Below, in pieces: positions 1-64,000 of a DNA stretch of 64,000 nucleotides. The notes below the pieces were generated by a model. The model worked only from the letters and a program-made list of their open reading frames with translations. It did no database searches and was not told where the DNA came from. This DNA comes from Defluviimonas salinarum (GTDB lineage: Bacteria; Pseudomonadota; Alphaproteobacteria; Rhodobacterales; Rhodobacteraceae). Each line of letters begins with the position of its first letter. The stretch's first letter is position 1. The translations under genes were made by a program, and so were the position numbers. Where the stretch lies: assembly GCF_026013545.1 (NCBI RefSeq), contig NZ_JAPDOG010000015.1, positions 1-64,000 of the forward strand, written 5' to 3'.

Positions 1-1118
1 CGGGCCGGGGCCGGCGCGGGCTGGGCAGCGCGAACCGGGGCCGGTTCACGCTGCATCTGCGGCTGCGGCGCGGGCGCGGCCTCGGGCTCGACCGCCTGCG
101 GCAGCGGCTCGGCAAGGCGGCGGCGCGGCGCCGGCATTTCGACTTGCGACATCGAGGCGTCGATGCCGGTGGCGACGACCGACACCCGCATCACGCCCTC
201 CATCGTATCGTCGAGCGTGGAACCGACGATGATGTTGGCGTCCGGATCGACTTCCTCGCGGATCCGGTTCGCGGCCTCGTCGAGTTCGAAGAGCGTGAGG
301 TCCGAGCCGCCGGTGATGTTGATCAGGACGCCTTTCGCGCCCTTGAGGCTGATTTCGTCCAGAAGCGGGTTGGCGATCGCCTTTTCGGCGGCCTGGATCG
401 CGCGGTCCTCGCCCGAGGCCTCGCCCGTGCCCATCATCGCCTTGCCCATCTCGTCCATCACCGAGCGGACGTCGGCGAAGTCGAGGTTGATCAGGCCCGG
501 CCGCACCATGAGGTCGGTGACTCCCTTGACGCCCTGGTAGAGCACGTCGTCCGCCATCGCGAAGGCCTCGGTGAAGGTGGTCTTCTCGTTGGCGAGGCGA
601 AAGAGGTTCTGGTTCGGGATGATGATCAGCGTGTCGACGACCTTCTGGAGGGCCTCGATGCCCTCGTCGGCCTGGCGCATCCGCTTCGCGCCCTCGAACT
701 GGAACGGCTTGGTCACGACGCCGACGGTCAGCACGCCAAGCTCGCGCGCGGCCTGGGCGATGATCGGCGCAGCGCCGGTACCGGTTCCGCCGCCCATGCC
801 GGCGGTGATGAAGCACATGTGCGCGCCCGCGAGATGGTCGACGATCTCCTCGATCGTCTCCTCGGCGGCGGCGGCGCCGACCGAGGGACGGGCTCCGGCA
901 CCGAGGCCCTCGGTCACCTTGATACCCATCTGGATACGGGCATTGGAATGGCTCTGAGCCAGCGCCTGAGCGTCGGTGTTCGCGACGACGAACTCCACGC
1001 CGTCGAGTTCCTTCACGATCATGTTGTTGACCGCGTTGCCACCGGCCCCGCCAACGCCAAACACCGTGATCCGCGGCTTAAGCTCTTCGCGATCGCTCAT
1101 CGTCAAGTTCAATGCCAT
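1..1118 (-). CDS. ftsZ: Cell division GTPase FtsZ (3' end outside window)
   Basis: FtsZ polymerises into the Z ring at mid-cell and hydrolyses GTP. The 372 visible residues open with [20 protein letters not shown], followed by the nucleotide-binding [10 protein letters not shown] stretch (about 21-30) and the tubulin signature GGGTGTG (about 109-115). The globular domain continues to about residue 320 and is followed by a proline/alanine/glutamine-rich linker that leaves the window, so the C-terminal peptide that binds FtsA is not seen. The ATG at 1118 matches the usual N-terminus of rhodobacterial FtsZ; a second in-frame ATG lies six codons inside. It is the last gene of the dcw run, separated from ftsA by 172 bases that may hold its own promoter. 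Confidence 0.98.
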
Positions 1119-1206
1119 TTGTTTATCCGCCTGTCATGTCCCCGGCCCGAACGGCCGCTTTTTCCGCATTAGTGCGATTTTAGTCACAGAATCCCCCGAG
1201 GTCACC

Positions 1207-1237
1207 AAAAAAACGCCCAGTAACCACAAAATCTGGG
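1207..1237 (-). terminator. Possible attenuator between ftsA and ftsZ
   Basis: Read on the minus strand, a CCCAG (1237-1233) and CTGGG (1220-1216) stem with a 12-base loop is followed after two bases by seven T residues (1213-1207). The stem is only 5 bp, so it would be a weak terminator or pause site. It lies in the 172-base gap between the ftsA stop and the ftsZ start. A second small hairpin, CGGCA-N3-TGCCG, sits nearer ftsA at 1259-1271. Confidence 0.35.
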
Positions 1238-1290
1238 GGTATCCGATTTTGGTTTGAGCGGCATTTTGCCGACCTCTCAGGATCTTGCGG

Positions 1291-2622
1291 TTACCAGTTG
1301 TCTTTAAACCATTTCATCGCCCGCCGCAGCGACCGCGCCGGGTAGCGCTCCGCGGGAATCTCGAAGTCCCACCACTCGTCCTGGGGATGCGCAGCGAAGA
1401 GGCAGAGCCCCACGGTCGAGGCGAACGCCGCCCCTGTCGCCGCCTGCGGCAGCCCCTGAACCCGCAGCGGCCGGCCGAGTCGCACGTTCTGTCCGAGGAT
1501 CTTCGCGGCCAGCATGTCGAGCCCCGGAATCTGGCTCGCGCCCCCGGTCAGCACAATCTGCTGGCTCGGCAGCTGGTCGAACCCGGCGGCGTCGAGCACC
1601 GCGCGCACCTCTTCGAGGATCTCTTCGACGCGGGGCCGCATGATGCCGATCAGCTCGGTGCGGCTCACCTGCCGGCGGTCCTTTTCCCAATCGCCGCAAT
1701 CGGCACCGATCTCGATCATCTCGCGGTCGTCCATGCCGGTGGCATGGACCCCGCCGTGGATCGTCTTGATCCGTTCCGCGGTCGCGAGCGGCACCTGCAG
1801 GCCCTTGGAGATATCCGAGGTAACATGGTCACCGCCGAGCCGCACGCTCTCGGCGAAGATCATGTGCTTCTTGATGAAGATCGAGAGCCCGGTCGCGCCG
1901 CCGCCCATGTCGATGCAGGCCGCGCCCAGTTCCTGCTCGTCCTCGACGAGACTCGCGAGGCCCGAAACATAGGCCGACGACGCCAGCCCCGCGATCTCCA
2001 GATCGCAGCGCTTGATGCAGTATAGCAGGTTCTGGACGGCGTTCGTGTCGATCGTCAGAAGATGCATGTCGGCGGCGAGACGGTTGCCGACATGGCCACG
2101 CGGATCGCGAAGGCCGGAGCGATGATCGATCGCGAAGTTCACCGGATGGGCGTGCAGCACCTCGCGGCCCTGGCCGAAATCCGGCACGTCGCAGGCGGCG
2201 AGCACCCGCGCGACGTCCTGCTCGCTGACCTGGCCGTCGGCAAGCTCGATCTCGCCCGCGAGCCCGTAGCTGCGCGGCCGGGCACCCGAGAAACAGGCGA
2301 TGACATGGTCGACGCGCGTCTGCGCCATCTTCTGCGCCGCCTGCACCGCGGTGCGGATCGCGCGCTCGGTCTCGGCCATCGCGTCGACCTCGCCGAAGCG
2401 CACCCCGCGCGAGCGGGTCGTCGCCGCGCCGATCACCCGGAACTGCGACTGCCCGGCGAGCGAGCCGAGCCCGTCCTCGCGCGCCTCCTCGGTGTTCTCG
2501 AAGCGCAGGACCAAGCAGGCGATCTTCGACGTACCGACGTCGAGGATCGCGACAACACCACGCTGCATCGCGGCGCGGCGCATGTGCCGCATCGCGCGCT
2601 GGGACTGGTAAAGATCGGTCAT
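1291..2622 (-). CDS. ftsA: Cell division protein FtsA
   Basis: FtsA is the actin-like protein that tethers FtsZ filaments to the inner membrane. The 443-residue product has the phosphate-1 motif AILDVGTSKIA (about 25-35), the phosphate-2 motif IDMGGGATGLSIF and the adenosine motif VLTGGASQIPG. It ends in a short amphipathic segment (RSLRRAMKWFKDNW), the expected membrane-targeting helix. Length and motif order are normal for alphaproteobacteria. The start ATG overlaps the ftsQ stop by 4 bases (ATGA), so translation is probably coupled to ftsQ. Confidence 0.97.
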   Translation of the reverse strand: MTDLYQSQRAMRHMRRAAMQRGVVAILDVGTSKIACLVLRFENTEEAREDGLGSLAGQSQFRVIGAATTRSRGVRFGEVDAMAETERAIRTAVQAAQKMAQTRVDHVIACFSGARPRSYGLAGEIELADGQVSEQDVARVLAACDVPDFGQGREVLHAHPVNFAIDHRSGLRDPRGHVGNRLAADMHLLTIDTNAVQNLLYCIKRCDLEIAGLASSAYVSGLASLVEDEQELGAACIDMGGGATGLSIFIKKHMIFAESVRLGGDHVTSDISKGLQVPLATAERIKTIHGGVHATGMDDREMIEIGADCGDWEKDRRQVSRTELIGIMRPRVEEILEEVRAVLDAAGFDQLPSQQIVLTGGASQIPGLDMLAAKILGQNVRLGRPLRVQGLPQAATGAAFASTVGLCLFAAHPQDEWWDFEIPAERYPARSLRRAMKWFKDNW

Positions 2623-3521
2623 TGCCCTGTCACCTTCGTCTCGAGCCCTGTGAGGTTTTCGGTTTCCGTGCCCATCGCGGCCAGGCGGACCGTCGGGCGG
2701 TTTCTGTTGCGCATGTCGACGGCGACGAGCGCACGGCCGAACATGTCCTCGGCCTCGTCGAGCGCAATCACCCGCTGCACGGCCGGTACCGGCGCTTCTT
2801 CCGGCAGGAGGATGCGCTGGTCGCGGTCCAGAACGATGTCCCAGCGCCGCTCGCCCATCCAGACGAGGCCGCGGATCCGGTCGCCGATCGGCCGTGCCGC
2901 GCGCAGGATCTCCAGCGCCTCGCCGACACGGTCGTCGGCACCCATCCCGGCGATCACCGGCAGGTCAGGCCGCGCGGTACGGTCGAGAAGCGTCGCCACC
3001 CGGTGCCCGGTCGCGTCAAGCATCTCGAGCCCGGTGGCATTGCGCCAGAGCACCGCCGGCTGGCGCTCGACGACGGTGATCTGCAGGACGCCGCCCTTGC
3101 GGACATGCAGTTCGGCCGAGGCGACCGCGTCGATCTGCTCGATCGTCGCCCGCAACGCCGCAAGATCGAGCCGGAAGGACGAGACCGGAAGCGTCACCGG
3201 CAGCATCGCCCGGATCGCCTTCGCGACCGGTTCGGAGGCGCCGTCGATCGCCATCAGGGTGACCATGAATTCCGGCCGCTCCTCGATGCTGCGTCTTAGC
3301 TCGGCGAAACTCTCCCCGATCGCCGCGCGGCGGCCTTCGTTGGCCAGATATCCGCCGACGACGACCACGCAGAGCGCCACCGGCACGCCGACGCGCATCG
3401 CGACCCGGAACATCGGCGTCAGCCAGAGCCGTTCGATCCGGAAGGCAAGCCGTGAAGGTGCCGGATCCCGCCGCAGACCGTGCTCGCCGTGGCGCACTTC
3501 GGGAGCCCTCAGCGGTCGCAT
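2619..3521 (-). CDS. ftsQ: Cell division protein FtsQ
   Basis: FtsQ is a bitopic divisome protein linking early cytoplasmic and late periplasmic components. The 300-residue reading has an N-terminal cytoplasmic part, one membrane helix at about 36-58 ([19 protein letters not shown]) and a periplasmic POTRA-like domain. That domain includes an LRKxG-type strand region ([20 protein letters not shown]). I chose the ATG at 3521 ([10 protein letters not shown]) because it lies 12 bases inside the end of ddl, while the longer open frame upstream is only the shadow of ddl. Confidence 0.93.
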
Positions 3522-4432
3522 GAGGCATCCTCCACGATCCAGGCGCAGAGTTGGGAAAACGACATTCCCTCGGCCGCCGCCTGTTCGGGCGAAAGCGAGG
3601 TCGGCGTCATGCCGGGCTGGGTATTCGTCTCGAGAATGTAGAGCCCGTCGATCCCGCGGCTGTCGTCCCAGCGAAAGTCGCTGCGGCTCAGCCCGCGGCA
3701 GCCGAGCGCGCTGTGTGCGCGCAGGGCGTAGTCGCGCGCGGCGTCCGCTATCTCGGCCGGGATCTCGGCCGGGCAGGTGTGGCTCGATCCGCCGGGCGCG
3801 TATTTCGCATGGTAGTCGTACCAACCCGAGGTATGGATCTCGGTCACGCACATTGCGCGGTCGCCGAGAACCGAGACGGTGAGCTCCCGCCCCGGCACAT
3901 AGGTCTCGACCATCGCGGTCTCGGGCATCTCTTCGCCCAGCTGCGGCGGCGTGTTGGCGTCCTTCGAGACGATGTAGACCCCGACCGAGGAGCCTTCGGC
4001 ATTCGGCTTCACGACGTAAGGGGGCGCCATGACGTGGCGCGCCATCACCTCGGCTTTCGGGGCGAGCAGGCTTTCGACGACCGGCAGCCCGGCGGCGCGG
4101 AAGACGGTCTTCGCGCGGGTCTTGTCCATCGCCAGCGCCGAGGCGAGCACGCCGGAATGGGTATAGCGCAGCCCGAGCCATTCGAGCATGCCCTGGACGC
4201 GGCCATCCTCGCCCCAGCGGCCGTGGAGCGCGTTGAAACAGACATCGGGGGAGAGTGCTGCAAGGCGCGCGGCAAGGTCGCGGCCAGCGTCGACCTCGAC
4301 GACCTCATATCCCGCCTCCCTCAGGGCGTTGGCGCATTCGCGCCCGCTCACGAGCGACACTTCCCGCTCCGCGGAAAGTCCACCCATCAGTACCGCCACT
4401 TTGGGGGCTGCCCTGCTCGACCTGCCCGCCAC
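3509..4432 (-). CDS. ddl: D-alanine--D-alanine ligase
   Basis: This ATP-grasp enzyme joins two D-alanines for the peptidoglycan stem peptide. Both family signatures are present: [12 protein letters not shown] near the N-terminus and [15 protein letters not shown] near the C-terminus, with EGSSVGV and the [12 protein letters not shown] loop between. I chose GTG at 4432, preceded by GAGG five bases upstream, which gives 307 residues, the normal length. An ATG at 4507 would add 25 poorly conserved residues and overlap murB by 29 bases. The 3' end overlaps ftsQ by 13 bases. Confidence 0.94.
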
Positions 4433-4478
4433 TTCTGCCTCATCCGGGTCCGTTTTCGGACTCCGCTTTCTTCGTTGG

Positions 4479-5417
4479 TCACGCGTCCGTATCAGGCCGG
4501 ACGTCACCTATACGCATGATTTCCCACTGTAACGTCAAACCGCTGATTTGGAAAACCCTTTTTCTGACTTCCTCGCCCAGCCCCTCGAGATCGGCTGCCG
4601 TCGCGCCGCCTGCGTTGATGAGGAAGTTCGGGTGCTTCTCGCTCATCTGCGCGCCGCCGCGCCGCGCGCCCCGGAGCCCGGCCTCGTCGATCAGCTTCCA
4701 GGCCTTGAGGTCGTGCACGTCATCGGCGCGCCCGGTCGAGGAAAACCCGGCCGGGTTGCGGAAGGTCGAGCCTGCTGAGCGGTCCTTGACCGGCTGGGTC
4801 GCGTCGCGACGTGCGAGCTGCTCCTCCATCTTCGCGGCGAGTGCCTCGGGTTCGGCGCGCGCGCCCCGGAACACCGCCCCGGTGATCACCGCGCCCTCGG
4901 GCAGGTCCGAATGGCGGTAACCGAAACCCATCGCCTCGGCGGAAAGCCGGGTGGTACTGCCGTCGCGCAGGATCGCGGTCGCCTCCACGAAATGGTCGGC
5001 GACGTAGGAGCCATAGCAGCCGGCGTTCATCCGGACCGCGCCGCCGATGGCGCCGGGGATGGTCCTGAGGAAGGTCAGGTCGATGCCCGCCTCCGCCGCC
5101 TTCCGCGCGACATGGGCGTCGAGTGCGGCCGCCCCCGCCCGCACCAGCCAGTCCTCGACCGAAATCTCGGAAAATCCACGGCCGAGCCGGATCACCACGC
5201 CGCGGATACCGCCGTCGCGCACGATGAGGTTGGAGCCGACCCCCATCGGAAAGACCGGAACCTCGGGATCGAGTGCGGCGAGGAAGGCGGAGAGATCCTT
5301 GGCATCGGCGGGCTGGAAAAGCCAGTCCGCCGGCCCGCCGACGCGAAGCCAGGTGAGGTCGGCCAGGGGCCGGTTCGGCGTGAGCGAGCCGCGCACGGGG
5401 GGCAGGTCATGTGTCAT
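4479..5417 (-). CDS. murB: UDP-N-acetylenolpyruvoylglucosamine reductase MurB
   Basis: MurB is the FAD-dependent reductase that converts UDP-GlcNAc-enolpyruvate to UDP-MurNAc with NADPH. The 312-residue product shows the FAD-binding [15 protein letters not shown], the [19 protein letters not shown] loop, the AGSTFRNP segment with the active-site serine, and the [11 protein letters not shown]-terminal stretch. The ATG at 5417 ([10 protein letters not shown]) is preferred to one 12 codons upstream because the extra residues are arginine/alanine-rich and unlike the family. Confidence 0.95.
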
Positions 5418-5474
5418 GGCAGCCGTGCTAGAGCGAGCGGCCGCGCGCCGCAAGCCCCGGCCTTTCGGCGTGCC

Positions 5475-5723
5475 TCAATTCGCGGTCTTGCGCCTCAGCC
5501 AGCGCCAGAGGTGGATCAGCGGCCAGCGCAGGATCGACGTCCCTGCCCCGAGCACGATCAGCCCGACCCAGGGTCCGTTCTGGTAGGTCACCCAGCCGAC
5601 GATTGGGATCCCGACTGTGATCAGCACATAGGCTGCGCGCCAGTGGCGGTCTCGCGACGGAATGAGCGCGACCACAGTCGCGACGATCGCCCAGAGGGCG
5701 GCGAGAAGCAAAGATGTATTCAC
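5475..5723 (-). CDS. DUF2484 family small membrane protein, copy B
   Basis: This is an 82-residue hydrophobic protein with two or three predicted membrane helices (about 4-20, 31-46 and 51-65) ending in a basic tail (RWLRRKTAN). It resembles the DUF2484 proteins that rhodobacteria carry between murC and murB. No function is known. Its start overlaps the stop of the neighbouring copy by 4 bases, so the two are translationally coupled. Its place inside the cell-wall operon suggests an envelope role, which is inference only. Confidence 0.8.
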   Translation of the reverse strand: MNTSLLLAALWAIVATVVALIPSRDRHWRAAYVLITVGIPIVGWVTYQNGPWVGLIVLGAGTSILRWPLIHLWRWLRRKTAN

Positions 5724-5986
5724 GGCTCCCTCCCTTCCCCGTCAGGTGCCACCCTCTCCATGATCCTTTTGAGAAGATAACGCAAGGGTTTGCGGAACAT
5801 AGAGACGACTGCGACCAGTGCCGCGACCGCGATCCAGGGAGAAGTGTCGGCCGCCAGCCAGACGACCAGAGTCGCCGCCGCGACGAGCAGCAGGAGCCCC
5901 GGAAGGATCTGGTACCGCATCGGCAGGAAGGCCACGCCGGTCGCGACCAGAACCCACAGGCAGGCGAGTGGAACCGCGAGGCTCAT
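5720..5986 (-). CDS. DUF2484 family small membrane protein, copy A
   Basis: This 88-residue protein begins MSLAVPLACLWVLVATGVAF and has three likely membrane segments followed by a basic C-terminus (KPLRYLLKRIMERVAPDGEG). It looks like a diverged paralogue of the next gene downstream: both share a W-V/I-V-A-T-x-V-A-F/L-x-P core near the N-terminus and a basic end after W/FRKPLRYLL or RWPLIHLW. The ATG at 5986 is preferred over one 13 codons upstream because the hydrophobic helix then starts at once, as in copy B. Function unknown. Confidence 0.8.
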   Translation of the reverse strand: MSLAVPLACLWVLVATGVAFLPMRYQILPGLLLLVAAATLVVWLAADTSPWIAVAALVAVVSMFRKPLRYLLKRIMERVAPDGEGREP

Positions 5987-6031
5987 GGCCTCTCCTCGGA
6001 CCGGGAAACGTTCCGGCGCACGCACACCGCC

Positions 6032-7453
6032 TTAGCCCTTGAGCCGCGCCGGAAGCGCGTTCGCCCAGGCCGAGATCGTTCCCGCGCCAAGGCAGACCAC
6101 CATGTCGCCGGGGCGCGCCTGTTCGCGCACCAGCCGCTCCAGGTCTTCTTCGCTGAGGATCGCGCGGGCATGGCGGTGGCCGTGGGCGATGAGCCCGGCC
6201 ACGAGGTCGTCGCGGCTCGCGCCGGGGATCGGATCCTCGCCGGCGGCATAGACCTCGGCGATGGCGACGACGTCAGCCTCGTTGAAACAGGTGCAGAAAT
6301 CGTCGAAGAGCGAGGACAGGCGCGAGTAGCGGTGCGGCTGATGGACGGCGATGACGCGGCCCTTCGTGGCCTGCCGCGCGGCCTTGAGAACCGCGGCGAT
6401 CTCCACCGGGTGGTGGCCGTAATCGTCGATGATCGTCACCCCGCCCAGCACCTCGCCGACCTTGGTGAAGCGGCGGTTGACGCCGCCGAAGGCCGCGAGC
6501 GCGTCGCGGATCTCGTCCTTCTTCATGCCGAGATGGCGCGCCACCGCGACCGCGGCCAGCGCGTTCGAGACGTTGTGGTCGCCCGGCATCGGCAGCGTGC
6601 AGCCCTCGATGACCGAGGGGTTGCCGTCCTCGTCGGAACCCTCGCCCTGAAGTGCGACGTCGAAATGCGCGACGCCTGCCTCGTAGGTCAGGTTGACTGC
6701 CCGCACATCGGCCTGGGCGTTGAAGCCGAAGGTGACGATGCGCCGATCGGTTACCCGGCCCACCAGCGCCTGCACTTCGGGATGGTCGGTGCAGCAGACC
6801 GCGACGCCGTAGAACGGGATGTTCGAGACGAAATCGTAAAAGCCCTGGCGCAGCCGGTCGAAGTCGCCCCAGTGCTCCATATGCTCGGGGTCGATGTTGG
6901 TGACGATGGCGATCGTCGCCGGCAGGCGGTTGAAGGAGCCGTCGCTCTCGTCGGCCTCAACCACCATCCACTCGCCGGCTCCGGCGCGGGCGTTCGAGCC
7001 ATAGGCGTGGATGATGCCACCGTTGATCACCGTGGGGTCGAAGCCGCCCTTGTCGAGCAGCGTCGCCACCATCGTCGTCGTCGTGGTCTTGCCATGTGTC
7101 CCGGCGATCGCGACGTTGGAGCGGAGCCGCATCAGCTCCGCCAGCATCTCGGCCCGCCGCACGACCGGCAGGCCCCGCTTGCGCGCCTCCTCAAGCTCGG
7201 GGTTGCCCTTCTTGATCGCCGAGGAGATCACCACGACCGCCGCCTCGCCAATGTTCTCGGCCCGCTGGCCCTCGAAGAAGGTGGCCCCCAGCCGCTCCAG
7301 CCGCTCGGTGATCTTCGAGGCCTTCGCGTCGGAACCCTGCACCGGATAGCCCAAGGTGATCAGCACCTCGGCGATCCCCGACATGCCGATGCCGCCGATG
7401 CCGACGAAGTGGATGGGCCCGAGTTCGCCGGGCAGTTTGGTGGCGGCGTTCAT
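6032..7453 (-). CDS. murC: UDP-N-acetylmuramate--L-alanine ligase MurC
   Basis: MurC adds L-alanine to UDP-MurNAc in the cytoplasm, using ATP. The 473-residue protein has the N-terminal Rossmann motif [12 protein letters not shown], the ATP-binding [17 protein letters not shown], the central domain with EADESDGSF and [11 protein letters not shown], and the C-terminal [10 protein letters not shown] and HQPHRYSR motifs. Length is typical. The start ATG overlaps the murG stop (ATGA), and it is followed at 46 bases by the DUF2484 pair. Confidence 0.97.
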
Positions 7454-8553
7454 GTCGTCTCTTTCGCTGTCAGGGCCTCGACCATCTCGACGAGACGGCC
7501 GGTGGCGTCGGGGATGCCGTAATCGAGCGCGGCGTGAGCCATGCGCCTCGCGGCATCGGGGTTTTCCAGGATCGCGGCGACATGCCCTGCCAGCGTGGCC
7601 GCGTCAAGCCGTGATTCCGGGATGAGGATCGCCGCCTCGGCCTCGACCATGCCATGCGCGTTCGCGGTCTGGTGGTCGCCCGCCGCCGCCGCGAAGGGCA
7701 CGAGGATCGCCGGGCGGCCGATCACCGCGATATCGGCGACCGACGAGGCGCCGGAGCGCGAGATCACCAGTTGCGCCTCGGACAGCCGGCGCGGCACGTC
7801 GGCGAAGAAGGGTGCGACCTCGGCCCCGATCCCGGCCCCGGCATAGGCGGCCTCGACCCGCTCGACATCCTCGGGCCGGGCCTGATGCGCCACCCGGAGG
7901 TGCGCCCGCAATCCTTCGGGAAGTGCCGCCAGCGCGGCCGGTACAACATCCGACAGGATCCGCGCGCCCTGACTGCCGCCGATCACGAGAAGGCTCATCG
8001 GGTAGTCGCCCGGCGGGATATAGGGCGCCCCGGCGCGTTCCAGCACGGCGGCGCGGGCCGGATTGCCGGTGTGGACCGCCGCAACCCCGTCCGGCACGTC
8101 GGTCGGCCAGGTGCCGCAGGCTACCGTCCGCACCCAGCGGCGCGCCGCGAAGATCCGGTTGACCCGGCCGAGCACGCCGTTCTGCTCGTGCACCATGCGC
8201 GGCAGCCGGAGAAGCACCGCCGCCGCGAGCGCCGGGATCGACGGATAGCCGCCGAAGCCGACGACAACGGCCGGCCGGTCACGCCGCAGCGCGAGGTAGG
8301 CCCCGAGGATGCCCGCGCCAATCCGGAACGGCACCGCGAGCTTCGCCAGCGCCCCGCCCCGCGCGAAGGTGGCCGAGGCGACCTCCTCGACCGTCACCGC
8401 CTTCGGGAAACCGCCGGCATAGCGCGCGCCGCGCGCATCGGTCGAAAGCTTCACCCGCCAGCCGCGCGCGACCATCTCCTCGGCGAGAGCCTGGGCAGGA
8501 AACATGTGGCCGCCGGTCCCACCGGCGGCGATCAGGAGAAGGGGCGGCGGCAT
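7450..8553 (-). CDS. murG: Lipid I N-acetylglucosaminyltransferase MurG
   Basis: MurG is a peripheral membrane GT28 enzyme that transfers GlcNAc to lipid I to make lipid II. The 367-residue product begins [20 protein letters not shown], containing the GGTGGH signature, and has the second-domain GGSQGARIL loop and the [10 protein letters not shown] and [15 protein letters not shown] donor-binding motifs. The ATG at 8553 shares its first base with the ftsW stop (TGATG), an arrangement that usually means coupled translation. Confidence 0.97.
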
Positions 8554-9719
8554 CAGCGGCCCCGCTTGATCAGGTAGTCCTCGATCCGGCCCTGCGGCCG
8601 CGACCGGGTGAAGGCGAGGAGCATGCCGAGCGCGATCCCGCTCGCGATCACCGACGATCCGCCGTAGCTCACGAACGGCAGCGTCATGCCCTTTGCTGGC
8701 AGGAGCCGCACCGCAACGCCCATGTTGATCAGCGCCTGCACTCCGAAGGCGCAGGCGAGCCCGGTCCCGGCAAGCCGGATGAAGGGATCGCGTTCCCGCA
8801 TCAGCCGGAAGAGCGAACGCGCCGTGATCGCGGCGTAAAGCGCGATAACGACGAGGACGAGGACGAGCCCGTATTCCTCGGCTGCAACTGCGATGATGAA
8901 ATCGGTATGGGCGTCGGGCAGCGACCACTTCACAGTGCCCTCTCCGACGCCGACGCCGAAGAAGCCGCCCTCCTGGATCGCGTTCGTGGCATAGCCGATC
9001 TGGGTCCGGGGGTCGATCTCGGCCGAGAGGAACCCGTCGATGCGGCGGGCGAAATGCTCGGACGCGTCATAGGCGACGACGCCGCCCGCGACGACGAGCC
9101 CACCGATCACGGTCAGCAGCATGAAGGACGCGCCGGCGACGAAATACATCACGCCCCAAGCGAAGAGCACGAGGCAAGCCTGACCGAAATCCGGCTGCAG
9201 TGCGAGGAACGTCACGATGATCAGCGTCAGGACGAACGAATAGAACCGCCCCGGCGGGCCGTTGATCTCCTGCGCCGCCGCCATCAGCCAGGCGGCCATG
9301 ATCACGAAGCCGGGCTTGAGAAACTCGGACGGCTGGAAGCTCGCAAAGCCGAGCGAATACCAGCGCACCGCGCCCTTGCCGAAGTCGGTGCCGAACACCG
9401 GCAGCAGCATGAGCGCCACCAAGGCGCCGAGGAAGCCGATCACGCCGAGCCGCCGCACCACGTCCGGCGACAGCATCGAGGTGAACATCATCGCGGCGAG
9501 CGCCATGAAGCCGAAGAACGCCTGCCGGGAGACGTAGTAGAACGGGTCGAGCCCGTTCTTTTCCGCGAGCGGCACCGAGGCGGCAAGACCGAGGAGAAGG
9601 CCGATCCCGAACAGGATCATCACGCCCGAGAGCGACCATTTGTCGATGGTGCGCCACCAGCGCGGAAGAACCGGCTCCCCAGCCCGCGCGGGCATGGAGC
9701 CATAGACCATCTCAGTCAT
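8553..9719 (-). CDS. ftsW: Septal SEDS glycosyltransferase FtsW
   Basis: FtsW polymerises lipid II at the septum together with FtsI. The 388 residues form a polytopic membrane protein of about ten helices, with the long periplasmic loop containing [23 protein letters not shown] and the C-terminal [14 protein letters not shown] motif typical of SEDS proteins. A cytoplasmic N-terminus of about 25 residues comes first; starting at the fourth codon (also ATG) is possible. It is followed by murG with a 1-base overlap. The next gene upstream is the unrelated GFA gene. Confidence 0.95.
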
Positions 9720-9848
9720 GGGATACCGCCTTAACTGCCTCGTACTCGCCCGTTCGCCGGGTCTGGCGGGGATTCTAGCGCGGATGGCGCGGGGACGCTA
9801 GGAAAGATTGGCTGTCTCGGCACGATATGCGCGCCGCCGCCTTGCCGG

Positions 9849-10307
9849 CTATCGGGCCAGCAACGCGCGCCGGCGCGCCTGCGCCGTTTCTGGCCAGCGC
9901 TCTTTCCAGTCATAATATTCGGGCACCGCCGGTACCCCCTCGGGAAGGGCGTACCAGGGCATCTTCGTCGAGGTGAAGATGTGGATGTCGGGCGGGCAGG
10001 CGGCGGGATCCTCCAGCGTCCCGACCCGCACGAAGGAAACCCGGCGCTCGCCTCCGTAATGCGACCAGAGCGCGACATGGCAGTCGGGGCAGCGCAGGAC
10101 GGTCTGGCCCTTTCCGGAATTCGACGGCGTGATCACCTCGACCGGAGCCCCTTCCAGGAGCACGACCCGGTCGCTCTCGATCATCGCGTTGACGGCATGC
10201 GGCCCACCGGTTTCACGCTGGCACCAGGTGCAGTGGCAAGCATGGATGAAGAGCGGCCGGTCGGTCAGCCGATATCGGACCTTTCCACAGGTGCAGCGGC
10301 CATGCAT
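9849..10307 (-). CDS. GFA family (Mss4-like) zinc protein
   Basis: This 152-residue protein is of the glutathione-dependent formaldehyde-activating (GFA) family, a beta fold binding two zinc ions. Zinc ligands are visible: C5 and C7 in RCTCGKV, C24, C26 and C29 in HACHCTWCQRETG, and C73 and C76 in LRCPDCH. Most members have no proven activity, so a true S-hydroxymethylglutathione synthase role should not be assumed. It sits 9 bases downstream of murD and 129 bases upstream of ftsW, an unusual guest in a cell-wall operon. Confidence 0.88.
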   Translation of the reverse strand: MHGRCTCGKVRYRLTDRPLFIHACHCTWCQRETGGPHAVNAMIESDRVVLLEGAPVEVITPSNSGKGQTVLRCPDCHVALWSHYGGERRVSFVRVGTLEDPAACPPDIHIFTSTKMPWYALPEGVPAVPEYYDWKERWPETAQARRRALLAR

Positions 10308-10316
10308 GGCTCCCCC

Positions 10317-11720
10317 TCAGGCGCCGATCAGCGCCTTGACACGCGCCGCGAAATCCTCGCCGCGCTTCTCGAAGTTCGGATACTGGTCGAAGGAGGCGGC
10401 AGCAGGCGCGAGAAGCACGGTCTCGCCCACCTCCGCTTCCTCAGCGGCGCGGGCCACCGCGCGGTCCATCGTCTCACAGATCTCGTGCGGCGTTTCGCCA
10501 AGCTCGAGCGCGAAGTCGCGCGCCGAATGGCCGATGAGATAGGCCTTCACGACCGAGCCCAGATGCGGTTTCAGCGCGGAAATGCCGCCGTCCTTGCCGA
10601 GGCCCCCGGCAATCCAGCGGATCTTCGGGAAGGCCTGCAGCGCCTTCGCGGCGCTGTCGACGTTCGTCGCCTTGCTGTCGTTGACGAATCGCACCCCGCC
10701 CCGCTCGCCGACAAGCTGGCTTCGGTGCGGCAGCCCCTCGAAGGAACGGAGCGCCTGTTCGATGAACTTCGGGGCGAGGCCGAGCGTGCGGGTGGCGGCA
10801 TAGGCGGCGCAGGCGTTCTGGTGGTTGTGAGCGCCCGGCAGGCCCTTGACCTCGCGCAGGTCGATCGCCGCCACCTGGCGGCCCTTGCGCCATTCGGCGA
10901 GGAAGCCCTTGCGGGCGAAGACCGACCAGCCCGGCCCCTCGAGCTTCGTCCCCGACGAGATCCGGATCACCCGGTCATCGCCCGGCCCCTGCGCGAGCTG
11001 GTTGGCGAGGAAACGTCCCTCGACCTCGTCCACCCCGATCACCGCCCGGTCCGGCCCGCCCTCGGCAAAGAGCCGGCGCTTGGCGGCGAAGTAGCCGCCG
11101 TGGCCGCCGTGGCGGTCGAGATGGTCGGGCGAGAGGTTGGTGAAGACCGCGACATCCGGGGTCAGCGCGCGGGCCAACTCGGTCTGGTAGGAGCTGAGTT
11201 CCAGCACCACGACCTCGCCATCCGTCGCGGGGTCGATATCGAGGACACCGCGGCCGATATTGCCGGCCATCTGGGTTGGCCGCCCGGCGACCTTGAGGAT
11301 GTGGTGGATGAGTGCCGTCGTCGTCGACTTGCCGTTCGAGCCGGTCACCGCGACCACCTTCGGCGTCTGCTCCATCTCGTCCCACTCGGGCGTCGACCAG
11401 GAGCGGAAGAAGAGCCCGATATCGTTGTCGACGGGCACACCGGCCGCCATCGCGCGGGCGATGAGCTTGTTGGGCTCGGGGTAAAGATGCGGGATGCCCG
11501 GCGAGACGACAAGCGTCGCCACATCGTCCCAGGCATCGGCGCGGGTGAGATCGGTGAGCGCGAAGCCTGCCGCCTCGGCATTGGCGCGCGCCTCGGGGCT
11601 GTCGTCCCAGAGGCAGGGTGCCGCGCCACCGGCAAGAAGCGCCCGCGCGGCGGTAAGCCCCGACCGGCCGAGGCCGAGCACGGCGACCTTCCTGCCCTCA
11701 TATCCCCTGACCGGAATCAT
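10317..11720 (-). CDS. murD: UDP-N-acetylmuramoylalanine--D-glutamate ligase MurD
   Basis: MurD adds D-glutamate to UDP-MurNAc-L-Ala. The 467-residue product starts [21 protein letters not shown], with the Rossmann-like GLGRSG, the ATP loop [13 protein letters not shown], the [11 protein letters not shown] motif and the NDSKATN substrate-binding motif. The ATG at 11720 has a GGGGGG tract 4 bases upstream. Because the next gene upstream lies on the other strand, murD probably has its own promoter in 11721-11868 rather than reading through from mraY. Confidence 0.95.
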
Positions 11721-11868
11721 GCGTCCCCCCTGGCTCGTCCGGGCCGGACAATGCCCTTTGCCCCCGCCGCCCGCAAGCTCCCCGGCCGCGCCACGACGCC
11801 CCGCCCGCGTCACAATTCGGGCGCCGCCCCGCCGCAAAGCGGCTTCATTTCCATGTCATCCGAGTCAC

Positions 11869-12291
11869 ATGAGAAAGTCGGATCTGTCCTCTCTCAAGGC
11901 AAAGCTCGCGCAACGGTTTCGCGAGGCGCGGCGGCTGATCCTCTTTGCAACGGTAATGGCCTTCGCGGCGGGCGTGGTGAGTTTCCTGCGCTACGACGTC
12001 GCAATCCACGGCCTGCCGCTGCCGATCATCACCGGTGCGCTTTACGCGCTCTTTGTGGGCACGGCCGCGACGGTCACCAGTGTCCTTCTGCCTGCGCTGC
12101 GGGCGATGATCGAGGCGGTTGCTATCTCGCGCTTCGGCGTCGCCGTCGCGGCCTTCGGCGCTCCGGATTTCGGCGTCGCGTTGCACCAGTCGCCGCTTTT
12201 TGGCGCGGCCGTCGTCATCGGCGGTGCGGTCCTTGTCCGCAAGCTCTTGGGCGGAAAGCGGATCACGCAGGCACCGGTCGCCGTGGCCTGA
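11869..12291 (+). CDS. Unknown small membrane protein, opposite strand inside the dcw cluster
   Basis: This 140-residue product (MRKSDLSSLKAKLAQRFREA) has a basic helical N-terminus and two or three hydrophobic segments (about 24-40, 48-75 and 115-128). I do not recognise the family. Codon third positions are strongly G/C as in the neighbours, which supports real coding. No clear Shine-Dalgarno motif precedes the ATG. It is divergent from murD and ends 10 bases before the mraY stop, so the two transcripts converge. Topology suggests an inner-membrane protein; no function is inferred. Confidence 0.65.
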   Translation: MRKSDLSSLKAKLAQRFREARRLILFATVMAFAAGVVSFLRYDVAIHGLPLPIITGALYALFVGTAATVTSVLLPALRAMIEAVAISRFGVAVAAFGAPDFGVALHQSPLFGAAVVIGGAVLVRKLLGGKRITQAPVAVA

Positions 12292-12301
12292 GGCCCCGGC
12301 T

Positions 12302-13384
12302 TCAGCGCACCTTCAGCGTCGCCAGTCCGATCAGCGCGAGAATGAGCGAGATGATCCAGAACCGGATCACGATCTGCGGTTCGGCCCAGCCCTTCTTCTC
12401 GAAATGGTGGTGGATCGGCGCCATCAGGAAGACCCGCCGCCCGGTGCGCTTGAAATAGGCGACCTGGATGATCACCGACAGCGCCTCGACCACGAAGAGG
12501 CCGCCGACGATCGCGAGCACGATCTCGTGCTTGGTGGCGACCGCGATGGCGCCGAGCGCGCCGCCGAGCGCGAGCGATCCGGTGTCGCCCATGAAGACCG
12601 CCGCCGGCGGCGCGTTGTACCACAGAAAGCCCAGGCCCCCGCCGATCAGCGCAGCGCAGAAGATCAGGATCTCGCCGGTGCCGGGAACGAAATGAACGCC
12701 GAGATATTCGGTGAAATTGTAGTTGCCGACGATATAGGCGATCACGCCGAGCGTCCCGGCCGCGATCATCACCGGCATGACGGCGAGCCCGTCGAGTCCG
12801 TCGGTCAGGTTAACCGCGTTCGCCGCGCCGACGATGACGATCATTGCGAAGGGAATGAAGAAATAGCCAAGATACAGCAGCGCGTTCTTGAAGACCGGAA
12901 AGGCGAGCTGATTGGTCAGCGCCGGCGGGTGGAAGAGCGAGGCCGCAAGACCCGCGACCGCGGCGATGGCAAGGCCGAGAAGGAATCGCGACCGCGACGA
13001 GACGCCCTTGACGCTCTGCTTGGTGACCTTTGCATAGTCGTCGGCGAAACCGATCAGCCCGAAGCCGTAGGTCACGAACAGCACGATCCAGATATAGGGA
13101 TTGTCGAGCCGCGCCCATAGCAGCGTCGAGACGAGGATCGCCGAGAGGATCAGGAGCCCGCCCATCGTCGGTGTGCCGGCCTTGGAGAAATGGCTTTGCG
13201 GGCCGTCGTCGCGGATCGGCTGACCCTTTTTCTGCTTGCGGCGCAGGAGGTTGATCAGCGGTCGGCCGAAGAGGAAGCCGAAGACGAGCGCGGTGAAGAA
13301 CGCGGCACCCGCCCGGAATGTGATGTAGCGGAAGAGGTTGAACATGTCCCCTCCCTCCGAAAGGCTGGATAGCCAGTAAAACAT
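12302..13384 (-). CDS. mraY: Phospho-MurNAc-pentapeptide transferase MraY
   Basis: MraY is the integral membrane enzyme that moves phospho-MurNAc-pentapeptide onto undecaprenyl phosphate, forming lipid I. The 360-residue protein has about ten membrane helices and the conserved cytoplasmic motifs TMGGLLIL, the Asp-rich [11 protein letters not shown] and [15 protein letters not shown], and the histidine loop of the MraY type ([14 protein letters not shown]). Length is standard. It directly follows murF with no spacing. Confidence 0.97.
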
Positions 13385-14833
13385 CTAGTCTGTCCCTCGC
13401 GCTTCGCCCGCGCCCGGTTGCCCGAGTTTCCTGAGTGCGTCAACCACCAGGCTGACCTTTGATCCCTTCGATCCCTTGACGAGGATCACGTCGCCGGCAT
13501 CGGCAATGACATGGCTCCGCCCCGCCAGCTCCGGCGCCGTCTCGCGCCATTCGCCGCGCTTTGCCGCCGGAAGGCTTTCCCAGAGCGCCCGCATCCGTGG
13601 CCCGACGCAATGGACGAGGTGGAGCTGCGCCATCGCCGGATGCGAGGCGATCGCGGCGTGCAGTTCGGCCTCGGTCGGGCCAAGTTCCAGCATGTCGCCG
13701 AGGATGGCGATGCGGCGGCCCGCGTGGATACGCCCCACCCCGTCGCGCGGGTTCGTGGCGGCGAGAACGTCGAGCGCGGCCGCCATCGACGCCGGGTTGG
13801 CGTTGAAGGCATCGTCGATCAGGTCGAACGCCTTCTCGGCATCGACGATGTCGAGATGGATGCGCTCTCGCTGACCGCGCCCGGCGGGCGGCTGCCAGAG
13901 GCCGATGTCGCAGACCGTCACGGCCGGATCGGCGCCGACGGCCTCGGCGACCGCGACGACACCGAGCGCGTTGACGGCGAAATGGCGGCCCGCGGTGCGG
14001 ACCTTGTAGAGGAACGGCTCGTCGCCGCGCACCGCTCTGGCGATGGTCGTGTCGTCGGCGAGCGTCGCCTCGGCCAAACGGTACTCGTCCCCGGCCTCAG
14101 CGCCGAAGCGGATCGTGCGGGCCGCCGCCTTGTCAGCCGCCGCCTCGAGGATCGGCGTGACGGAGAGCCCGGAAGGAATGACGGCGATCCCGCCCGGCTC
14201 CAGGCCTTCAAAGATCGCCGCCTTCTCGCGGGCGATGCCGTCGATGTTCTCGAACGCCTCGAGATGGGCCGGCGCGACGGTGGTGATCATCGCCACATGC
14301 GGCCGCGCGAGCCGCGCGAGCGGCGCGATCTCGCCGGGGTGGTTCATGCCGATTTCGACAACCGCGAAATCGGCGTCCTCGGGCAGGCGGGCGAGCGTGA
14401 TCGGCACGCCCCAATGGTTGTTGAAGCTCGCCTCGGCGGCATGGAGCTTGCCCTGCCTTGCGAGGACCGCGCGCAGCATCTCCTTGGTCGAGGTCTTGCC
14501 GACGGAGCCGGTGACCGCGATCACCTTCGCCTTCGCGCGCGCCCGTCCTGCCGCACCAAGGGCCGTGAGCGCGTCCAAAACGTCGGGCACGATCAGCAGA
14601 GGGTCGGACTCCGAGCAACCTTCGGGAATGCGCGAGACGAGCGCCGCAGCGGCGCCCTTCCGAAGCGCGTCAGCGACGAAATCGTGACCGTCGCGTTGGT
14701 CCTTCAGCGCGACGAAGAGGTCGCCCGGTACGAGGCTGCGGGTGTCGATCGAGAGCCCGGTCGCCTCGAACGGACAGGTGGCGCGGCCGCCAGTGGCGGT
14801 GGCGGCGTTTACGTGGGTCCAGAGCGCGGCCAT
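13385..14833 (-). CDS. murF: UDP-MurNAc-tripeptide--D-Ala-D-Ala ligase MurF
   Basis: MurF completes the cytoplasmic UDP-MurNAc-pentapeptide by adding D-Ala-D-Ala. The 482 residues include an N-terminal uridine-binding domain with SIDTRSLVPGDLFVAL, the ATP loop VTGSVGKTSTKEML, the FNNHWGVPITLARLP stretch, and a C-terminal ligase domain with DDAFNANPASM. The start ATG shares one base with the murE stop (TGATG). The last codon abuts mraY. Confidence 0.96.
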   Translation of the reverse strand: MAALWTHVNAATATGGRATCPFEATGLSIDTRSLVPGDLFVALKDQRDGHDFVADALRKGAAAALVSRIPEGCSESDPLLIVPDVLDALTALGAAGRARAKAKVIAVTGSVGKTSTKEMLRAVLARQGKLHAAEASFNNHWGVPITLARLPEDADFAVVEIGMNHPGEIAPLARLARPHVAMITTVAPAHLEAFENIDGIAREKAAIFEGLEPGGIAVIPSGLSVTPILEAAADKAAARTIRFGAEAGDEYRLAEATLADDTTIARAVRGDEPFLYKVRTAGRHFAVNALGVVAVAEAVGADPAVTVCDIGLWQPPAGRGQRERIHLDIVDAEKAFDLIDDAFNANPASMAAALDVLAATNPRDGVGRIHAGRRIAILGDMLELGPTEAELHAAIASHPAMAQLHLVHCVGPRMRALWESLPAAKRGEWRETAPELAGRSHVIADAGDVILVKGSKGSKVSLVVDALRKLGQPGAGEARGTD

Positions 14834-16314
14834 CAGATCTTCCCGTCGAGTGCCGCCACCGCGACGCTGGCCTGTTCGGCATCGTCGAACGGATAGACAT
14901 CCTGGCCGACGATCTGCCCGGTCTCGTGCCCCTTGCCGGCGATCAGGAGCGCGTCGCCCGGCTGCAGCGCGTCGACGCCGCGCAGGATCGCCTCGGCGCG
15001 GTCGCCGACCTCGGTCGCCTCGGGGCAGCCCCGCATCACCTCGGCGCGGATCGAGCCTGGATCCTCGGAGCGCGGGTTGTCGTCGGTGACGATCACCACG
15101 TCGGCGAACTCGGCCGCGGCCTCGCCCATCAGCGGGCGCTTCAGCCGGTCGCGGTCGCCACCAGCACCGAAAACGACGACGATCCGGCCCATCACGTGCG
15201 GACGCAAGGATTGCAGCGCCGAGGCGAGCGCGCCGGGCTTGTGGGAATAGTCGACGAAGACCGTGGCGCCGTTATCGCGCTTGGCGGCAAGTTCCATCCG
15301 GCCACGCACGGTGACGAGCGTGTGAAGGGCGCCAAAGACCGCTTCGGGCGCTTCGCCAGCCGCGATCACGAGCCCGGCGGCGGCGAGTACGTTGTCGGCC
15401 TGGAAACCGCCGATGAGCGCCAGCCGCACGAGATGCGGCTTGGCGTCGTAGGTGAAGCGCAGATCCTGCCCGGTCGCGTCGAACCGCTGCGAGGTGATGC
15501 AGAGGTCGGCGGCCGGATTGCGGCCGACGGTGATCAGCCGCTGCCCGCGGCCCCGCGCGATCTCCAGCATCTCGCGCCCGCGCGGCTCGTCGATATTGAT
15601 CACCGCGGTGCCGTCTTCCGGCAGGACGCGCGCGAAGAGCCCGGCCTTGGCGGCGAAGTAGTCGTCGAAATTTGCGTGGTAATCGAGGTGGTCCTGGCTG
15701 AAGTTGGTGAACGCCGCCGCGCTCAGCCGCACCCCGTCAAGCCGCCCCTGGTCGAGCCCGTGCGAGGAGGCCTCCATCGCCGCATGGGTCACGCCGGCAT
15801 CGGCCATGTCACGCAGGACCCGGTGCAGCGTGATCGGTTCGGGCGTGGTATGGGCCAGGGGCGCGGTGTAGTCGCCAAGGATCCCCATCGTGCCGAGATT
15901 GGCGGAAGTCCGCCCAAGCGCCTGCCAGATCTGCCGGGTGAAGGTCGCGACCGAGGTCTTGCCGGAGGTGCCCGTCACCGCGACCACCACCTCGGGCTGG
16001 CGTTCGAACCAGAGTGCTGCGGTGTAGGCCAGCGCCTGGCGCGGATCCTCGGCGATGATCAGAGCCGCATCGGAGGCCGCAAGCTCGGCCTTCGCGATCT
16101 CGGCGCCCTCGCGATCGGTGAGGATCGCGGCCGCCTCCATCCGCAACGCATACTGAATGAATTCAGCGCCATGCACCTTGGTTCCGGGCAAGGCCGCAAA
16201 GAGATGGCCGGGCCTGACGAGGCGGCTGTCGACCGAGAGGCCGGTCACCTGCGCCTCGCGCCCGCCCTGTGCCCTCAGGCCCAGCTCGCCAAGCGATTTC
16301 GTCTCCGCTGCCAT
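14833..16314 (-). CDS. murE: UDP-MurNAc-L-Ala-D-Glu--meso-diaminopimelate ligase MurE
   Basis: MurE adds the third stem residue. The 493-residue product has the ATP loop VTGTSGKTSVATF, the EASSHGLDQGR and NFSQDHLDYH motifs, and DDNPRSEDP near the C-terminus. The DNPR motif is the signature of enzymes that use meso-diaminopimelate, so the wall is of the usual Gram-negative type. I prefer ATG at 16314 (MAAETKSLGEL) to one six codons upstream because it matches the usual N-terminus; the difference is minor. Confidence 0.96.
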   Translation of the reverse strand: MAAETKSLGELGLRAQGGREAQVTGLSVDSRLVRPGHLFAALPGTKVHGAEFIQYALRMEAAAILTDREGAEIAKAELAASDAALIIAEDPRQALAYTAALWFERQPEVVVAVTGTSGKTSVATFTRQIWQALGRTSANLGTMGILGDYTAPLAHTTPEPITLHRVLRDMADAGVTHAAMEASSHGLDQGRLDGVRLSAAAFTNFSQDHLDYHANFDDYFAAKAGLFARVLPEDGTAVINIDEPRGREMLEIARGRGQRLITVGRNPAADLCITSQRFDATGQDLRFTYDAKPHLVRLALIGGFQADNVLAAAGLVIAAGEAPEAVFGALHTLVTVRGRMELAAKRDNGATVFVDYSHKPGALASALQSLRPHVMGRIVVVFGAGGDRDRLKRPLMGEAAAEFADVVIVTDDNPRSEDPGSIRAEVMRGCPEATEVGDRAEAILRGVDALQPGDALLIAGKGHETGQIVGQDVYPFDDAEQASVAVAALDGKI

Positions 16315-16342
16315 GAGCCCAGCCCCCGCCACATACGCGTCC

Positions 16343-18127
16343 TCAGTTGCGCACGAGTGTTACAGCAGCATCGGCGAGAGGTTCAACCTCCGGTCGGAGG
16401 CCGAGGAGCGGCGCGGCGCGGCGGATGATCTCGGCGGCGACCGGTACGGCGGTCCAGCCGGCGGTGCGGCGCGGCTCGGTGCCCGAGGTTTCGACCGGCT
16501 CGTCGAGCGAGACGACGAGAACATATTTGGGATCATGCGCGGGGAAGACGGAAGCGAAGGTGGCGATCACCTTGTCCTTGTAGTAGCCGCCGCCGGTCCG
16601 CTTGGGCTTGTCAGCGGTGCCGGTCTTGCCGGCGACGGCATAGCCCGGAACCTCGCCGAAGCTCGCGGTGCCGCGCACCACGACCTGGCGCAACATGTCG
16701 CGGATCTGGGTCGAGGTCGCCTCGGAGATCAGCCGCGGCCCGGTTTCGGCCTTGTCGCGCCTGAGGAGCGTCGGCGTGATCCGCGTACCGCCGTTGGCGA
16801 GCGAGGCATAGGCGGCGGCGAGGTGCAGGGGGCTCGCCGCGACGCCGTGTCCATAGGACACGGTGAGCGTGGTGATTTCGGGCCATTTCGCGGGGCGAAG
16901 CGGCTTGGCGCCCGGCGCCTCGACCAGCTCGACCGTTGTCGGGTCGAACATGCCGAGTTTTTGCAGAAACTCCTGCTGGCGCACGCCGCCGATCAGCTGG
17001 GCGATATGGGCGGTGCCGATGTTGGAGGATTTCACAATCACGTCGGTGACCGACAGTTGCGGCCCGTAGTTGTGGAAATCGCGGATCTTGAACTTGCCCC
17101 AGAACATCGGTCCCTTGGTCTCGACCATCGTCTCGGGCCGCACCAGCCCGAGGTCGAGCGCCTGCGCCACGGCGAAGATCTTGAAGGTCGAGCCAAGCTC
17201 GTAAACCCCCTGCACCGCGCGATTGAAAAGCGGGCTGTCGGAGGGATCGCCCTTGGTCAGGGGCGCCGGCCGGGTATTCGGGTCGAAATCGGGCAGCGAG
17301 GCCATCGCGACGATCTCGCCGGTCTTGACGTCCATCAGGATAGCGGTCGCGCCCTTGGCGTTCATCAGCTTCATGCCGCCGTAAAGCACGTCCTCGACGG
17401 TCGACTGGATCGTCAGGTCGAGCGAGAGCTGCAGGGGGGCGCCACCATTGGCCGGGTCGCGCAGCCAGCCGTCGAAGGTCTTCTCGACGCCGGCGGTGCC
17501 GACGACCTCTGCCGAGCGGACGCCCTCGCGGCCGAAGCTTGCGCCGCCGAGGATATGGGCCGCGATCGCGCCGTTCGGGTAGAGCCGCATCTCGCGCGGA
17601 CCGAAGAGAAGGCCGGGATCGCCAATCTCGTGCACGAGCTGCATCTGCTCCGGCGAGATCTTCTTCTTTACCCAGAGGAACTTGCGCTTGCTGGTAAAAT
17701 CCTTCTTCAGCCGCGCGGCGTCGAGATCGGGGAAAATCAGCGCGAGCTCCTCGGCGGCGCGGATCGGGTCGACCATCAGGGGCGGCTGGGCGTAGAGCGA
17801 ATGGGTGACGAGGTTCGTTGCGAGGATCCGGCCCTGTCGGTCGGTGATGTCGGCGCGCTGCGCGACAATGGCCGCGCCCATCCCTGTCGCCTGCGGCTCC
17901 ACCGGCTCGGTCGCGGCAAGAAGCCCCATCTGGGCGCCCACTGTGACGAAGGCCGCGACAAAGGCCGCGCCGAGGATCAGGAGCCGCCCCTCCGCCCGAA
18001 GCCGCGCCCGGTCGCGCATCGCCTCGTGGCGCAGGCGGATGTTCTCGCGCTCGATCGCGTCGGGGTTCTCGCCCTTCTCGCGGGCCGAGAGGATGCGGGC
18101 GAGCGGGCGGAGCGGTATGCGGGTCAT
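16343..18127 (-). CDS. ftsI: Septal transpeptidase FtsI (PBP3-type)
   Basis: FtsI is the class B penicillin-binding protein that cross-links septal peptidoglycan. The 594-residue product has one N-terminal membrane anchor (about 50-70), a dimerisation domain with RQADITDRQG-like sequence (QRADITDRQGRILATN), and the transpeptidase triad motifs STFK, SSN (KSSNIGTA) and KTGT (AGKTGTADKP). The ATG at 18127 overlaps the ftsL stop by 4 bases, and the longer open frame upstream is the ftsL/rsmH shadow. It is followed by murE after 28 bases. Confidence 0.96.
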   Translation of the reverse strand: MTRIPLRPLARILSAREKGENPDAIERENIRLRHEAMRDRARLRAEGRLLILGAAFVAAFVTVGAQMGLLAATEPVEPQATGMGAAIVAQRADITDRQGRILATNLVTHSLYAQPPLMVDPIRAAEELALIFPDLDAARLKKDFTSKRKFLWVKKKISPEQMQLVHEIGDPGLLFGPREMRLYPNGAIAAHILGGASFGREGVRSAEVVGTAGVEKTFDGWLRDPANGGAPLQLSLDLTIQSTVEDVLYGGMKLMNAKGATAILMDVKTGEIVAMASLPDFDPNTRPAPLTKGDPSDSPLFNRAVQGVYELGSTFKIFAVAQALDLGLVRPETMVETKGPMFWGKFKIRDFHNYGPQLSVTDVIVKSSNIGTAHIAQLIGGVRQQEFLQKLGMFDPTTVELVEAPGAKPLRPAKWPEITTLTVSYGHGVAASPLHLAAAYASLANGGTRITPTLLRRDKAETGPRLISEATSTQIRDMLRQVVVRGTASFGEVPGYAVAGKTGTADKPKRTGGGYYKDKVIATFASVFPAHDPKYVLVVSLDEPVETSGTEPRRTAGWTAVPVAAEIIRRAAPLLGLRPEVEPLADAAVTLVRN

Positions 18128-18471
18128 GGGGTGGTCTCCCCGAGCGCGATCGTGTCGACCGGGGCGCTGATCGCGTTGAGGTCGAAGTCCGGATAGCCGA
18201 TCTGCGCGACCCCGCCGAACTGGCGCGGCTCCAGCGGCAGGAGCCCGAGCCGCGGGAAGCTGATGTCGGCCAGTTCGCGCAGCCGGTCGGGCCGGTTGAG
18301 ATAGGCCCATTCCGCATTCAGGACCCCGAGCGACTCCTTCAAAGTGCCGATCTCGCGTTGCAGGTCGCGCACGGCGGCAAGCTCCGCCTGGGTGCGGTAG
18401 TTCTCGCGATAGGCCCAGAAGGCCAGCCCCATCACGGCGAGAGCGGTCATGACCAGGAACAGGCTGCGCAT
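18124..18471 (-). CDS. ftsL: Cell division protein FtsL
   Basis: This 115-residue bitopic protein has an N-terminal membrane helix ([20 protein letters not shown]) followed by a predicted coiled coil (about 25-55, AELAAVRDLQREIGTLKESL) and the conserved LNRPDRLREL segment. FtsL pairs with FtsB and FtsQ in the periplasm. Position between rsmH and ftsI and the 1-base and 4-base overlaps on either side support the call as much as sequence does, since FtsL is poorly conserved. Confidence 0.93.
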   Translation of the reverse strand: MRSLFLVMTALAVMGLAFWAYRENYRTQAELAAVRDLQREIGTLKESLGVLNAEWAYLNRPDRLRELADISFPRLGLLPLEPRQFGGVAQIGYPDFDLNAISAPVDTIALGETTP

Positions 18472-19466
18472 CAGTGACGTCCTTCGAGCGCGGGTTTCGG
18501 CAGGCCCAGCGCCGCGCGGTCGGCGCGGCCGGCGGGGGCATCGGTGCGGATGCCCACCCGGAGCTTGGCCGAGCGGGCGCGGGGGTTGGCGGCCAGTTCC
18601 TCGTCGTCGGGACCGACCGCGCGGCGGGTCTTGAGCGTGAAGGCCGGCGGCACCTGCTCACGGGCGGGGGCATAGCGGCTGCCCTGCCCTTCGCCGCCGG
18701 AGCGGAGCTGGAAGAAGCGCTTGACGATCCGGTCCTCGAGCGAGTGGAAGGTCACGACGGCAAGCTGGCCACCCGGCTTCAGCGCCCGTTCGGCGGCCTC
18801 GAGCCCCTCGGCGAGCTGGCCGAACTCGTCGTTCACGGCGATCCGGATCGCCTGGAAGCTGCGGGTGGCGGGATGGCTCTGACCCGGTTTGGCGCGCGGC
18901 AGGCAGCGTTCGATCACCGCCACCAGGTCCAGCGTGGTCCTGAAGGGCCGGGCGGCGACGATGGCGCGGGCGATGCGGCGCGAGGCGCGCTCCTCGCCGT
19001 AATGAAAGAGGATATCGGCGATCTCGGCCTCGCTCGCCTCGTTCACGAGGTCCGCCGCCGTCGGACCGGTGTCGCCCATCCGCATGTCGAGGGGGCCGTC
19101 CTTCTGGAAGGAAAAGCCGCGCTCGGCCTGGTCGAGCTGCATCGAGGAGACGCCGAGATCGAGGACGACACCGTCCACGGGCGCGCCCGCCAGCGCGTCG
19201 AGATCGGAAAACGTACCCTCGACGAGCCTCAGCCGGCCGCCATAGGCGCCGGCCCAGTCGGCGGCCATGCGGAAGACGCTCGGGTCGCGGTCAATGCCGA
19301 TCACCAGGTCGGCGCCGGCCTCAAGCAGACCGCGCGTGTAGCCGCCCGCCCCGAAGGTGCCGTCGACCCAGGTGCCGGAGACAGGCGCGACCGCCTCAAG
19401 GAGCGGCCGCAGCAAAACCGGGATATGGGGGGCGGAAGCGGGTGTCGGTGTCTTGGCGGCCGCCAT
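18471..19466 (-). CDS. rsmH: 16S rRNA (cytosine1402-N4)-methyltransferase RsmH
   Basis: RsmH (MraW) methylates C1402 in the ribosomal decoding centre using S-adenosylmethionine. The 331-residue product has the SAM motif [34 protein letters not shown], and [12 protein letters not shown], and ends with the conserved [15 protein letters not shown] and SAKLRVGIR-type stretches. It lies 2 bases after mraZ and shares one base with ftsL. Confidence 0.97.
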
Positions 19467-19468
19467 CC

Positions 19469-19972
19469 CTACCCCCTCGACCGCGTCGGAAGGAGGCTGC
19501 GGGGATCGAAGTCATCGTCGTACTGCGCGGCGAGCTTGCGGGTGCGGGCGCCGGCCTTGTCCTGATAGGTCTCGGGCTTCCAGATCTTGAAATAGTCGCC
19601 GGCCGAGATAAAGAAGGCCTCGGAGGTGAGCCCGATCTTCTCGCGCAGCTTCTGCGGCAGGGTGAGGCGGCCGTCGTCGTCGATCTGCGCCTCGATCGAC
19701 TGGCCATGCATCAGTTCCTCGAGCCAGAGCCGCTGCGGCGAGCCGCGCTGCATGTCCTCGATCTGTTCGTCGATCTCTTCGATCGCCTTCATGGTGTAGA
19801 CTTCGAGCCAGTCCTGACCCGCGTCACCATAGACGATCACGATATTGGGGCGCAGGCCTTCCTTCCAGTCGGGATCCGAGGCCTCGATGACACGGCGGAA
19901 CGGCGCAGGGATGGAGACGCGGCCCTTCGCGTCCACCTTGTAGGTATCCGATCCTCTGAACCTGCGTGCCAA
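19469..19972 (-). CDS. mraZ: Transcriptional regulator MraZ (TTG start)
   Basis: MraZ is the DNA-binding regulator at the head of most dcw clusters and represses it in Escherichia coli. The 167-residue protein has two SpoVT/AbrB-like halves with DxxxR motifs: [13 protein letters not shown] (about 14-26) and [14 protein letters not shown] (about 98-111). The start is TTG at 19972, supported by AAGGAG nine bases upstream and by the N-terminus [14 protein letters not shown]; no ATG is in a suitable place. A candidate MraZ operator lies about 290 bases upstream. Confidence 0.94.
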
Positions 19973-20013
19973 CGGCCCGCGCTCCTTACCAGTCCCCTCC
20001 CCCCGAAATCACC

Positions 20014-20081
20014 GCCAATCCGCCCGCGGGGCCCTGAACGGACAACGGCGGATTGGGCTGCTGCCACTGCCCAATCCGCCG
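20014..20081. repeat. Perfect 13-bp inverted repeat plus a third half-site in the mraZ leader
   Basis: CGGCGGATTGGGC at 20046-20058 and its exact reverse complement at 20069-20081 are separated by 10 bases. A third copy of the half-site, GCCAATCCGCC, lies at 20014-20024 in the same orientation as the right arm. The structure is 42-110 bases upstream of the mraZ start. It could be an operator for a dimeric regulator or an RNA hairpin in a long 5' leader. No T-run follows on either strand, so it is not a simple terminator. Confidence 0.6.
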
Positions 20082-20253
20082 CCCTCGTCCCGTTTCCGGG
20101 TCCCATTGCTGGGCTCGTCCGGCTGCGCATGCCACCTGGGGGGATGTCTGCTCGCTTGCGCGCCGGATCTTTGTTCGATGAAAGCGGGTGCCTGTATGAA
20201 ACCTGACTTTCGCCTTCGGGGTCTTGCCGCCCCTCTGTCAGCCCGTCTTCATC

Positions 20254-20292
20254 GGTATGTATAGGGATGGCATGGGAATTCATGGGAAGCAA
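20254..20292 (-). promoter_or_regulatory. Candidate MraZ box overlapping the likely dcw promoter
   Basis: On the plus strand three GGGA motifs occur with exact 10-bp spacing: AGGGA at 20263, TGGGA at 20273 and TGGGA at 20283. The MraZ operator described in E. coli is three TGGGN repeats with 5-base spacers, giving the same 10-bp period. On the minus strand a TATACAT (20263-20257) could serve as a -10 element, placing the repeats in its upstream half, as expected for autorepression. The -35 element is unclear (TTGCTT at 20292-20287 is too far). Binding is inference. Confidence 0.5.
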
Positions 20293-20380
20293 GAAAAAAC
20301 TTGCGCATTAAGGTGACTATTGGCATTCGGGCGCAACTCAAGACAGGCCCAATCATTAGATCACTTGATTGATTTTTGGC

Positions 20381-20417
20381 ATATTTTGGGTTCTCAGAGA
20401 AGATTCGCCCAAAATAT
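20381..20417. repeat. 10-bp inverted repeat ATATTTTGGG / CCCAAAATAT
   Basis: Perfect arms at 20381-20390 and 20408-20417 flank a 17-base spacer, in an AT-rich stretch that stands out from the GC-rich surroundings. It lies about 410 bases upstream of mraZ and 220 bases from the mrp stop. It may be an operator; no regulator is recognised. Confidence 0.45.
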
Positions 20418-20635
20418 CGACATGGAATCGGAACCTGAGCTCGTCCCATGCATTCCCAGCTTTTTTCGAAGAAACTTCCGTTAGGTCAGGCCCGGCCGGC
20501 ACGCCTCATCGAGATTCCGTCGAAATTCGCGGATTCAGTCGCTTTACACGGCGAACGATTCGCTTTCGGCACCAGCCGAAACGCGATTTCCCATGAGATC
20601 CCGGCAGAACTCGGCCGGTCCCGTGATCTCCCGGA

Positions 20636-21703
20636 TCAGGCCATGCCGCCGGCAACAAGCCGGTGGGCGAGCCGGGCATAGGCTTCGGCTATCGGCCCCT
20701 CGCCCGAAGCGATCGGCGTGCCGCCGTCGCCCGCGAGCCGCACGTCGAGGCTGAGGGGGATCTCGCCAAGGAAGGGGACGCCAAGCTTCGCGGCCTCGGC
20801 CGCGACGCCGCCATGGCCGAAGATATGCGCCTCGTGCCCGCAATTGGGGCAAACATAGGTCGACATGTTCTCGATCAGGCCGAGGATCGGCGTCCTGAGC
20901 TTGCCGAACATGTCGATCGCCCGGCGGGCGTCGAGAAGTGCCACGTCCTGCGGGGTGGAGACGATGAGCGCGCCGGTGACATGGGACTTCTGGCAGAGCG
21001 TGAGCTGCACGTCGCCGGTGCCAGGCGGCAGGTCGACGATCAGCACGTCGAGCTCGCCCCAGGCGACTTGGCCGAGCATCTGCTGCAGCGCGCCCATCAG
21101 CATCGGGCCGCGCCAGACCACGGCCTCGTCCTCCTTCAGCATCAGGCCGATCGACATGAAGGTGACGCCGTGGGCCTTGAGCGGAACGATGGTCCTGCCG
21201 TCGGGCGAGGCGGGGCGTTTCGACACCCCCATCATGCGCGGCTGCGAAGGTCCGTAGATATCGGCGTCCAGGAGCCCGACCCGGCGGCCCTGGCGCGCGA
21301 GCGCGACCGCGAGGTTCGACGACACCGTCGACTTGCCGACGCCGCCCTTGCCGGATCCCACCGCGAGGATGCGGTCGACGCCGGCGATCCGCGCCGGGCC
21401 GGCCTGCGGCGTCGGGTGGCCGCCGATCTTGAGGCTCGGCGGCGCCTTTGGCGCCGGGCCATGTGCCGTCATCACAACAGAGACCGCGCCGACGCCGGGC
21501 AGCGCCTTCACGGCGGCCTCGGCAGCCTGCCGCAGCGGTTCCATCCGCCGCGCCATCTCGGGATCGGGAGCCTCGATCACGAACCGCACGGCATCGCCCT
21601 CGATCGAGAGCGCACGCACCAGATCGCGCGAGACGAGGTCGCCGCCATCGGGCAGCGTGAGGCGGCGGAGGGCGGCAAGGACGGTGTCGCGGCTGAGGCT
21701 CAT
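20636..21703 (-). CDS. apbC: Mrp/ApbC family iron-sulfur cluster carrier ATPase
   Basis: This is a P-loop ATPase that carries and delivers Fe-S clusters. The 355-residue product has an N-terminal MIP18/DUF59-like domain (about 1-80), then the deviant Walker A GSGKGGVGKST, the LLDADIYGPSQPRMMG switch, VDLPPGTGDVQLT, and the YVCPNCGH motif, whose two cysteines bind the bridging cluster. Length and domain order match bacterial Mrp. It stands alone, on the same strand as dcw but 663 bases upstream of mraZ. Confidence 0.94.
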   Translation of the reverse strand: MSLSRDTVLAALRRLTLPDGGDLVSRDLVRALSIEGDAVRFVIEAPDPEMARRMEPLRQAAEAAVKALPGVGAVSVVMTAHGPAPKAPPSLKIGGHPTPQAGPARIAGVDRILAVGSGKGGVGKSTVSSNLAVALARQGRRVGLLDADIYGPSQPRMMGVSKRPASPDGRTIVPLKAHGVTFMSIGLMLKEDEAVVWRGPMLMGALQQMLGQVAWGELDVLIVDLPPGTGDVQLTLCQKSHVTGALIVSTPQDVALLDARRAIDMFGKLRTPILGLIENMSTYVCPNCGHEAHIFGHGGVAAEAAKLGVPFLGEIPLSLDVRLAGDGGTPIASGEGPIAEAYARLAHRLVAGGMA

Positions 21704-21867
21704 CAGGTTCCCCTTCGTATCCGTGGAGCAATCTCACGGCCGGGGCGGCAAGGACAAGTGCCAAAGTCCGGCGGCGCGGCCGGTTCGGACAAGTTGCCGC
21801 AAGGGCAGGTAAAATCGCCGTGAAGTGCCATGCAATTGCTGCATGGCGGCAATGATTTCGTCAGGGA

Positions 21868-21896
21868 TTGTGCATCCGCAGCATGAGGTCCATCTA
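21868..21896 (+). promoter_or_regulatory. Candidate RpoH-type promoter of the DUF1127 / hairpin-array transcript
   Basis: TTGTGC at 21868-21873 and CCATCTA at 21890-21896 are separated by 16 bases. CCATnTA is the characteristic heat-shock sigma (RpoH) -10 box. A start near 21903 would give a leader of about 45 bases. In Rhodobacter sphaeroides the matching DUF1127-CcsR transcript is under RpoHI/RpoHII control, which fits. Confidence 0.6.
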
Positions 21897-21946
21897 GGGT
21901 CCAACAGCGGCGCAGATGGCGCCAATGATCCGAAAGAGGCACTACA

Positions 21947-22162
21947 ATGGCACATGCAACCGTTATCCGTGGCGTCGAGACCGGCCTTGCCGATCGCATC
22001 TCCGCCTTCTTCGCCGGCCTGCGCGACAGCCACCGGCGCTACAAGATGTACCGCCAGACCGTGAACGAGCTCCACGCGCTCACCGACCGCGAGCTGCACG
22101 ATCTCGGCCTGCACCGCTCGGCGATCGACTCGATCGCGCTCGAGGCGGCCTACGGCAAGTAA
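21947..22162 (+). CDS. DUF1127 small protein, host gene of the CcsR-like RNA array
   Basis: This 71-residue protein has a C-terminal DUF1127 arginine-rich domain: YKMYRQTVNELHALTDRELHDLGLHRSAI is typical, with the conserved L-x-x-L-x-D-R-E-L-x-D-[IL]-G-L-x-R core (about 42-60). AAAGAGG lies 7 bases before the ATG. In R. sphaeroides the equivalent small protein (CcaF1) is encoded on the transcript that is processed into CcsR RNAs and is reported to bind RNA. Here the hairpin array starts 10 bases after the stop codon, so one transcript is very likely. Confidence 0.9.
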   Translation: MAHATVIRGVETGLADRISAFFAGLRDSHRRYKMYRQTVNELHALTDRELHDLGLHRSAIDSIALEAAYGK

Positions 22163-22172
22163 GTTTCGCTTC

Positions 22173-22488
22173 CCGGGCTCTCTCCTCCTCCCCGAGCCCC
22201 GGAGCTTCGCGGCGACTTTCCTCCTCCCTGAAGTCGCCGCGTCCGATCGGGCCTGACAGGCCCAAAGAGTTGCGCCGGATCCCTCCTCCTCCCTGGATCC
22301 GGCGCCGTGAAATGCGGCGGTGGCCTCCTCCTCCCTGCCACCGCCGCATCTTCACCCTGATCGGCGGCCCACCCTCCCTCGGGCCGCTGGCGTGAAGATA
22401 GGCAGCACCCCTCCTCCTCCCTGGGTGCTGCCGGTCTTCACCGGAATGCAGCGGTCCCTCCCTCTCCCTCGGGACCGTGGTTGCGACT
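22173..22488 (+). ncRNA. CcsR/cuckoo-type RNA array: seven hairpins with CCUCCUCC-like loops
   Basis: Seven stem-loops follow the DUF1127 gene: 22173-22202, 22208-22241 (11 bp perfect), 22272-22305 (11 bp perfect), 22312-22349 (13 bp perfect), 22348-22399 (outer 8 bp, inner 7 bp), 22401-22432 (10 bp perfect) and 22452-22477 (7 bp). Stems differ in sequence, but loops are nearly constant: CTCCTCCTCCCT exactly in three, close variants in two, and degenerate CCCTCCC forms in the fifth and seventh. The loop is complementary to a Shine-Dalgarno GGAGG and equals the anti-SD core of 16S rRNA. This matches the CcsR RNAs (conserved CCUCCUCCC motif) and the related cuckoo RNA family, where each RNA has two such hairpins; here three or four RNAs may be cut from the transcript. 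Small extra hairpins without the motif lie at 22249-22263 and 22431-22444. Confidence 0.88.
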
Positions 22489-22516
22489 GGCGGCGCCCTT
22501 CCGGCGCCGCCTTTTT
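22489..22516 (+). terminator. Rho-independent terminator of the DUF1127 / CcsR-like transcript
   Basis: A perfect 9-bp GGCGGCGCC / GGCGCCGCC stem (22489-22497 and 22503-22511) with a 5-base loop is followed by TTTTT (22512-22516). It closes the hairpin array and marks the likely 3' end of the last RNA. Confidence 0.88.
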
Positions 22517-22540
22517 CGTTTCGGAAGATGATCCCGAGGC

Positions 22541-22561
22541 GGCCCCGTGCCGGGGCCATTT
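22541..22561 (+). terminator. Possible second terminator after the RNA array
   Basis: GGCCCCG (22541-22547) and CGGGGCC (22551-22557) form a 7-bp stem with a 3-base loop, followed by ATTTTCTT on the plus strand. It could back up the main terminator 25 bases upstream or limit convergence with the uvrD-type gene read from the other side. Confidence 0.4.
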
Positions 22562-22637
22562 TCTTCGTCTCGCCTGCGCGCTGGCGCGCTCCGGCTCGGG
22601 ACCGCCTCCGGCGGGGGTATTTCGGCAATGAAGAAGT

Positions 22638-24989
22638 TCAGAAGGGGATGTCGTCGGCCGCATCCGCGGAGACGATGAAGCTCGCCACGACATGCTTGGT
22701 GCCGGCCTTGTCGAAGGCGACCTCGAGCTTGTCGCCCTCTATGCCCTCGACGAAGCCGTAACCGAATTTCTGGTGGAAGACGCGGTCGCCCTCGGTGAAG
22801 GCCGAGACGGCGTCGAGGTCGATCACCACGTTGCGCGCCTCGCGCGGCTGGCTGACGGGGCGGGTCTGGCTGCGCTCCTGGAGCCGTTTCCAGCCCGGCG
22901 AGTTGTAGACATCGGCGCGCGCGGCGCGGTCCTCGATGCCAGCCGTCATTCCGGCGGCGCCATAGCCGCCGCCGTAGAGGCCGGGCGGGGTCAGGACCTC
23001 GACATGCTTCGCGGGCAGTTCGTCGATGAAGCGCGAGGGGAGCTGGCTTTGCCACTGGCCGTAGACCCGGCGGTTGCCGGCGAACGAGATCGTGCAGAGC
23101 TCCTCGGCACGGGTGATGCCGACATAGGCAAGGCGGCGTTCCTCCTCGAGGCCCCTGAGCCCGCTCTCGTCCATCGAGCGCTGCGAAGGGAAGAGCCCGT
23201 CCTCCCATCCCGGCAGGAAGACCACGGGGAATTCGAGGCCCTTCGCGGCATGGAGGGTCATGATCGTGATCTTCTCCTCGGCATCCTCGCTGTCGTTGTC
23301 CATGATCAGCGAGACATGTTCGAGGAAGCCTTGCAGATTGTCGAAGCTTTCCAGCGCCTTCACGAGTTCCTTGAGGTTCTCCAGCCGCCCCGGCGCTTCG
23401 GGCGTCTTGTCCGCCTGCCACATCGCGGTGTAGCCCGATTCGTCGAGGATCGTCTCGGCAAGGCGCACATGGTCGTAGTCAGGCGTCTGTGTGACCCGAT
23501 GCCAGCGGTCGACATTCTCGACGAAGGCGCGGAGTTGAGAGCCGCCCTTGCCGCCGATCTGGCCGGAGGCGACGCAGTAGCGCGCGCCTTCCAGCAGGCT
23601 CACGCCGTCCTCCCGCGCCTGGCGCTGGATCGTCTGCTGCGCCTTGTCGCCGAGGCCGCGCTTGGGCGTGTTCACCACGCGCTCGAAGGCGAGATCGTCG
23701 GCGGGCGAGACCGCGAGGCGGAAATAGGCCATCGCGTCGCGGATCTCGAGCCGTTCGTAGAAGCGGGGGCCGCCGATCACCCGGTAGGGCAGGCCGATCG
23801 TGAGGAAGCGGTCCTCGAAGGCGCGCATCTGGTGGGAGGCGCGGACGAGGATCGCCTGGGCGTCGAGGCTGCGCGGTTCCATGCCCCTTGAGCCGCGCTG
23901 GATGGCCTCGGCCTCCTCGCCGATCCAGCGCGCCTCTTCCTCGCCGTCCCAATGGCCGATGAGCCGCACCTTCTCGCCGCCCTGCGCCTCGGTCCAGAGG
24001 GTCTTGCCGAGGCGGCCGGCATTGGCCGTGATCAGGCCGGAGGCGGCGGCGAGGATATGTTCGGTCGAGCGGTAGTTCTGTTCGAGCCGGATCACCTGCG
24101 CGCCCGGGAAATCCTTCTCGAAGCGAAGGATGTTGCCGACCTCGGCGCCGCGCCAGCCGTAGATCGACTGGTCGTCGTCGCCGACGCAGCAGATGTTCTT
24201 GTGCTTGGCCGCGAGGAGGCGCAGCCAGAGATACTGGGCGACGTTGGTATCCTGGTATTCGTCGACGAGGATGTAGCGGAACCAGCGCTGGTATTGCTCC
24301 AGCACGTCGGGGTGCTGCTGCAGGATCGTCACGACATGCAGGAGAAGGTCGCCGAAATCGGTGGCGTTCAACGTCAGGAGCCGGGCCTGGTAGGCGGCGT
24401 AAAGCTCGGTTCCCATGTGGTTGAAGGCCGAGGCCTCGGACGAGGGCACCTGTTCGGGGCCCCAGGCGCGGTTCTTCCAGTGGTCGATGAGCCCGGCGAG
24501 CTGGCGCGCGGGCCAGCGCTTCTCGTCGATACTCGCCGCCGCGATGACCTGTTTCAGAAGGCGGATCTGGTCGTCGGTGTCGAGGATGGTGAAGTTCGAC
24601 TTCAGACCGACAAGCTCGGCATGACGGCGGAGGATCTTGACGGAGATCGAATGGAAGGTGCCCATCCAGGGCATCCCTTCCACGGTCTGCCCCATCAGCC
24701 GGCCGACGCGCTCCTTCATCTCGCGCGCGGCCTTGTTGGTGAAGGTCACGGCGAGGATCTCGTTCGGGCGCGCCTTGGCCCGCGCGAGAAGATGCGCGAT
24801 CCGCGCCGTCAGCGCGCGGGTCTTTCCGGTGCCGGCACCCGCGAGCATCAGGACCGGTCCGTCGAGCGTCTCGACCGCGGTGCGCTGCGCCGGGTTCAGC
24901 CCGTCGAGATAGGGTGCGGGCCGCGCGGCCATGGCGCGGGCGGAGAGGGAAGCGCCCTCGAAGGCGTCGCTGTCGTCGAAACTGCTCAT
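22638..24989 (-). CDS. uvrD: UvrD/PcrA-type superfamily 1 DNA helicase
   Basis: This is a 3'-5' DNA helicase acting in nucleotide excision and mismatch repair and in clearing replication forks. The 783-residue product has Walker A GAGTGKTRAL (about 50-59), the VDEYQDTN motif II, GDDDQSIYGWRGA motif III, LEQNYRST motif IV, TLHAAKGLEFPVVFLPGWEDG motif V and a Y-V-G-I-T-R-A-E motif VI, plus a PcrA/UvrD-like C-terminal tail (GDRVFHQKFGYG). ATG at 24989 (MSSFDDSDAF) is preferred to a longer frame with 35 unlikely extra residues. UvrD and PcrA cannot be told apart with certainty here. Confidence 0.95.
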   Translation of the reverse strand: MSSFDDSDAFEGASLSARAMAARPAPYLDGLNPAQRTAVETLDGPVLMLAGAGTGKTRALTARIAHLLARAKARPNEILAVTFTNKAAREMKERVGRLMGQTVEGMPWMGTFHSISVKILRRHAELVGLKSNFTILDTDDQIRLLKQVIAAASIDEKRWPARQLAGLIDHWKNRAWGPEQVPSSEASAFNHMGTELYAAYQARLLTLNATDFGDLLLHVVTILQQHPDVLEQYQRWFRYILVDEYQDTNVAQYLWLRLLAAKHKNICCVGDDDQSIYGWRGAEVGNILRFEKDFPGAQVIRLEQNYRSTEHILAAASGLITANAGRLGKTLWTEAQGGEKVRLIGHWDGEEEARWIGEEAEAIQRGSRGMEPRSLDAQAILVRASHQMRAFEDRFLTIGLPYRVIGGPRFYERLEIRDAMAYFRLAVSPADDLAFERVVNTPKRGLGDKAQQTIQRQAREDGVSLLEGARYCVASGQIGGKGGSQLRAFVENVDRWHRVTQTPDYDHVRLAETILDESGYTAMWQADKTPEAPGRLENLKELVKALESFDNLQGFLEHVSLIMDNDSEDAEEKITIMTLHAAKGLEFPVVFLPGWEDGLFPSQRSMDESGLRGLEEERRLAYVGITRAEELCTISFAGNRRVYGQWQSQLPSRFIDELPAKHVEVLTPPGLYGGGYGAAGMTAGIEDRAARADVYNSPGWKRLQERSQTRPVSQPREARNVVIDLDAVSAFTEGDRVFHQKFGYGFVEGIEGDKLEVAFDKAGTKHVVASFIVSADAADDIPF

Positions 24990-25092
24990 GGGTCGCAATC
25001 TAGCGGCAACGGGGTGCGAATAAAAGACGAGTTCACACTCTGTTCCAGAGCTTTCGCTGGACAAGCGGAGGGGTGGCGCGGCGTAGTTCGGC

Positions 25093-26229
25093 ATGGACCT
25101 GCACCAGCGTTACCCGGCGATTTCCGACCTCAAGGCCCGCGCGCGGCGGCGGATCCCGCATTTCGTCTGGGAATATCTCGACAGCGGCACCGGGACCGAG
25201 GCGACGCTGCGGCGCAACCGGGCAGAGCTCGACACGGTGCTCTTTCGTCCCTCGATCCTGCATGGCGAGTTCAACCCGGACCTGACGGCGCGGCTCTTCG
25301 GTCACGACTTCCCCCTGCCCTTCGGCATCGCCCCGGTCGGCATGTCCGGGCTGATCTGGCCCGACGCCGAACGCCTGCTCGCGGCGGCGGCGGGCAAGGC
25401 GGGGCTGCCCTATTCGCTTTCGACGGTCGCCAGCCAGACGCCAGAATTCGTCGCCTCGGCGCTCGGTCAACACGGATGGTTCCAGCTCTACCCGCCGCGC
25501 GACCCGGCGACCCGCACCGACATCCTGAGACGAGTGAAAGCGGCGGGATATTCGGCGCTGATCCTGACCGTCGACGTGCCTGTGACGAGCCGGCGCGAAC
25601 GTCAGGTTCGATCCGGTCTGACGCAACCGCCGAAAATCACCCCGAGGCTGCTGGCGCAGGTGGCACGTTGCCCGATCTGGGCAGCCGGCACGGTTCAACT
25701 GGGAATGCCCCGGATGCGGTTGATGGAAGACTATTCCGATGAGCGCGGGGTCCGCTCCTCCACGGCGCATATCGGATATCTCCTGCGCATCTCGCCCGAC
25801 TGGGACTACCTGAAGGCGCTGCGCGACGCCTGGGAGGGGCCGCTGATCGTCAAGGGGGTACTCAACGCCGACGACGCGGCGCGGCTTCAGGACGAGGGCG
25901 CCGACGCGATCTGGGTCTCGAATCACGCCGGCCGCCAGTTCGACGCCGCGCCTGCGACGATCGAGGCGCTGCCGGCGGTCCGCGCCGCGACCACGCTGCC
26001 GGTGATCTTCGACAGTGGCATCGAGGGCGGGCTCGACATTCTCAGGGCGCTCGCGCTTGGTGCGGATTTCGTGATGCTGGGGCGCGCCTGGCATTACGCG
26101 CTCGGCGCGCTCGGCGCGGCAGGTCCGGCGCATCTGGTGGAGATTCTGGCCCAAGACATGGCCACCAACATGGGCCAGATCGGCGCAAGGCAGCTTGCCG
26201 ATCTCGCCGGGTGTCTTCGAGGGCGATGA
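25093..26229 (+). CDS. FMN-dependent alpha-hydroxy-acid dehydrogenase (LldD-like)
   Basis: This 378-residue protein belongs to the L-lactate dehydrogenase / glycolate oxidase family, which oxidises 2-hydroxy acids with FMN. Seen: the N-terminal FVWEYLDSGTGTEATLRRN, APVGMSGLIWPDAE, LILTVDVPVTSRRERQVRSG, and VSNHAGRQFD with the catalytic histidine. Two spots differ from LldD: the usual SNHGGRQLD is SNHAGRQFD, and DSGI(R) is DSGIEGG, replacing an arginine that normally contacts FMN or substrate. The fold is clear but substrate is open; L-lactate is only one possibility. It is divergent from uvrD with about 100 bases between. Confidence 0.88.
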   Translation: MDLHQRYPAISDLKARARRRIPHFVWEYLDSGTGTEATLRRNRAELDTVLFRPSILHGEFNPDLTARLFGHDFPLPFGIAPVGMSGLIWPDAERLLAAAAGKAGLPYSLSTVASQTPEFVASALGQHGWFQLYPPRDPATRTDILRRVKAAGYSALILTVDVPVTSRRERQVRSGLTQPPKITPRLLAQVARCPIWAAGTVQLGMPRMRLMEDYSDERGVRSSTAHIGYLLRISPDWDYLKALRDAWEGPLIVKGVLNADDAARLQDEGADAIWVSNHAGRQFDAAPATIEALPAVRAATTLPVIFDSGIEGGLDILRALALGADFVMLGRAWHYALGALGAAGPAHLVEILAQDMATNMGQIGARQLADLAGCLRGR

Positions 26230-26390
26230 AAGTCGTTTTCGGCTTATTTGCTTCGCAATCACATAAGATAGTTTCGGCGCGGGCCATAGAGAGAACGAAA
26301 TGTTACCGGAATCTGACGATCCGGCAGCGAGGGGTATTGCGCCGCGCCGCAGCGCCCCTATTGTTCGCGCGCGCCACCGGAGGGGAACCG

Positions 26391-29300
26391 ATGACCGAAT
26401 TCCGCAAGATCCTTATTGCCAACCGTGGAGAAATCGCGATCCGCGTCATGCGCGCGGCGACCGAACTCGGCAAGCGCACGGTCGCGGTCTATGCCGAGGA
26501 AGACAAACTCTCCCTCCACCGCTTCAAGGCGGACGAGGCCTACCGGATCGGCGAGGGCATGGGGCCGGTCCAGGCCTACCTGTCGATCGCGGAGATCATC
26601 CGGGTCGCCAAGGAATGCGGCGCGGACGCGATCCATCCGGGCTACGGGCTTCTCTCGGAGAATCCCGAATTCGTCGAGGCCTGTGCGGCAAACGGCATCA
26701 CCTTCATCGGCCCGAAGGCCGAGACGATGCGGGCGCTTGGCGACAAGGCCAGCGCGCGGCGCGTGGCTGTCGCGGCCGGGGTTCCGGTCATCCCGGCGAC
26801 CGAGGTTCTTGGCGACGATTTCGACGCGATCAAGAAGGAAGCGGCCGAGATCGGCTATCCCCTGATGCTCAAGGCCTCCTGGGGCGGCGGCGGACGCGGC
26901 ATGCGCCCGATTACCAAGCCGGAGGAACTCGTCGAGAAGGTCCGTGAGGGCCGGCGCGAGGCCGAGGCCGCCTTCGGCAACGGCGAGGGGTACCTTGAAA
27001 AGATGATCCTGCGTGCGCGCCACGTCGAGGTGCAGATCCTCGGCGACCAGCACGGCTCGATCTATCACCTCTACGAGCGCGACTGCACCGTCCAGCGCCG
27101 CAACCAGAAGGTCGTCGAGCGCGCGCCCGCGCCCTACCTCACCGAGGCGCAGCGCACCGAGATCTGCGAGCTTGGCCGCAAGATCTGCGCCCATGTGAAC
27201 TACGAATGCGCGGGCACGGTCGAGTTCCTGATGGATATGGACACCGGCCAGTTCTACTTCATCGAGGTGAACCCCCGCGTCCAGGTCGAGCACACCGTCA
27301 CCGAGGAGGTGACCGGCATCGACATCGTCCAGGCCCAGATCAAGATCGCCGAGGGCAGGACCTTGGCCGAGGCGACCGGCGTGTCGCGGCAGCAGGACAT
27401 CCAGCTTAAGGGCCACGCGCTCCAGTGCCGGGTCACGACCGAGGATCCGCAGAATAACTTCATCCCCGACTACGGCCGCATCACCGCCTATCGCTCGGCG
27501 ACCGGCATGGGCATCCGGCTTGACGGCGGCACCGCCTATTCGGGCGGCGTCATCACCCGCTACTACGACTCGCTTCTGGTGAAGGTCACCGCCTGGGCGC
27601 CGACACCCGAGCAGGCGATCGCCCGGATGGACCGCGCGCTGCGCGAGTTCCGGATCCGCGGCGTCTCGACGAACATCGCCTTCGTCGAGAATCTCCTGAA
27701 GCACCCGACCTTCCTCAACGACACCTATACGACGAAGTTCATCGACACGACGCCCGGCCTCTTCAACTTCAAGAAGCGCCGCGACCGGGCGACGAAGATC
27801 CTGACCTATATCGCCGACATCACCGTGAACGGGCACCCCGAGACCGCCGGCCGGCCGAAGCCGGCGGCCGAGGTGCGCGCGCCGAAGCCGCCTGCGCTCC
27901 GGGCGGCCCCGGCCGCCGGCACCCGCAACCTCCTGGAGGAGAAGGGCCCGCAGGCAGTGGCCGACTGGATGGCGGCGCAGAAGAAGCTCCTGCTCACCGA
28001 CACCACGATGCGCGACGGGCACCAGTCGCTTCTGGCGACCCGGATGCGCTCGATCGACATGATCAAGGTCGCACCCGCCTATGCCGCGAACCTGCCCGAG
28101 CTCTTCTCTGTCGAATGCTGGGGCGGCGCCACTTTCGACGTGGCCTACCGCTTCTTGCAGGAATGCCCGTGGCAGCGGCTCCGCGACCTCCGGAAGGCGA
28201 TGCCGAACCTGATGACGCAGATGCTGCTGCGCGCCTCGAACGGAGTCGGCTACACCAACTACCCCGACAACGTGGTGCAGGAATTCGTCCGCCAGGCCGC
28301 CAAGACCGGGATCGACGTCTTCCGCGTCTTCGACAGCCTCAACTGGGTCGAGAACATGCGCGTCGCGATGGACGCAGTGGTCGAGAACAACAAGATCTGC
28401 GAGGGCACGATCTGCTACACCGGCGACATCCTGAACCCGGACCGCGCGAAGTACGACCTGAAGTACTACGTCGCGATGGGCAAGGAGCTGAAGGCCGCCG
28501 GTGCCCATGTCCTTGGCCTCAAGGACATGGCGGGGCTCCTGAAGCCCGCCTCGGCGCGGGTGCTCTTCACGGCGCTGAAGGACGAGGTCGGCCTGCCGAT
28601 CCACTTCCACACCCATGACACGAGCGGCATCGCCGGGGCGACGATCCTTGCCGCCGCCGATGCCGGCGTCTCGGCGGTCGACGCCGCGATGGACGCGTTC
28701 TCGGGCGGCACCTCGCAGCCCTGCCTCGGCTCGATCGTGGAGGCGCTCGCCCATACCGAACGCGATACCGGGCTCGATATCGGCGCGATCCGCCAGATCT
28801 CGAACTACTGGGAGGGCGTGCGCCACCAGTATGCCGCCTTCGAGTCGGGGCTCGAGGCGCCGGCCTCCGAAGTCTATCTGCACGAGATGCCGGGCGGCCA
28901 GTTCACCAACCTCAAGGCGCAGGCCCGCTCGCTCGGTCTCGAGGAGCGCTGGCACGAGGTGGCGCAGGCCTATGCCGACGCCAACCGGATGTTCGGCGAC
29001 ATCGTCAAGGTAACGCCGTCCTCCAAGGTCGTGGGCGACATGGCGCTGATGATGGTGGCGCAGAATCTCACCCGCGAGCAGGTGGAAGATGCGACCACCG
29101 ACGTCGCCTTCCCCGACTCGGTCGTCGACATGATGCGCGGCAATCTCGGCCAGCCGCCGGGCGGCTTCCCCGAAAGCATCATCCGCAAGGTGCTGAAGGA
29201 CGAGAAACCGAACACCGAGCGTCCGGGCAAGCACCTCAAGCCCGTCGACCTAGAGGCGACCCGCGCGTCTGTCACGAAGGAGCTCCTGGGCTTCGCCGTC

Positions 29301-29834
29301 GATGACGAGGACCTGAACGGCTACCTCATGTATCCGAAGGTCTTCCTCGACTATATGGGCCGTCACCGGCTTTATGGGCCGGTGCGAACCCTGCCGACCC
29401 GCACCTTCTTCTACGGCATGCAGCCGGGCGAGGAGATCTCGGCCGAGATCGACCCCGGCAAGACGCTGGAAATCCGGCTCCAGGCGGTGGGCGAGACCAA
29501 CGAGGAAGGCGAGGCCAAGGTCTTCTTCGAACTGAACGGCCAGCCGCGCGTGATCCGCGTGCCGAACCGGGCGGTGAAAGCCAAGACCGCGGCGAAACCG
29601 AAGGCGGCGGAGGGCAACCCGAACCATATCGGCGCCCCGATGCCGGGTTCGGTCGCCTCGGTCGCGGTATCGGCGGGCCAGAAGGTCAATGCCGGCGACC
29701 TCCTTCTCACGCTCGAGGCGATGAAGATGGAAACCGGCATCCACGCCGACCGCGCCGCGGTGGTGAAGGCGGTCCATGTCCATCCGGGCAGCCAGATCGA
29801 GGCGAAGGACCTGCTGGTCGAGTTCGAGGCCTGA
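26391..29834 (+). CDS. pyc: Pyruvate carboxylase
   Basis: This biotin enzyme carboxylates pyruvate to oxaloacetate, refilling the TCA cycle. The 1147-residue single polypeptide has the biotin carboxylase half (RKILIANRGEIAIRVMRAA at the start, WGGGGRGM ATP loop, FIEVNPRVQVEHTVTEEVTG), the carboxyltransferase half from about 540 (LLTDTTMRDGHQSLLATR, the FRVFDSLNW and FHTHDTSG stretches) and a C-terminal biotinyl domain with AMKM, lysine at about 1112. All parts are intact. The ATG at 26391 has GGAGGGG 5 bases upstream; the longer open frame upstream is not needed. Confidence 0.97.
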   Translation: MTEFRKILIANRGEIAIRVMRAATELGKRTVAVYAEEDKLSLHRFKADEAYRIGEGMGPVQAYLSIAEIIRVAKECGADAIHPGYGLLSENPEFVEACAANGITFIGPKAETMRALGDKASARRVAVAAGVPVIPATEVLGDDFDAIKKEAAEIGYPLMLKASWGGGGRGMRPITKPEELVEKVREGRREAEAAFGNGEGYLEKMILRARHVEVQILGDQHGSIYHLYERDCTVQRRNQKVVERAPAPYLTEAQRTEICELGRKICAHVNYECAGTVEFLMDMDTGQFYFIEVNPRVQVEHTVTEEVTGIDIVQAQIKIAEGRTLAEATGVSRQQDIQLKGHALQCRVTTEDPQNNFIPDYGRITAYRSATGMGIRLDGGTAYSGGVITRYYDSLLVKVTAWAPTPEQAIARMDRALREFRIRGVSTNIAFVENLLKHPTFLNDTYTTKFIDTTPGLFNFKKRRDRATKILTYIADITVNGHPETAGRPKPAAEVRAPKPPALRAAPAAGTRNLLEEKGPQAVADWMAAQKKLLLTDTTMRDGHQSLLATRMRSIDMIKVAPAYAANLPELFSVECWGGATFDVAYRFLQECPWQRLRDLRKAMPNLMTQMLLRASNGVGYTNYPDNVVQEFVRQAAKTGIDVFRVFDSLNWVENMRVAMDAVVENNKICEGTICYTGDILNPDRAKYDLKYYVAMGKELKAAGAHVLGLKDMAGLLKPASARVLFTALKDEVGLPIHFHTHDTSGIAGATILAAADAGVSAVDAAMDAFSGGTSQPCLGSIVEALAHTERDTGLDIGAIRQISNYWEGVRHQYAAFESGLEAPASEVYLHEMPGGQFTNLKAQARSLGLEERWHEVAQAYADANRMFGDIVKVTPSSKVVGDMALMMVAQNLTREQVEDATTDVAFPDSVVDMMRGNLGQPPGGFPESIIRKVLKDEKPNTERPGKHLKPVDLEATRASVTKELLGFAVDDEDLNGYLMYPKVFLDYMGRHRLYGPVRTLPTRTFFYGMQPGEEISAEIDPGKTLEIRLQAVGETNEEGEAKVFFELNGQPRVIRVPNRAVKAKTAAKPKAAEGNPNHIGAPMPGSVASVAVSAGQKVNAGDLLLTLEAMKMETGIHADRAAVVKAVHVHPGSQIEAKDLLVEFEA

Positions 29835-29841
29835 TCGCGCT

Positions 29842-29862
29842 CGGGTTCCCGTTAGGAACCCG
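29842..29862 (+). terminator. Stem-loop after pyruvate carboxylase
   Basis: CGGGTTCC (29842-29849) and GGAACCCG (29855-29862) form an 8-bp perfect stem with a 5-base loop, 8 bases after the pyc stop. There is no T-run, so it may stabilise the 3' end or pause transcription rather than terminate it. Confidence 0.45.
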
Positions 29863-29914
29863 TCAATACGTGCTGCTCTAGTCTCATCCCCGCGACTTCG
29901 GGGGTGAGGCATTG

Positions 29915-30331
29915 ATGGACGACATTCGGGAACAGCTCGAAACCTTGCTGGTGGAGGATGTGATCCTGACGCTGGGCAACCTGCGCGGCTCCCTGACCTG
30001 GCTCATGGCAGACGAGACCGGCGCCCGGTCGCCGCGCGGGATCGGCATCGACCGTCTCGACCGTCAGCTCGCCCTGGTCGAGGATCGCGCCCGTTCGGTC
30101 TGCCGGCTGCTCCGATCCGGCCGGATGGCGTCGGAGTATACAGGCGGGCCTGGAGATGCCGGGGAAACTCGGCGTCAGCCGCCCGAAACCGACGACCCGT
30201 TCCCCCGATGTGCGGCGGCACCGGAACCGGGCGTGACGCTCGAAACCGCGATCCTCGACGCGCTGCTGCACGACCGCGACGCGGCATGTCTGACGATGCC
30301 GCGCTTTCGCAGCCAAAGGTCGCAATCCTGA
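29915..30331 (+). CDS. Hypothetical protein, 138 residues
   Basis: I do not recognise this gene. The ATG at 29915 has GAGG 6 bases upstream, and the first 75 codons have G/C-rich third positions like the neighbours. The product (MDDIREQLETLLVEDVILTL) looks largely helical, with an Asp/Glu/Leu-rich N-terminal half, a Pro-rich middle (QPPETDDPFP) and a second helical stretch. No membrane segment or signal peptide is seen. It follows pyc by 80 bases on the same strand and could be read from the same transcript. Confidence 0.55.
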   Translation: MDDIREQLETLLVEDVILTLGNLRGSLTWLMADETGARSPRGIGIDRLDRQLALVEDRARSVCRLLRSGRMASEYTGGPGDAGETRRQPPETDDPFPRCAAAPEPGVTLETAILDALLHDRDAACLTMPRFRSQRSQS

Positions 30332-30829
30332 ACCGGCCGAGCCTACGGCCCGGCTCTGGCTCGAAACCCGGCAGCGCAGGCCGAACGGGAGCAGATCGAC
30401 CACATCCGGCAGGATCATTGCAGGCGCCTCACGCTTTTGAGCCGCCCCCGGCGCACGGAGAGGACGGTTCGTGATGCGTGGAGCGAGCCCGCTGCGCCCG
30501 CCGGGATTGCGGCGTCTGAACACCAAGCAGGCGCCGCCGCTTCGCGTGGGTAAATCGCCCCGTGAATCCAGCTTGTACTGGTAAATCCATGCGTGGCACG
30601 GATCAGAAACCGACATATTTTCATAAGGTTGACAAGAATTCTTCGGAATTGCATGTGATCCAGCCGCCATCCGCTCGGCCCGTCGACTTTCGGCGATGCC
30701 GCGCGACGCGGGATCCCCACCGGGGTTTAGGAACGCCCCCTTACGCGACCCGAAAAAAACTTCCAGCCGCGTACGATTTTCGCTTGCAGCCGCCCCGTAG
30801 AATTAATACATCGCTCCCACCGAAAGGAT
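30332..30829. other. Intergenic region before tRNA-Gly
   Basis: No gene is supported in these 498 bases. The last 60 are AT-richer and contain TAGAAT at 30798-30803, about 27 bases upstream of the tRNA, which could be its -10 box. Confidence 0.6.
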
Positions 30830-30904
30830 GCGGGCGTAGCTCAGGGGTAGAGCATAACCTTGCCAAGGTTAGGGTCGTGAGTTCGAATCTCATCGCCCGC
30901 TCCA
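30830..30904 (+). tRNA. tRNA-Gly (anticodon GCC)
   Basis: A full cloverleaf is present: acceptor arm GCGGGCG pairing with CGCCCGC, D-arm with GCTCAGGGGTAGAGC, anticodon stem AACC/GGTT with GCC at 30862-30864, and T-arm GTGAGTTCGAATCTCAT. The discriminator T and an encoded CCA end at 30904. GCC reads the glycine codons GGC and GGU, which are frequent in this GC-rich genome. Confidence 0.97.
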
Positions 30905-30935
30905 AATCGGTTCTGGAAGTCCAGACGCAGACAAG

Positions 30936-30957
30936 GCGCCCTCTCGGGGCGCTTTTT
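30936..30957 (+). terminator. Terminator after tRNA-Gly
   Basis: GCGCCC (30936-30941) and GGGCGC (30947-30952) pair around a 5-base loop and are followed by TTTTT and CTTTT. This is a good intrinsic terminator 31 bases after the tRNA. Confidence 0.85.
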
Positions 30958-31178
30958 CTTTTCCGGAACAAGACAGGCAGACGACCGGGCGGTATCGGCT
31001 CGCGCGCCGCCAAGAAAGCGGAAGGCGGGGCTGTCACGCCCGATGGAGAGGCGCAGCAAGAGCCCGCCCGCTCATCCGGTCGATGCCGAGGGCGCGTCAG
31101 AGCCGGGCGCTTACATGTGAGATAGAAGGCGTGGCCCGGCCGGCAATCCGGTTGCCCGCGCCGAAACGGGACGCCCGT

Positions 31179-31592
31179 CTATCGGGCCACGGTGACCGAG
31201 CAATGCGCCCGCCCCGAGACCTCGGCTGCGACTGAGCCGAGCACGAGCCGCGAGATCCCCCGCTTGTCGCCGGTTCCCATCACGATGTGGTCGATACCGT
31301 TCTGCTCCGCGTAGGAGACGATCCCCGCCGGCGCTTCACGGCTGATCAGGTCGACCCGCTTCACCCCCTCGACACCGTGTGCCGCAGCGACTGCCGCCGC
31401 CCCGTCGAGGATCTTCGCGACCTCGGCCTCGGTCCAATGGGTGATGAGCGGCCCGCGCGAGCCGCCATGCGCGACGTTGACGGTGCAGATGGTCAGCTCG
31501 GCTCCGTACTTTTGGGCCAGTTCGGCGGCAACGATCACGGCGGCTTCGGAATGATCGGTCCCGTCCGTCGCACACAGGATGTTCTTGGTCAT
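31179..31592 (-). CDS. Universal stress protein (UspA family)
   Basis: This 137-residue single-domain Usp protein begins MTKNILCATDGTDHSEAAV. The nucleotide loop near the C-terminus reads MGTGDKRGISRLVLGSVA; the usual G-x2-G-x9-G(S/T) has aspartate at the second glycine, so ATP binding is likely but not certain. ATG at 31592 is preferred (GGAG 6 bases upstream) over one seven codons upstream. A perfect-looking FNR-type box is centred about 67 bases upstream of this start, which suggests induction at low oxygen. Confidence 0.9.
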   Translation of the reverse strand: MTKNILCATDGTDHSEAAVIVAAELAQKYGAELTICTVNVAHGGSRGPLITHWTEAEVAKILDGAAAVAAAHGVEGVKRVDLISREAPAGIVSYAEQNGIDHIVMGTGDKRGISRLVLGSVAAEVSGRAHCSVTVAR

Positions 31593-31652
31593 GGGAATCT
31601 CCGCAAAGGTCACGCTTATGAAACTTTTTTCACTATGAATAATGTCGTGTCT

Positions 31653-31666
31653 TTGATCTGCGTCAA
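31653..31666. promoter_or_regulatory. FNR/FnrL-type operator upstream of the usp gene
   Basis: TTGATCTGCGTCAA matches the TTGAT-N4-ATCAA consensus at nine of ten positions. A class II site centred at -41.5 would put the usp start near 31618, and AT-rich sequence with CATTATTCATAGT (minus strand, 31644-31632) lies where a -10 region is needed. The site could also serve a plus-strand transcript toward 31754. Confidence 0.7.
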
Positions 31667-31728
31667 GCGGATTCAGCGTGACCGCAACTCCGGTCCCATC
31701 GCCGGAAAGACCGCGTGCGACACAGAAG

Positions 31729-31754
31729 GGGCGCGAGTCTCCACGCGCCCTTTT
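31729..31754 (+). terminator. Plus-strand terminator with no assigned gene
   Basis: GGGCGCG (31729-31735) and CGCGCCC (31744-31750) form a 7-bp perfect stem with an 8-base loop, followed by TTTT. It points to a short plus-strand transcript starting near the FNR box, but no ORF lies between them. Confidence 0.55.
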
Positions 31755-32254
31755 CCGCAGGTCGATGCCGTTCTCGCGGCAATCATGTCAGGATAATGGC
31801 ACCCGACATCCGCGACCGGATCGAGACGAAGGAGACGGAAATGTGGCGCCCCCATGTCCTGTGCCGCGTTTCAGAGGCACCCGAACAGCGGGCAGTTGCC
31901 AGGATGGACAGGGCGTTGGCGCGTCCGATACGGGCTTTCACGGTGAGATCGGTCATTTGGGTTGGTCCTCGGCTGGAAGGGTTGAACACCGGAGATACCG
32001 CCACAATCACTACGATGATCTCATCGTCGTTCTCAGAAATGTCCGCAAAAGGGCACATGTATGCCAGCTTCATGCCATTTATGTGTTTTTTTCACGACAA
32101 CCATCAGTTGCATTTACGATTCACACGTCATCGCGTGGATTGATGCCAAATCGCGAATGAACAAGGAACGGCGGAATCATTGTCCGCAACCGAGGGAAGC
32201 GCCCCGATATCCTGCGCGGATTCGGTCAAAGCGCAGATTCGGAACCCTGTCGCG
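31755..32254. other. Region with no confident gene
   Basis: These 500 bases are lower in GC than the rest. A plus-strand frame from ATG at 31841 to 32143 (100 codons, AAGGAG 6 bases upstream) and an overlapping minus-strand frame starting MTDLTVKARIGRANALS at 31956 both exist. Codon use is poor in both, and neither product is recognised. A decayed gene or an RNA region is as likely as a protein gene. Confidence 0.4.
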
Positions 32255-32641
32255 TCACCCGGCCGCGGGAACCACCCGCGGCTTGCCGTCGTCGTCGATC
32301 GCGACAAAGGTGAACAGCGCTTCGGTCACCTTCTCTCGCGCGCCGTGTCGGTCGCGCAGGACCCATGCCTCGATCTCCAGCCCCATCGAGGTGCGGCCGA
32401 TCCGGGCCACGCGAACATAGATGCAGAGCACGTCGCCAACCCTTACCGGGCGGATGAACTTCATCGCGTCCACGGCCACGGTTGCCACGCGGCCGCGGGC
32501 GCGGGCACCCGCGACGATTCCCGCCGCAATGTCCATCTGACTCAGCACCCAGCCTCCGAAGATGTCCCCGTTGACGTTGACATCTCGTGGCATCGCGAGC
32601 GTCCGCAGCGTGAGCTCGCCCTCCGGTCCGGTTTCGGTCAT
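32255..32641 (-). CDS. Acyl-CoA thioesterase, YciA-type hotdog fold
   Basis: This 128-residue single hotdog-domain protein begins MTETGPEGELTLRTLAMPRD. The family motif NVNGDIFGGWVLSQMDIAAG is present, with the catalytic aspartate in the MD(I/L) position, followed by VAVDAMKFIRPVRVGD and a C-terminal FTFVAIDDDGKPRVVP. Such enzymes hydrolyse acyl-CoAs of broad chain length. ATG at 32641 is preferred because the longer frame overlaps the HAD gene with unlikely residues. Confidence 0.92.
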   Translation of the reverse strand: MTETGPEGELTLRTLAMPRDVNVNGDIFGGWVLSQMDIAAGIVAGARARGRVATVAVDAMKFIRPVRVGDVLCIYVRVARIGRTSMGLEIEAWVLRDRHGAREKVTEALFTFVAIDDDGKPRVVPAAG

Positions 32642-32733
32642 CGCCCCTCCATTGCGCTTTGCTCCATTGATGTTAGAGGCCCGAACCGGCGGCGGATAGC
32701 CCCTGCAACGCCCCGAACCAATCGCACCGGATC

Positions 32734-33495
32734 TCACTCGAGAAGCGCGTCGACGGCATCGCCGATCCCGTCGGCGACCATTGACGGATTCGGTGCGAAC
32801 CGGGTCTCGTCACCCTCGCGATACTTGCCGGTCCGCACCAGGACCGCCAAGGCCGCGCCGGCATCGAGCGCACCGGCAATGTCGGCCTCGGCATCGTCAC
32901 CGATCATCGCGACCTCGGCCATCCCAGCACCCATGCTCGCCGCGGCGGCGGCGAAGAATCCCGGCGCTGGTTTGCCGAAAAGCAGCGCCGTCTTGCCGCT
33001 TGCGTGCTCCAGCGCGGCGACGAAGGCCCCGGCGTCGAGGCTGAGTTTGCCGTCGGCATCCCGGAACACCCGGTTCGCCGCCAGCGCAAGGAACGGCGCG
33101 CCGGCCTCGATCTTGCGGAACGCGGTGTTGAGCGCCTCGTAGGTGAAGAACCGCCCGGCATCGCCGAGGACGACCGCTTCCGGCCCGGTGGTGTCCGTAT
33201 CGGCGAAATCCTCGCCGAGGTCGGGATGGATGAGCAGATGCGGCGCATGTCCATGCCGCGCCAGCCAATCGCAGGCGGCCGCCGCCGGCGTGAAGAGTTC
33301 GTCAGGCGCGAGATCGACGCCGAATGCTCGCAGCCGGTCAACGAGCGTCCGCTTCGGCCGCCGGGTCGAGTTGGTGAGGAACCGAACCGCCAATCCCTCC
33401 GAGCGCAACCGCCGAACGGCATCGGTCGCGCCGGGAAGCGCCCTGCTCCCGGAATAGAGAACGCCAGACAGATCGATCAGTACACCCTTGAGCAT
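32734..33495 (-). CDS. HAD superfamily IIA phosphatase (LHPP/HDHD2-like)
   Basis: This 253-residue HAD hydrolase has a C2-type cap. Motif I reads LIDLSGVLYSG: the second aspartate of the usual DxD is serine, as in the LHPP/HDHD2 subgroup. Motif II is FLTNSTRR, the motif III lysine lies in LFGKPAPGFF, and motif IV is MIGDDAEADIAGALDAG. The substrate is unknown; the subgroup includes phospholysine/phosphohistidine phosphatases. It lies 92 bases upstream of the thioesterase on the same strand. Confidence 0.88.
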   Translation of the reverse strand: MLKGVLIDLSGVLYSGSRALPGATDAVRRLRSEGLAVRFLTNSTRRPKRTLVDRLRAFGVDLAPDELFTPAAAACDWLARHGHAPHLLIHPDLGEDFADTDTTGPEAVVLGDAGRFFTYEALNTAFRKIEAGAPFLALAANRVFRDADGKLSLDAGAFVAALEHASGKTALLFGKPAPGFFAAAAASMGAGMAEVAMIGDDAEADIAGALDAGAALAVLVRTGKYREGDETRFAPNPSMVADGIGDAVDALLE

Positions 33496-33591
33496 GGTCG
33501 GACCGTGGTTCGAGCCTCTTTCCTGCCCGGCAACGCGCCCCGCGCACGGGTATCGGACCGGCGGCCGGCAACTGCGCCCGAGTACCGCCGC

Positions 33592-35076
<1,485 letters not shown>

Positions 35077-35398
35077 TTAACCGCCCCCAGAACACACGTT
35101 TCAAATACACGCAGAGCTCAATATACCCTGCAATCCCACTCCGACAAAACGATGCGCACCGAAAAGGGGGCCGGCCCGCCCGCATCACCACTCAATTGCC
35201 ATCGTTGTCGCGGTTTTTTGAACAATGCCGCCCTGTTCGCCCTTGATGAGCTCATGTTTTACTCTCCTTTTGATTGATTTTACTTTTAATAGAACCTTCT
35301 TCAGTTGATCTATCTCCGAATCGCCCGGTCACGTTTGCGAAGCGCGAAGCGGTCAAGCATCTGCTCCGCCAGCCCCGTGCGCACTTCCGCGCGCCGGG
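35077..35398. other. AT-rich intergenic region
   Basis: Apart from the possible 45-codon gene, the 322 bases hold no gene. The stretch 35250-35310 is strongly AT-rich (for example TTTTGATTGATTTTACTTTTAATAG) and is the likely promoter region for the FAD oxidoreductase. The low GC marks a sharp composition change at this end of the polysaccharide locus. Confidence 0.55.
35118..35255 (-). CDS. Possible 45-residue small protein upstream of the FAD oxidoreductase
   Basis: An ATG at 35255 follows AAAGGAG by 8 bases, the best ribosome-binding site in this gap, and opens 45 codons (MSSSRANRAALFKKPRQRWQ to WDCRVY) ending 41 bases before the FAD gene. AT-rich sequence upstream could hold a promoter. 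The product is basic and not recognised. It may be a real small protein, a leader peptide or a chance frame. Confidence 0.4.
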   Translation of the reverse strand: MSSSRANRAALFKKPRQRWQLSGDAGGPAPFSVRIVLSEWDCRVY

Positions 35399-36745
35399 TC
35401 AGATCTTGACGATGCGCGCCTTGCCCGCGCCGATGCCGCGCGCGGCGAATGCGTTGCGGGTGTCAAGGATGAGCCGCGCCTCCGCGGCCAGGAGCGCGTA
35501 GTCGACGGCGCTGTGGTCGGTGGCCACCAGAACCGCATCGTAGCTGGCCAACGTCGCGGCGGTCAGCGCCACCGAGGCCCGTCCCGCCAGCGAGGGATGG
35601 TCCCGCGTCGGCGGCATGACCGGGAAATAGGGGTCGTGATAGTCGCAGGTGGCCCCCATCTCCTCGAGACGGAGAAGGATGGCGAGCGCCGGGCTTTCGC
35701 GCGTGTCCTCGACATCCTTCTTGTAGGCGATGCCAAGGATCAGCACCCGCGCATCCTTCACCGCGACGCCGCCGTGGCGGGCCAGTTCTCCCGCGACCCG
35801 GCCGGCGATCAGGTCGGGCGCCTCGGCGGTACTGACCCGCGCCAGATCGACCAGCGGCGTTTCCGCGCCGACATCGCGTGCCCGCGCGGCCAGATAGGCC
35901 GGAGAGACCGGGATGCAATCGCCGCCGATCCCGGGCCCCGGATAGAAGGGCATGTAGCCAAAAGGTTTCGTCGCGGCCGCCTGTACCACCTCCCAGATGT
36001 CGACGCCCATCGCCTCAAGCGCGGCCTTCATCTCGTTCACGAAGGCGATGTTGACCATTCGGAAACTGTTCTCGATGAGCTTCACGGCCTCGGCGGTGGC
36101 GAGCGAGCTTACCGGGACGGTCCGGGCGACGATCTGCGCGTAGAACCGGTCGGCGAGATCGCGCGACCGCAGGTCATCCGCGCCGACGATCTTCGGAATT
36201 GTCCGCGTCGTGAAGATCGCGTTCCCCGGATCCTCGCGCTCGGGCGAGAAGGCGAGGAAGAACTCCTCGCCGGCCCTCAGACCGCGGCGTTCGAGGATAG
36301 GTTTGACCACCGTTGCCGTCGCACCGGGCCAGACCGTGCTTTCGAGCACCACGAGCTGCCCCGGCCGCAGCCGCTCCGCGATCGTCTCCGTGGCACGGAT
36401 CACATAGCCTAGGTCGGGCTCGCGTGCGGGCGACAGCGGAGACGGCACGCAGATCACGATCACGTCGGCCTCGGCGAGCCTCGCCATGTCGGCACTGGCG
36501 GAGAAGCCGCGCGACACCGCGTCCTGAACGCGATCCTCGGGCAAATAGGAGATCGTCCGCGCGCCGGCATTGATCATGGCGACCCGGTCTGCGTTCAGGT
36601 CGAAACCTGTGGCCGGGAAGCCCGCCTCGCACACGGTGAGGGCTAGCGGCAGTCCGACATAGCCGAGTCCCACGATCGCGACCCGCGCCTCGCGCTGGCC
36701 AATCAGTTCGTTCAAAGAAGCGTAAAGTGAAAACACGCTTGTCAT
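35399..36745 (-). CDS. Nucleotide-sugar dehydrogenase (UDP-sugar 6-dehydrogenase family)
   Basis: This 448-residue NAD-dependent enzyme oxidises a UDP-hexose twice to the uronic acid. Seen: Rossmann motif VAIVGLGYVGLPLAL, ESTVWPGAT, AFSPEREDPG, the lysine/asparagine AEAVKLIENSFR, and GPGIGGDCIPVSP with the catalytic cysteine. The sequence style (SPERE, GGDCIPVSPAYL) fits the WbpA/TviB/WecC group, which uses UDP-GlcNAc or UDP-ManNAc, but UDP-glucose cannot be excluded. Adjacent ATG codons at 36748 and 36745 are both possible; the second has better spacing to GGGGGG. Confidence 0.9.
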   Translation of the reverse strand: MTSVFSLYASLNELIGQREARVAIVGLGYVGLPLALTVCEAGFPATGFDLNADRVAMINAGARTISYLPEDRVQDAVSRGFSASADMARLAEADVIVICVPSPLSPAREPDLGYVIRATETIAERLRPGQLVVLESTVWPGATATVVKPILERRGLRAGEEFFLAFSPEREDPGNAIFTTRTIPKIVGADDLRSRDLADRFYAQIVARTVPVSSLATAEAVKLIENSFRMVNIAFVNEMKAALEAMGVDIWEVVQAAATKPFGYMPFYPGPGIGGDCIPVSPAYLAARARDVGAETPLVDLARVSTAEAPDLIAGRVAGELARHGGVAVKDARVLILGIAYKKDVEDTRESPALAILLRLEEMGATCDYHDPYFPVMPPTRDHPSLAGRASVALTAATLASYDAVLVATDHSAVDYALLAAEARLILDTRNAFAARGIGAGKARIVKI

Positions 36746-37098
36746 CATAGCCCCCCGCAACAATCACCTGGTGGCCGGCACGAAAAAATACCCGTCGACT
36801 GTCGCACACAGGCGTTCGCCAGAGCAATCCCGCGTCGCTGGACCAGCGCGTCTGTTTAGGATACGAGGACAATCCCGCATTTCCACCCGGTTTGGCTCGC
36901 ATCACGAACCCAACCTTCGCCCTCTTGCTCCGCGCCACCGCGGCGGCTTTACCCTTCGCGGCGTTCACGATCCGGCACAATCGGACCAGACAGACGCCGA
37001 CTGTTTCGAGAAAATGACAACCCGGACAGCGGCATGGCCCGAATGCGGGTGCCATGCTACGCTCCGGTCAGGTTTCGACAGACGTCCGGCGGGGGCAC
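36746..37098. other. Divergent intergenic region
   Basis: The 353 bases between two outward-facing genes must hold both promoters. No clear -35/-10 pair, operator or small gene stands out. Confidence 0.5.
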
Positions 37099-38070
37099 AT
37101 GAAGGTCTTGATCACGGGTGGCGCCGGCTTCATCGGATCGCATCTGTCCGAACGGCTGATCGCCGAAGGCCATTCCGTCACCGTTCTCGACGACCTCTCG
37201 ACCGGTCGGACCGAGAACCTCGCGGGTCTTTCCGGCCACAACCGCTTTCGCTTTCACGAGGGCACGATCCTTGACCCCGCGCTCGTCGGGACGCTGACGG
37301 ATGAGGCCGACATGATCATCCACCTCGCCGCCGCGGTCGGGGTGAAGCTAATCATGGAGGAGCCTTCGCGCTCGATCCTGACCAACGTCGGCGGCACCGA
37401 GACGGTGCTCAAGGCGGCGCTGAAGGACCTGAAGCCCGTCTTCGTCGCCTCCACCTCCGAGGTCTACGGCAAGGCCACGAAATTCCCCTTCGGCGAGGAC
37501 GACGACCTGACCATCGGCGCGACGAAGAACCTGCGCTGGTCCTATGCCTGCGCCAAGACGCTCGACGAGTTCCTGGCCCTCGCCTATGTGCGCGAGGCGG
37601 ATCTGCCGGCCACGGTCCTGCGCTTCTTCAACACGACCGGCCCGCGCCAGACCGGGAGCTACGGCATGGTGCTGCCGAACTTCGTCCAGGCCGCGCTGGA
37701 GGGTCGGCCGCTCCTGGTCCACGGCACCGGCGAGCAGTCGCGCTGCTTCGGCCATGTCGCCGACGCGGTCGAGGCGATGGTGCGGCTGATGGCGACCCCG
37801 GCGGCGCGGGGCGAGGTCTTCAACGTCGGCAATGACGAGGAGGTGACGATCCGCGCCCTGGCCGAGCAGGTGGTGGCGGCCACCGGCTCGCCCTCCGAGA
37901 TCCGGCTGGTGCCCTACGAGACCGTTTACCCGGCCGGGTTCGAGGACATGGCCCGCCGCCTGCCCGACGTCTCCAAGCTCGAGCGGGCGACGGGCTTCCG
38001 CCCACGCCGGCCGCTGTCGGAGATCATCGCCGACATCGTGGCCGAGAAGCGTTCGGAAATGGCGGCGTGA
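37099..38070 (+). CDS. NAD-dependent nucleotide-sugar epimerase/dehydratase (extended SDR)
   Basis: This 323-residue extended SDR begins [20 protein letters not shown]. The NAD loop GGAGFIGS, the LAAAVGVKL stretch, the STSEVYGK serine motif and the SYACAKTLDE catalytic Tyr-x3-Lys are all present, followed by RFFNTTGPRQ. It resembles UDP-glucose/UDP-GlcNAc 4-epimerases and UDP-glucuronate epimerases; the exact substrate is not fixed. ATG at 37099 has a GGGGG tract just upstream and gives the standard N-terminus. First gene of a plus-strand run of four. Confidence 0.9.
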   Translation: MKVLITGGAGFIGSHLSERLIAEGHSVTVLDDLSTGRTENLAGLSGHNRFRFHEGTILDPALVGTLTDEADMIIHLAAAVGVKLIMEEPSRSILTNVGGTETVLKAALKDLKPVFVASTSEVYGKATKFPFGEDDDLTIGATKNLRWSYACAKTLDEFLALAYVREADLPATVLRFFNTTGPRQTGSYGMVLPNFVQAALEGRPLLVHGTGEQSRCFGHVADAVEAMVRLMATPAARGEVFNVGNDEEVTIRALAEQVVAATGSPSEIRLVPYETVYPAGFEDMARRLPDVSKLERATGFRPRRPLSEIIADIVAEKRSEMAA

Positions 38071-38141
38071 GCGGCGATGCGCGGATCACGCAACCGCTGC
38101 GGACCGGCGGGACCGGCAACCTCGGCCGGGGGAGCGTTGAC

Positions 38142-39614
38142 ATGACGGCGCAAGTCCGCTCCCTCGGGCGCGATCCGCTCTGGCCGATCGCCCTGATCAC
38201 CCTTCTCGCGGCGGGACTGCGGGCCGTCGGGCTCAATTCCCCGCTCTGGTACGACGAGATCGCGACCGTCGTATATTCGCTCCAGCAACCGCTGATCGAC
38301 GTGGTGACGAGCTATCCGTCCAACAACGACCATCCGTTCTACTCGCTGCTCGCGAAGCTCTGCATGATCGCCTTCGGCACGTCGGACTGGTCGGTGCGGC
38401 TTCCCGCGGTCGTCTTCGGCGTCCTTTCGGTGCCCGCGCTCTACCTGTTCGCGCGCGCGATAGCGCCCTGGCCGGTCGCGATCGCTTCGGCGCTTTTTCT
38501 TGCGGTTTCCTATCATCCGGTCTGGTTCTCGCAGAACGCGCGCGGCTACACGATGCTGCTGTTCTTCGCGCTGGTCTGTACGCATCTGCTGTGGAACGCT
38601 CTGGTGCGTGGCCTGGCGGTGCGGGCGAGCTATACGGCCTACGCGCTCTGCCTGGCGCTCGCGGCCTACACGCACCTGACGATGGTGATCCTCGGCCTCG
38701 TGCACGGGGCTTCTGCGCTCGTTTACCTCGCCGTGACCGGGGATCGCGGGACCGTCTGGCGCCGGCTCGGCCCGGCCGCCGCGGCCTTCGCCGGCGCGGC
38801 GGCGCTCACCGTGCTTCTCTACGCGCCCATGCTCGGCGATGTGGTGGGCTTCTTCCTCGACGGCGCGCGCCAGCAGACCGGAACGAAGGCGGGGGACGTC
38901 GCCACCCCCGGCTGGGCGGTGCTGGTGGCCGTGAGGGAACTGACGCAAGCCTTCGGCGGCCCCCTGCCTTTCGCTCTGGCCTGCCTCGTGCTCCTCGCGG
39001 GCGGGATTCATTTTCTGCGGCACGAGCCTTTCCTCGCGGCCACGATCGCGCTGACGATCCCGGCCATGGTGCTTGCGTCCTCGGCTCTCGGTCGCCCGAT
39101 CTTCCCGCGGTTCTTCTTCTTCCAGGCCGGTTTCTTCCTCTTGGCCGCGGTCCAGGGCCTGTGGCTGCTGAGCGGCGCGCTCATGCGCCTTCTCGGGCTC
39201 GGCCGCGCGCATCTCCTGCTGTTTTCGCTGATCTGCGTGGCCGGCGCCCTCGCGGGGAGCCCGGCGCTGGTGCGCAATTACAAACTGCCCAAGCAGGACT
39301 ACACCTCGGCGGCCGCGGCCATCGCCGCCCTGTCCGAAAAAGGCGCGGTCTTCACCATCGGAACCACGCTCGAACTGCCGCTGAACAGCTATCTGAAGCT
39401 CGGCCTGCCGACCCTGCCCGACGCCACCGCCTTCACCGAGGCCGAACGCCGTCTTGGCCGGTTCCATGTCGCCTACACGTTCGATCAGTATCTCAGGAGC
39501 GCCTTCCCCGACCTCTGGGAGGCGACGATCCAGAGGTGCCGCGAACAGGCGCGAATCACCTCCTCGATCGAGGGCGGCGACATCGTGATCCTCGAATGCG
39601 GGGCGGGCACTTGA
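38142..39614 (+). CDS. GT-C family membrane glycosyltransferase (PMT/ArnT-like)
   Basis: This 490-residue polytopic protein has about ten membrane helices. After the first helix, LNSPLWYDEIATVVYSLQQP carries the acidic D-E pair that GT-C enzymes use in the first periplasmic loop. GT-C enzymes transfer sugars from polyprenyl-phosphate donors on the periplasmic side. ATG at 38142 is chosen because GGGGGAG lies 7 bases upstream; a GTG at 38067 overlapping the previous stop is a less likely alternative. The C-terminal 130 residues look soluble and periplasmic. Confidence 0.82.
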   Translation: MTAQVRSLGRDPLWPIALITLLAAGLRAVGLNSPLWYDEIATVVYSLQQPLIDVVTSYPSNNDHPFYSLLAKLCMIAFGTSDWSVRLPAVVFGVLSVPALYLFARAIAPWPVAIASALFLAVSYHPVWFSQNARGYTMLLFFALVCTHLLWNALVRGLAVRASYTAYALCLALAAYTHLTMVILGLVHGASALVYLAVTGDRGTVWRRLGPAAAAFAGAAALTVLLYAPMLGDVVGFFLDGARQQTGTKAGDVATPGWAVLVAVRELTQAFGGPLPFALACLVLLAGGIHFLRHEPFLAATIALTIPAMVLASSALGRPIFPRFFFFQAGFFLLAAVQGLWLLSGALMRLLGLGRAHLLLFSLICVAGALAGSPALVRNYKLPKQDYTSAAAAIAALSEKGAVFTIGTTLELPLNSYLKLGLPTLPDATAFTEAERRLGRFHVAYTFDQYLRSAFPDLWEATIQRCREQARITSSIEGGDIVILECGAGT

Positions 39615-39633
39615 TGGACGGGAGACGAATGCA

Positions 39634-40599
39634 ATGTCAGAGATGACAAGCACGAACGCGCCCGCGCCTCCGCTCTGGCGCTGGATCGTCCGCTTCGCCG
39701 GGGCGTTCCCGCTGGCAGTGCTCATCGTCTCGTTTCTCATGCTCTGCGCGATTTCGGGAACAGTCCCGCTTTGGGGCATTCCGGTGCACGAGGACGGCGA
39801 GCGGAGCTTCCTGCAAACCGTGTTCTACTTCGAGCACGCGACGCGTGAATGGCCGCTCGACCTCCTGCTCGGGGCTGCGATCGGCGGCGCCGCGGCCCTC
39901 GGCCTCGCGCCGAGGCGCGGTCTCACGCCACGGCGGGCGGTGCGCGCCCTCGTCGCGGTCTCGGCCGTGATCCTGGCCGGCACGCTGGTCACGGTCGGAC
40001 CCGTGGCGCTCCTCGACAACCTGTTGCAGTCGCACACCCGCCCGACCGCCGAACTTGAGATCGGCAGTCACTGGTACTTCCATTTCCTCGGCCAGATCGC
40101 GCTGCTCCTGTCGGTGCTCGCGATCGGTCTTACCCTGCGCGCCGCCAGTGCTGCACGTCCCGCAGGCAGCGCCTGGCCCGTGATCCTGATCGTCGGCGCG
40201 GTCTTCGCCGGTCTCAGCCTGGCCTTCGGCGCCGGGACCGGGCTCGCCGCGACATCGGTGCTCGATCCGGTCTATCTCGGGCATCAGGCGCGCGAAGTGG
40301 CCACGAACGCGCTGGTCACCATCCCGCTGGGCTTTTTCGTCTGCGCACGCCTTGCCGAAACGCCGAGCTTCGGCCGGCCGAACGGTCCCGGCATCGCCAC
40401 TGGCGGCGTGATCATGCTCGCCGCGCTCGGTCTGGCCGGATACATCGCGCATGGCGCGCTGACGGGCGGCGCGATGGAGGAGGCGCAATCCACCGATTTG
40501 CGCGTGCTCATCTTCCCGCATTTCTTCGAGCACATGTTCACCTATGCCGTTGCCTCGCTTACCGCCGCAGCCGTCTTCGCGGCGGCCGGGCGGAGATAG
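39634..40599 (+). CDS. Unknown polytopic membrane protein, 321 residues
   Basis: I do not recognise this family. The protein starts MSEMTSTNAPAPPLWRWIVR and has about eight hydrophobic segments. Histidine-containing motifs stand out: EHATREWPLDLL near residue 68, ELEIGSHWYFHFLGQ near 140 and HFFEHMFTYAV near the C-terminus, all in or next to membrane segments. GGAG lies 9 bases upstream of the ATG. It sits between a GT-C enzyme and a GMC oxidoreductase, so a role with that pair is likely, perhaps electron transfer or lipid-sugar handling (inference). Confidence 0.75.
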   Translation: MSEMTSTNAPAPPLWRWIVRFAGAFPLAVLIVSFLMLCAISGTVPLWGIPVHEDGERSFLQTVFYFEHATREWPLDLLLGAAIGGAAALGLAPRRGLTPRRAVRALVAVSAVILAGTLVTVGPVALLDNLLQSHTRPTAELEIGSHWYFHFLGQIALLLSVLAIGLTLRAASAARPAGSAWPVILIVGAVFAGLSLAFGAGTGLAATSVLDPVYLGHQAREVATNALVTIPLGFFVCARLAETPSFGRPNGPGIATGGVIMLAALGLAGYIAHGALTGGAMEEAQSTDLRVLIFPHFFEHMFTYAVASLTAAAVFAAAGRR

Positions 40600-40611
40600 G
40601 CTGGCCCGGGT

Positions 40612-42189
40612 ATGCGCGGCGCCGGCGACAGCGGATCGGGAATGCCGGAAGACCGGGACCGCTGCATCGTCATCGGCTCGGGCCCCTCCGGGATCGCCGC
40701 AGCGAAGGCATTGCTCGCGCGCGGACGGACGGTCGTGATGCTCGACGGCGGCAAGGCGCCCGAGCCTGCGGCCGAGGCGCGGCGGGTGGCACTGGCCGCG
40801 ACCGTCCCCGAGGGCTGGAGTGCCGCGGACCGCGCCGCCTGGATGGCGCCGCAGCACGAGGCCCCGCCCGGACAGGTGCGCCGGTTCGGCTCGGACTTCG
40901 CGATGGAGCCCGCCGCGACGACCTTCGCCGATGCGCCGGGCTGGCTGGGGCTTCGCGCCTCGCGGGCGGCGGGCGGGTTCTCCAACGTCTGGGGCGCGGC
41001 GGTGCTGCCCTACCGGCAGGCCGACATGGCGGATTGGCCGATCAGCGCTGACGATCTCGCGCCGCATTACCGGGCGGTCGCCGGTTTCGTCCCGATTTCC
41101 GGGCGCACGGACGATATAGAGGCCCTGATGCCCGCCCTGCCGATGGCCGGTCACGGGCCGATCGCCCCAGCAACGCAGGCGGAGGCGCTGCTCGCCCGCC
41201 TGTCCGCCGAGCGCAAGCGGTTCGCCGCCCAGGGTCTGCGGGCGGGCCTCGCGCGGCAGGCGGTGGATGCGGCCTGCCGGCGCTGCGGGATGTGTCTGCA
41301 CGGCTGCCCCTATGGGCTGATCTGGTCGGCCCGCCACACGCTCGCCGATCTCGGCGCAGATCCCCGATTCAGCTACCGCTCTGGCGCCGTCGTCACCCGC
41401 TTCGAGGAGGGCGACGCGGGCATCGCTCTCTACCTTGAGGACGGCACGACGATCACCGGCACTCGAGCGTTCCTTGGCGCCGGGGTGCTCGAAACCGCGC
41501 GCATCCTCCTCGCCTCGCGCCCGGAGCCGGGCGAACTGGTGCTGAAGGACAGCCAGCATGCCTTCCTGCCCATGCTGCAGCGTTTCCCGAACCGCTCCCG
41601 GCCCGATCGAGGTGCGTTCCACACCCTGCCGCAGATCTTCCTCGAACTCGAGGCGCCCGAGATCTCCGCCTACCTCGTCCATGCCCAGATCTATAGCTGG
41701 AACGACTACTATGCCCGCGACCTCGTCGCCAATTACGGCCACGGTCTGCCTTTCGCGCGAGCGTTCTTCGCCGCGCTCGCGCGACGGCTGATCGTGGCGC
41801 AGGTTTTCCTGCACTCCGACCATTCGCACCGCATCGGCCTCACCCGCGCCGCCGACGGTCGCCTCACCGCCCGACTGATCGCCAATGCCGATACCGACCG
41901 CACCGTCCGCGCGGCGGCCCGCCGGATCGGCGCCGCGATGGGCCATGCCGGGCTCCTGCCGCTGACCTTCGCCAGTCGGCCCGGCGCGCCGGGATCGAGT
42001 TTTCATGTTGGCGGATCGGTGCCGATGGCCCGGACGCCCGCGCCCGGACAATCCGATTTGCTCGGCCGGCCCCACGGCCTTTCACGGCTGCACGTCATCG
42101 ACGCCTCGGTCCTGCCCGCGATCCCGGCCACGACGATCACGCTCCCGGTGATGGCAAACGCGCACCGGATCGCGGCGCTCGCGCCCTAG
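40612..42189 (+). CDS. GMC oxidoreductase with a 4Fe-4S-type cysteine motif
   Basis: This 525-residue flavoprotein has an FAD motif at the start (CIVIGSGPSGIAAAKALLARG), the GMC C-terminal region with SSFHVGGSVPMA and VIDASVLPAIPATT, and between them CRRCGMCLHGCP. Its cysteines at 222, 225, 228 and 232 form C-x2-C-x2-C-x3-C-P, the signature of a 4Fe-4S cluster. Most GMC enzymes lack this. It would be a sugar or alcohol dehydrogenase that passes electrons onward. An alternative start is ATG at 40642. It ends at the same CTAG as the convergent GT4 gene. Confidence 0.85.
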   Translation: MRGAGDSGSGMPEDRDRCIVIGSGPSGIAAAKALLARGRTVVMLDGGKAPEPAAEARRVALAATVPEGWSAADRAAWMAPQHEAPPGQVRRFGSDFAMEPAATTFADAPGWLGLRASRAAGGFSNVWGAAVLPYRQADMADWPISADDLAPHYRAVAGFVPISGRTDDIEALMPALPMAGHGPIAPATQAEALLARLSAERKRFAAQGLRAGLARQAVDAACRRCGMCLHGCPYGLIWSARHTLADLGADPRFSYRSGAVVTRFEEGDAGIALYLEDGTTITGTRAFLGAGVLETARILLASRPEPGELVLKDSQHAFLPMLQRFPNRSRPDRGAFHTLPQIFLELEAPEISAYLVHAQIYSWNDYYARDLVANYGHGLPFARAFFAALARRLIVAQVFLHSDHSHRIGLTRAADGRLTARLIANADTDRTVRAAARRIGAAMGHAGLLPLTFASRPGAPGSSFHVGGSVPMARTPAPGQSDLLGRPHGLSRLHVIDASVLPAIPATTITLPVMANAHRIAALAP

Positions 42190-43466
42190 GCGGCGCCGGT
42201 CTCGAACGCCCCCGCCTCGAACTGCCGCACGAGCGCGCGGTCGCCCCTGCGATGCGCCGCCCGCGCGAGCGCCGCACCATAGGCCGCCAGTACGCGGTCC
42301 TCGCGCCAGATTGACTCGAACGCGTGGCGCGCGGCCTGGGATTGCGCCGCACGACGGCCGGGTTCGTGCTGCAGGGCGTGCATCGCCGCGATCAGTTCGT
42401 CCTGGGTCCCGAAGAGCGCCCCGCCGCCCGCCGCCTCGACGATCTCGGGGAACGGGCCGAGGCGCCGGGCGATCACCGGCGTGCCGAGCCGGAAGCTCTC
42501 GATCAAGATGATGCCAAAGGTCTCGTAGCAGACCGAGGGAACGATCAGGCCCAGCGCACCCCGGTAGTAGGCGTCAAGTTCCTCAGGGCTCTTGCGGCCG
42601 AGGAACTGGATGCGCGGATTACCCTGTGCGAGCCGTTTCAGCGTCACCGCATAGTCGCCGTCGCCGAGGATCAGGAGATCGGCGTCGGGATAGCGTTCCA
42701 TCGCCGGAAAGACGTCTTGCAGGCCCTTGATCTTCTCGAGCCGCCCGACGAACAGGAAATAGGGCCGAGGATGGCCGGCGGGGGCGGCGGCCTGGCTGGT
42801 CAGGTCGGGCAGGAAGTAGGGCAGCACCTCCATCTCGTGGCGAAGGCCGAACTCGCGGTGCTTGGCGCGGCTGAACTCGCTCTTGGCGACGATCAGGTCG
42901 ACCTGGCCGAGCTGGCGGTCGAGGTATCCCGTATAGCGCCAGAGCTGCGGCGGGCGGCGGTAGGACAGCACGCAGCGCAGGCATTCGCGGCGGTCGCAAA
43001 GCTCCCGGCCATGACGCCAAAGGACATGGGTCGGGCAGACCAGCCAGTGCTCGTGCGCCTCGTAGAGCTTCAGGCCCTCGCCATAGGACAGGATCCCCGG
43101 CCCGCCGACCAGCGAGGTGTTGTTGTACCAGATAAGGTCGGGGCGGATCTCGGCCAGAAGCGCACGGATCCGCGCGGCATGAACCAGCGGCCGCCCGGTC
43201 TGCTGGGTCAGGAGGTTTGACAGGAAGCCGTTGCGGCTGCGCAGTCCGATCCGCCGCACCCCGTCCGGCGCGCCCTCGGCCTGCGGCTTGCCGCCGAGGA
43301 TGCGATAGCTGTCCTCGTCATGCACCACGATCACGTCATGGCCGCGCGCGGCGAGCGCCCGCGCCATGCGCTGCACGCCGATCGCGTCGCCGCCGAAGGA
43401 GAATGGCGGGTAGAAGGTCGTGAACATGACGACCTTGAGCGATCGGACACGGCGTTCGATCTTCAT
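42186..43466 (-). CDS. GT4 family glycosyltransferase
   Basis: This 426-residue GT-B glycosyltransferase has an N-terminal acceptor domain (MFTTFYPPFSFGGDAIGVQRMARAL) and a GT4 donor domain with YFLFVGRLEKIKGLQDV, LLILGDGD, and PSVCYETFGIILIESFRLGTPVIARRLGP, which holds the E-x7-E motif. A cysteine cluster CDRRECLRC at about 155-163 recalls GT4 enzymes of lipopolysaccharide loci. It is the last gene of the nine-gene minus-strand operon and overlaps the flippase gene by 4 bases. Confidence 0.9.
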   Translation of the reverse strand: MKIERRVRSLKVVMFTTFYPPFSFGGDAIGVQRMARALAARGHDVIVVHDEDSYRILGGKPQAEGAPDGVRRIGLRSRNGFLSNLLTQQTGRPLVHAARIRALLAEIRPDLIWYNNTSLVGGPGILSYGEGLKLYEAHEHWLVCPTHVLWRHGRELCDRRECLRCVLSYRRPPQLWRYTGYLDRQLGQVDLIVAKSEFSRAKHREFGLRHEMEVLPYFLPDLTSQAAAPAGHPRPYFLFVGRLEKIKGLQDVFPAMERYPDADLLILGDGDYAVTLKRLAQGNPRIQFLGRKSPEELDAYYRGALGLIVPSVCYETFGIILIESFRLGTPVIARRLGPFPEIVEAAGGGALFGTQDELIAAMHALQHEPGRRAAQSQAARHAFESIWREDRVLAAYGAALARAAHRRGDRALVRQFEAGAFETGAA

Positions 43467-44950
43467 TGACCGGCCACCCTCCCCGCCCGGTCCGGCGCCG
43501 GGTCCGTGACCGCCGGCCGAACATAGGACATCAGCAGCCGGAGCCGATCACGCATGAAGATGAGGGTGAGGACCGCATAGGTCAGCACCCCGACCCCGAC
43601 GCTCGCGGCAAGAAGCGCGGCGAGCCCCGCTCCCTCCGCCCAGCGGGCGACGAGCAGGACCGGAATGACCATCGCCGCCGACGCGAGGAATGGCGCGGCG
43701 AGTGTCCCCAGAAGCGGCGCCACCGCGATGCTTCCAAGCCGCGCCACGAGCCGGAAGCGGAACACCCAGAGGACGTAATGGGCAAGGACGAAGCCGGCCG
43801 TGATCGCGACAAGCCCCCAGCCCGACGCCGCGAAGACCAGCGCCGTGCTGAGGCCGACGCCCAGCCAGGTCAGGACGGTGAGCCGGCCCGCCCGGCCCGC
43901 CGCAAGGCAGAATGAGGTCTGCACCGAGGCGACGCAGAGATAGAGGCCGAGCGCCGCCATGACCCTCAGGACCGGCGCCGCGCCGAGCCATTCCGGCCCG
44001 AAGACCAGAAGCAGCATCGGCTCGGCCAGCGCGGCCAGCCCGGCGAAGAACGGGAACGCCACCAGTGCGGTCAACCGCAGGATCTCGACCAGAAGCTCGC
44101 CTGTCTTCCCCCGCGCCCGCGAAACGGCGGCAAAGGCGGGCTGCGAGGCCATGCGAAACCCCGTCGAGGCCAGAAACGAAAGGATCTCGACCAGGCGCCA
44201 TGACACCGAATAGAGCCCGGTCGCCAGCGGCCCGAGCGTCGCCCCGATGATCAGGATCGGCATCTGCACCATTGCAAGCTCGCCCGAACGCAGGCCGAGA
44301 ACCTGAAAACCGAACCCGGAGGCGCGGCGGAGGTGCGCGGCGCCGAAGCGCAGGCCCGGCCGCCAATCGACCACCGCCCAGGCGATCGCGGCGTTGGTGG
44401 CGATCATCACAAGCCACTGGCCGACGAAGCTCCAGACCCCGTGTCCGGTCAGGGCCATCGCGACCCCGGTGGTGCCCCCAGCGATCACGCCCGCGACGGC
44501 GCGGATCGACATGACGCGGAAGTTGAACTCGCGCCGCAGGATCGCGACCGGCACCGCGTTGAAGGCGACGAGCACGACGCTCGGCGCGAGCGCCATGATC
44601 AAGCCCTTGACCTCGGGGTGGCCATAGACTGTCGCGATTGGCCCCGCTGCTGCGTAAAGAACGCCGGCAAGTACAACCCCCACGCCCCCAGTCAGCCAGA
44701 ATACCGCATTGAAGTCCTCCGCCTCCGGCGCGGCCGTCGAGATCAGCGACTCCGCGACGGACTCACGCACCAACGCCTCGGAAACCACGATGAACACCGC
44801 GGCCATGGACAGAAGCCCGAACGCCTCTGCGCCGAGGAGCCGGGCCAGAGTGACGAAGACGGCGAAGTTGATCGCCTGCTCGGTCCAGTTCCCGGCCGTC
44901 ATCCAGGCGGCGGAGCGGATGAACTTGGCGCCGACGGTCACGGAAACCAC
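43463..44950 (-). CDS. Wzx/PST-type polysaccharide flippase
   Basis: This 495-residue membrane protein has about 12-14 helices and belongs to the polysaccharide transporter (PST) branch of the MOP superfamily. The N-terminus GAKFIRSAAWMTAGNWTEQAINFAVFV and the LARLLGAEAFGLLSMA segment are typical of WzxC-like flippases, which move lipid-linked repeat units across the inner membrane. It overlaps the GT4 gene by 4 bases and follows the deacetylase gene after 37 bases. Confidence 0.9.
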   Translation of the reverse strand: MVSVTVGAKFIRSAAWMTAGNWTEQAINFAVFVTLARLLGAEAFGLLSMAAVFIVVSEALVRESVAESLISTAAPEAEDFNAVFWLTGGVGVVLAGVLYAAAGPIATVYGHPEVKGLIMALAPSVVLVAFNAVPVAILRREFNFRVMSIRAVAGVIAGGTTGVAMALTGHGVWSFVGQWLVMIATNAAIAWAVVDWRPGLRFGAAHLRRASGFGFQVLGLRSGELAMVQMPILIIGATLGPLATGLYSVSWRLVEILSFLASTGFRMASQPAFAAVSRARGKTGELLVEILRLTALVAFPFFAGLAALAEPMLLLVFGPEWLGAAPVLRVMAALGLYLCVASVQTSFCLAAGRAGRLTVLTWLGVGLSTALVFAASGWGLVAITAGFVLAHYVLWVFRFRLVARLGSIAVAPLLGTLAAPFLASAAMVIPVLLVARWAEGAGLAALLAASVGVGVLTYAVLTLIFMRDRLRLLMSYVRPAVTDPAPDRAGRVAGQ

Positions 44951-44987
44951 TCCTTTCCCGGCCGCCGTTGGTGTGCCGGCCGCACGA

Positions 44988-45755
44988 TCACACCCCCTGC
45001 CACGGCTTCATGACCGCGCCGCGCACCGCGCGCATCGCCTTGCGGCGGGCCAGATAGGTCGCCCCCCGTCCATCTAGATGGCGGCGCCAATGGCCAAGGT
45101 CGGTGAAGTAGAACATCTCGAGCCGCGGCAGATCGTGGAGGTCCGAACCGGCATCCGCCTGGCCCAGCCTTGTGCCGACCGAGGTCTGGTAATAAGCGGC
45201 GACGCGGCGACGCACCGGATCACCGGCGATCCCGTAGGGCGGCGCGAAATGGTGAACCGGCCGGTCGAGCTGATCGGCGATTTCCTGCTGTGAGCGCCTC
45301 AGCTCGGCCTCGAGCATATCACCGGTCAGCGCGTCGAGATCGGCGTGAGTGACCGTGTGGCTGCCGAAGGCGACGCCTTCGCGGGCGAGCGCCCGGATCG
45401 TGCCCCAGCCCATCAGCGGACGCGGCGGTTCGGTGCCCCCGCGCCAGCCCTCGGCACCGCCGATGTGGCCGGTGGGCAGGTAGACGATCGGCCGGATGCC
45501 CAGCGGCTCCATCACCGGCCAAGCGGCATCGGCGAAATCCTGAAAACCGTCGTCGAAGGTCACGATCACCGCATGCGGCGCCAGCCTGACCGACGCATCC
45601 CGCGATGCGACGAGGTCGTCGAGCGAGATCACCGGCAGGCCGGACTCGGCGAGCACACGCATCTGACCGGCGAACACCTCGGGTGGAATGCAGGTCGGAC
45701 CGCTTCGATCCGAGATCGAATGGTACATCAGGATGTCGATCACGGGCTCCGGCAT
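44988..45755 (-). CDS. Polysaccharide deacetylase (NodB homology, CE4)
   Basis: This 255-residue protein has the NodB motifs of carbohydrate esterase family 4: TFDDGFQD (motif 1 with the catalytic and metal aspartates), SHTVTH (motif 2 metal histidines) and APPYG (motif 3). It would remove N-acetyl groups from a sugar polymer or lipid-linked sugar. It has no obvious signal peptide, so a cytoplasmic or membrane-associated substrate is possible. It starts 2 bases after the FAD oxidoreductase gene ends. Confidence 0.9.
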   Translation of the reverse strand: MPEPVIDILMYHSISDRSGPTCIPPEVFAGQMRVLAESGLPVISLDDLVASRDASVRLAPHAVIVTFDDGFQDFADAAWPVMEPLGIRPIVYLPTGHIGGAEGWRGGTEPPRPLMGWGTIRALAREGVAFGSHTVTHADLDALTGDMLEAELRRSQQEIADQLDRPVHHFAPPYGIAGDPVRRRVAAYYQTSVGTRLGQADAGSDLHDLPRLEMFYFTDLGHWRRHLDGRGATYLARRKAMRAVRGAVMKPWQGV

Positions 45756-45757
45756 GG

Positions 45758-47206
45758 TCAGTCCTCGACCCGGTGGCTCTCGAACTCGTGCCGATGCCCG
45801 GCCCAGCGATCCCGGTCGAGCCCACCCGCCGCAGTCAGGCTTTCGGCCGCGGCATAGGCCATCGCGAAGGCGTGGTGCGTGTTGTCATGGGCGAAAAGCC
45901 CCTGCCGCCCGAAGCTCAGGAACCCGTCGAGCGACGACAGCCATCCGTCCACCGTCTCGAAGTGGCGCTGGTAGTCGAGGTCGTAGACCGGGTAGGCATG
46001 GGCGATGCGCCGCGTCTCGCTGCGGATCACCGGCACCTTCACCGGCAGGCCGACGCCCTTCAGCCAGTCGCAGTAGTGCCGCCCGAGCTCATCATCGGAC
46101 ATGTCCCACCAGCGTTCGCCCGGATCGCAAGGCAGTTCGGCACAAAGGATCGTGCGGCCCTTCGGCCCGGTCGCGGAACTGTAGTTCTTCGGCTCCGACA
46201 TCCGGCTGATCGGGATCGAGAGTTCGGGGAAGTAGTGCGCGTCATACTCGGTGAAGCGGTCGGTCTCGAGGATGAGGTAGACGAGGATCATGCCGCGGAA
46301 GCGGATCGCCTCGGCCGCCATCGTCACCTCGGGCGGCGGCGGCGGGTCCATCAGGCGGACCGCGATGGTCAGCGGGATGGTCGAGAAGACCTGGTCGGCC
46401 TCGTGCCGCGTCTCTCCGTCCTCGGCACGGGTGACGACGCCGGTCACGCGGGATGTCGTCCGCTCGATCCGCACGATATCGGCGCCGAAGCGGAAGGCCG
46501 CGCCCTCGGCCTCGGCGGCAGCCGCCATCGCGCGCGAGATCTGCCCGAAGCCCTCGCGGGGATAGTAGAACCGCCCCGTCGTCTCGCCCCGGAGCCCCGG
46601 CACCATCTTCGCCATCTTGGCGAGGATCTTGCCGACCGAGCCGCTCGACACCCGCCGCTCGGCGAGCGTCACCGCGAGCTTGTCGGGATCGAGCCCCCAG
46701 AGCTTGCGCACATAGGGAAAGTAGAAGTTTTCCGAGATCGTCGGACCGAGCCCGTCATAAAGAACGGAGGAAAAGCTCCGCTTGCCGCCGCGCTTGCCGC
46801 GGAAGGGCTTCAGCAGCATGTCGCCGAGAAGCGAGGCCGCGAAGGCCGGCGGCAGGCGCAGGAGCGCGTCGGCCGGTTTCAGCGGGAAGTGGATCCAGCG
46901 TCCGCCGAGCCGGATCCGGCCATGACGCGGCTGCAGGAGGAGATCGTCGCCGAGAAGGCGCTTCACATCCGCCAGCACCTTCGGATCGGCGACCGGGTGG
47001 AACCGATGCGAGCCGTAGTCGCACCAGATCCCGTCGATCTGGAACGAGGCCGAATTGCCGCCCGCGACCGGCGCGCGCTCCAGCACCTCGACCTCGGCAC
47101 CGTCGCGGCTCAGCGCGTAGGCCGCCGCAATCCCCGCCGGACCGGCACCGAGGACCGTGATCCGCGGCCGCTCGGCCACGCTTGCCTCGGTCAGGTCACC
47201 CTTCAT
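45758..47206 (-). CDS. FAD-dependent oxidoreductase, polysaccharide-locus type, copy 2
   Basis: This 482-residue paralogue of the gene at 33592 carries ITVLGAGPAGIAAAYALSRDG, ERAPVAGGNSASF, YGSHRFHPVADPKVL and DPPPPPEVT. Both keep the same order of motifs, with a central long segment and the C-terminal GRQGLFAHDNTHHAFAMAYAA-type FAD contact (GRNGLHRYNNQDHSML in copy 1). ATG at 47206 overlaps the stop of the upstream membrane gene by 4 bases. Substrate unknown; similar proteins occur in bacterial glycan loci. Confidence 0.85.
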   Translation of the reverse strand: MKGDLTEASVAERPRITVLGAGPAGIAAAYALSRDGAEVEVLERAPVAGGNSASFQIDGIWCDYGSHRFHPVADPKVLADVKRLLGDDLLLQPRHGRIRLGGRWIHFPLKPADALLRLPPAFAASLLGDMLLKPFRGKRGGKRSFSSVLYDGLGPTISENFYFPYVRKLWGLDPDKLAVTLAERRVSSGSVGKILAKMAKMVPGLRGETTGRFYYPREGFGQISRAMAAAAEAEGAAFRFGADIVRIERTTSRVTGVVTRAEDGETRHEADQVFSTIPLTIAVRLMDPPPPPEVTMAAEAIRFRGMILVYLILETDRFTEYDAHYFPELSIPISRMSEPKNYSSATGPKGRTILCAELPCDPGERWWDMSDDELGRHYCDWLKGVGLPVKVPVIRSETRRIAHAYPVYDLDYQRHFETVDGWLSSLDGFLSFGRQGLFAHDNTHHAFAMAYAAAESLTAAGGLDRDRWAGHRHEFESHRVED

Positions 47207-48171
47207 TCCGACATCTCCTTGATCGCGGACGGCCGCGTCCGGAAGCTGCCGCCCGAGAGCGCGAGTACCAGCGCCCCCAGCGCGCCGGCCAGGTAGAGAA
47301 TCCCCTGCCAGGCGAGGCCCGAGGCGACGACCTCGGCGGCGGCGGCCCCGAAGGGGGCGAGCAGGGCGGCGAGCGAGCTCTCGCGGACCCCGAGCCCGCC
47401 GAGCGAGACCGGCAGCGTCGCGATGATCTTGGCGAGCGGCCAGGCGAAGAACCAGGCCGCGACCGGCACATTGACACCGACGACCAACGCGAGCTGGATC
47501 GAAAGACCGATCAGCGCCGCCTGGATCGACACCGAGAGGGCGAGCGCGGCGAGAAGCACCCCGGGGCGCCGCGTCAGTGCCGCGAAAGCTTCGGCCGTGC
47601 GCAGCGCGAGGTCGCGTGCCGGCAAGCGAGGCCAGCGGCGCCAGAGGGCGCGCACCAAGGGCGGCAGGAGGAACAGCCCGGCGCTCGCGGCGGCAAGGAT
47701 GCCCCCGGCGACCGCGATCGCAAATCCGCCGCTCCCCGCGCCGCCGATGAGCGTGAGCCCGACGAGCATGAGGCAGACCAGCGCCACGAGGTCGATGATC
47801 CGGTCGCCCACCGCCGCCGCCGCAACGCGCGGCCCGTCGCGCAGGGCAACATGGGCAAGGCCCGCGCGCACCGCATCGCCGCCCGCAGCGCCCGGCAGGC
47901 AGAGGTTCGCGGCGAGCCCTCCGAAATGCGCCCGGAGTGCGGCCGGAAAGCCGATCGCCCGGTCCATCAGCCACCACCATTTCGCTGCCGCGGCGACATG
48001 GCAGACCAGAAAGGATGCAAAGACCGACAGGAAGAGCGGCCAGGTGAGCCGCGCGAAGCCCTCGAAGATCGCCTCGCGCGGCAAGAGCGAGAAGATCAGC
48101 GCCAGCGCCAAGGCAGACCCGCCGGCGCGGATCGCCCATTTCCGTAACGCTCTGCCGGTGCCGCGCGTCAT
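47203..48171 (-). CDS. Flippase-like membrane protein (lysylphosphatidylglycerol synthase TM / UPF0104 type)
   Basis: This 322-residue protein has about eight membrane helices in the AglD/MprF-TM arrangement. Family features seen are AANLCLPGAAGGDAVRAG (usual N-x-x-[LF]-P-G-x-x-G-E/D) and LPVSLGGLGVRESS near the third-last helix. Proteins of this group are linked to lipid or lipid-sugar movement across the membrane. It overlaps the next gene by 4 bases and follows the GT2 gene after 1 base, so the trio GT2 - flippase-like - FAD enzyme is tightly coupled. Confidence 0.85.
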   Translation of the reverse strand: MTRGTGRALRKWAIRAGGSALALALIFSLLPREAIFEGFARLTWPLFLSVFASFLVCHVAAAAKWWWLMDRAIGFPAALRAHFGGLAANLCLPGAAGGDAVRAGLAHVALRDGPRVAAAAVGDRIIDLVALVCLMLVGLTLIGGAGSGGFAIAVAGGILAAASAGLFLLPPLVRALWRRWPRLPARDLALRTAEAFAALTRRPGVLLAALALSVSIQAALIGLSIQLALVVGVNVPVAAWFFAWPLAKIIATLPVSLGGLGVRESSLAALLAPFGAAAAEVVASGLAWQGILYLAGALGALVLALSGGSFRTRPSAIKEMSE

Positions 48172-48172
48172 C

Positions 48173-49084
48173 TCACGGCCTCAGGTGCAGCCGCGAGATC
48201 ATGTCCGCGATGAGCCCGAGCGACCAGATCATGATCGCGGCGAGGAAGGCGAAGATCGTGGTCTCGGAGAGGTTGCCGATGAAGAGGTCGTAGACGAACT
48301 TCACGAACCCGAGCGCCATCAGCGCGAGCCCGAGCGGGATGAAGATCCGCAACGGGTTGAAAAGCACGATGACCCTGAGCACGAGAATGATGAAGTTGAT
48401 GAAATCCACCGGCCGGATCTTCGACTTGCCGACCCGCCGCCCGTATTCGATCGGCGTGTAGATCATCCGCTTGCCGTTGCAGGACATGCACAGCGTGATC
48501 GTCGTGGTGAAGGAGAACTTCTGCGGCAATAGCGGGATGAAAGGAATGAGCTCGGACTTGCGGAATACCCTCAGGCCCGAGTTCAGGTCGTTGAGACGGC
48601 GCTCGGCGAGGAACGAGGCGAGCGTGTTCAGCATCCATTTCGCCGGCCGCCGCACAAGGGGCACGTTCTTCATCGCCGCGCCGCGGTCGCCCACCACCAT
48701 GTCCTGTTCGCGACACATCGCCAGCATTGGCGGCAGGTAGCGCGCGGGATAGGTGCCGTCGGCATCGAGGATCGCGACATAGTCGTGCCGCGCCCGCCGG
48801 ATGCCGCGCTTCAGGGCCGCGCCGTAGCCCGTGTTGACCTGGTTGGCCTCGACGATCGCGCCGGCCGCCCGCGCCTCGGCAAGCGTGCGATCCTCAGAGC
48901 CGTCGTCGACGACGATGATCTCGTAAGGAATGCCGAGGGGGTCCATCGCGTCGCGCACATCCTCGACCGTCGCGCGCACCGCCCCCTCCTCGTTGTAGGC
49001 CGGGATCACGACGCTCAGCGACATGCCGTCGAAATCGCTTTCGATCGCCTCGGCCCCAACCATACCGGTCACCGTGTCATCCAT
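48173..49084 (-). CDS. GT2 glycosyltransferase, dolichol-phosphate-mannose-synthase-like
   Basis: This 303-residue GT-A enzyme has VVIPAYNEEGAVRATVEDV, VVDDGSEDRT and the metal-binding LDADGTYPARYL, followed by two C-terminal membrane helices (about 238-260 and 270-292). This plan matches polyprenyl-phosphate sugar transferases such as DPM1-like and GtrB proteins. It could make the lipid-linked sugar donor for the GT-C enzyme or enzymes in the locus, which is inference. The ATG at 49084 gives 20 residues before the core; MSLSVVIPAYN inside is an alternative. Confidence 0.88.
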   Translation of the reverse strand: MDDTVTGMVGAEAIESDFDGMSLSVVIPAYNEEGAVRATVEDVRDAMDPLGIPYEIIVVDDGSEDRTLAEARAAGAIVEANQVNTGYGAALKRGIRRARHDYVAILDADGTYPARYLPPMLAMCREQDMVVGDRGAAMKNVPLVRRPAKWMLNTLASFLAERRLNDLNSGLRVFRKSELIPFIPLLPQKFSFTTTITLCMSCNGKRMIYTPIEYGRRVGKSKIRPVDFINFIILVLRVIVLFNPLRIFIPLGLALMALGFVKFVYDLFIGNLSETTIFAFLAAIMIWSLGLIADMISRLHLRP

Positions 49085-49139
49085 CTCCGTTCTTCCCCTT
49101 CACACTCGGGTTCGACCGGCGCTCCCCCCCTCTGCGCGG

Positions 49140-50159
49140 TCATGGCACATGCAGCCGGTCCTTCACGCCCAGGATATGGTACTCGAACAGGCACCAGGCG
49201 AAGGCCGCGGCCGAATAGACGTAGTAGATCTGATGATAGACGAGCGAGGCCACGGCGAAGGCGAGCCCGCCGTTGCGATAGAGATAGCGCGCGAAGACCC
49301 AGTTCGCCGCGACCGCGAGCACCATGAGCGCGATCGTGACCGGCCAGAGCCACGGCGCGAAGACAAGCGCGACGATCGACAACAGCAGGAGACCAGCGAT
49401 CGCCGCCCGCGCCTTCTCGCCGCGCGACGTGTTGAGGTCGTCCGCGACGCCCTCGCGCGCGATCATCAGCCGCGACCAGGGCAGCGCACGGCGGAAGATG
49501 TCGGTATGGATCGCCTTCCGCGGGGTCCACACCTTCAGATGCTTGCCGAGCAGCGTCGGGTCGAGCACGATCCGCCCGCCCGCGCGGCGGATCCGGTAGC
49601 CGAGTTCGATGTCCTCGATCGAGGGAACCCGGTAGGTCACGATGTCGAACCCGCCCACGGCAAGGAACGCGTCCCTGCGCACCGCGCCGCAGCCCGCCCA
49701 GAACGTCGCCGCCTCGCGCCGCGCATTCTGGTGATAGAAGCGGTGCATGAGGTTCTTGTAGCGCGAGAACCAGTGCGATCCGTCCGGCGCCGCGTCGTAG
49801 GAGCCGAACAGTGCCGCCACGCCGGGATCGGCGAAGGCGGCCGCGATCTTGGCGGCACCGTCCTCCCAGGCAATGACGTCGCTGTCGACGAACCAGAGGA
49901 TTTCACCCGCCGCGTGTTCGGCCGCGAGATTGCGCGCCGCGCCGGGGCCGCCGTTCACCTCGGTCGTCAGCACCGTCACGCCGATCCCGCGCGCGACCGC
50001 GGCGGTAGCGTCGGTCGAACGGTCGTCGACGACGATCACCTCAGCCACCTCACCTCGATCGCGCATGGCGACGAGAGGTGCGAGCACCCGCGGAAGGAGA
50101 GGCGCGGCATTGTAGGCCGGCATCACGACCGAGATCGTAACCCTGCCCGATCCGCTCAA
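49140..50159 (-). CDS. GT2 family glycosyltransferase (TTG start)
   Basis: This 339-residue GT-A enzyme has ISVVMPAYNAAPLLPRVL, VVDDRSTDATA, the FVDSDVIAWED metal motif and VPSIEDIELGYRIRRAGG, with two or three hydrophobic helices at the C-terminus (about 265-325). The only sensible start is TTG at 50159, which overlaps the previous stop as TTGA; the open frame continues upstream but lies inside the previous gene. GTG or ATG codons further in would cut the first strand of the fold. Confidence 0.85.
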   Translation of the reverse strand: MSGSGRVTISVVMPAYNAAPLLPRVLAPLVAMRDRGEVAEVIVVDDRSTDATAAVARGIGVTVLTTEVNGGPGAARNLAAEHAAGEILWFVDSDVIAWEDGAAKIAAAFADPGVAALFGSYDAAPDGSHWFSRYKNLMHRFYHQNARREAATFWAGCGAVRRDAFLAVGGFDIVTYRVPSIEDIELGYRIRRAGGRIVLDPTLLGKHLKVWTPRKAIHTDIFRRALPWSRLMIAREGVADDLNTSRGEKARAAIAGLLLLSIVALVFAPWLWPVTIALMVLAVAANWVFARYLYRNGGLAFAVASLVYHQIYYVYSAAAFAWCLFEYHILGVKDRLHVP

Positions 50160-51688
50160 AGCCGCCCCTCCCCGACCGGATCGAACCGCCGTGCCCGGCG
50201 CGCAAAGATCATCAGGACCGTCGCCATCAGCGGCAGAAGCCAGATCACCCGCGCCCCGTAGCGCGTCGCCGGCTGCGATATCCCGCCGCAAACCATCGCG
50301 TTGGCAAGGATTCCGACGAGAACCATGACCGTGAGCGCCTTGACCTCTCCCGGCACCCGGCGCGGCACGATCATGAGGATCAGGATTACCGCGAGCGACA
50401 GGGCGTAGAAGACCGCGTGCAATGGCGCAACGATCCGCAGCCAGCCGGGATCCGCGGTGATCCGGCCATGCTCGAACGCCCCGCTCAGGAGCCCCGACAC
50501 CGGCGCGTTCACCTCAACAATGCTCTTAGTCGGAAGCGTCATGTCGACGCTGACCGAAATCGTCTGCGCCAAAACGTTGTGGGCCAGAGCCTTGATGATC
50601 CCGAAGGGATCGTTTCTGAACACCCGGAAGAAGAAGGCGATCTGGTCGTCGGAAACAAGCGCCTGATCCTCGGGCGACAACCGCCGCAAAGAGCCAAGCT
50701 CTTCACTTTGCGCAAAGACGATATGGGAGGCCGTGAGCCGCATCGGATCATCCGAGTGCATGAGCGCCTCGTGCAGGACGCATGTCGGGATCGCTTCGTC
50801 GGGGCAGTTCGCGTCGAGGTAGCGCATACCCGGGCCGTCCTGGATGATCCGGGCGGTGATGTAGGGCTTGATGACAACTTCGGACTCCGACAGCGACCGC
50901 GCGGCCGACCGCAGCACGCTCTGCTCGGCATAGCCCATGCCAACGATGACCAGCACCAGCGCAGGCGGGAGCCACCACTGGCGCCGCGACATGATCAGCG
51001 AGACAAGAACGGCGGCTGGCGCCATCAGCGTCGCAAGCCCAAGGTGCGACAGGTGCGACACCGTCGCCAGCGAGCCGAGCGCCAGCACCAGCAGAATCTC
51101 CCAGACCAGCATCACGCGGGCGAACACGGTGAGCGTCGCAACCGCCAGGATCAGCACGGGCGCGAACGTGTCGGGCATGAGATAGGCGGCATAGAACGGC
51201 AGGGAGCCGAACGACGCCACAATGATCGGCAGCGCCACCGCCTGGGATAGCGGGATATGCAGCCCCCAGTGCCGCACCGCAATCCGCATCGGCAGCCACA
51301 CCGCGAGGAAAATCGCCGCGACATTGAGCGCGATTAGCCCCTCGAGCGCGCCGAGCCTGGCGAGGGTACCCGCAAACAGCGAATAGACGGTCGAACGCGA
51401 TCCGTCGACAGTATGGTCGGCTTCTATTTCGGCGGTAATGTCGGGCCCCTTCCCTGTCGCGACCTCGGTCACCTCTTCGCGGTGTATCGGCGACTTACCC
51501 GGAAAGCCGATGTGAAAGAGCGCAGAATGGCCCTGCGAGACATACCCCATGGTGTCGAAATAGAAGAGCGGCTTGCCATTGATCATGAGCACGCTGAGGC
51601 ACGCGAGGAGCGCGACCGCGATCCAAAGAACGGCGCGACCGATGCTTGTCGGGCGTACCGCCGACCCGTTGCTCTGCACCGTCGTCAT
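50156..51688 (-). CDS. Unknown polytopic membrane protein, possible GT-C fold
   Basis: This 510-residue protein has about ten membrane helices and a soluble loop of roughly 130 residues in the middle (about 255-385). After the first helix comes [19 protein letters not shown], with an acidic residue (D45) where GT-C glycosyltransferases have their catalytic acid. The rest is not recognised. It overlaps the UDP-glucuronate decarboxylase gene by 4 bases (ATGA) and the GT2 gene by 4 bases. A sugar transferase or polymerase role is inference. Confidence 0.75.
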
Positions 51689-52662
51689 TGGCCCGCTCCT
51701 TTCTCAAGCCCCAGTTCCCGGCGGAGTTCGGCGAAGTAAGTGATCGTCGCGCCGAGCCCGTCGCGGAGCCGAACCTGCGGCTCCCAGTCGATGGTGCGCC
51801 TCGCCAGGCTGATATCGGGCCGGCGCTGCACCGGATCGTCATGCGGCAGCGGCTTGTGGACAAGCTCGGACCGAGATCCCGTAAGCTCGATCACGGTCTC
51901 GGCCAGCTCGCGAATCGACATCTCGACCGGATTGCCGAGGTTGATCGGTCCGGTCACGTCGTCCGGCGTCTCCATCAGCCGGATCAGCGCCTCGACGAGG
52001 TCCGACACGAAACAGAACGACCGGGTCTGGCTGCCCTTGCCGTAGATCGTGATCGGCTCGCCCGCCAGCGCCTGCATGATGAAGTTCGACACGACGCGCC
52101 CGTCCCTGGGATGCATCCGCGGCCCGTAGGTGTTGAAGATCCGGGCGACCTTGATGCGCAACCGATGCTGGCGGTGGTAGTCGAAGAACAGCGTCTCGGC
52201 ACAGCGCTTGCCCTCGTCGTAGCAGGACCGAAGGCCGATAGGGTTCACATTGCCCCAGTAGCCCTCTGGCTGTGGATGCACGCTCGGATCGCCGTAGACC
52301 TCAGAGGTCGAGGCCTGGAGGATCCGGGCGCGCAGCCGCTTGGCGAGACCGAGCATGTTGATCGCGCCGTGGACGGAGGTCTTGGTCGTCTGAACCGGAT
52401 CGTGCTGATAGTGGACCGGGCTCGCCGGACAAGCGAGGTTGTAGATCTCGTCGACTTCGACATAAAGCGGGAAGGTCACGTCGTGACGCATCACCTCGAA
52501 GCGCGGATTCCCGAGCAGGTGTTCGACGTTTGTGCGCCGCCCGGTGAAATAGTTGTCGACGCAGAGGACGTCGTGGCCTGCGTCCAGAAGTCTTTCGCAC
52601 AGATGCGAGCCGATGAACCCGGCGCCGCCGGTCACGAGAACACGCCTGGAGACGGCGCTCAT
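51685..52662 (-). CDS. UDP-glucuronate decarboxylase (UDP-xylose synthase)
   Basis: This 325-residue extended SDR converts UDP-glucuronate to UDP-xylose with bound NAD. Diagnostic features: [80 protein letters not shown] (the catalytic Tyr-x3-Lys) and [23 protein letters not shown]. These place it firmly in the UXS group. It heads the nine-gene minus-strand operon; GGAGG stands 7 bases before the ATG. Confidence 0.93.
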
Positions 52663-53392
52663 CTTTCACCCTCCTTCCCGCAGCTGGCGGCGGTAAACCG
52701 GCAGGACGGCGCGGCGACGGCCCGCCAGACGCCGGCCTCTTCAGCGAAGACTAGGACAAGGCGCCCATCGGAGCGAGAAATTTCCCGGATGGGCAGGTCA
52801 CGGCCGGCCGCGGCGGAGACCCGGATGTATCGACCGGCGGGATGCGGCCCCGATCCGGCCCCGGCGCCGGAAAAGACCGCCAGCGCATTCTCCAAAGCCT
52901 TGCCCGACAACGCGCTAACGCCTCTGCGGGGTCGCAACGAGCACCCAGAAAAACGGCATGCCCCGGCAACCGGCAACTCGTCGCAGATTCCTGGATCTCA
53001 ATGAATTTCACCCACCATACCTGACCGAAACCGATTTCGGCCTGACCACCGTTATCTTTGTTAGCGGCCCCTCCGGCCGCTGAAAAACGCATCGCGCAAA
53101 CAATCGGCCCCGGGCGTAAAGCCTCGCGCACCCGTTACGGGCCGCCGCCATCCTCTATCTCCGATCCATAGCACGAAAACCGCGCGGCCGCGAGCGACTG
53201 GGTTTTTGCGCTGCTCGTCGCGCCTCCAAGGCTCGCGTATTATCCATCTTCCGGAAACAATCCTGCACATACGCCCGCTCAATGCCAAAATGGTGCCGAA
53301 GCTCCGACTGATTCCCGGCTGGGCGGCCCCCCTTTCGTCGGTCGAGCGGGCCGGATATGATGCCGCGGACCACTAACAAGGCTTGGATTTCC
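52663..53392. other. Intergenic region between the two sugar-nucleotide operons
   Basis: The 730 bases separate divergent operons and hold no confident gene. A minus-strand frame from TTG at 52976 to 52659 (105 codons) overlaps the decarboxylase start by 4 bases, but it has no good start and no recognisable product. Hairpins lie at 53025-53040 (CCGAAA-N4-TTTCGG) and 53063-53081 (AGCGGCC-N5-GGCCGCT); neither has a T-run on the useful side. Confidence 0.5.
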
Positions 53393-53956
53393 ATGAATAT
53401 CGAAGAGACCGCGCTGCCCGGCGTGCTGATCCTCACGCCGCGCCGTTTCGGAGATGCGCGCGGCTGGTTCTCGGAGGTGTGGAATCGCAAGGTCCTTACC
53501 GACAGGGGAGTCGACGTGCCCTTCGTCCAGGACAATCACTCCTTTTCGCGCGACGCAGGCACGGTGCGGGGTCTTCATTTCCAGTCGCCGCCTCATGCCC
53601 AGGCCAAGCTGGTGCGTTGCGGCCGCGGCCGGATCCTCGATATCGCGGTCGACATCCGGCGCGGATCGCCGAACTACGGCAAGTGGGTGGGGGTCGAGCT
53701 TTCGGCCGAGAATGGCCGTCAACTCCTGATTCCAGCAGGTTTCCTGCATGGCTTCTCGACGCTGGAGCCGGACTGCGAAGTGCTCTACAAGTGCTCCGAC
53801 TTCTACGCTCCGGAATGCGACGGCGCCGTGCGCTTCGACGACCCGGACCTCGGCATCGATTGGGGGCTCGACACGAGGGCGGCGATCTTGTCGGACAAGG
53901 ACGCCGCCGCGCAGAGCTTCCGCGACTTTCAATCTCCCTTCGTCTACGAGGCCTGA
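53393..53956 (+). CDS. rfbC: dTDP-4-dehydrorhamnose 3,5-epimerase
   Basis: This is the third enzyme of dTDP-L-rhamnose synthesis. The 187-residue cupin-fold protein has [30 protein letters not shown] (with the catalytic histidine of GLHF), [23 protein letters not shown] and [14 protein letters not shown], all standard. ATG at 53393 ([10 protein letters not shown]) is preferred; one 12 codons upstream gives an atypical N-terminus. The gene is 2 bases from rfbB. Confidence 0.95.
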
Positions 53957-53958
53957 CG

Positions 53959-54999
53959 ATGAAATTGCTCGTGACCGGCGGCGCCGGCTTCATCGGCTCC
54001 GCGGTCGTGCGCCATGCGGTCCGCGCCGGTCATTCCGTCGTCAATCTCGACAAGCTGACCTATGCCGGCAGCCTGTCGAACGTGGCCGAGGTGGCCGATA
54101 GCCCAGCCTACGCCTTCGAAGAGGCCGATATCTGCGACCGCAAGGCCGTCGACGCGATCCTCGCGCGCCACCGGCCCGATGCAATCATGCATCTCGCCGC
54201 CGAAAGCCATGTTGACCGCTCGATCGACGGGCCGGCGGCCTTTATCGAGACCAACATCACCGGCACCTACACGATGCTGGAAGCCGCCCGCGCCTACTGG
54301 ATCGCCGAGGGCAAGCCGGAGAGCTTCCGCTTCCACCACATCTCGACCGACGAGGTCTTCGGCTCGCTCGGCAAGACCGGCAAGTTCACCGAGGATACGC
54401 CCTACGATCCGCGCTCGCCCTATTCGGCGTCGAAGGCGTCATCGGACCACCTCGTCCGCGCCTGGCACGAGACTTACGGTCTGCCGGTGGTGCTGACCAA
54501 TTGCTCGAACAACTACGGCCCCTACCACTTCCCGGAAAAGCTCATCCCGGTGGTGATCCTGAAAGCGCTCTCCGGCGCGCCGATCCCGATCTACGGGCGA
54601 GGCGACAACATCCGCGACTGGCTTTACGTCGAGGACCATGCCGAGGCGCTGCTCCTCGTCGTCGAGAAGGGTGAACTGGGCCGCAGCTACAATGTCGGCG
54701 GCGAGAACGAGGCGACGAACCTCGAACTGGTGACGAAGATCTGCGCGATCCTCGACGCCAAGCGCCCCGGCAACAAGCCCTACGCCGACCAGATCACCTT
54801 CGTCACCGACCGCCCCGGCCACGACCAGCGTTACGCGATCGACCCGGCCCGGATCCGCGAGGAACTCGGCTGGCGCCCGTCGGTGACGCTCGACGAGGGG
54901 CTCGAGAAGACTGTCCAGTGGTTCCTCGACAATGAGGCCTGGTGGCGCGCGCTCCAGGACCGCGACGGCGTAGGCAAAAGGCTCGGGACGGGCGGCTGA
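53959..54999 (+). CDS. rfbB: dTDP-glucose 4,6-dehydratase
   Basis: This is the second enzyme of dTDP-L-rhamnose synthesis, an NAD-dependent extended SDR. The 346 residues show [53 protein letters not shown] with the catalytic Asp-Glu pair, and [17 protein letters not shown] with Tyr-x3-Lys. Length and motifs are standard. Confidence 0.96.
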
Positions 55000-55003
55000 G
55001 CCG

Positions 55004-55471
55004 ATGCTGACCGCGCATCTCCCGGCCGGCTATGTGCTGGCGCGACGCTGGCCCCGAGCCGCGCCAGGCATCGTGCCGGCGGCGCTCGTCGCATCGGTCT
55101 TGCCGGATACCGACCTCGTCTTCTTCTACCTCGTCGACGACCGCGCCATCCACCACCACCGCTACTGGGTTCATGTCCCGGCCTTCTGGCTCGCCGTCGC
55201 CGCCATCGTCCTGCCGCTCCTCCGCCGCAGCCGCTACCTTCCGGCCGCCCTCGCCTTCCTCGCCGCGATCTTCCTGCACCTCGCGCTCGACACGATCGGC
55301 GGCGGCATCCTCTGGCTCGCGCCCTTCTCCGACCGCATGGTCGAACTCGTCACCGTGCCCGCGACCCGAAGCCACTGGGTCGCGTCTTTCGTCCTGCACT
55401 GGACCTTCCTTCTGGAGCTTGGCATCTGGGGCACGGCCATCGCGCTCTTCCTGAAAGGCCGTCGGACATGA
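55004..55471 (+). CDS. YdjM-like membrane-bound putative metal hydrolase
   Basis: This 155-residue membrane protein begins MLTAHLPAGYVLARRWPRAA and has LPDTDLVFF, a HHHRYWVH cluster and a second LHLALDTIGGG motif, the Asp/His pattern of the YdjM/DUF457 inner-membrane putative hydrolases. It has about four helices. It starts 4 bases after rfbB and overlaps rfbD by 4 bases, so it is translated with the rhamnose genes, which is an unusual partner. No substrate is known for the family. Confidence 0.82.
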   Translation: MLTAHLPAGYVLARRWPRAAPGIVPAALVASVLPDTDLVFFYLVDDRAIHHHRYWVHVPAFWLAVAAIVLPLLRRSRYLPAALAFLAAIFLHLALDTIGGGILWLAPFSDRMVELVTVPATRSHWVASFVLHWTFLLELGIWGTAIALFLKGRRT

Positions 55472-56352
55472 AAGCCCCCGCATTCAAGGTTCTCGTCTTC
55501 GGCACCACCGGCCAGCTTGCCATCGAACTTGCCCGCCGCGCGCCCGGGGGCGTGACCCTGACCGCCCTCGGCCGCGACGCCGCCGACCTCACCAACCCCG
55601 CCGCCTGCGCCGATGCCATCGCGGCAGCCGATGCCGACATCGTCATCAACGCCGCCGCCTACACCGCCGTCGACCAGGCCGAGACCGACCGCGACACCGC
55701 CGAGGCGGTCAATGCGGAGGCACCGGGCGCGATGGCGGCGGCTTGCGCGACGCGGGGCCTGCCGTTCCTCCATGTCTCGACCGACTATGTCTTCGACGGA
55801 TCGGGCAGCCGTCCCTGGCGCGAGGATGATGCGACGGCGCCGCTCGGCGTTTACGGCGCCACCAAGCTTGACGGCGAGCGCCGGATCGCGGCGGCTGGCG
55901 GGGCGCATGTCATCCTGCGCACCGCCTGGGTGTTCTCGGCCCACGGCAAGAACTTCGTCAAGACCATGCTGCGGCTCGGCGCGGAGCGTGAAGCACTCTC
56001 GGTCGTCGCCGACCAGCGCGGCGGCCCGACCGGTGCCGCCGATATCGCGGATGCGCTCTGGGCCATTGCCGGCGCCTTCCGAGATGGCAGGGGACAAAGC
56101 GGCATCTTTCACTTCGCCGGCGCCCCCACCGTCAGCTGGGCCGACTTCGCCGAGGCGATCTTCGCGGCCTCGTCGCTGACCCGCAAACCGGTCGTGAACC
56201 GCATCCCCAGCGCGGCCTATCCGACCCCGGCACGGCGCCCCGAGAATTCTGCACTCGACTGCTCGCGCATCCGCGAAACCTATGGCATAGAGCAACCGGA
56301 TTGGCGCAAGACATTGTCGCAAGTGATAAAGGAAGTGGAGGCGGGATCATGA
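55468..56352 (+). CDS. rfbD: dTDP-4-dehydrorhamnose reductase
   Basis: This is the last step of dTDP-L-rhamnose synthesis, NADPH-dependent. The 294 residues have VLVFGTTGQLAIEL, INAAAYTAVDQAETDRDTAE, VSTDYVFDGSGSRPWREDD, VYGATKLDGER (Tyr-x3-Lys) and RTAWVFSAHGKNFVKTML, all diagnostic. It overlaps rfbA by 4 bases. Confidence 0.96.
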   Translation: MKAPAFKVLVFGTTGQLAIELARRAPGGVTLTALGRDAADLTNPAACADAIAAADADIVINAAAYTAVDQAETDRDTAEAVNAEAPGAMAAACATRGLPFLHVSTDYVFDGSGSRPWREDDATAPLGVYGATKLDGERRIAAAGGAHVILRTAWVFSAHGKNFVKTMLRLGAEREALSVVADQRGGPTGAADIADALWAIAGAFRDGRGQSGIFHFAGAPTVSWADFAEAIFAASSLTRKPVVNRIPSAAYPTPARRPENSALDCSRIRETYGIEQPDWRKTLSQVIKEVEAGS

Positions 56353-57254
56353 GCGAAACCGGACGCAAGGGCATTATTCTGGCCGGCGGATCGGGCACGC
56401 GGCTTTACCCGATCACCCATGCGGTGTCGAAGCAGATGCTGCCCCTCTACGACAAGCCGATGATCTACTATCCCTTGTCGGCGCTGATGCTCGCCCATAT
56501 CCGCGAGGTGGCGATCATCTCCACTCCGCGCGACCTGCCGCAGTTCCAGGCGCTTCTCGGCGACGGCTCGGCCTGGGGGATGCGCTTCGAATACATCGTC
56601 CAGCCTTCGCCCGACGGGCTCGCCCAGGCCTATCTCCTGGCCGAGGATTTCCTCGCCGGCAGCCCCTCGGCAATGGTGCTCGGCGACAACGTTTTCTTCG
56701 GCGAGGGGCTGTCGGCCAAGCTCCGCGCTGCTGACGAGCGGACCTCCGGCGGCACCGTCTTCGGCTACCGCGTCTCCGATCCCGAACGCTACGGTGTCGT
56801 CGAGTTCGACCGTGATGGCCATGTCCTCTCGATCGTCGAGAAGCCCGAGATCCCGAAGAGTTCCTACGCGGTGACCGGGATATACTTCCTCGACGCGGAA
56901 GCCCCCGCGCGCGCCAGGACGATCGCGCCTTCGCCCCGCGGCGAGCTGGAGATCACCGATCTTCTCAACGGCTACCACCGCGACGGCAGCCTCAAGGTCG
57001 AGACCTTGGGTCGCGGTTTCGCCTGGCTCGACACCGGCACGCACGAGAGCCTTCTGGAGGCGGCCGAGTTCATCCGCACGATCGAGGACCGCCAGAACCT
57101 GAAGGTGGGCTGCCCGGAAGAGATCGCCTTCCTCAACGGCTGGATCGACGCCGAGACGCTCACCGCGCTCGCCAAGCCCTACTTCAAGACGCAGTACGGC
57201 AAGTATCTCGCCCGCATCGCCGCCGACCCGGACCTCGCCCGCGCCGCCGAGTGA
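56349..57254 (+). CDS. rfbA: Glucose-1-phosphate thymidylyltransferase
   Basis: This is the first enzyme of dTDP-L-rhamnose synthesis, making dTDP-glucose from glucose-1-phosphate and dTTP. The 301-residue protein has GIILAGGSGTRLYPIT, SKQMLPLYDKPMIYYPLS, QPSPDGLAQA, VLGDNVFFG, and LEITDLLNGYH. ATG at 56349 overlaps the rfbD stop (ATGA). It ends the plus-strand rhamnose operon, with 12 bases to the convergent pxpA stop. Confidence 0.97.
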   Translation: MSETGRKGIILAGGSGTRLYPITHAVSKQMLPLYDKPMIYYPLSALMLAHIREVAIISTPRDLPQFQALLGDGSAWGMRFEYIVQPSPDGLAQAYLLAEDFLAGSPSAMVLGDNVFFGEGLSAKLRAADERTSGGTVFGYRVSDPERYGVVEFDRDGHVLSIVEKPEIPKSSYAVTGIYFLDAEAPARARTIAPSPRGELEITDLLNGYHRDGSLKVETLGRGFAWLDTGTHESLLEAAEFIRTIEDRQNLKVGCPEEIAFLNGWIDAETLTALAKPYFKTQYGKYLARIAADPDLARAAE

Positions 57255-57266
57255 CGCTCCCGGCCG

Positions 57267-58025
57267 TCAGAACCGCGTGACGGTGATCCCGGCGCCCTCA
57301 AGCGCGCTTCGCACCTCTCGCGCGATCGCCACCGCCTCCGGCGTATCGCCATGCAGGCAGATCGTGTCGATCCGGGTCGGAATGCGCTTGCCGCTGTCGG
57401 CGATGATCGCGCCGGCCCGGACCATCTCGACCATCCGCGCCGCCGCGTGGGCGGGATCGTGGATCACCGCGCCCGCTTTCGCGCGGTCGACGAGGGTCGC
57501 GTCGTCCTCGTAGGCGCGGTCGGCGAAGATCTCGGCCGCGTAGGGACAGCCCATCTCGCGCACGACCACCTCCATCGCCGTCGCGGCGAGCACCATGATC
57601 ACGAGATCGGGCTCCACCTCCAGGGCCGCCGCGTAGCAGAGCCGCGCGAGGGCCGCGTCTTCCGAGGCCATGTTCGACAGCGCCCCATGAAGCTTCAGAT
57701 GCCGGAGCTGCCCGCCCGCGGCCCGCGCCATCGCGCTCGCCGCGCCGACCTGGTAGCGGATCGCGTTGGCGAGGCTCTCGCCCGGCAGATGCATCCGCCG
57801 GCGGCCGAATCCCTGAAGATCGGGAAAGCCCGGATGCGCGCCGATTCCCACGCCCTTTTCGACCGCGAGGCGCATGGTTTGCGCCATCACGTCCGGGTCG
57901 CCGGCATGAAAGCCGCAGGCGATATTGGCCGAGGTGACAATGTCGAGAAGTGCGGCGTCGTCGCCGAGGCTCCAGCGCCCGTAGCCCTCGCCCATGTCGG
58001 AATTGAGATCGACCGTCGCCGTCAT
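57267..58025 (-). CDS. pxpA: 5-oxoprolinase subunit A (LamB/YcsF family)
   Basis: PxpA, with PxpB and PxpC, hydrolyses 5-oxoproline (pyroglutamate) to glutamate with ATP. The 252-residue product has the N-terminal VDLNSDMGEGYGRWSLGDD, SANIACGFHAGDP, GAHPGFPDLQGFGRR and LHGDTPEAV of the LamB/YcsF family. It overlaps pxpC by 4 bases (ATGA). The genes read pxpB-pxpC-pxpA. Confidence 0.95.
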   Translation of the reverse strand: MTATVDLNSDMGEGYGRWSLGDDAALLDIVTSANIACGFHAGDPDVMAQTMRLAVEKGVGIGAHPGFPDLQGFGRRRMHLPGESLANAIRYQVGAASAMARAAGGQLRHLKLHGALSNMASEDAALARLCYAAALEVEPDLVIMVLAATAMEVVVREMGCPYAAEIFADRAYEDDATLVDRAKAGAVIHDPAHAAARMVEMVRAGAIIADSGKRIPTRIDTICLHGDTPEAVAIAREVRSALEGAGITVTRF

Positions 58026-59050
58026 GCCCCGTCCTCCCCGTCCAGATCGGCACCCGCTGTGACGCCTCCGATCAGTTGATATGCCAAAAGATCGGCAATG
58101 TCGCCGGGATCGCGCAGCAGCGGCCGGATCGCCCCCCCGAAGCGCGCCGCGCCGCGCCCCTGCCGGTGGAGGTCGGCCAGAGCCTCCTCGCGGGTGACGA
58201 AACGGAAGCGAAGCCGCGTTCCCGGCGCCGCCTGCGCCACGACGGGCAGGTCCTGCGGCACCACGGTGCCGATCCGTGGATAGCCCCCCATCGTCTGGCA
58301 TTCGGGCAGAAGCACATAGGGCGTGCCGTCGCCGGTCATCTGGATGTCGCCCGGCACGATGATCTCCGAGACGATGGACAACTGCCCCTCGGTCGCAGCG
58401 AACGGCGCGCCGTCATGGACGAGCCGCACTCCCTGCCGGTTGCCGCGCGCATCGCGGGTGAAGGTCGCCGCTGCGAAGCGGTCGCGCTCCGCCGCGGAGA
58501 AAAGCCCGGTCTGGGCCGAGGGCACGACCCCTACCGTGCCGCCGCTGAAGCGATCCGCGACCGCGATCCCGAGGCCCGGCCGCGTCGGTCCCGCCTCGCC
58601 AACCGGCAGCCGGTCGCCCGACCCGACCGCCGCGCCAAGCCCGGCCGTCAGATGCGCCGAGCGGCTGCCCATCACCGGGGCCGTCGCGATGCCGCCCGCG
58701 ACATGGAGATAGCCGTAGACCCCGGCCTTCGCGCCACCGATCACGAGCCGCTGTCCCTGCCCCAGCCTGTGCGTCGCGTTCCAGGCAAGGGGAACGCCGT
58801 CTAGCGTCGCGGCCATCGACGCACCCGTCAGCGCGATGATGAGGTCGCCTTCCGCCTCGAACGTCCCGCCCGACATCGCCATCTCGACCGCGGCGCAATC
58901 CTCCGTCTGGCCGAGCAAGGCTGCGCCCTCGGCAAGCGCCAGCACATCGGCCGCGCCGCCGCGCGACAACCCTTGGGCGAGCCAGCCCGGCCGACCCCGG
59001 TCCTGCACCGTCACGCCGGGTCCGGCGGCAAGGACAAGGAGCGCGCTCAT
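58022..59050 (-). CDS. pxpC: 5-oxoprolinase subunit C (biotin-dependent carboxyltransferase-like, KipA family)
   Basis: This 342-residue protein begins MSALLVLAAGPGVTVQDRGRPGW and has the DxGR and GLSRGGAADVLA segments, LTGASMAATLDG, and MGGYPRIGTVV near the C-terminus, all typical of the KipA/PxpC family. It acts with PxpB, probably in phosphorylating 5-oxoproline. ATG at 59050 overlaps the pxpB stop by 4 bases. Confidence 0.94.
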   Translation of the reverse strand: MSALLVLAAGPGVTVQDRGRPGWLAQGLSRGGAADVLALAEGAALLGQTEDCAAVEMAMSGGTFEAEGDLIIALTGASMAATLDGVPLAWNATHRLGQGQRLVIGGAKAGVYGYLHVAGGIATAPVMGSRSAHLTAGLGAAVGSGDRLPVGEAGPTRPGLGIAVADRFSGGTVGVVPSAQTGLFSAAERDRFAAATFTRDARGNRQGVRLVHDGAPFAATEGQLSIVSEIIVPGDIQMTGDGTPYVLLPECQTMGGYPRIGTVVPQDLPVVAQAAPGTRLRFRFVTREEALADLHRQGRGAARFGGAIRPLLRDPGDIADLLAYQLIGGVTAGADLDGEDGA

Positions 59051-59814
59051 GGGATCGGCTCCGCCACCGCGCCGCCATTGTCCGGATTCGCCGCCCGCAG
59101 GTCGGCAAGCTCCTCGGCCGCGATGGGCACGAAACGGACCTCGTCGCCGGAGCGGAGCGGGAACGGCTCCGCCGCCTCGGGTCGGAAGCCGCGGAAGCCG
59201 GTCTGGCCAACATGCCGCCAGCCGGTCGGCGTCGCGGTCGGAAAGACGATGAGCTGGCGGACCGCGATGACCAAGGCGCCTGCCGGGATGCGCGGCGTGA
59301 CCCCGGTCTGGCGCGGAATGTCCCACTGCGCCGGCAATGTGCCCATGTAGGGAAGGCCCGGCGCGAAGCCGATCGTCAGCACCCGGACGGGCGCTGCGGT
59401 CAGTTCGGCGACCGCCTCCTCGGACGTGCGTCCGGCGAGTGCCGCCGCCTCGGCAAGCTGCGGCCCGTACTCGCCACCGAAGACGGTCGGGATCCGCCAG
59501 AGCCGCCGTCCCGTGGGCAGGCCCACCGCATACCAGTCGCGGCTGTCGAGCAGCGCCCGGAGCCGCGTTTCGATCGCGGCAAGGTCGGTCTCGAAGGGGT
59601 CGAACCGCAAGAAGACCGAGGCGAGCGAGGCCGCCGTCTCCTCGACATCGGCCCAGCCCTCGGCCTCGACCGCCGAGCGAAAGGCGACGGCCGCACGGTT
59701 CGCGCGCTCGTCGAGACGGCCGGCAAAGCTCACCAGCAGTCCCGTCAGCCCCATCGTGGCCAGCCGCGGATAGGCCGCGTCTTCCGGCCGGATTGCGGTT
59801 TCGGCGTCAGGCAT
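59047..59814 (-). CDS. pxpB: 5-oxoprolinase subunit B (KipI family)
   Basis: This 255-residue protein has the KipI-type core TIGFAPGLPYMGTLPAQ and PRIPAGALVIAVRQLIVFPTATPTGWRHVG near the C-terminus, with PVCYG-like sequence replaced by PTVFGGEYGPQL in the middle. It is the first gene of the pxp set, about 75 bases downstream of the DUF3726 gene, so both groups may share a transcript. Confidence 0.93.
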   Translation of the reverse strand: MPDAETAIRPEDAAYPRLATMGLTGLLVSFAGRLDERANRAAVAFRSAVEAEGWADVEETAASLASVFLRFDPFETDLAAIETRLRALLDSRDWYAVGLPTGRRLWRIPTVFGGEYGPQLAEAAALAGRTSEEAVAELTAAPVRVLTIGFAPGLPYMGTLPAQWDIPRQTGVTPRIPAGALVIAVRQLIVFPTATPTGWRHVGQTGFRGFRPEAAEPFPLRSGDEVRFVPIAAEELADLRAANPDNGGAVAEPIP

Positions 59815-59888
59815 CGCGCAGTCGGCGCTCCCGGATCGGTTGGTTCCGGTTCAGTTCACCGCAACCCGACGCCGACGGCAAGGGCCGC

Positions 59889-60572
59889 TCAGTCGTTGTC
59901 GAGATTGCCTGCCCCGGCGCCCGCGCGCGACTTCTCGGAGGCCGGCACCGTCGTGCGGAGCGCGAAACCGTCGAGAAGCGCCCAGTCGTCATGCGAGAGC
60001 CAGCGCCCGGACTGGCGCGCGACCGGCGCCGCGCCCGCGGCACCGGCGATCTCGACCGTCGCTTCGGCGAACCCGGCCAGCGCCTCCAGATCGGCGCCCG
60101 CCCCCGGCCCTTCCGGTCCGACCGTCACCCGGCCGCCCGGCCAGGTGAGCGCGACGGACGCGCCGCAGCCCTCCGCGACCAGCGCCAGGAACGGCAGGAT
60201 CAGCACCGGCCAGGCGAGACCTTCAAGCCGCAGCTCCGGCGGGATGGCGCCGGCCCGGTCGGAAAGTGCCGCGCCTGCCGCGATCGGGCAAAGCGCGCCA
60301 CCGGCGCGGCCACGCCAGACGCCCGAGCCGATCTCCGGTGCCGCGCCAACCCCAGCCTGTATACGGGCGCCGAGCCGCTCCGGCCCCGGCAGCCCCGCCG
60401 CGGCGAGCCAGCGCGCGGCGAAGGCGGCCTCCTCGGCCAGCCCCCATTCCATGCCGGCGCCGCGCGCCGCCTTGAAGCAGAGGCTCTGGATCTCCGGCAG
60501 CGTCAGCCGCGCACCGCCCTTTTCGGGAACCGCCACACCGGCCTGGGTGGGATCGTTCGCGATCTCGCTCAT
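59889..60572 (-). CDS. DUF3726 family protein
   Basis: This 227-residue protein resembles DUF3726 members: the N-terminal LPEIQSLCFKAARGAGMEWGLAEEAAFAARWLAAAGLPG is the typical family opening. No catalytic motif, signal peptide or membrane segment is seen. DUF3726 has no known function. It overlaps the 559-residue gene by 4 bases and in this window is always paired with it and with the BCCT transporter. Confidence 0.78.
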   Translation of the reverse strand: MSEIANDPTQAGVAVPEKGGARLTLPEIQSLCFKAARGAGMEWGLAEEAAFAARWLAAAGLPGPERLGARIQAGVGAAPEIGSGVWRGRAGGALCPIAAGAALSDRAGAIPPELRLEGLAWPVLILPFLALVAEGCGASVALTWPGGRVTVGPEGPGAGADLEALAGFAEATVEIAGAAGAAPVARQSGRWLSHDDWALLDGFALRTTVPASEKSRAGAGAGNLDND

Positions 60573-62248
60573 GCCCGCTCTCCTTCCTTCGTCATCTCAT
60601 CGGGATAAGGCATCCCCTGACAGAGCGCGATCCGCACCCAGCGGTCCGAGCGCGGGTCGAAATGGGTGGCCCCAAAATACGCGAGCTTGCAGCGCAGAAG
60701 GTCGATCGGCAGCATGTCGGACGCGATCAGGTTGTCGCGGATCTCGGCATAGGGGTGCCGCATCGCCATCTGCAGCCGCCGCGCCATGAAGCGGTGCTCG
60801 GGATGGGCAAGGAGGAAGGCCGCCAGACTGTCCTCGCCCTTCCAGCCATCAAGCGCACGCGCCATGTCGGCGGCGAGCCAGCCGATGCAGAGCGGAAGCT
60901 CGCGCTCGGCTCCGTCCTCCTCGAACCGCTCGCCGAGACGGGGTTCGAGCTTTTCCTCCGAGACATACCAGAACCGCGCGATCTGGCTCCGGTCGGCATA
61001 GTCGGTGTCGATTGCCCAGCCGTAATGCCCGGCCAGCGCCGCCCGCGTCGCGGAGGCGGACATCGACCCGTCGATGCGGTGGATCGCGCCTTCCTCGGCG
61101 TCCATGCAATCGGCAAGGCCGTCGATGAGCGCGCCATGCGGCTCCAGCATCATCGCCAGCAGCGCCTCCTGGCCCTCGAGCGTGAGCGTCTCCGCACCCC
61201 AGCGCCAGAGCGCGTCCCAGGGGCGGGCGCCCGCTCCCGGCCAGGTTTCCAGATATTCGCCGATCCGGTCGATGTCGCCTCCGAGATCGGCGAGCTTCTC
61301 GATCTGGATCGGGTGTTCGCTGCGCCAATGAGCGTGGTTGGCACGCGCCGCATCGAGCGCGGCGCGCAGGCCCGCGACCTCGGCCGCGCCGGCGCTCTCC
61401 TGCGCGCGGACCCGCGCCAGAGCCTCCTCGCGCGACGCCACCCAGTTGTTCAGAAGCATCGGGTGACGGATCAGGAACGGCGCCATGCCGAGCCCGGTCG
61501 AATTGCCGACCCCGAGACAGCGGCGCAGGTCGGGCGCGAGCCGCACCGCCTTCGTGCCGCCCTTCTGGGCGGCGAGATGTTCGACGAGATCGACGGTGAA
61601 GGCACGGGTGAGCCAGACCGACAGCATCTCGGCCTGGAACGGTCCCTTCATCTCGGGCCGCCAGGCGAGGACCGAGCGGTCCGCCGCGCCGAACTTGCCC
61701 GAGCCGTAGACCGCCGTCGTCCGCATCAGGTAGCCGACGGCGTCGATCTCGGCCGCGTCGGGCTGCTCGCCCTCGGCAAGCCGCGAAACGATATGATCGA
61801 AGAGCCGGACCGACCGGTTGGCGCGGCTGAGCGACAGCTCGCTTTCAGCGATGCGCCCGGCCTCCTGCAGGGGCACATTGGCCTGGAGCCGATCGAGATC
61901 GGCCGTCGTGGGCGTGCCGTCGAACAAAGCGAAGGTCGCGTCCCAGGCGGTGGCGATCACCCGGTCGGAGCGCATGTCCGCGGGCAGGTCATGGGCGAAG
62001 GCGACGAGCGAGTAGGTCCGCTCCGGCCCGATGGCGCGGTAGACGGCGCGGCCGACGCCCTTGGCGTCCATCTCCCAGACCGGGCGGTCGAAGCGCCAGC
62101 CTTCGTCGCGCATGCGCCGGAGGAGAACCCGCAGGAACGAGAGCCGTGTCGGATGGGCGCTGCCCATGCGCGCGAGCCGCATCACCTCGGCGGGGTCGCG
62201 GCGAAAGCTCGCGACATTTCCGGCGGCATCCTTCGCAGTGACGGTCAT
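60569..62248 (-). CDS. Unknown conserved protein, 559 residues
   Basis: I do not recognise a characterised family. The product (MTVTAKDAAGNVASFRRDPA) is soluble, largely helical and has no signal peptide. Stretches that look conserved include TRLSFLRVLLRRM, YSLVAFAHDLPADMRSDRV, YLMRTTAVYGSGKFG, RCLGVGNSTGLGMAPFLIRHP and HFDPRSDRWVRIALCQG. GGGAGGAGAG precedes the ATG closely. It is coupled to the DUF3726 gene (4-base overlap) and lies 51 bases after the BCCT transporter gene, so the three form an operon. Confidence 0.85.
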   Translation of the reverse strand: MTVTAKDAAGNVASFRRDPAEVMRLARMGSAHPTRLSFLRVLLRRMRDEGWRFDRPVWEMDAKGVGRAVYRAIGPERTYSLVAFAHDLPADMRSDRVIATAWDATFALFDGTPTTADLDRLQANVPLQEAGRIAESELSLSRANRSVRLFDHIVSRLAEGEQPDAAEIDAVGYLMRTTAVYGSGKFGAADRSVLAWRPEMKGPFQAEMLSVWLTRAFTVDLVEHLAAQKGGTKAVRLAPDLRRCLGVGNSTGLGMAPFLIRHPMLLNNWVASREEALARVRAQESAGAAEVAGLRAALDAARANHAHWRSEHPIQIEKLADLGGDIDRIGEYLETWPGAGARPWDALWRWGAETLTLEGQEALLAMMLEPHGALIDGLADCMDAEEGAIHRIDGSMSASATRAALAGHYGWAIDTDYADRSQIARFWYVSEEKLEPRLGERFEEDGAERELPLCIGWLAADMARALDGWKGEDSLAAFLLAHPEHRFMARRLQMAMRHPYAEIRDNLIASDMLPIDLLRCKLAYFGATHFDPRSDRWVRIALCQGMPYPDEMTKEGERA

Positions 62249-62299
62249 TCTCTCCTCCCTTGGGTGGGGTCCGGGCGAGTGCCGCCCGGACCGTTCATA

Positions 62300-63847
62300 T
62301 CATTTCCGCCCCAGCGCCAGCGTGATCCGGAGCGCGTCCCAGAGCGAGGGTAGCAGGATCAGCGACACCGGCACCGCGGTGACGACGATGAAGCTTTGCA
62401 GCTTGCCGATGCCGCCCGATCCGGTCGAGATCAGCACCACCGCCATCACCGCCATCGCGAGGCCCCAGAACACGCGCAGGGTGGCGGGCGGGGTTTCGTC
62501 CTTCGACATCGTCGTCGCGACGACGAAGCTCATCGAGTCGCCGGTTGTGGCCACGAAGATCAGCGTGAGCACGAGGAACAGGAGCGACAGGATGAAGCCC
62601 ATCGGCATCGCCTGGGTGATCGCCAGAAGCCCGGCGGGCAGGTTGAAGCCCTCGAACGGGCCAGAGATGACGCCCGGCGTCGCGAGTTCGAGCGTGATGC
62701 CGGTGCCGCCGATGATCGTGAACCAGAAGTTGGTGATCAGGGGCGCCACGATCGACAGCATCAGCACGACCTGGCGGATCGAGCGGCCACGGCTGACCTT
62801 GGCGACGAAGATCGCCATCAGCGGCCCGTAGCCGAGGAACCAGCCCCAGAAGAACACCGTCCACCAGCCGAGCCAGCCCGGCTCGCCGAAGAGGCCGGCC
62901 TCGCCGCGGTACATCGACATGCCGACGAAGTTCGAGAGATAAGTCTCCATGCCGTTGAAGAAGCCGGAGAAGATGGCCCCCGTCGGCCCTGCGACCAGCA
63001 TGAAGATCAGGAGTGCCGCGGCCAGCACCACGTTGATCTTCGACAGGAGCTGGATGCCCTTCGAAAGCCCCGAGACCGCCGAGAGCGTGTAGATCCCGGC
63101 GAGCGCGACGATGATGATCATCTGCAGCGCCAGCCCGTCCGGCATCCCGAAGAGCGCGCCAAGCCCGTAGGAGACCTGGAGTCCGAGGAAACCGATCGGC
63201 CCGACCGTGCCGGCGACGACCGCGATCACCGAGGTCGCGTCGGCGATGAGCCCGATCGGTCCGTTGATCGCCTTGTCGCCGAAGACCGGATAGAGCAGCG
63301 TCCGCGGCGCGAGCGGCAGGCCCTTGTCGTAGTGGTAATGCATCAGCATCACCGTGGTCAGCGAGCCGAGGATCGCCCAGGCGAGGAAGCCCCAGTGCAG
63401 GAAGGACTGCGCCAGCGCCACCTCGGCGCGGCGCGCCGGATCGGCGCTGAGGTCGCCGAAGAGCGGCGGGTTCGAGAGGAAATGCGCGATCGGCTCACCA
63501 GCGGCCCAGAACACGCCGCCGCCCGCAAGGAGCGTGCACATGATCATCGAGGCCCACTGGAAATAGGTGAACTCCGGCGTCGCGCGCGCGCCGAGGATCG
63601 CCTTGCCGCCCGGCAGGACGCAGAGGACGAGGCTGATCACGAAGGTCGCGAGCAGGAGGAGTTGCCAGTAGAGGCCAAAATACTTCGCCGAAACCGCGAA
63701 GCCCCAGTCGACGGCGGCCGACAGCGCGTCGAGATCGAAGAGCGCCAGAGCGCAGAAGAGCAGGATGAACCCACCCGTGGCCGCAAAGAGCGGCCTGTCG
63801 ATGCGGCTTGCGCTCCGCGCCCCGCTGGTTGCCGTGACATCGCTCAT
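62300..63847 (-). CDS. BCCT family transporter
   Basis: This 515-residue betaine/choline/carnitine-type transporter has 12 membrane helices. Conserved features are the GGGVFWAAGEPIAHFLSNPP loop, the aromatic GWWTVFFWGWFLGYGPLMAIFVAKVSRGRSIRQV segment (substrate-site tryptophans and the helix 8-9 loop) and ATTGDSMSFVVATTMS. Members import quaternary ammonium or sulfonium compounds using Na+ or H+. The short N- and C-terminal tails suggest uptake for metabolism rather than an osmosensing carrier such as BetP. GGAGG stands 6 bases upstream of the ATG. Confidence 0.93.
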   Translation of the reverse strand: MSDVTATSGARSASRIDRPLFAATGGFILLFCALALFDLDALSAAVDWGFAVSAKYFGLYWQLLLLATFVISLVLCVLPGGKAILGARATPEFTYFQWASMIMCTLLAGGGVFWAAGEPIAHFLSNPPLFGDLSADPARRAEVALAQSFLHWGFLAWAILGSLTTVMLMHYHYDKGLPLAPRTLLYPVFGDKAINGPIGLIADATSVIAVVAGTVGPIGFLGLQVSYGLGALFGMPDGLALQMIIIVALAGIYTLSAVSGLSKGIQLLSKINVVLAAALLIFMLVAGPTGAIFSGFFNGMETYLSNFVGMSMYRGEAGLFGEPGWLGWWTVFFWGWFLGYGPLMAIFVAKVSRGRSIRQVVLMLSIVAPLITNFWFTIIGGTGITLELATPGVISGPFEGFNLPAGLLAITQAMPMGFILSLLFLVLTLIFVATTGDSMSFVVATTMSKDETPPATLRVFWGLAMAVMAVVLISTGSGGIGKLQSFIVVTAVPVSLILLPSLWDALRITLALGRK

Positions 63848-63911
63848 CCGTTTCCTCCCTGAAGCGTGTCTGTCCCCGGCCGCCCCTGGGGACGGCCCTC
63901 CCCCATCGTGT

Positions 63912-64000
63912 CTAGCCGCCCGTCGCCGGGCCGAAGCTTTCCCCGAAGAATCTCATCCAGTTGCCGCCCATCACCTGGGCGACCTCGGCCTCGGACATGC
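63912..64000 (-). CDS. Peptidase M19 (membrane dipeptidase-like), 3' end only
   Basis: The last 28 codons of a minus-strand gene are visible, ending MSEAEVAQVMGGNWMRFFGE and then SFGPATGG and TAG. The (I/V)-x-G-G-N-W/F-x-R-[FV]-F ending is the typical C-terminus of the M19 renal-dipeptidase family, a zinc amidohydrolase group. The rest lies outside the window. It is 64 bases upstream of the BCCT transporter and on the same strand, so it probably belongs to the same operon. Confidence 0.7.
   Translation of the reverse strand, partial: MSEAEVAQVMGGNWMRFFGESFGPATGG

Follow-up and report, generated by a model that had tools for sequence, protein, structure and literature searches.

What kind of RNA locus is formed by the row of C/U-rich stem-loops behind a small DUF1127 gene of Defluviimonas salinarum, and how would its RNAs act? 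The locus was analyzed in a window of 64,000 nucleotides (positions 1 to 64,000 of contig NZ_JAPDOG010000015.1), to which all coordinates refer. The gene (21947..22162, plus strand) encodes a CcaF1-like protein of 71 amino acids (Pfam PF06568, E-value 5.3e-12) and is followed by seven C/U-loop hairpins with a spacer hairpin and then by a terminator (22163-22516). On the divergent side of the gene lies a Mrp/NUBPL-type ATPase gene (20636-21703, minus strand), and beyond the array a convergent UvrD-type helicase gene (22638-25094, minus strand). By the DUF1127 protein, the closest genus-named relative is Defluviimonas sp. WL0050 (locus L010, 76 % identity), and the protein of one MAG shares 77 % identity; the NCBI taxonomy places the name Defluviimonas under Albidovulum, Paracoccaceae. 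The genome has eight DUF1127 matches, six of them above the Pfam cut-off, and an array is found only at the gene in the window. The other seven lack an array within 540 nt downstream and the promoter boxes described below within 450 nt upstream, with the exception of a single CCTCCCC-loop hairpin at one of them (L256).

Two minus-strand ORFs elsewhere in the window (19469-19972 and 18471-19466) resemble mraZ and rsmH, as we assume from their protein sequences, and the region 19973-20640 (minus strand) lies upstream of both. Since the sRNA UpsM is described as arising from the mraZ 5' UTR in R. sphaeroides (PMC7866481), a UpsM homologue may be present about 1.5 kb from the array.

All seven hairpins, announced in a preliminary description of the DNA, were recovered by reading and folding the plus strand. 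Hairpin 1 (22170-22204, core 22175-22199, loop TCTCCTCCTCCCC) has the weakest stem, with a 6 bp core, and is followed by hairpin 2 (22208-22241, loop CCTCCTCCCT). The loop CTCCTCCTCCCT is carried by hairpin 3 (22272-22305), by hairpin 4 (22312-22349, with a GTGAA/TTCAC arm that extends to about 22355) and by hairpin 6 (22392-22441, a long stem). Hairpin 5 (22361-22390, loop ACCCTCCCTC) and hairpin 7 (22448-22481, loop TCCCTCTCCCTC) have degenerate loops, located at 22371-22380 and 22459-22470 as had been reported. Thus CCTCCTCC or CTCCTCCC is present in five of the seven loops, which we call canonical, and two are degenerate. The array is closed, again as described before, by an intrinsic terminator (GGCGGCGCC-CTTCC-GGCGCCGCC-TTTTT, 22489..22516, plus strand). 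A further terminator-like stem (22541-22557) lies in the gap that separates the array from the convergent helicase gene. The arms GUGAA.../...UUCAC occur on both hairpin 4 (22307-22355) and hairpin 6 (22392-22441), and because these arms are shared, they could pair with each other across hairpin 5 in an alternative fold.

When the region 22163-22520 was folded, a free energy of -201.1 kcal/mol was obtained, compared with -137.8 +/- 5.1 kcal/mol for 100 dinucleotide shuffles (z = -12.35), none of which was as stable. When both strands of the window were scanned, every canonical-loop hairpin fell inside the array (eight tile-level entries, corresponding to five hairpins); the same scan gave 15 tile-level entries for looser C/U-loop hairpins outside it.

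At the Rfam gathering thresholds, a tRNA was the sole match in the window. At a permissive threshold, the covariance search with the CcsR1 model (RF02791) gave four tandem matches over the array (21.8-51.2 bits; E-values from 2.1e-11 to 0.01, plus strand), which divide it into units of two hairpins. Unit 1 (hairpins 1 and 2, 22163..22245) scored 33.9 bits (E-value 2.6e-6), unit 2 (hairpins 3 and 4, 22267..22352) 51.2 bits (E-value 2.1e-11), unit 3 (hairpins 5 and 6, 22356..22439) 31.9 bits (E-value 1e-5) and unit 4 (hairpin 7 and, as second member, the terminator hairpin, 22444..22516) 21.8 bits (E-value 0.01). A model named R1, derived from the unit 2 sequences of 13 genus relatives and of the window itself, also found four units in the array (units 1, 3 and 4 at 38.5, 42.6 and 29.8 bits), besides one match antisense to the array (E-value 0.0076) and one elsewhere in the window (E-value 0.13). 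The CcsR/cuckoo class proposed earlier was therefore right with respect to the four tandem units behind a 71-aa DUF1127 gene, but every score lies under the curated cut-off. As the best unit (51.2 bits) falls below the gathering score of 65.3 bits, the array is not a member of RF02791 in the curated sense of Rfam; that score is passed in just 10 of the 295 family genomes. The ar14/NfeR1 model (RF02344) matched unit 2 with 45.7 bits and gave a further match of 28.8 bits, both below its gathering score of 58.8 bits.

Single weak matches to RF02791 mean little, because 12 of 14 control genomes have one at E ≤ 10; at E ≤ 0.001 and at E ≤ 0.01, one control (Thermus composti) has a match. Eleven weak CcsR1 matches are found elsewhere in the genome of the window, and at these loci no canonical-loop hairpin was present, with loose C/U loops in three. 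The array has the anatomy of a CIN1/cuckoo locus: the DUF1127 gene stands directly upstream on the same strand, the tandem two-hairpin units carry CCUCCUCC-type loops (four units, the second hairpin of unit 4 being without the motif), and a Rho-independent terminator lies at the 3' end. We consider it very probable that the locus is of the CIN1 type, as found in a Defluviimonas/Albidovulum-like member of the Rhodobacter family.

The stems of the array had been said to change while keeping their pairing. This was examined for unit 2 (hairpins 3 and 4), using the window and 13 genus relatives. The alignment of these 14 sequences was not fitted to the structure, which was taken from one of them; of 16 candidate sequences, L046 and L047 were left out because their arrays have a different layout, and another two had their 3' ends trimmed. 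In this alignment, 83 % of the cells were paired, compared with 38-55 % in slid versions. Changes on both sides of a pair were seen in 30 cells, compared with 13.2 in shuffles, and none of 500 shuffles reached as many, a comparison whose meaning is limited by the relatedness of the 14 sequences. Pairing amounted to 94.9 % of the cells in the second (B) hairpin and 62.7 % in the first (A) hairpin, where several rows were out of register. For unit 2, compensating change in the stems is thus borne out.

Arrays of this kind are widespread. A CcsR1 match at E ≤ 0.001 is present in 243 of the 295 family genomes, and at E ≤ 0.01 in 25 of 41 genomes (the window's own and 40 relatives). A total of 119 loci were examined (the window's, five on named contigs and 113 others), most of which were chosen for their high scores, so that strong matches are over-represented. 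An array was found in 116 and none in three. The number of motif hairpins per array ranges from 1 to 14, the commonest being eight, six and two; it is even in 86 of the 116 arrays and odd in 30. Within the genus of the window, 17 of 20 loci were counted at six to eight, and a count of seven was obtained, besides the window, for six genus relatives (L049, L050, L057, L058, L059 and L061); such counts vary with the stretch folded, and those of L050 and L051 shift by one. With a search profile built from 46 proteins of the same loci, 97 of the 116 arrays were found to have an upstream DUF1127 ORF that ends no more than 400 nt away, and for 19 none was found.

The array had been regarded as expanded and its odd number of hairpins as unusual, neither of which holds against these counts. 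The number is seven because the array consists of 2 + 2 + 2 + (1 + terminator) hairpins, and it is odd because the second hairpin of the fourth unit is a plain terminator. A general rule, by which a separate terminator closes the odd arrays and a motif hairpin with a T-run the even ones, was only partly supported. Among the even arrays 49 of 86 fit the rule and 37 showed neither ending, whereas among the odd arrays six had a separate terminator, in seven the last motif hairpin was followed by a T-run, and 16 showed neither ending; one odd array near a contig end was left out, and plain terminators, for example in L058, escaped the simple detector. Loop decay did not differ clearly between A and B hairpins of the genus (13 of 76 and 7 of 55 degenerate, respectively, as assigned by a crude stem rule).

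Two further hairpins had been singled out as unusual. The one at 22249..22263 (GGGCCT-GAC-AGGCCC, plus strand, from the fold) is an inter-unit spacer hairpin, and many relatives have a short hairpin between units, with varying sequence, although some arrays are without a long spacer. When the first long spacer (16-60 nt) was folded for 88 arrays, the mean energy was -12.0 kcal/mol, compared with -7.6 kcal/mol in shuffles, with z < -1 in 77 arrays and z > 0 in one. These figures are approximate because the spacers were picked automatically, and among the 60 that were printed at least one (L101) contains a missed motif hairpin and several contain two hairpins. The supposed hairpin at 22431-22444 is not a separate element; in the minimum free energy fold these bases lie within the 3' arm of the long stem of hairpin 6 (GTGAAGATAGGCAGCACCC / GGGTGCTGCCGGTCTTCAC), and a long stem at this position recurs in relatives such as L058. 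The features that had been called unusual are thus explained, and the locus is a real CIN1/CcsR array of ordinary size, one more example of a widespread kind. A CcsR unit is better described as hairpin A plus hairpin B and often a spacer hairpin, which could flag or protect the site of cutting between units.

Upstream of the gene, two conserved elements were found on the plus strand. Box 1 (TGCTGCATGGCGGCA, 21837..21851) is a distal, operator-like site with one mismatch to TGCTGCANNGCAGCA; the family form is CTGCATRGCAG, from which the window also departs by one base. Box 2 (ATTGTGCATCCGCAGCAT, 21867..21884) spans the putative -35 element (TTG) and part of the spacer. It is followed by a putative -10 element, CCATCTA (21890..21896), deduced from conserved CATnTT and CAAC columns of the anchored alignment, so that transcription probably starts near 21903. 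The cassette promoters share ATTGTGCA-NN-Y-GCAGCAT, and the block of two boxes is common to the upstream regions of the genus. An inverted repeat, GCCATGCA-ATTGC-TGCATGGC (21827-21847), overlaps box 1; by eye, its arms show paired changes in L050 and L062 and a broken pair in L051 and L064.

The conservation was measured in 96 upstream regions, which come from related loci, so the counts are not independent. TTGTGCAN3GCAGCA is present in 19 of 20 genus loci and 63 of 76 others (0.00 expected from dinucleotide shuffles), and CTGCN3GCAG in 14 of 20 (0.10 expected) and 42 of 76 (0.50 expected), respectively. A relaxed form of box 2, TTGTGCN4GCAGC, occurs in 89 of the 96 regions and was used as the alignment anchor; conservation inside it is forced by the anchoring, and the following counts refer to free positions. 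In these 89 loci, A precedes the anchor in 86 and follows TTGTGC in 83, a pyrimidine precedes GCAGC in all 89, and A follows GCAGC in 88. The four fixed bases of the putative -10 element CATnT are conserved in 58-83 loci. In 54 loci, CTGCATRGCAG starts 28-29 nt before box 2. An RpoH-like pattern, TTG...CC(N0-2)AT, was found in 58 of the 96 regions, compared with 4.3 in mononucleotide shuffles. Relative to the putative start, the TTG of the window lies at about -35, which fits the RpoHI/RpoHII pattern described for a second DUF1127 gene of R. sphaeroides (PMC10673084); the -12 element is CAT, where the published pattern has TAT.

Box 2 can serve as a fingerprint for such loci within the genus. 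Its 16-mer TTGTGCANNNGCAGCA has one exact match in the genome of the window, namely box 2 itself, and 25 exact matches in 22 genus genomes, compared with 0 for the reversed control; G004 and G005 lack the 16-mer. At 22 of these 25 sites, a DUF1127 ORF with C/U-loop hairpins follows downstream. In the case of the remaining three, L216 meets the contig end after 70 nt, while L213 and L221 show no such gene and are also the sites without a pyrimidine before GCAGCA. Three of the 22 sites (L220, L222 and L224, in genomes G020, G009 and G008) mark a second small cassette, in which the same box 2 precedes a different DUF1127 gene with two or three C/U-loop hairpins and, by eye, a terminator-like stem. 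Class-wide, the 16-mer with Y occurs in 48 of 385 genomes (54 matches, compared with 15 for the reversed control), and 46 of the 54 matches lie outside the family. Of these 46, 28 were inspected; no DUF1127 ORF was found within 500 nt downstream at any of the 28, three of which have a loose C/U-loop hairpin. The in-family locus L253 (G111) has neither such an ORF nor a C/U-loop hairpin; further in-family matches are present in G246, G091 and G330.

Because a sigma factor with a large regulon is not expected to leave so private a mark, we infer from these sequence patterns that a further regulator acts on the cassette promoters. In the literature consulted on the family, sigma-factor input alone appears, and no paper on control of CcsR loci by PhaR or LsrB was recognized in our search; a further review (PMC10371769) mentions CcaF1 and CcsR, and the promoter boxes and the spacer hairpin may already have been described. 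We tentatively propose, with slightly more doubt than assurance, that one dedicated factor reads both boxes across the family (CTGCATRGCAG and, 28-29 nt downstream, ATTGTGCA-NN-Y-GCAGCAT) and that the spacer hairpin marks the cut between units. In its boldest form, the proposal would identify the factor as the PHB-granule repressor PhaR or a specialized relative of it.

PhaR is described as binding CTGCNNNGCAG in R. sphaeroides and the promoter of the mmgR sRNA, at a site containing ATTGTGCACCGCAGCAT, in S. meliloti (PMC12542648), and the consensus given for B. diazoefficiens is TGCRNYGCASMA (PMC6201568). CTGCNNNGCAG occurs in 56 of the 96 cassette upstream regions (0.6 expected from dinucleotide shuffles), the window's own box 1 being one base off, and the ATTGTGCACCGCAGCAT of mmgR corresponds to the half-sites of box 2. 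However, neither box agrees with the Bradyrhizobium consensus: the Y of TGCRNYGCASMA is replaced by a purine in box 1 (TGCATGGCGGCA), and box 2 (TGCATCCGCAGCA) is longer by one base in its centre. Sites in agreement with TGCRNYGCASMA, at standard spacing, were seen in the genome of the window at PHA-type genes (L175, L185 and L186, on contigs C4 and C67); they lie close to genes for a MaoC-type protein and a phasin, and between phaC and phaZ. Co-occurrence was also considered as a way to assign the boxes to PhaR, but phaR (PF07879) is present in 80 of 80 genomes tested, and since none lacks it, its presence does not discriminate.

The main alternative reader would be a separate LsrB-type redox regulator. 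In S. meliloti, LsrB is described as activating NfeR1 via TGCA-N6-GCAT (T-N11-A box) at about -72 to -57 (PMC10746234). Box 2 contains TGCA-N6-GCAT and the RNA controlled there is of the same loop class, but box 2 overlaps the presumed promoter core. Among PhaR, an LsrB-type regulator and a third factor, we cannot decide. With either of the first two, anti-Shine-Dalgarno RNAs would be tied to carbon storage or redox state, and PhaR in particular would integrate the carbon storage state with RpoH stress signals on these RNAs. The conserved operator-like boxes, together with the shared spacer hairpin, are the parts worth following up.

How the RNAs would act can be approached from their published relatives, from which stress induction, processing, the role of the protein and the pairing mechanism are taken. 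CIN1 of R. sphaeroides is described as ccaF1 with CcsR1-4, an RpoHI/RpoHII promoter, a Rho-independent terminator and RNase E processing (PMC10253847). For the CcsR RNAs, cutting by RNase E, trimming or degradation by PNPase and interaction with Hfq are reported (PMC8625941, PMC7866481, PMC8307010), and flhR mRNA is given as a target (PMC8307010). The published role of CcaF1 is mixed: it takes part in CcsR maturation (PMC10253847), yet raised amounts interfere (PMC8307010). We infer that this whole scheme holds in the organism of the window. A single transcript, probably made under stress by an RpoH-type sigma factor, would encode the CcaF1-like protein and four CcsR-type 3' UTR units. As in R. 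sphaeroides, RNase E would cut between the units, the DUF1127 protein would modulate the cutting, and PNPase would trim or degrade the pieces. The anti-Shine-Dalgarno loops of the released RNAs would then pair with purine-rich ribosome-binding sites and lower translation or stability, with repetition of the unit raising RNA dosage and redundancy.

Pairing of the loops with mRNAs is, by this analogy, probably the main mechanism. No specific target was found with the extended Shine-Dalgarno pattern, GGGAGGAGG-N3-10-ATG, which gave nine matches compared with four in the reversed control. The pattern GGAGGAG-N4-10-ATG gave 133 matches compared with 32; these figures show only that Shine-Dalgarno-like sites lie before ATG. 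For NfeR1, three CCUCCUCCC motifs are reported to silence ntrB by pairing, and a mutant in all three seeds no longer silences (PMC10746234).

The same CIN1-type identity is shared by a reading in which the array is mainly a sponge or decoy, where copy number would matter and not individual pairing. The C/U loops would bind and titrate an RNA-binding protein, be it the DUF1127 protein, Hfq or a further one, or, by mimicking the 16S 3' end, soak up mRNAs in general. One loop copied on divergent stems, up to 14 times in an array, is what such a reading expects. However, repetition does not favour titration, because loops complementary to the Shine-Dalgarno sequence are expected for pairing too. 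The NfeR1 loops are described as silencing named mRNAs by pairing and CcsR as targeting flhR, and since the published relatives act by loop-mRNA pairing, we regard the decoy as the weaker reading and rather unlikely.

Far less likely is that the hairpins mainly protect the DUF1127 mRNA or pace its decay as a stable 3' UTR, with loops that have no targets in trans. The position of the hairpins in the 3' UTR directly after the ORF would suit this role, but a near-constant loop on changing stems is not needed for it, and the homologues of R. sphaeroides are reported to be released as separate RNAs with an mRNA target (PMC7866481, PMC8625941, PMC8307010). To a mere chance cluster of GC-rich C/U-loop hairpins without RNA function we give next to no credence, even though the octamer CCTCCTCC is found 469 times in the genome, counting both strands, and C/U-loop hairpins of the looser type are also present in other parts of the window. 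Against it stand the z-score of the fold, the confinement of the canonical-loop hairpins of the window to this one place and, in the comparative data, which make chance very unlikely, the spread of CcsR1 in the family and the covariation of unit 2.

Two of the closest known systems are RNA loci. The alpha-r14 sRNAs (NfeR1; RF02344, ar14) share with the array the CCUCCUCCC anti-Shine-Dalgarno loops on divergent stems, whereas NfeR1 of Sinorhizobium is described as a single three-hairpin RNA transcribed from a sigma-70 promoter of its own. Compared with CIN1 of R. sphaeroides as published, the array in the window scores below the RF02791 cut-off, its last unit consists of one motif hairpin and the terminator, and two of its loops are degenerate. 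Like the published ccaF1-CcsR1-4 locus, it combines a 71-aa DUF1127 gene, four units in the 3' UTR, a Rho-independent terminator and an RpoH-like -35 element.
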